Source of the DNA: Pigoraptor vietnamica
Taxonomy: Eukaryota; Opisthokonta; Filasterea
NCBI GenBank assembly: GCA_943704525.1
Contig: CALSCQ010000943.1
Coordinates: 1-28,145, forward strand
Length of the DNA stretch: 28,145 bases
Reading direction: 5' to 3'
Part shown: positions 1 through 28,145 of the stretch, in pieces
Layout: the number at the start of each line of letters is the position of its first letter
Position numbering within the stretch: position 1 is the first letter of the stretch
Translations under genes and position numbers: made by a program
Notes under the pieces: model-generated
The model's input: only the letters and a program-made list of their open reading frames with translations
What the model was told of the DNA's origin: nothing
The model's database searches: none

Positions 1-11
1 GGGGGGGGGGG
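1..11. other. Poly-G run at the left edge
   Basis: Eleven consecutive G residues open the window, and the right edge is also G-rich. This may be a sequencing or assembly end effect. It does not form a repeated telomere-type unit. No exon is visible between here and position 139. Confidence 0.4.
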
Positions 12-139
12 ATGCTCTTAAAAGAAGCGCCGGTTCAAAGCATAGCACTCGCTATCCCGAGCTGAGACGGTCGTCGTGAAACATTAGCCGCACAGACAGT
101 TGGCAGGGGAAAGAGTCGGTCGAAGAGCGGCGCACATAC

Positions 140-1044
140 CTGTGTGCATTGCGATCCGACGTAGCCGGGAAGGCACAACTGGCACCTGCCCGAGGAATCG
201 CAATTGTTGGGGGCGCCGTTGCACCGACACGGCTCGCACGTGTTGCCGGAGCGGAAGAAGCCAGTGGGGCACTGGGAATGTGCGAGAGTGAGGAGTGGGG
301 TCAGGCGGCGTCAGAGGGAGGGCACGTGATACGGCGACAGAAGGAAGGCAAGGCGTTTGCAAGTGTCTGAGCTGCACAGCGCAATGTTCGTCCTCAACAC
401 CCACTTCGTCACAGAGGTCGCCGACGGCGCCGTTCGTGCACTGGGAGCAATGTCCCGTCCTCCCATCGCACGCGAGGCAAATCCCGTTGTGAAGGATGGC
501 GCACGGCTGACACGCGCCGCCGTTGCGCGGGGAGCCGTAAAAGCCGTCCTTGCATCGCTCGCAGTGAGCGCCGGCCGTGTTACCGGCGCACGCTATGCAC
601 GTCGTGCCGTTGGCGCCACCGCAGTCGCTGTGGCCATTGCACTGGCAGCCTGCGCAGTCGAGAGGAGACGTGAATAAGCGGCATACCGTGTACGCAAGTG
701 CGTATATTATTTCAGTTGGACTGTAGACGCGGGTGATGTGGCATTGGCCAGAGGCGCAGCATACAGAGAGGGGATCGCGGCCACTCACGTGGGCAGGTCG
801 AGTATGTCCAGCGGTTCGCAGGGCACGCCCCGGATGTCGGGCTGAATGCCGTGCCGCGGAGACAAATGCCAGCGCCGCTGTTTGTTTAAAGGTGGGGAAA
901 TTACATTAGTAGGGGCGAAGGGCTTACGTGCGAAGGGTTGAAGGTGTCGGGGCGTGTACTTCTCATGCTTGTCAAATTAACACACACTCACACACATACA
1001 CGCACACACATACACCGGCACACACCCGCACGCACACACGCACG

Positions 1045-1106
<62 letters not shown>

Positions 1107-4100
1107 CACTCACCGTCCACCGCCATCATCGCACCACCCGCACTCTGGTCGCGCGTTGCAGGACGCGCAGTCCGTCAAGTCCGCACACACATCGTTGCAC
1201 GCCTTGGGGTCGTCGTAGAAACGGACGCACTGTCCGTACGCCGCCACCATCGGGTAGGTCCAGCTATCCATGCACATGCCAACAGACTCGCACCACATGC
1301 ATGCGCTCGTACTGCTGAGGCACGCGTCGCAGCCGACCAGCGCGCTGCACGTCGTGACCTGCGCAATTCAAGATAAGAATCCAAGTAAGATAATGCAACA
1401 CGTTGCGGATTTGCGGGTTTGCCTGGGGGGAGGGACGCGAATGAGACGGGACACGCGGTGGCTCACCGGTGGAATGTCGTTGTTGCACTTGCCGCCATCC
1501 GACGACAGACGGCAGGTCGGCCGCGCAAGGCAGTCGGTCGCATTTTTGCGGGAGCACGTGAGGTCCGTTCCGCCTGTGACAAACGACGTCAGAACGGCGC
1601 GAAAGCATTTGAGGGACAGTGACAACAAACGCCTCTTCTGCCAACAACAACGCGTAACGCCCCGTAACTAATGCCCACCTTGCGTGGCGCAGGCGAGCTC
1701 GTTGCTTAGGCTGCACCCGTGCGGGTCGGAGGCCAATCGGCATATCTGCTCCTTCGGGCACCACTGGCACGTCCCGAGAGGCACCTCGGCGGCCGTTTGC
1801 AGCGAGTTGGCAAACTTTGCAGTGTTCGTGCACGTGACGCAGCTCGTGCGCGCGAGGCACGGGTCGACCGTGCGCAGGGACGCAAGGGGAGCGGCCGGCG
1901 GAGAGGCGCACGGGTCCTTAGGGAACACGTGCAGCCACGCGGCAACGCAGGCGGGAGCGCCGCCAGTGCACGAACGACAGAGGCCGCCGGTGGGGTTGTC
2001 GCAGGTCGCCAAGCCTGGTGCAAGCGCCGTGCAGTTTGCTGCGTAGAAATCTCGAGACGGTAAGCGACAAGGCACCAAAGGCCGCACATTGCGAGCGATC
2101 AATTCCGCAAGGTACGCACGCGCCCAACAGGCAAACTCGCGGAGGGTGCAGCACAAAAGGGGTACCCACGCAATGAGAAACGGACAGCGCCATCGATCGC
2201 AGAACCATCGAAACCGCCGCTCACAACGACCGAGCTGTCGGAGGGGTCCAGCGCCGTCGCATACCCAAAGCGACGCGTGCCAAATGCGCCGTTCGCGTAG
2301 GCGGACCATACGTCGCCCACTGGAGTTAAGGGGCAAGGTACGGTCAGGCGATGCAGTTGTTCACGTGTGAGTGGTGATGCACATGAGTGCGTGCATGTGC
2401 GAATTTCTTTGTCAGTGTATATGTGTACACATGTGCGAGTTTGTGTGTGCGTGGGTGTGGGGATGTGTGCAATCGAAGAACAACTCACATATGTCGTACA
2501 CGTAAGCGTCCGGCGAAAAGCACCCGTCTGCGAACCCTGTGGCATAGCCACTGCCGCCGAGTGCGAGAACCATGTCACCCAGCAGAACGGCGCCGTGCAA
2601 ATAGCGCGGCTTGGGCGACGCCTGCAGCGAGCACACACACATGCGATTGTCAGTTGGAGGCATCCCTTCCCGCGCATACGAACACAGCGCCAGTAGGATA
2701 GTAAAATTACAAAAACCGGGAGAAAGTCAGACATTAACCTTGAGCTGTCTATAGGAGCGTGACGTCAGCGATAGCGCGAAGAGGTCGGTGGATGTTTCGG
2801 ACCTGGCGATGAAGGAGCAATGAATTTCATGCGGCGGTACACATCACAACATAGCCGTTTCAATTCCTTCCCCCCCCTCCCCCCCCTCCTACACAACACG
2901 TCCACCTGAACACAACGCTCCCTCCGCCGAAACGCAACCACTCACAGCTGCGCAAAGTTAGGGCTAGGGAAAGGGTTGGGCGTGGGTCGATTGCCACCCA
3001 GCACAAAGATCGAGTCCGTCCCCGGGTGATACACTGCCGCGTGTCCGTACGTGCCACGCATCGCCGCGCCCAACGGAATAAACGTCGTCCAGACACCCGT
3101 CACTGCGCCCCGAAACCAAGTCAGATCATTGCACAACAGACGAGTGACCCAACTGTAAACGCTCGAGAAAGCATCCTTTACAAGTCGACGATACATCGAC
3201 CTATCGCGGAGACGACAGACATGAGCACGAACAGCAAGCGAAGTCGCGAAACCCACGCATGCTGTAGACCTTGACGTTGCGAGCAAAGCCCTTCTGAGGC
3301 CCGTACCCTCCGATCATGTACACCAAAGAACCGACGGCCGTTGCGGTGTGGCCGAAGACTGGCTCTGGGCACGGCTGCAGCAGCGCCCAGCCGCCCGACG
3401 TCGCGTTGTACAGCCACGTCTGTAAGCGAGGGAAAGGTGTGACGCAGACAAAAGTTAAAAGAACGTCGATATAATCCACGGGTGCACGTGGCGCGACGGG
3501 CTGGAGTGACATGTGGGACAGGCAGGCGTTTACACGGATACACACGATTGTTGAAACGAGCGCCCCAGCAACAACGACACATACGCACCTCGTCAGTGGC
3601 AGACGGCCCCGTCATACCGCCGACAACAAGCATCCAGTTCGCGGATGCCGATGCTGCGGTTGCGTGGCTGTGTCGCGGGGACGGCCATGGGACTAGCGAA
3701 TTGGCGGGACCGATCACTGCATCGTACGCGCCCGTCGACATGTTCACCCTGCACGGAGAAGGACGGGGTTAGGGAAGGGCCCCGTCGGGTCGCGAAATGC
3801 AGCGCACAGCTGGCAACGAGAGAAGGCGCATGTGCCGCACACGCGCGTACGGCACACTAACAGCTGCACGAAGACATATCCGCACAAAGTTGAATAACGC
3901 CATCCACGCACCTCACGAGCGATCGCAGGGGCTCGTAGTCCACCGACATTCCCCCAAATATCCACAGCGAGGGCCCGCCAGGAAACGACCCTCCCGACGC
4001 ATCCCCTTCGATCGTTCCGCTCGGGAGGGTGCCCGGCGCAGACAGCACGACGGCCGAGTGTGCAAAGCGCGCGAGAACGCCCAAGCCGTCCACGGTGGGC

Positions 4101-5114
4101 ACGTTTGAGCGGAAAAGCCACTCCGGAAGGGACGCGTTCGTGACGGGCGAGGCCAGCATGCGTGCGGCGAGTGCGCACCGCGACAGCGCGTCGGGCTGCG
4201 ACAACATGGAGGCCCTCAAGGAAGAGAGTTTGGCGAATCGACCGGCCTCGGAAAGGTCTCCTGCCGAAGCAAGGAGGGACGGACGCGAACGCACGTTGCG
4301 GCGAGCGATGGCAGCGCACCCAGTGAGCTCCGCCGACGAGGCCGCACGAGTCCACGCGCCGAGATTCGCCGCGACACTGCACGATTCGCCTGCAGAAGTA
4401 TGCAAGATTATATGGAAGGAAGAGCACGACATGGGACTTTCGTACATTGTGCAATCGCAAGACTGTCGTATAATGAGAGTGCATCGCACATCGACGAGAG
4501 CACGCACCGGCGTATCCAGGCGCGCAGTTGCACCCGGCATCGGACACGCAGGCGCCATTGCCTGAGCAATTGGACGGGCACACCTGCGCAGAGTAGCCGA
4601 CAGCCATTAGTTACGGCACGCAAATTCGCGCAACTGTGCGTGTGTCGGTGTGTGTTTGTATGTTGGGAGGAGGGAGAACAGAAATTCGCGCAAGTGTGCG
4701 TGTCGGGGTGAGGAGAGAGCAGAAGGCGACAAACGGAGAGAAATACCGCAAGTGTGCGTGTGTCGATGTGTTCGATGTGTGTGTTTGAATGTTGGGAGGA
4801 GAGAACAGAAGGCGGCATTCTTACCGATTGCTCGCATCCCAGGCCAATGTACCCTGCGTTGCACGTGCACAACCCAGAGTGGCATGTTCCCCGGGCGGAA
4901 CATCCAAGCGGACTGCGATCGCAGGGGATGTTACACCACGGCCGTTCCGAAAGAATTGTAACAGGTGTGTGCACAGGCGCGAAAACGGATCTTCCACGCT
5001 CACAGACACACACATATCTCTAGCTCGCAATCGAGAGTACCGGTGTACGCAAGCAGCGCACAAAAAACCTCTCACACACGGGCACATCCGCATACAGGCA
5101 CAGTGTGCAGACAT

Positions 5115-5190
<76 letters not shown>

Positions 5191-5983
5191 AGCTGCACAT
5201 AGATGGGCTGCATGCTCACCATCCCGCAGCGACGACGGTGACGTTGACACCGGCCATGTTGTCGCAGCAGGCTACGTCCGTCGAAAACTCGCTCACGGCA
5301 AGCGTTGAGTTCAGAATGATGCGACGGGCATGTGGAAGGCGTCCAGACAGTCCGCCAAGCACGGCGTCTGCATGCATGGGGACGATGTAAGTGGGTTGAA
5401 GGGAAACACACGTCCACTGTGAGGCCACAAGGGCTAATATGAATTATCAGCAGACGCAGCTCAACTCGCCCACAGCAGACGGTTATGCACCGCTCCTTCC
5501 ACCCACCCGCTTGTGCGTGAACGTAGAAGTAATCCCAACCGCACTCAATGTCCATAACGTTCGGCACAAATGAGACAAAGCCCGGTGTCCCCTGTGGCGC
5601 CTCGGATCAGATCAGTGCTCCCACGCTGCCCCCATCTCCTCACATGCGCCCTATTAACATACAAGTATATCTACGAGCCTGTCCGCCTCTCTACACAGGC
5701 CATGCATCACACTCCCGGGACAGGCTTCACTCAACGCGACATTGCGAGTGAGCGTGAAGAGGGTCAGTAAAGAGAAGAGGGTCAGTCAGGTACCCACCGC
5801 CAGCTGGTAGACGAATTGGTCCTTCGTGTTCGGCGGATAATTGAACCCGTTCCCATATGCGATGGGCGCGCTTGCATTGAGGACACGCGCGGCCGTCGCA
5901 TAGTGCGGACGCGCGAACAGCACGGCGACGAAGACGAGGAAAACTCCAAGCCCTATTCGCCCGCGCCCCCAACAACGGCCCAT
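140..5983 (-). CDS. Attractin/MEGF8-like multidomain ectodomain protein, 3' end cut by window edge
   Basis: Eighteen exons inferred (transcript order): 5983-5798, 5591-5507, 5367-5220, 4912-4825, 4583-4508, 4389-3912, 3748-3589, 3419-3257, 3102-2946, 2802-2739, 2621-2489, 2319-2170, 2050-1679, 1573-1467, 1358-1114, 877-789, 649-405, 271-140. All phases fit, giving 1026 codons. The start at 5983 is the first in-frame ATG (further upstream only GTG) and opens a signal peptide with hydrophobic core GVFLVFVAVLFA. Approximate order: CUB-like domain 36-139 (DIECGWDYFYVH); six-Cys EGF 140-168 (C-PLG-C-SARGT-C); second EGF 170-194; about 100 unassigned residues; six Kelch blades about 305-630, most with a GG pair (IFGG, VVGG, MIGG, VLGG, ALGG, VSGG); Cys-rich PSI/plexin-type region about 630-900 (CMWCESVGMC, CGWCDD); laminin-type EGFs 900-1026 (CQCNGHSDC, CRCNGAPNNC). 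This is the order of animal attractin and MEGF8; no C-type lectin domain was seen between the PSI repeats. The membrane segment and tail, which would separate attractin from MEGF8, lie off the left edge. In animals these proteins act at the cell surface in melanocortin or Hedgehog regulation; the role here is unknown. Confidence 0.88.
405..649 (-). other. Laminin-type EGF exon of the attractin/MEGF8-like gene
   Basis: This exon carries one complete laminin EGF repeat (CQCNGHSDC to ACQPC) and the start of a second, which continues into exon 271-140 across a phase-0 junction (CDE then CPTGFF). The cysteine spacing stays intact over the splice, which supports both boundaries. Exon 271-140 ends at donor GTATGT and its reading frame is open, so at least one more exon lies to the left. 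Confidence 0.8.
981..1104. repeat. CA/TG microsatellite in intron 15 of the attractin-like gene
   Basis: A degenerate CA-rich stretch leads into a pure (CA)28 array at 1049-1104. On the transcribed (minus) strand this is (TG)28, starting only 9 nt after the donor GT at 1113-1112. Confidence 0.95.
4620..4817. repeat. Imperfect tandem minisatellite in intron 4 of the attractin-like gene
   Basis: Three diverged copies of a roughly 60-75 bp unit fill most of the intron (4824-4584). Shared pieces are CGCAAGTGTGCGTGT, TGTTTGTATGTTGGGAGGAG (or the variant with GAATG) and GAGAACAGAA. Confidence 0.75.
5117..5188. repeat. (AC)36 microsatellite in intron 3 of the attractin-like gene
   Basis: A pure 72-bp AC array lies in the intron 5219-4913. 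In the sense of the gene it reads (GT)36 and begins about 31 nt after the donor. Confidence 0.97.
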
Positions 5984-6761
5984 TCTCGGCCGATTTGAGC
6001 TCACAACTCCCACCGCAGCGCACTCCGACACTCAAGGTGAACGACGCGTCCGCATTCTCTCTCCGTGCGGCCGCGCAGATAGTCGCGTGCGGCCGACGTC
6101 GCCCGTTGCCAGGGCTTAGCAACGAGTCGAATTTGAAATCTTCGGAAAGTCGGCCACCTTGGACGGTAGGCGCTCCTCGCCAATCAGTAGCGTGCACACG
6201 GGGGCGCTAGAAGGAGGGATCCAACGACTGCGCAGTAGCTCAAACGAATGGCGAGTGAGTGTGCAAGCTGTGCGATGAAACGTACGCCTCTTCAGTTGGT
6301 TCAGCCGCTGAATGGGTGTTGCGCTGAGTGCTTGTCTGCGATGGGAGTAACTATTTTTACACATTGCGGCATTACAAGTGCCTTCAATTGGAGTACACAG
6401 ACTCGGAATGTACCTATTTGTGTCCCACATTTCTATTATTGGCTCAATGTGTACAATAATTGCCCTTTTAGGACTCATTGGCAACGGAAACCCCGGATGA
6501 TATCTTCATCAAGAATCGAAAATACGGTACTTTGCCGTACAAATAGGTTCTCTAAACACCCCGGAGGAAATGGGAAGTATGTGGTGGTGTGGAATGTGAG
6601 GGGTACTTTGCGTGTTTCATAGTACTCATCTCTTCAAACACACACGACTCACTCTCGTTCACGCACACTCGTAAGCACGCACACACAGGCACACATTCTC
6701 TTATACTTGTACAACGCGCGAGATCGTCTTTTTGACGCAGTCGTCGAAAATCACGTTAGGA
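5984..6761. promoter_or_regulatory. Divergent intergenic region between the attractin-like gene and ZMYND10
   Basis: This 778-bp interval separates two head-to-head start codons and must hold both 5' ends. At 6105-6123 an interrupted palindrome, GTTGCC-7 nt-AGCAAC, contains both half-sites of the RFX X-box (GTNRCC and RGYAAC), but the spacer is longer than the usual 1-3 nt. The stretch 6340-6560 is clearly more AT-rich than the flanks. A 124-codon ORF at 6248-6622 has no recognisable domain and is not called. No TATA box or start site can be assigned. Confidence 0.5.
6412..6548. repeat. AT-rich patch bounded by a 10-bp inverted repeat
   Basis: ACCTATTTGT at 6412-6421 is matched exactly by its reverse complement at 6539-6548, enclosing AT-rich sequence with a small internal hairpin (TACGG/CCGTA around 6524-6540). 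The size and shape resemble a degraded MITE, but no target-site duplication is evident, so this may be chance. Confidence 0.3.
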
Positions 6762-9707
6762 ATGGATGACAGCGCCGCTATTCTGTCTGCCGGCGAGGCC
6801 GAAGCGTACATTGCGAGCCTCGAGTTCATCCAGCTCAAGGACATTGGCGGACAGCGGTGCGTTGTTGTAGGCGTCTTCTTTTGGATGTGTACCGCACACT
6901 TGCTAGCCTCTCAGCCCTCGTTTCCTTGCGCGTTTGCGCCCCTCCAATTGGGTGCACGTGCTCGGATTGACAGAGAATGCGCAATCTTGAAGCGACTTGG
7001 TTGCTTTGGTCTCAATCTCACGCTCGTACAGATGGCTCCGCCAGCACGAGTACCTCGAGAAGCTGAACATGCAGGCGCTGCTCAACGCGCGCGCCCAAAC
7101 GGACGAGTTTGTCATGGAGTTGTTCATCTCTCTCGACAAGGTGTGCGTCTGAGAGAACAGCTGGCGTCTGACTCTCTCGTGTGTATGCTTGTCTTCCTCG
7201 CACGTGTGACACAAGGGGCGGCTGTCCGTCGCTGTCTGCAGTTGTGGACCCAAGCTCACTTTCTAGCCGTATGTCGTTCCCAGATCCCCGTCCTCGTGGA
7301 AAACCTCGTCTGCATTGAGATTTGGAAGCAGAAGGTTCTTCCACTCCTCTACGAACTCAAGTTTGCCGAGGAGAGCACGATCACGCCCTACATGACGGTG
7401 AGCGCGGTTTGACCGTGTGTATTGTCGCCTCTGAACTGGCGTTGCACGTGTGAGAATTTCGCCTCCCGTTGTACTGACTACGGTTATTGACTCGCCCGTT
7501 GCTGCGTACTCCCGTGTGCGCCTCTGTCGCAGATACACCACGAGGCGGTCCTCATGAATCTCCTCGAGACCATTCTCTTCCACCGCTCCGCGTGCGAGTC
7601 GGCCGGCGACTCGCTGCTTGAGCTGGGCGACTACTGCTATCGGAGGCTGATAGAACTGAGCTCCCTGTGGGTGTGCGCGATGTGCGTGAGATTTTGCTGT
7701 TGGTCTTTTCGCTTCGCTCTGTCCGCCTCTGTGTGGCTTTTATTTCGTTCGTGTGCGTACGATACCGTGCTTTGTCCGGACATGCATGTGCACTTTGTGT
7801 GTGTGTGTGTATTATTGTGGATGGGGCTGGTGAAATTGCTTATTTTTTATTATGCTGGGTGTGTGCCTAAATGTGCCCTGCGTGTTATGTGTTCGTGCGC
7901 AGAAGCGATGCCCCGGACGAGGACGACGGCAAATCGGCGAAGGATTCCGCGGAAAAAATGCTCAAGATGTCGTCGGAAGACGTGAGTGCGCCCACACGCG
8001 CCATACAAGCAGAGACATCCACTCACACCCCTTCGCTGTTAATTGGACGAGAATTTTTCTTAGCAGAGTCGATGAACACCCGCCCGTGTGTGTGCTGATC
8101 CGACAGCTCTCCCTCCCCGCAGCAACTGAAGCAGCAGGCGTCCAAGGTGCGCCTCGACATTTGCATCAAGGCCGTCTCCGTCCTTCGCTACATGAGCGAC
8201 CACATTGAAACGCTGCCCGTCAGCGTCGTTACGCGGCTACTCAAGACCCACGGTGCGTTCGCGTGTGCCCTGTCGCGATGGCGTGCTCTGCTCATGTTCC
8301 GCCGTTGTTCGTGTTCGCCGTTTTCTCGGCTGTGTGCGTGTCTGTGTGGGCTGTTCTGCGTATTTAAATTTTGCAGTGTATGGACTCCACCCAATCGATG
8401 TCGACTCACTTATGCGGCATGCAGATGTTATTGTTGCGCTTGTGCCTCTCGTCGAGCGCCCGCCGTGGCTGCGAATTCGCCCCGGTGGCAAGATGTTCAA
8501 GTACATTGACGGTGTCTGGACGGAGGTTAAGGGTGGCGACCGGCTGAAGCTGTCGAAAGCCGAGGCACAGGTGTGGCTTGCGCTGTACAACTTCATGTCG
8601 GACCCCGAGTGCCGCCGAAAGTACGAATTCAACTCGCACAACAAGGGCGAAATTCTCAAGGTGAGCGGCGTGCATGTCGCATGTCGTTGCGTGTGTTCTC
8701 TCTCACTGTGTCTGTGTGCGTGTGTGTGTTTATTCGCCAAACCTCTCACCTTCCCCCCTTGCAGCTGCGCGCATTTTTCAACGAGGTGCTTGTGGATCAA
8801 CTGCCGGTGCTCGGCGACCTCCAGCGGCAACTCGAACAACTCGCCGTGGTGGATCCCCCTCTGCCGCAGTCGTCTCTCGTGTTGGAGCAGGTGCGAATAT
8901 GCTTTGTGCGCCACGTGGCGACGATATCCTTTTTCCCTCTTCGACGTGTGTGTGGCGTGCTGTGCTTCGGGTGTGCCGTCTGTCCGCTCGCTCTATGGAA
9001 TATGCTCGAAAATCACATAGAGACGAGCATAACAACCCTAACCCTTGCACGATGCCTGACCGTCCCACACTCCGCACAGGTCCCCGAAGTCCGCGAGCGC
9101 ATTCTCGCTGAGAACAAGGGCCGTTGGGCGGACATTGCCAAGCACCAGAAGGAGAAGATCTTCACCATGTCTCACGAGGAGCGCGTGGAGCATGCAAAGA
9201 GGTTGGTCGTCCCTCGCTGGCCTCGATGGGGCAATCGCTGTTTCACACGGGCCTCTATGTCTCTTTTCGCACTCTCTAATTGTGTATGTGTGTGTCTGCT
9301 GAAGTGTGCGAACAGTTGTGTTTGTGTGTGTCGGCTGAAGTGCGCGAACAGTTGTGCGTCTGTCCTACCCTCCTTCCCACCGTCGCCATGCCCGCAGTGT
9401 CGGAGTATGTTGTCTGTCGTGGCCTCATTCTCACTCGCCCACATCTGTCGAATTCCGCAGGTTGGCGGCGACGTACAACTTCGACGCCATCGAGAAGATG
9501 CTGCCGACGGACCCGAAGTGCGCGCAGTGTGGGGAGACGGGCATGAAGCGGTGTTCGCGCTGCCAGAACGAGTGGTATTGCGGGCGCGAGTGCCAGGTGA
9601 AGCACTGGTCCAAGCACAAGGACATGTGCAACCTGCTCAGCGCTGCAAACGCACAGCAAGCGCCCAAGAATGGCGTGCAACCGACGGCCGCAATCAAGGC
9701 GCTGTGA
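6762..9707 (+). CDS. ZMYND10: ZMYND10-like MYND-type zinc finger protein (axonemal dynein assembly factor)
   Basis: Ten exons: 6762-6856, 7032-7140, 7284-7397, 7533-7666, 7903-7981, 8123-8252, 8425-8660, 8765-8890, 9080-9201, 9461-9707. Phases match throughout; total 1392 nt, 463 residues (human protein about 440). The ATG at 6762 aligns with the human N-terminus (PGEAE there, SAGEAEAY here). Stretches close to the animal protein include [74 protein letters not shown] and [13 protein letters not shown]. The C-terminal MYND finger has all ligands: C402, C405, C413, C416, C422, C426, H434, C438, followed by a short tail. In animals ZMYND10 works in the cytoplasm with HSP90-type chaperones and LRRC6 to assemble axonemal dynein arms, and its loss causes primary ciliary dyskinesia. 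A charged, lineage-specific linker (exon 7903-7981, Asp/Lys-rich) replaces a variable linker of the human protein. Introns are 104-259 nt and often TG-rich. Confidence 0.95.
9284..9355 (+). repeat. Two-copy direct repeat in ZMYND10 intron 9
   Basis: Two copies of an approximately 35-bp unit (TG-rich lead, then GCTGAAGTG, YGCGAACAGTTGTG) lie in tandem within the intron 9202-9460. They differ at a few positions. Confidence 0.75.
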
Positions 9708-10655
9708 GGGCGCCGTTTGCCCCTTCGTGCGTGTATGTGCAGGACTTGAATTTTTGCCCTTGTCAAAACGTTTGGAGCCGTGGAGCCTCAGTTGGTGTGG
9801 CGCGTGTGTAACGGGTCGCTTCTGAGAGCCGGTTGTGGAAAATCACGCAATAAAGTGCGTTTTAATTTGAAAATGGGTCTGACCTAATGTAGAAACGCCT
9901 GATACACCAAAAAATGGAATGGGTCGTTTCGCGGTCGTTCTAGTGTGCTTCGCTTCGCGGGAATTGCTCACATCCGACGACAGCTGAAACTAAAGTTCTC
10001 ATGCTCAGGCACGAACATTGATGGAAGGCTGTTTTTCTATGAGCATGTTCTCTGCCAGCGTCGTTGGTCCGGATAGTCTGTCCGTGTGTGTCCGCGGGTG
10101 TCCAGATGCCATCCGTAGCCGAACCCGGATTCGAGCCGTGCAGTGGTGCATCTTGTGTGCGTCTGTGAGAATGGTGTGTCAGCTGTGTGCGTTTCGGTGA
10201 GGCTGGTGCGTGTGTGTGCCCGGCTTGTTCGCGTGCGTTTCCGTGCGTCGTCTGTGTGCGCTATGTGTCGGTGCGTCTGCGCGCTGTACAGTACTGAGCT
10301 GGAGTGGTGCGTCTGTATGTGCGTTTGGAATTTCCGCTGCGCGTGGTGCGTCCGTGTGTTCCCGGCCGGCCGTGCTCGCGTGGTCTCTGTGCGCTTCCAG
10401 TCCGCCGCGTAGCGTGTGTGTGCGCCGGTGCGTCTCGGCATGTGTCAGGCTCAGTTGCCGGCCGGTCCCCGAACGTCCCGGCAACACGACTGCACGACGG
10501 TGACGCAGACGTTCGTCACTGACGACGTTATGCGCACAAGTGGCTGCATTTTCTCAGTTGGATGCGCGCAGAATTCGAATATGGCCTCGGCGTTTTGAGA
10601 AAGTTTGGCGCGATTCGTGACGTCATCGGTTCGACCCCTTCTGCCGGCGCCGTGG
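9708..10655. other. Intergenic region downstream of ZMYND10, TG-rich
   Basis: After the ZMYND10 3' end the sequence is unique to about 10020, then from about 10080 to 10440 strongly biased to TG/GTGCG on the plus strand without a clean repeat unit. ORFs on both strands here are low-complexity (His/Thr/Arg or Cys/Val-rich) and not convincing. No gene is supported. Confidence 0.6.
9849..9854 (+). terminator. Poly(A) signal of ZMYND10
   Basis: A canonical AATAAA lies 142 nt after the ZMYND10 stop codon in an AT-richer stretch, in the correct orientation. Confidence 0.7.
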
Positions 10656-10656
10656 G

Positions 10657-11100
10657 CTACCGACTGACCGACGGAACCAGCACTCGCGGCTTCTTCGGCA
10701 TGCCCACACACGATGCACCGGCATTATCGCAGCCAACTACGAGAGTGCATGTGCTCACCGATAGCATTCCGAGTGTGGGCCACCGCACTCGCGGCAGTTC
10801 CTCGCATGCCGGCGCAGACTGAATTCGAAGTCGGCGAACATGACAGTCAGGTTCGGCCCGGGAGTGGGGCGTAGGCGTCGGCAGAAAGAGGAGCCATATG
10901 CCGGCGTGAGAAAAGACCAAAGGGATCGCGGCTTGACGGCTTTGGTTTCCCCCCATGCTCGCGGGGAAACGATTAGCTGACACAGACTCACACAAATGAA
11001 TGCGAATCGCCGACTCCTTCGCCAGGAGTGGCTTCATCCGCTCCTTGACATCGTTAAGCACTGCGACAACGACCTCGAGGGAGTCCTCCTGCTGCGCCAT
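10657..11100 (-). CDS. Possible small gene or first exon, unrecognised
   Basis: An ATG at 11100 in good context (G at -3 and +4) opens a 147-codon frame. The first 36 residues (MAQQEDSLEVVVAVLNDVKE, then RMKPLLAKESAIRIHL) look like a natural amphipathic helix with codon use like the neighbouring genes. A strong donor, GTGAGT, sits at 10991, so the true exon may be only 11100-10992. The rest of the frame is protein-like only in patches (CRECGGPHSEC appears in another frame near 10800). I could not find a downstream exon with matching phase and convincing content. No family recognised; it may be spurious. Confidence 0.28.
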   Translation of the reverse strand: MAQQEDSLEVVVAVLNDVKERMKPLLAKESAIRIHLCESVSANRFPASMGGNQSRQAAIPLVFSHAGIWLLFLPTPTPHSRAEPDCHVRRLRIQSAPACEELPRVRWPTLGMLSVSTCTLVVGCDNAGASCVGMPKKPRVLVPSVSR

Positions 11101-11441
11101 GACTGCGCAGTGCTGTGTGGCGCACCGATGCCATGAAGGACGCCACGCCCTGTCTCATCCGGGGTGGGTCACGTCACATGTCTGGACTTGTCCGTCTCTT
11201 TCCGTGGATGTCGCCGGAACTTCGTTACCAGTCGCTGGGCACCCAAGACACGTGAATTTACTGAAAGGCGGAAGTTCTCGAATTGGACCCTTTGCCCCGC
11301 GTGCGAGACACACAGCGCACACACGCACACAGACACACACAGCCCGGCCACACACGCACGCACATACACACACGACACACACACAGCCCGGCCACACACG
11401 CACGCACATACACACACGCACACGCATACACACACACACCG

Positions 11442-11487
<46 letters not shown>

Positions 11488-11937
11488 GCACACACATACA
11501 CACACACACACACGGTACACACGTATGTGGACAATGACATGCACGCACACCCACATGCCCCGGACGATCTATGCCGTTGCAACTATGACGTCGCCGAGAG
11601 ACTTGCGTGGCTTGCTAGGCGCGCGAGGTATCGAAGCCAGTCGTGCCTCCTCGCCAATCTCCCTTCTCTCCCACGTTCCATCTCCCCTCTCCACAAACTC
11701 ATCTAAAAAGACGGGTTTTTCGACTTAAGTTCCTCTCGCTCCTTGTAACCCTCGCTTACTTCCAACGACACCGATTCAGCGACCCTCTAGCATCCTGCTA
11801 CAAAGTGGGTTGGATGGTTATGGGTACCATTGGCTGTGTCAATCTCTTGGGAGCGTAAGATCTGGCGTGCATCGTTATTGACCACTTCGCGCCTGCACTT
11901 TTTTTTTTCGTCAGGCCGTTTCTTCGCACAAGCAAAC
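11101..11937. other. Intergenic region with CA-rich repeat block upstream of the HHE gene
   Basis: The interval holds the CA-rich block described separately and about 420 nt of unique sequence before the HHE start. A nine-T run near 11901-11909 lies just upstream of that start. No TATA element or splice structure can be assigned. ORFs through the CA block (Thr-His or Val-Cys repeats) are repeat translations. Confidence 0.6.
11314..11516. repeat. CA-rich repeat block with a 44-bp-period duplication and (CA)21
   Basis: A 34-bp segment beginning AGCCCGGCCACACACGCACG at 11341-11374 recurs identically at 11385-11418, a 44-bp period including CA-rich spacer. It is followed by a pure (CA)21 array at 11443-11484 and more degenerate CA. 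Confidence 0.9.
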
Positions 11938-12723
11938 ATGGCGACGCACGGACACCAGGCGCAGCAGCACGGCGGCCGCAAGGGGCACACGGACGCCATC
12001 GAGATGGTGCTCGAGGACCACCGGAAGGTCGAGGAGCTCTTTCGCGAGTTTGAGAAGAACGAGAGCAACAACGAGTCGAACAAGCACGTGCTCAAGATGA
12101 TCATGCAGGAGCTCCTCGCGCACACGTTCGTCGAGCGCGCCCTGCTGTACCCCGAGATGCGCAGCATGAAGGTCATCGACGAGTCGCTCTCGGAACACGC
12201 CGAGGAAGAGCACACCGAGGTGGAGGAGATGCTCTACAAGCTCGGCCAACTGGAGGACGGCGGCCGGCACAAGGGCGGCGAGAAGAAGGGAGAGCGGGCC
12301 GGCGAAGGGGACGGCCAGGACGAGCAGCAGCTGAGCACGCTCGCGCAGAAGCTGTTCGCGGCCGTCCGCAAGCACGTCGAGGAGGAAGAGAAGGAGATGC
12401 TGCCGAAGGCTCGCTCGAAGATCCCGAAGGAGCGCCTCGAAATGATGCCCGAGGCCATCATGCAGCTCAAGAAGACGGCGCCGAAGGACCCCGTCCCGCC
12501 CAAGAAGCTCCTCGAGCTCGTCGAGAAGGCGAAGAAGGAGGTCGCCAAGTCGATGGGCGGTGCCGGCGGCGCGGGCGGTGCGAAGGCGGGGAAGGAGGAG
12601 GAGGAGGGCATGCAGCAGCAGCAGGGTGGGGACGCTGCCGAGGAGGGGGTCAAGACGCGTCACCAGGCCAAGACACGCGGCGGCGCGCGACAGGCCGGCA
12701 AGCTCGCCGAGCCCGAGCAGTAG
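11938..12723 (+). CDS. Hemerythrin/HHE cation-binding domain protein
   Basis: An intronless 261-codon gene. The start ATG at 11938 has A at -3 and G at +4; in-frame sequence upstream lacks an ATG. The pattern of a four-helix hemerythrin-like domain is visible: H28 in LEDHRKVEELF (helix 1), H62-x3-E66 in AHTFVERALLYP (helix 2), H87/H92 in EHAEEEH (helix 3), and H146-x3-E150 in KHVEEEEKEMLP (helix 4). Such ligands bind a di-iron centre that in relatives binds O2, NO or peroxide, or acts in iron sensing. Residues 106-130 form a charged Gly/Lys/Glu loop between helices 3 and 4. The tail from about 205 is low-complexity: GGAGGAGG, Glu runs, QQQQ, then a basic stretch. No signal peptide, so probably cytosolic or nuclear. 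The lack of introns beside intron-rich genes could mean retroposition or transfer from bacteria, where similar proteins are common, but codon use is as GC-rich as the neighbours. Confidence 0.88.
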   Translation: MATHGHQAQQHGGRKGHTDAIEMVLEDHRKVEELFREFEKNESNNESNKHVLKMIMQELLAHTFVERALLYPEMRSMKVIDESLSEHAEEEHTEVEEMLYKLGQLEDGGRHKGGEKKGERAGEGDGQDEQQLSTLAQKLFAAVRKHVEEEEKEMLPKARSKIPKERLEMMPEAIMQLKKTAPKDPVPPKKLLELVEKAKKEVAKSMGGAGGAGGAKAGKEEEEGMQQQQGGDAAEEGVKTRHQAKTRGGARQAGKLAEPEQ

Positions 12724-13870
12724 ATGTCAGATCTCGCTCGATTGCGCGTTTTCTCCCATTTCTTTCGCTGGTGTCCGACTCTTTTACTCTTTCTTGCAGT
12801 CGCTCTCGTTCTTTCTCTCGTACGCGTGCGTTCCTACTTCCCCGCATCGCGTGTACCCTCTGCATTCCGACCTCAAGCGTTCCATTTTTTCTGCCTCTAA
12901 TTTCATAAACGGAATCGCATATGTCACTTGAGTCATGCTGTCGTTTGAGTTTAATTAGCAACGGCCGAATCGGAACAGGAAATCAGGTTGCGATGCAGTT
13001 CGGCTGGCACAATTGCCGTAATCTGAAAAGGAACGGCCAGTCGGCTGGTCACGCACACTCGCTCACTGTGCGTCAGTCAACTCGACAACCCCTACATCAC
13101 CGACTTCAGCTGCGGACGCAATGCGTTCGTTTAGGGAGAGCGACGGGCTGGCAGCCGGTGGGCCTCCGGCGGCCAAGTCAGCGGCTTTGACTGCTTGTGC
13201 ATTCTGGCGAACCCGCGAGAGGTGGGGGTTGCTTGCCTGCACAGCCAATCCAAAAATAGACTGCGCACGAGTTACTCATTACCAAAATTCACATTATTAT
13301 AAACTACACGTAATAAGTAGATTAATTATCAACTATAAATTAACTATCTTGTTACTTCCAAGAGGTAACATGCTCACTGGGTGTGTGTCGTTGAGCGCAC
13401 GCGCGCTGCTGCTTCATGATGCGACGCACTGTTCGCACTTCTGCCCTCAATTAAGCAGCACGGAAGGTGACATGGACAATGCAGTGACTGAGTCAACGCA
13501 CCTGGACAGTGGCTCTCTGTTCGTCCACGGTTTCCTCCCACGCACACCCCACGCACACTGCTTCCGGCTCGCATCGTACGCGGTTGCTCAAGCCAATGGA
13601 GTCGTGCCCCTTCGACTGGGTTTGCGTAAAGCTGCCATCTGCTTTATATCACAGTCAATTGTGACCCACTGTCGATTAGCCTATCTATCTTTGTGTTTCT
13701 CTTCCGTGGACCCATACTCCGGGCAGCCGTAGTTCCTATGTTGTTGTTGTCACGTGTGGCAAGAGTTGCATCTCCCTGAACACGCAAACGTCATATATCC
13801 ATTCTGCACTTTGGGCGGCCACGGTAACGTCTGACACGACGCCCGTTCACTGACCTGCGAACGAATCGCC
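12724..13870. other. Intergenic region upstream of the giant glycoprotein gene
   Basis: A pyrimidine-rich stretch (12740-12850) follows the HHE stop and may be its 3' UTR; no AATAAA is present. At 13258-13370 there is an AT-rich island in otherwise GC-rich DNA. The segment 13380-13870 should hold the promoter of the giant gene, but I see no definite element. No ORF here is convincing. Confidence 0.6.
13258..13370. other. AT-rich island with perfect-stem hairpin
   Basis: About 110 nt of strongly AT-rich DNA containing TATAAA near 13292. At its right end, 13351-13369 forms an 8-bp stem (GTTACTTC pairing with GAGGTAAC, one G-T pair) with loop CAA. It could be a MITE remnant, a replication-related element or a promoter. 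Confidence 0.45.
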
Positions 13871-16800
13871 ATGGAAGAGAGTGATGGTCCTGCGTGCAAC
13901 AGCGCCCCCGTCGAAGCGTGCGCGCCCGCACCGTCTCAAGCAGCGGCAGAGGCTGCGGTGAGTCGCTACGTCCTTGTGACAGTTGCGCTGCCATGCGTCA
14001 TGTCTCTGGTCGTTTTGTCTTCATAACACGAGCGCGTGACTTGCCTTCGCACTCCGCAGCGCTCACTCGCTAGTCCAACAGACGGCGCGGCCAGCTCCGA
14101 GAACAATAGCCTCAAGGCGTCCATCCGTGAGTATCGCACCGCTGCACTGCCATTCCACGCTTTAACGAGAGGACGCCGCGCTGACTCGGTCTCCTGTTTG
14201 CATTCTGCGCAGGTCGCAAGAGCATGACGGAACACGACGGGATCGCATCAACCGTCGGCGGTGTTGGGCATGCGTCGAACGAACACGCGCGTGGGGCTGA
14301 GGAGGCGCACTCTGCGCCCGAATCGAGCGTCCCGCCATGCAGCAACGCGGTCCATTCAAAGGGCGACGCCGGCTGCGACGAGATGGCCGAGGACAAGCCG
14401 CCGTGCTCTGCCGCTGCCGATCTTACGCTTGCGGCCGCCGGTGACCCTCACGTGACCACACCCATCCCGCAGCCTCGCCAGAGCTACGTGGGCATCCCTA
14501 TGGGCGTCGATCCCGAGCCGTGCATTTCGGACGCCGTGTTGCAGAGGCAGGCCTCGCGGGCTTCGGCGTACCGCCCGTCGCGCCCGCAGTCGATAACCAA
14601 CGCGTGGATCTCTTCGTACGTTAACATCCCGGCCGGCGACTCTCGCCGAGAATTGAACCACGCCTCTTCGAACGCGCACAAGGATGAATTTGAGCTGTCC
14701 ACCGACGGGAAGAAGGTTCCTGTGGGTCGCCTGTGCGCTGGCATCCCGCTCCGCGCCGCCGTGGCTGTCTTCGTCCTCCTCGTTGCAGCTGGAATTGCCG
14801 TCGGCGTCTCGTCGCTGTACTGGGGGAGCGCGACCGTCGTGTCGGAGTCCTCGTGGATCCACGCGTTTGTGACGCCGAGTGGCCAGCTCCTCCTCACCCC
14901 GGGCGTGTTTGGACCTCGCTACGGCTACGGCATCTCGAATGCGCTCACGGAGCTCATGTCCACAGACGGCTACGTTGTGGTCAGCGACGTGAAGGTCTCC
15001 CCCTTGTCCTACTATCAGGCGACGGTGACGGGCAACGCGCAGGTGTTCCGCTCGCGTGTGCTGGTGACGCTGTCGTTCCTCGAAAACAGCGACGGGCTTT
15101 ACTACTTTGCGATGACCGGCGCGCTTCCCCATGCGTTCGACTTCGGTAACTTCCCGCAGCTATCTGGCGCCCCGCTGAACATCACGTGCGACGGTGCGTC
15201 CTTCTCCTTCGTCTCTAACATGCTCACCGCCGATGCCGGGGCACTCAGGGTCGCCGGCACCTTCACGTCGACGGCCAACACGACGACGCCTCAACAACGC
15301 GCGATCAATGCGCTCTTCGGGCCCTCTGGAGTCCACGGCGTCGTACCGTTCACGGCAACCGTCAACGCGGGCTCTGTCGTCGTTGTCCCCGACCCGTTCG
15401 TTTCGACAGTGCGCATCACCCCGGCGTATTCGTTCTCGAACGTCAAGCTCGTGCTCACCCCGGCGTCCGACACGCCTGGGTTTGAGGCGATCGTGGCTAT
15501 CGCGGGCTCCAGCAGCGGCGGCCCCGAACTCACATCGTCCAACGCGCGGTACCCATACGCAGTCCTCGGCTCCATCAGCACGACGGGTCAACTCTCTGCG
15601 AGTGGCCCGCTTGTGGGCGCGTCCCCCATCGTCATTGCCAACGGCGATTTCATGGCAACAGGCGGCCACGTCCACTTTGTCTGGACGCACGCGGACGGAT
15701 TCTCCGGCACGGCCAACGCGACGTTCGTGTCGACGTCGTTCGCGGACAGCAGTTCGCACTCGCGTCGGAGCACAGCCGCCGCGCGCGGGTCGCTCTCCGT
15801 CGACCTCTCGCAGCGCCGCATGGCCGACGAGAACCTCGCCGAGTGTCCCCACGCAGACCTCGTGATGAGCGCGGCGACTGTGTCTGACATCGCACTTGCG
15901 CTCGGCATCCGTGACGACATTGTCGCCAGCGTCCCTACGAACTACGCCGATCGGCTCGAGGACCTCCTTGCGGCCAGCCTGATTTCGGCCTTTGTGGGCT
16001 CTGCGCACGCGCTGTGCGGCAGGCTGGAACTTCAGGGGCGCATGTCGTCGGAAATCATCGGGGAGTCGACGTTGTCGATTCGCCAGGCGCCGAAGCTCAG
16101 CGCGAGCTCTCTCCTCTCGGTGCTCATGGACGTGCGCGGCCCCCGCGTCCAGCTCGCGACGGGTATTACGGTGCCCTTCGAGCAATCCGTTTCGCTGGCG
16201 TTGTCGGCGCTGAATTCGCGGGACAGGCTCGCCACCTTCGGCTTTGGCGTGTCTGGGATGCGGCTTGCCGCGCCTCTCGACGTGACGGCCGCGCTGGGAG
16301 ACGTCGTGCACGACGCGCTTCACTCGGACCTCGACTTCACGTGGGCGTATGCGCAGTACGGCGGCCGCGATTTTTCCTTCATCTCGCTGGTTTCGTCGAT
16401 GATCGATGCCACCCTTGCGTACCCCGTCGCGGCAAACGCCACTCTGGCCAACGTAGCGAGCGTCGAGACGTGGATCGCTGTCACGCCGACGTCGACCCTC
16501 GACGTGTCGAACTACTTTCACCTCGGGAACTTTGCGAACGAGCTCGTGGCGGGCCCTCCGGCGGTCACCGTATCCACGCGGCACATGGTGGCGTCCGCTG
16601 CCGCTACGTCGATCACCCCCGCGCTCCGCTGGGACGACGTGTTTGACGCCGCCACGCTGGCACTCAACGCAACGTGGACCCTGTCCGTGCCCACCGCGGT
16701 GAAGGCGTCCGTTCCGTTTGCGAATCTGCTCACCTCTGTGTCGGCGTGCGCGCTTCCCTCCCTTGACGGAGCGCGGCTAAAGGTCTTTCTCGGCGACACG

Positions 16801-19800
16801 CTCACTTTTGGCGACATCGCGTACCTTCTGGCGGGCAACCTGCGGCCGGAGCCGGGCGTGCCCGTGTCCGGACTTGGCATTTCGTGCTACAACGCGTCGC
16901 AGCACCTGTTCTCGGCGGCCTACGACGTCGCATACGTCGCCGGTCGAACGCCACTCTTGCCTATTTCGAACGCGTGGGTGCACGTCGCGGGCGTCCTTCG
17001 CGGCAGTCGACTCGCTAAATTGCTCGGCACGGGGTCCTTTCAGGTGCCCCTCAGCGCCGGCGACGTCAGCGCACCGCTTCAGGTCTGCGTGCAGCAGCTG
17101 GCACGCGCTCTCGACACGCTCCCGGCGTTCATCGGCCGATTTGCGCTACGCGTCCCCGTTGGCGAGCCTCTCGTGCTCTCCAGCGTCATCGCGGACATTG
17201 CAGGCGCGCTCGGGGGCAGCGGCAAGCGAGTCGTCGCCCTGAACGGCGTCGTCGTGAGCCTTTCTGCGCTCACGCACGACATCCTCAAGTCGCTCGGCGG
17301 CGCCAGTTCGCGCGCAGACGCACCGAGCTTCCTCACTTCCGGCGGCATTTCCTTTGAGCTGCCGTGGGCGAATGTCGTCAGTGGCATCGCGGTCGCGCCG
17401 TGGGGAAGCGCCGCCGTCCAGTGGCCGCTCGTGTCTCTTGCGCCCGAAATGCTGACGGTCCCGACGTCATCTGTGCCGCTGATGCAAGCCGTTCTCGCGG
17501 TCCTAAAGGGCATGACGCCGTTGGTGGCAGCACCCGCGCCGCCCTCGCTCGCGGCGAGTGGGTCGACGTTCAGGCTGGTCGATGCCTTGGGAACGGCGCT
17601 CGCTACGGCCGCGAATATGTCTTTCGACATGCCTCACGCGACGCTGGATATCGCCGGCTTCGGCAACGTCGCGGTGGATCTCACGGACGCCTTCGCCCCA
17701 CTCGTCGCGGCGATGCCCCTGCTCACCGCGAAGCTCGCCAATTCGGACCTCGTGACGCTGAGTGGCGGCTTTGGTGCCGTCTTTCCCGCGACGCTATCGC
17801 TGGCTCCCCAGCTCAAGGCATTTGAGGGCGCTGTGCCGGCGTCCACGGAGGGGATCTTCGTCGGCCGCGTCGTGTGCGACCCTTTGGGAGGCACGACGGA
17901 CGTCGGCGGTCTTCTCTCGTTTGCGCCGGTGACGCTGGCGGACGGGTCGACGATCTCCGGCGTTCACTTTGTCGCGACGCAGCAGGGAGTGAGGCCAACG
18001 CCCGCGTTTGCAAGCCTCGCGTCGCTCCCCGTGCGCATCCAGGCCTCGATGGGCCTCGCCACCGTTGACTTTGACTGGCGACACTTGGCCGTCGCCGGCG
18101 TCGCATCGTCATCGGGGGTCGTCAAGCTGACGAGCGCCACGGGCGCGGAATGGGAGCTGACGGTCGCGGAATCGACCGCGCTCGTCCTCGCGCCTTTTGG
18201 CATGTCCGCGACGCTCGACCCGACGTCGATGGCCATCAGTGGCGCACTCTCGCTGGGCGTGGTTCTGCACGGGCAGCCGCGCGTCGCCGTCGAGCTGGCT
18301 CTCCCCGTCACGAAGTCTGCGCAGGACGGCTGCGTTGCCCTCACGCCCGCGCCGTACCCCGAGGCGATGTCTTCATCGTTCAATGCGACACTCACGGCAG
18401 ACACTGTCGTCACCAGCGCCGTTCCGGCCGCTTCGGTACCGATCAGCCGCCTGCTCGTCCGCGATCTGATGCACTCTCCGTTTCACGGGACAGCGGCGTC
18501 CTTCTCGCCGAAGTGCGCGACGTCGGCCGTAAAGGCGTCGCTCTCCAACGCCATGTTCGGCAATGCCTCGGCACTTGTCCAGACGTTCTTTTCCCCGTCT
18601 TGGCCGGCGATCCTCGACAGCGCGGCGCGCACGCTGGGTGCCCGCGCCAACCCGATCTCCGCGTCGCATGTGCCAGGCCTGCAGTGCTCGGGACAGCAAT
18701 TCCTCGACGTCGCCGGCGCGGTCAACGCCATGAACGCCTCGGTGGGTGCGGATACTGAGAGGGCCGCGCGCGACCTTCCGCTCCTCTCCTTCAAGGCATC
18801 GTCTGCACGTCAGCCGCTCGTCGTTGCGCTGGAAAGCCTCGCAAGTGCCGCAAGCGCCTCTGCGACTGTGTCTTCGTTCCCCGTGTGCTTTGGCCCGAAT
18901 ATCACGCTGTGCTGTGAACTGGGGGACGTCGTCGCGGCTGTTGTCGCTGCCGTGCCCAGGACTGCCGCGGCGCTCGCCGTGCCCGTGCTCGCGGGAAGCC
19001 TGGAGTACTACTATTACGTCGTGCCGGGCAACGGGTGGACCCTTGCCGCGTTCCCGAACACGCCGTCGTTCTACTCTGGATTTCAGCTGCGTTCGCCGCT
19101 CCTCACCGTGTCGACGGCGGTGTCTGTGACCAGCCTGACGCACCTTGGTCCCTCCGCGCCGCGCCCGTCTGCGCTGCTGTACAGGGGGCTCAACTTCCTC
19201 GGCGGCATGAGAGACTCGAACTTTGCCGAGCTGCAGAACCTCGGCAAGTTCTCTGCGATGGGATTGAACGGGTTCACGGGCGACGCACCTGCATCCCGCT
19301 CGCGGCGCTCTCTGTACGATGACGACGACTTTGGCGTGGGCGGCGTATCGCACCATGGCGTGTCGCACTACGGCATTGCGCGACGCGACATCTCGGACTT
19401 CACGGCGGAGTTCAATGACTTTGAAGTTTACATTTCGTCGCTCGTCTCGGAGGTCGGCCACGAATTCGCGCTGCTGAAGGGGTCCCCCGCGTTCCACAAC
19501 GGGACGTCCGGCGCATCCGTCGATCTCCCTCCGCTGTATCTCGGCAGCACGGCGCTCATGACGAACATCACGGTGACTGTCGGCGCCGAGCTCCCTTTCT
19601 TCTCGGCGACGGCGCTGCTGTCCTTCTACAACGCGAACGCGGTCGTGAACGCGACGAGCAACTCGACGCACGGCCCCGTCATGAACACCACGAGCGGCCC
19701 CGTCGTCGTCAACGGCGAGCAGCCCGTCGTCGTCTTCCAGATTGTCGGCAACTACACCAAGACGTCGATTGCGTTTGGGGGCCTGACGGCGCCGGGGACG

Positions 19801-22800
19801 ACGGTTCCCTTAGGCACGGACTCGAACAACCGGACGATCGCGTTCCTTCGCAACGCTGGCGTGTCGATGTACTACGCGCCGAGGAGCGCCGGCAAGGAGT
19901 TTGACCCAAGCGACCCGAGCAGCTGGGACCCGACGAAGAAGCCCACGAACGAGCAGTCGAATTTCACCGTGACGGTGTCCGCCGAGTTTGTCTTCCCGCA
20001 GCAGGGCCTGGCGCTTCCCGTGCAGGGCGCGCTCAACTTCGCCACCAGGTGCCTGCAGCTCAGCACGGGGCTCGACTTCAACCCGTCCAACTTCTCGCTC
20101 TTCGACCTCGTCAACGCCGTCAGCCCCGGCGCTGCGGACGACGCGCCGGAGTTTGTGCGCGATTACATTCTCGGGTGGGCTTTGCAAGACATCGAGTTCC
20201 ACGCCGACGTCATCGGCTGCCCGCAGACGGCCATTTCCGTCTCTGCGACGATCAGCAACGAGTTTGTCGGCGGCGACGGAATCGTGCTCGGCGCCCGCTT
20301 TGCGCACACACCGGCGACGTACGGCGACGTGCTGACGACGACGCTCGCCGCCGTCCAGAGCAAGGGATGCACTGAACTCGACGTGCCCGTCACCGTCGGG
20401 ACCCTCGACGTGCCCTTCTGGCAGGCGGTACATTACCTCGTCAACGCGTCTATCGCCGAGTTCAACCTCATCGCGCTGCCGTTCAACCTCACGGCCGTCA
20501 ACTGCACGGGCGAGGACGCGCGGAACATGACAGAGTGCGGCAACCCGTACGCGCCCCCTCCGACGCCCGTGGACGGTGGTCGCCTCTCGAGCGAATCGGT
20601 GCACGTCTCGCTCGGTTACGTTGTCGAACAGATGATAAGCGGTCTGGAGGTCGTCTACCCGACGGACCCGCCGACCGTGTCGATCATGAGCTGCTCCTCA
20701 CGGTACCCCAGTTCAGGCACCAAGACGCTCCTGAGCCTCGCGAAGGCGATTATGGCGTGCGACGCGTGCGGCGCAACGCTCGCTTCGACGACGGTGACGC
20801 AGCCGCTGGCGCTGTGGCAGTACGCGGTCGTGATATCGCCGTCGGGCAACTGGGGCGGCGTCGGGTCCATGGGGCTACCGGACGAGATCAACTCGATGCG
20901 CCTGGACGAGGTCACGCTGGTATTTTCGAGCACGTACCAGAAGGTCAACCCCAACAACATATCGCGCAACGCCATCTTCGCCAACTTGCTCGCTTACAAG
21001 GGCTTCAACATTTTCGGACAGCTTGACCTCGGGTCGACGCCGGAGGGACAGACGATCGGCCACATGACGTCGCTCGCCGCTGTCCAGCTGTTCGCGTACG
21101 TCGGCTACGTCGGCGTCGGCACTTACCGCAAGTTGATGTTCGTGGGCACGGCGAACATCGCGCGCCCGATCAAGCTGAACCCGACAACAATCCTCAGCAA
21201 GGCGTACGTGCGCATCGAGAACGTCTCGCCTTACTTCAACGTATACGGCGTGATGACGTTCACGCTCGATAAGGACAGCTGGTGGGCCGTCAGCGTCAAC
21301 GGCATCGTCACAAGCAACTCGGTCCTCGTCGAGGGGTATCTTGAGCGCTCGAGCAACTCGACCGATCGCTCGCAGGTCTACGTGGATCCCTCTGGCACGC
21401 TGACGTCGCTGCCGACGGGGTTCGGCAAGGGCGTTGCGCTGATGGGCGCCGGCATTGGGCTCAACTACTCGACATCAATGGTCAACGGGGAGAAGGTCCC
21501 GTACGTTGACGTGCGCGCGAACGTCTCCGTTGCCGTGGGCGAGGCGCTGCTGACGTTCGTGGGCGACGCGGGCGGTTCAGAGTACAACTTTTCGGTGTCG
21601 TTCTCTGCGACGGTGACGGACATCAACACGCCATCCGGCGCCGGGTGGAGTGTCGCAGACATCCTCGAGCTTATGTGCGGCGACTTGCCCGAGTTCCACA
21701 CGACGCCGCTTAATCAAATTCTCGGCTTTCTCAGGGGTATCAGCATCGTTGAACTGTCTTTCATGTTCACCTACTCGACGCAAGGGATACAGCTCGGCGC
21801 AAGGCTGCAGTTGAACATAGACGGCGTGCTTTTCTACCTTATGGTCCTCGCGCAGGACTACAAGCCGCCGGCGTCGGGCGGAAAGACGCTCAACGCCGCC
21901 GGGTGGTACTTCACCTTCGTCGTCCAGTTCCAAGAAATCGGCGCGTCCAATTACATATTCGGCGGCCTCAGCGCCGCGCTCTACACGGCCGCGGGTGCGC
22001 CCGATCGCAGGCGCGACGCTGGCTTTTACGACGCGACAGGCGGTCGGTCCGGCGCTGTCTCGAGCTCGTCTTCGTCCGGCCCGCTCGGCTTTATCATGAA
22101 CTCGCGCGCGAATCCGGTCATACTGCTGACGAGCTACACGGACCCGTCGATCCTCGCGACGCTGACGTTCCTCGGGCCCACAGTGATGTCGATGGCGGGT
22201 GCGATGAAGAGCGGCGTCAACATTGCCGCGACGATCCCGCTCACCGGCGACGGGCCTCTCGGGACGATCGGCAGCCTCACGCACGTCGACAAGGTGTTCG
22301 TGTCGCTGGCGGTGCCCCCGACGATCTTCCCCATCTCTATCCAGGTGGCCCTCGGCTTCAACAACGTCTCAGTGATAGACGGCTTTCTCTATCTCGAGGA
22401 GGGCGGGCTGTTCATGATCATCCCAAAGGACCTCGCCGCGACGGAAGTCGGCGTCCAGGCGAAGGTGCAAGTGATGCTCGGCAGCCAGCAGTTCATGCTT
22501 GCGGGAAGGTGCGTGTGCGCGTGTGTGTGTCGCGGCCTGTACGTGTCGCGTGCTTGCGTTCGTCTTTTGGTTTGTCAGCGTTCATTCACTGTCACTCCCT
22601 CTTTTCATATGCTGGGTTTCAGTGTCAGCATTCATTCTACGTCCACTCGCGCCCCCTTTAATTGTCATGTGTGCTCGTGCTCACCCGCGGTTGCCGCGCA
22701 GCCTCGGTGTCTCTGCGCTGATGGTGGAAGGTGCGATCTCCCTGCTTCCGCCGGGCATTACCGGCCCCTTCGGCCTCAACGGCGTCCAAGTCGTCAGCGC

Positions 22801-24680
22801 GGGCATCGACCTCGGACTCGGCTTGGAGGAGGAGTTTCTTCCCGTCAAATTCGAAATGGCCGGACAGGTCGGCCTGTCGCCGCCGGCGCCCTTCCCTCAC
22901 GAGGAGTACTCGTTCATGGTCAACGTCAACCTCGTGGACCCGCTGCAATCGGCGTTCCTCTTCGATGCCGTCAACCTCAACCTCGAGGGCATTGTCGCGA
23001 CGTTCTACCCGCCCGTCACCGAAGTTTGGCCATCGTGGCTCGCGCTTACGGCTACGCGCTTTGAGGTCGAGGTGAACCCCGGCGCACCGTTTGCCTTCAA
23101 CGGCGTCTCGTACCCGCAGGGCCTCTATGTCAACGTGACCGACCTCAATTTCGGGCTCATCAAGCACATGAATGTCCTCGTGGAGATCAACACGCAGATG
23201 GTCGAGTTCAAGGCGTCGATGGACCCGGTCGAGTTCGCCCTCTTCTCGCTCGAGGGGTACAACGGCTCGCCCGGCGGTCCGCTTGTGTCTCTCGTCGTTC
23301 CGCTCACGGCGGACCAAATGTCGCAGTTCTCGTTCCTGCTGGAGGGGTCGGTCACGTTTTTTGGCCAGTCGATGCAGGCGTACGTCTCTATCAACGAGAC
23401 GGGTCTGATCTTCGCGATGAACGCCAAGTTCTTCCTCTTCTCGCTCGACATGTGGTGCGAGGCGCTTATCGGCGGGTCTCCGGCGCCTGCCGGCACGACG
23501 GACACGGCTGAGATCACCGACTTCTCCTTCTACGCCGACCTCAACATCACGATCATCCAGTGGATGGAGCAGCAGCTGCCCGCGCTCATCGACGAAGGTG
23601 CGTCTCACTCTGCTGTGCATGTGCATAATGTGTCACTGTGCAGTTTTACCTGCTAGTTACGCTGACCTTTCGACCCTTTCCCGTACAGCTCGCATGACGG
23701 CCGTGTCGGCGCTCCGTTCTGCGCAAGCGACGGTGCAGTCGTGGGAGTCTGCGGTCGACGCAATCACGTACGAGATCAATCTGAGGGAGAAGGAGATCGA
23801 GGACGAGATACAGTCGTCGCTCCAGGACGCGATGTCGGCCGTCGCAGAGGCGCACACGAAGGTGCAGAGCCTCCTCGGGCAGATCAAGATTGCCGAAGCC
23901 GAGTACCACAAGCACGACAACTTTTGGGGGTGGCTGGACGGCGAGGCAGAGGTGTGTGCGAGGGAAGAGCACATGCGCCTCTTGTTGAGTCCCGTTCGAT
24001 GCGCCTGTGTGTGTTGTCCTCTTATAGTGTAGCGGGCTGTTTGTCGCTGTGCTAATGGCTGTTCTTCGCTGTGTGCTGACGGCTGTTCTTCGCTGTTCAG
24101 TTTTACGGCATCGAAATCGGCGTCCTCTACGCCTCATATTACATAGCGGAGGGTGTCTTGAACCTCGCGACGGACTTCCTCAAGGGCATGTCCTCCGCTG
24201 CAAACATCTTCGCCGAGCTCGACCCCGAGTTGCTTGCGCTCCGCTTTGGGCGGGGCGTTCTCCATGGCTTCTTGGACCTTGCGTACGTCGCACTCGAGGC
24301 TGCCGGTGGGGTGCGATGTGATGCGTGTGACCGCAGGCGCGCACGTGTCATTATCATGGGCTAACACGCTGCTCTTGCGGTGCTTGCGCAGAGGGCGTCG
24401 TCAACGGCGTGATGTATCTCGCAGAGAAGGTGATCGAGGGCATTCTGGACGTCTTTCGCATCAATTGGGTCAAGGTGTGGGGCAGCTTGGCGCAGATGAA
24501 GGCGGGGAATCTCGCGACCATCCAGATTGACTGCGTGCTGCTCGGCCTCCACCTCACGCTCACGCTCAATCTCGACTTTCTCAACCCGTGGGAGATGCTC
24601 AAGGAGCTCGCACAGAGGTGCGGAGCAGTGTCTGTCGCCCTGACCGTGTATGTTTGTGTGTGTGCGTGTGCGTGTGTGCT

Positions 24681-24748
<68 letters not shown>

Positions 24749-24883
24749 TGTGTGTGTGTGTGTGTGTGTGTCCGTGTGTGTATGCGCGCACGTGCGTGCG
24801 TGTACCACTGTGCGAGTACTTACCTGGTTGTCCGTGCGTCGCTTCGCAGCATCATCAACTCCATCCAAGAAGACTTCAGTTGA
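13871..24883 (+). CDS. Giant type II membrane glycoprotein of unknown family (3357 residues)
   Basis: Eight exons: 13871-13957, 14060-14126, 14213-22508, 22702-23597, 23689-23951, 24101-24305, 24392-24617, 24850-24883; total 10074 nt with matching phases and a TGA at 24881. The first ATG (13871, G at -3 and +4) precedes two small exons that splice in frame into the main 8296-nt exon. Residues 1-230 are polar and probably cytoplasmic; one membrane segment spans about 233-253 (AVAVFVLLVAAGIAVGVSSL) with no earlier signal peptide, so type II topology is likely. The remaining about 3100 residues are rich in Val, Ala, Ser and Gly, look beta-strand-rich, contain few Cys and carry dozens of N-glycosylation sequons (NITC, NATSNST, NLTAVNCT). 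Three polar Arg-rich linkers interrupt it: HSRRS near 569, RSRR at 1747-1750 (furin consensus) followed by DDDD, and DRRRD at 2650. The C-terminus changes character: a coiled-coil-like segment (about 3118-3185), then long hydrophobic/amphipathic helices to the end. Ectodomain modules share a weak V-P-[FLIV] motif. I recognise no known domain; adhesion, coat or scale roles are guesses. Confidence 0.85.
14725..14815 (+). other. Predicted single transmembrane anchor of the giant glycoprotein
   Basis: The codons for residues about 223-253 encode a basic/polar flank (KKVPVGR, then RLCAGIPLR) followed by about 20 uncharged, strongly hydrophobic residues and then a polar extracellular-type sequence. 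Positive charge on the N-terminal side supports N-in, C-out orientation. Confidence 0.75.
22509..22701 (+). other. Intron 3 of the giant gene, open in the exon-3 frame
   Basis: Donor GTGCGT at 22509 and acceptor GCGCAG ending at 22701 join AG to C (Ser), restoring frame to LGVSALMVEG. The intron is 193 nt (not a multiple of three) and has no stop in the upstream frame, so retention would continue into exon 4 in the wrong frame and stop at 23064. Confidence 0.8.
24684..24770 (+). repeat. Compound (GA)n-(TG)n microsatellite in intron 7 of the giant gene
   Basis: A pure GA array of 63 nt (24684-24746) passes directly into a 24-nt TG array (24747-24770), inside the intron 24618-24849 and about 66 nt after the donor. 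Confidence 0.97.
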
Positions 24884-25758
24884 GGCTGAGATTGGCTTCA
24901 ACGTCAACCGCGTCCCCGCGTGTTTCCTGTTCGATGTTTGTTCTTAATTTTGTCGCAATGAGTTGCGATCTGAGACAATGAAAGCCGGCACGGTCGTTCA
25001 AACTGCCCGGCGCTCTGCTCCATTCCCAGCCTCTGTGCACCTGGCGCTCCAACCAATTGAATGTCGAGCAGCCCTTCGAGATGCGCCTTCGGCCACTCCA
25101 GAACACGGGCGAGTTGGCGGCCGGGCTGTAATCGATTGGATTCAGTTTAATTCGCACCTCACTGTTCCATATTCACAATAATATCACTCACTCAACCACA
25201 GCACAGTTCAACAGAGTATATCGGCGGAGGAAGTACGTTTTATACCCTTGGCCGGCGGTCATTTGACATGAGCAGCCCCTTTGGTCCTTAGCGCGCGTGT
25301 TCACGGCATTCGTCCGTCTGTCCGGGTATGGCAGTCGGCAAGCCGTCGGCCCATCGGACTGCACATCGAGTCGCCGCCGGTAAGTGCCTACAGTAGTGCC
25401 GCAGCAAGTGCAGAGATGCGCCGCGTCTATTGAACCCGTCCTGGCAGATACCATGTCCTGCCTTCGGAAGCCGTCAGTCCGACACGCCGCGTTGCGCGAC
25501 CGCCGGGCCAGTGGGATACTGTCAATGCCTCATCGGCGAACTCCACCAACGGCGACGACGGCCGCGTTGCGCCCGAACAGCAACTACGCACGCCGGCTGT
25601 GCCGTGTGTGCCGTGACTGACGTGAGAGTGTTGTCCGGCAGAGTGTGTGAGTGCGTACGTGTGTGGTGGGTGAGTGTGTGCCGGTGGCCGTGCTGGGTGG
25701 GTGTATGTGTGTATGCCCTCCGGCCCAGCCCGACGGAGTTGCCGGAACGCTGTGAGTT

Positions 25759-25783
25759 GCTGCAGTCGAGTACGTACTGCAGC
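25759..25783. repeat. 8-bp inverted repeat with 9-nt loop
   Basis: GCTGCAGT at 25759-25766 and its reverse complement ACTGCAGC at 25776-25783 flank CGAGTACGT. It could form a small hairpin; function unknown. Confidence 0.5.
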
Positions 25784-25825
25784 CCGAGTCCGAATCCGGC
25801 GCCGATCCGGTGAACTTGTTTATGA

Positions 25826-25852
25826 GGCCCGGCCGACTTTCCGGACCGGGCC
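25826..25852. repeat. GC-rich hairpin
   Basis: GGCCCGG (25826-25832) pairs with CCGGGCC (25846-25852) around a 13-nt loop in very GC-rich intergenic DNA. Confidence 0.5.
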
Positions 25853-26207
25853 GGCGGCGAGACTACGACACACCGAGCCGGGCATTGACGGCTGAGACAA
25901 CGGCATATTCAAGTAACACCGTCGGCTCGGCGTCAATTGAGCAACGGCTATGCCAACTTCACTGTCCCGCCACATTCAATCCGAGTACTCGGGCCGGTCC
26001 GCCGTCTCGCCGGTCCCGGAGCGGCCGCGGGCCGCCGCAGCCCGCCGGGCCCGCCGGCCGCCGGCGACTGAGGTCCACGGCCGGGCCACTGCGCGCCTAC
26101 GTCATGCCGCCGACATTCGGAGCAGAAAGAATCGTCGAAGGGTAATCACATGATGTGGGACCAACGGCTAATGCGCAAAGCCGTGTGGCACGGTGTCAAT
26201 GGGTGGC

Positions 26208-26306
26208 ATTGGCTAGGACGCCAGAAGGAGGAGAGCGTGTGAGAACGCGCGATGATTGGCTGGAAAGTTTGAAGTAAGCCGTTGATTGGGTAACCGTCCG
26301 ACCAAT
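26208..26306. promoter_or_regulatory. Cluster of four CCAAT boxes (possible NF-Y promoter)
   Basis: ATTGG occurs at 26208-26212, 26255-26259 and 26285-26289, and CCAAT at 26302-26306, all within 100 nt; two are spaced exactly 30 nt apart. This is a known arrangement for NF-Y-bound promoters. An AT-rich stretch starts immediately to the right. No gene start can be tied to it. Confidence 0.45.
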
Positions 26307-26309
26307 GAA

Positions 26310-26610
26310 AATTGACAATGTGCGTCACAGGAAGTAATAATGCCCGAAGAAATTGGATGTGGTACTTTTTTCATATAAAATTAATCTTTTTGGGTGGGGT
26401 AGAGGTGAAGAATTTCGGTGGCTTAATTGTCCTACTCGCCAAAATTATCCAGTGCCAATATGTTGGAGAAACAAAGAAATATAATTTACGTCTTAAATAT
26501 TATTTGTATTGAAATTCAATGTGGAATAAATAATTTTTTACACTGCCAAATTTTCATTTTGCAATTTATCAAATTTATTTTGTCGTTGCGAACAAATAAG
26601 AACCGAGAAC
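26310..26610. other. AT-rich patch in GC-rich genome
   Basis: About 300 nt of strongly AT-rich sequence with AATAAA on the plus strand (26525-26530) and on the minus strand (TTTATT, 26574-26579). It may be an untranslated tail of an unseen gene, a degraded transposon or a promoter region. No terminal repeats were found. Confidence 0.45.
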
Positions 26611-27568
26611 GAGCGCGCATGTACGCGCGTCCTGCGCCGCGTTCCTCCTACTGACACGCCATACGACGCTCCCTTGACAATGAGACGGACAACAACCCCG
26701 ACTCGCACGAAACACTGCGCGCGTCTCCATGTCTTCTGCATCCTGCGGTCATTGTACGAATTCGCACCCGTCACCACCGTAACGGCAAGCCGACCATCGT
26801 GGGCGTTCGGCTGAGTCTGCTGTGCAACCCGAGCCAAGGCCGCGAGCGGATGCGAAACGAAAGCCGAGTCACTCACGTTCAGTTTTCTTCTCTTTGGCAG
26901 CACGGACGCTGTGAGGTGAGGCATCCACTCCCTGTGCACATTTGCGTTCACGCGAGTTCGTTTCGTGTTGTGTGTGTCGATGGGGTTAGAAGTAATTGAG
27001 AGTCTGTCAGCAGTGCTGGATTTTAATGTCCGGATTAGTCGGCCTTGTCGACGGTAGGACCGACGAGATTTCCAATGCTTCAGTCAGTACAATGTTGCCG
27101 ATTCTCTCTGATGTTGCATGCCCCGCGACCTCCTGTGGTGTATGGGTGCTCGCGGGAGGTGAAATGTCAGCCCGTTGATGTGGCTGGTGACTGAAGCTGA
27201 TGTGCCGGTCGCTGGGCTCCAGACGCCGAGTACTGCCGTTCCGCAGTATTGAACGTGCGACAGTCGCGTCAACAGACGACTCTTACGGCTATTCGTCTTC
27301 ATTTACGACGCGTGAGTGCATCTTCCCGTCTCACGTCTAGCCGGCTCTCGTCAGACATCTCTCTTGCTGGCACACTTCCCTGGCCATCGGCGTTGCTTAA
27401 CTTAGTCCGCATCGGAATTCCAGTCGTCACCGCGGCGGCACCTCTTGGCCAGACCTTTGCCGCCGTCACGAGTATCGTTGTATTCTAAGCGACAGACTCG
27501 TTCGCGCTCCTGCTACTCCGTACACGTGCCGCGCCACACTCGGCGCCGGCAGAGGGCAATCATTGGCC

Positions 27569-28145
27569 ATGCCGGGCTGCAAGGGCTTTGTCTGCACGTA
27601 CCCGCACGTGGTGACGTCCGACGAGCAGAGGTTCGAGGTACGGTTCAACGACACCGTCCGGCGTGCGAGCATCCTAGAAGACTGTGAATGTGGTTGCACT
27701 ACAGACAATCAGACAATCGCCTGTGAATGTGGTTGCACTTCAGACAATCCCCGGCCTGTGCCGCCGGCAGCCTTGCGACGAACTGATCTTCAGTTTTTTC
27801 GTCAATTTTGTCGGTGTCGGGTGAACGATGGTGGTGGTGACATCTCACTGTGTTGCGCTGCGGTTCTCCACGCCACTCACGCAGGTCTGCAAGAGCTACA
27901 AGGGGAAGACGACGACCAAGGCGAATGTCCAGAAGCACGTGTGGCTCCACGTCCGAACAGACCGGGCCGCGCGGTTTAGGGCGACGCCCGAGATGCTGCG
28001 CCGTGTGAACCCTTATGTGCACTACCTGCTGGCGGAAGGTGGGTTTCGATTGTCTCTCTCATTCATACTCATACCTCTTCTCTGGTCGTTTGTGTATTGC
28101 CCTCCCCTGTTGGTGACAATTTAGATCGGAATGAGGGGTGGGGGT
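27569..28145 (+). CDS. 5' exons of an unrecognised gene, cut by the right edge
   Basis: Proposed exons: 27569-27637 (23 codons from ATG, G at -3), 27885-28038, and 28125 to the edge. Phases agree (0, then 1), and the third exon reads DRNEGWG. The encoded start is MPGCKGFVCTYPHVV, then VCKSYKGKTTTKANVQKHVW, LHVRTDRAARF, and LRRVNPYVHYLLAEDRNEGW. The KANVQKHVWLH segment resembles the end of a C2H2 zinc finger (H-x3-H), and Cys pairs occur nearby, but the spacing is not classical, so a nucleic-acid-binding role is only a guess. Alternatively exon 1 runs on past 27637, since the frame stays open to 27979 and includes a 13-codon Cys-rich repeat. Confidence 0.5.
27682..27749 (+). repeat. 39-bp-period direct repeat, two copies
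   Basis: CTGTGAATGTGGTTGCACT at 27682 recurs at 27721. The 29-nt units 27682-27710 and 27721-27749 differ at one position. The period is 13 codons, and in the frame of the ATG at 27569 it reads CECGCTTDNQTIA and then CECGCTSDN. I place it inside intron 1 but it could be coding. Confidence 0.85.

Follow-up and report, generated by a model that had tools for sequence, protein, structure and literature searches.

A family of giant proteins in Pigoraptor vietnamica with the predicted architecture of type II membrane glycoproteins

What is a protein of 3357 residues that resembles no recognisable family, and is it a real protein at all? The question is raised by a locus of the filasterean Pigoraptor vietnamica. 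The window analysed here is a stretch of DNA of 28,145 nucleotides, and at 13871–24883 on its plus strand lies the model of an eight-exon gene whose product a sequence-only reading had taken for a type II surface glycoprotein.

Gene structure and a full-length paralogue

All exons of the model lie on the plus strand. Translation starts at the ATG at 13871 in exon 1 (13871–13957, residues 1–29), and exon 2 (14060–14126), together with the start of exon 3, encodes a short tail motif, LKASIRRKS. Exon 3 (14213–22508) is 8296 nt long and encodes residues 52–2817, the first and last codons being split; it has no in-frame stop over its full length, against 17–125 stops in the other five frames. It is followed by exon 4 (22702–23597), by exons 5 (23689–23951) and 6 (24101–24305), both of which encode amphipathic helices, by exon 7 (24392–24617), and by exon 8 (24850–24883), which closes the frame of 3357 residues with a TGA stop at 24881–24883. 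The seven introns measure 86–232 nt, and all seven have GT..AG ends. GC3 of the gene is 0.83 overall and 0.59–0.86 by exon; the GC content of the introns is 0.51–0.62.

The strongest support for this model is a full-length paralogue on contig C202, which has 3459 residues and the same eight exons. Exon 1 (87 nt) and exons 4–8 (exon 4 being 896 nt in both) are identical in length in the two copies, and LKASIRRKS is found in both. Over 3328 aligned codons the two genes show 75.5% identity, with a dN of 0.151, a dS of 0.537 and a dN/dS of 0.28. By segment, dN/dS is 0.175–0.336 in ten segments covering residues 258–3357, 0.27 in the membrane anchor and 0.555 in the tail (residues 1–221). Sequons are common to the two proteins in 30 of 36 columns, and cysteines in 23 of 31. 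When the window was compared with 36 of the 53 kb of C202, similar DNA was confined to the gene; outside it there are 19 short translated matches, scattered and out of order. Within the gene, introns are 67.6–84.5% identical over aligned bases (58.7–73.7% when shuffled) and exons 4–8 are 74.1–87.2% identical; because these ranges overlap, identity alone fails to separate introns from exons.

The dN/dS values show purifying selection between the two genes. The model could still be a gene-prediction artefact, made of chance long frames in GC-rich DNA or of several genes joined, and antisense frames of up to 538 codons do overlie the gene. However, an artefact is hard to reconcile with a full-length paralogue that has the same exons and a dN/dS of 0.28, or with lengths that agree between the copies for exons 4–8 but for none of the seven introns, and we consider it extremely improbable. 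Conservation of the paralogue supports one gene and a maintained protein, and the genes appear genuine and maintained by selection. The exact-frame, eight-exon gene of the sequence-only reading is thus confirmed by its GT–AG introns, its open exon 3 and its eight-exon paralogue.

Other parts of the window also gave matches. On the minus strand, 84–905 and 3744–4610 gave between them a match to the laminin/attractin EGF domain PF24973 (1.6e-15) and a teneurin-like EGF stretch that falls under its cut-off (0.00023, 21.6 bits vs 24.3); they are possibly parts of one attractin-like gene. On the plus strand, 11791–12723 encodes a hemerythrin HHE protein (PF01814, 2.4e-13) with a long charged tail. 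The exons at 8196–9811 (plus) look by eye like those of ZMYND10, a dynein-arm assembly factor; a Pfam search with two frames of this region gave no match.

Members of the family and their predicted architecture

Protein searches covering the 32.5-Mb assembly, in which counts are lower bounds, show that the window protein belongs to a family of at least four genes. A third member, on contig C330, was matched by a C-terminal query at E=1.4e-46 in the whole genome and by the whole protein at 5e-101 in a search confined to its own stretch of DNA. Its single frame break may reflect damage or a fault of the assembly. The fourth and most distant member, C393, has 2552 residues in a three-exon model; the true 5' ends of the C330 and C393 models are provisional. 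C330 and C393 match each other at E=2.3e-20 in the whole-genome search. An HMM built from the other three members scored C393 at 4.8e-28 over 445 positions and at 1.7e-4 for the last 67, in a test on 22 sequences that included 20 local shuffles and the reversed sequence, where the best of 21 decoys reached 0.34. A fifth locus, at 24039–27083 (minus) of C1051, is a partial copy of C393 with 94.8% identity over 3 kb of DNA. It adjoins two short pieces matching DNA downstream of the C393 gene, and is probably a rearranged duplication. Near repeats of a VDLxTHDDxSGRQxWR motif, lectin-like by eye, adjoin the C393 family gene (L029:2-526, G000:C393). A pattern for the 3' end of 18S rRNA gave no hit, and no chlorophyll-binding family was matched.

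Hydropathy in the window protein peaks at 2.59 at residue 233, the next maximum being 1.87 at residue 1615, which bears out the single membrane segment noted earlier. The anchor (residues 233–251; 14755–14811, plus) has basic residues on its N-terminal side, predicting an N-in, C-out orientation. One strong N-terminal hydrophobic segment is present in all four members, with maxima of 2.52–3.02 and next-best values of 1.79–1.89. In C393, basic residues (QRK) also follow the anchor, and its orientation is therefore less sure. Beyond the anchor, the window protein's ectodomain of about 3100 residues carries 35 sequons against a shuffled mean of about 19.3–19.5 (sd 3.9), so that its description as sequon-rich holds. 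The excess recurs across the family (35 vs 19.5, 39 vs 23.8, 23 vs 10.1 and 20 vs 7.2; z 3.7 to 5.1). The giant ectodomains are low in K+R (3.1–7.2%), and Ser+Thr makes up 9–22% of the window protein by segment. From the anchor, its basic N-terminal side and the sequons we infer a type II single-pass membrane glycoprotein, both topology and glycosylation being predicted.

The chain changes character along its length. Hydrophobic residues alternate in a beta pattern in residues 258–3110 (z 4.5), whereas the pattern over the last 247 is amphipathic-helical (z 4.1), in agreement with the C-terminus of different character described from the sequence. Alternation exceeds that of shuffled sequences in all four ectodomains (ratios 1.10, 1.09, 1.19 and 1.20; z 3.4–7.3). 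In 100-residue blocks of the window protein it is strongest at 1358–1457 and 2858–3057. A conserved beta-alternating domain occupies about residues 2693–3110 (22135–23581, plus), at the end of exon 3 and in exon 4 with the intron 22509–22701 inside, and a terminal motif some 67 residues long (3291–3357) runs on the plus strand from about 24448 within exon 7 to exon 8. By sequence, the beta domain and the terminal motif are present in four of the four members, including C330 and C393, although the terminal motif of C393 taken alone is weak (1.7e-4). The helical block between them is found by sequence in three of the four. It had been proposed that a family would be defined by homologues that have N-in topology and the helical block at the C-terminus in common. 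C202 and C330 share both. In C393 the anchor recurs, as do the terminal motif and the C-terminal beta domain, but its helical stretch was left unaligned by the HMM.

Short motifs on both sides of the anchor are of interest in view of possible processing and sorting, as RXRR can be a furin site and YXXphi can act as a sorting signal. A furin-like site, RSRR (residues 1747–1750; 19297–19308, plus), lies in a diverged linker and is RARR in C202. C330 has RGRR at 1397, which lines up with RSRR in one alignment but not in a second, and RXRR in C393 is limited to residues 3 and 2416. The window protein has this one RXRR site against 0.126 expected by shuffling (P 0.12), and its nine dibasic pairs are no enrichment over the 6.5 expected (P 0.19). 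Because one site is unsurprising by shuffling, the case for RSRR rests on its conservation in two copies. Contig C269 encodes a proprotein convertase P-domain (E=2.4e-32). A further P-domain match (E=8e-7) lies near 15467–15805 (minus) of C850 in an open frame of 7331 residues, another giant. In the tail, the YXXphi motifs YVGI (residues 143–146; 14485–14496, plus) and YVNI (residues 187–190; 14617–14628, plus) are YVGI and YIDI in C202. The tail is the fastest-evolving part of the protein, yet YVGI, the second YXXphi and LKASIRRKS persist in this pair.

Comparison with known proteins

Two domain-search queries covered residues 53–3357 of the window protein, and no Pfam or NCBIfam domain exceeded its curated cut-off there. 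The lack of a known adhesion, mucin, cadherin or lectin domain, noted from the sequence, is thereby borne out. With Pfam at E up to 10, only DUF3197 (0.15) and DUF745 (0.19) appeared, both under cut-off. The NCBIfam model TIGR03936 matched the C-terminal 541 residues at E=0.00043 and was rejected at 20 bits against a cut-off of 71.9. Pfam searches of the four C-termini listed 17 families at E up to 1, the best being Baculo_PEP_C (0.00011), seen in two of the four members; its match in the C393 piece was rejected (14.7 bits vs 38). So was GDT1 in the N-terminal piece of C330 (0.0046, over the membrane segment; 17.7 bits vs 27). The scanned pieces of C330 and C393 comprised these models apart from C393 exon 2, the last residues of C393 and the end of C330. 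Against PDB sequences, a single-sequence query gave 14 matches at E up to 1 (best 0.081) and a profile query gave two (best 0.0075), none credible; the best of each fell on the helical block. We read the weak PDB and Pfam matches as resemblance of coiled coils or hydrophobic segments. PHROGs yielded no credible match (best E 0.017).

No relative was found in phages with the long frame as query, in plasmids with the last 541 residues, in IMG/VR with three queries (the long frame and C-terminal-region profiles), or in GTDB contigs in one scan with a C-terminal-region profile, each contig scan relying on between two and six short peptide patterns. A literature search returned no title or abstract opening that describes the window protein. 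The claim of an undescribed family therefore stands against Pfam, NCBIfam, PDB, phages, plasmids, IMG/VR and GTDB, and holds only against these resources, which do not include a collection of eukaryotic sequences. The broader picture of a type II giant with no recognisable family is likewise supported, its topology being predicted from the anchor, the basic N-terminal side and the sequons. Some uncharacterised fungal and invertebrate proteins presumably combine beta modules with a coiled coil and an 'FDI...F.V.L'-like terminal motif, in an order that seems similar. In view of these proteins, we have lowered the claim that the family is restricted to its lineage.

Structure prediction added little to this comparison. 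Two AlphaFold2 models made from single sequences reached mean pLDDT values of 30.6 and 33.1, too poor for a fold to be read, and a Foldseek search with the second, low-confidence model, from which we draw nothing, listed 157 matches when E was allowed to reach 10 but none at 0.001 or better. Internal repeats in the window protein were not significant by blastp or hhalign; the best local internal pair scored 66, and the maximum of 400 shuffled pairs was 81. A W-Y-V-x-P-x-G-x-W-like motif seems to be repeated, with two occurrences each in the window protein and C393, by a pattern written after its sighting.

Several known systems come close in layout. Teneurins are giant type II surface adhesion proteins with a furin-like site and EGF, NHL and YD-repeat domains. 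The window protein has a like topology (predicted), a giant ectodomain and a furin-like site, but no teneurin domain in residues 53–3357 (Pfam, E up to 10). Cadherins are also giant surface proteins; classical cadherins have the opposite topology, and the window protein has no cadherin repeat in residues 53–3357 (PF00028, Pfam). In the genome, cadherin repeats gave 47 matches, which are confined to contigs C1328 and C874, and the organism may have very few but very long cadherins. Mucins and repeat coat proteins differ in their tandem or Ser/Thr/Pro-rich repeats, which are absent in the window protein (blastp, hhalign). AsmA/TamB/YhdP and the bridge-like lipid transfer proteins share with it an N-terminal anchor and a long beta-alternating chain; the window protein differs in having no Pfam match, weaker alternation than TamB and enriched sequons.

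Possible roles of the protein

The most likely work of the protein, at a probability that we place somewhat short of even, is that of a cell-surface adhesion or coat glycoprotein. We put this role first, on weak evidence, because the predicted topology, the sequons and the size fit it and nothing found points to an enzyme. Conservation of C202, the sequon excess in all four members, RSRR/RARR, the C269 convertase P-domain and the pair of YXXphi motifs in the tail are consistent with it. The chain would run from a cytosolic tail of about 220 residues through one anchor to about 3100 extra-cytoplasmic residues, in which a long beta-rich ectodomain would lead to the conserved beta domain, the helical block and the terminal motif. 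The YXXphi motifs would sort the protein to the plasma membrane and recycle it from there, and a proprotein convertase would cut at about residue 1750; the N-half would stay anchored, and the C-half may be held non-covalently or released. The C-terminal domain would then meet a partner, which could be the protein itself, another cell, matrix or a food particle. Since no ligand-binding, adhesion or lectin domain was found in residues 53–3357 of the window protein, this function is read from the architecture alone. A Golgi, vacuolar or other lumenal location would be equally allowed.

Some of the same observations would suit a storage or structural precursor, that is, a membrane-bound polyprotein cut up into scale, lorica, theca or extrusome content and having no adhesive role. 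The low K+R of the ectodomains, the RXRR kept in the close pair, the convertase P-domain in the genome and the fairly even constraint along the ectodomain (dN/dS 0.175–0.336) all agree with a precursor. However, structural coat proteins often carry internal repeats and none was significant here, and we regard this role as unlikely, if deserving of some weight. The few dispersed paralogues with their graded divergence could instead be diverging types of a cell–cell recognition molecule used in mating or self/non-self discrimination. In the close pair, none of the ten ectodomain segments is fast-evolving, with dN/dS at most 0.336, which makes such a molecule very unlikely.

A lumenal or extracellular lipid carrier, working like AsmA/TamB or the bridge-like lipid transfer proteins, would have an N-in anchor followed by amphipathic beta strands, hydrophobic on one face, that build a very long groove. 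This layout is the same as that of TamB, which is described as an inner-membrane-anchored protein. The alternation ratio is 1.09–1.20 in the four ectodomains and reaches 1.29 in residues 2693–3110; for scale, it is 1.41 in E. coli TamB, 1.15 in TamA and 0.88–1.03 in six other E. coli proteins. TamA is not a groove protein. The signal thus lies well below TamB, with TamA inside the family range, and is patchy in 100-residue blocks. Moreover, no AsmA, TamB, VPS13 or other lipid-transfer Pfam model was matched in the window protein at E up to 10 or in the scanned C330 and C393 pieces at E up to 5, and the two AlphaFold2 models are too poor to reveal a groove. We consider a lipid carrier quite unlikely. 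The reading is bolder than adhesion or coat; in its full form, also very unlikely in our estimate, the proteins would be a new eukaryotic family of extra-cytoplasmic tethered beta-rich giants that carry lipid along a groove, a functional counterpart of AsmA/TamB with no detectable sequence relation.

A surface adhesion or coat role, which we continue to prefer, would place the window protein among the giant single-pass surface glycoproteins, a known kind of protein. Domain libraries miss giant proteins on the surfaces of protists, and genomes are therefore a poor guide to adhesion, coats and feeding. What is new here is a family: it counts at least four genes, its exon structure is defined in the close pair, and with a C-terminal domain that is conserved and motifs that can be tested it is ready for alignment-based structure prediction and for searches of transcriptomes.
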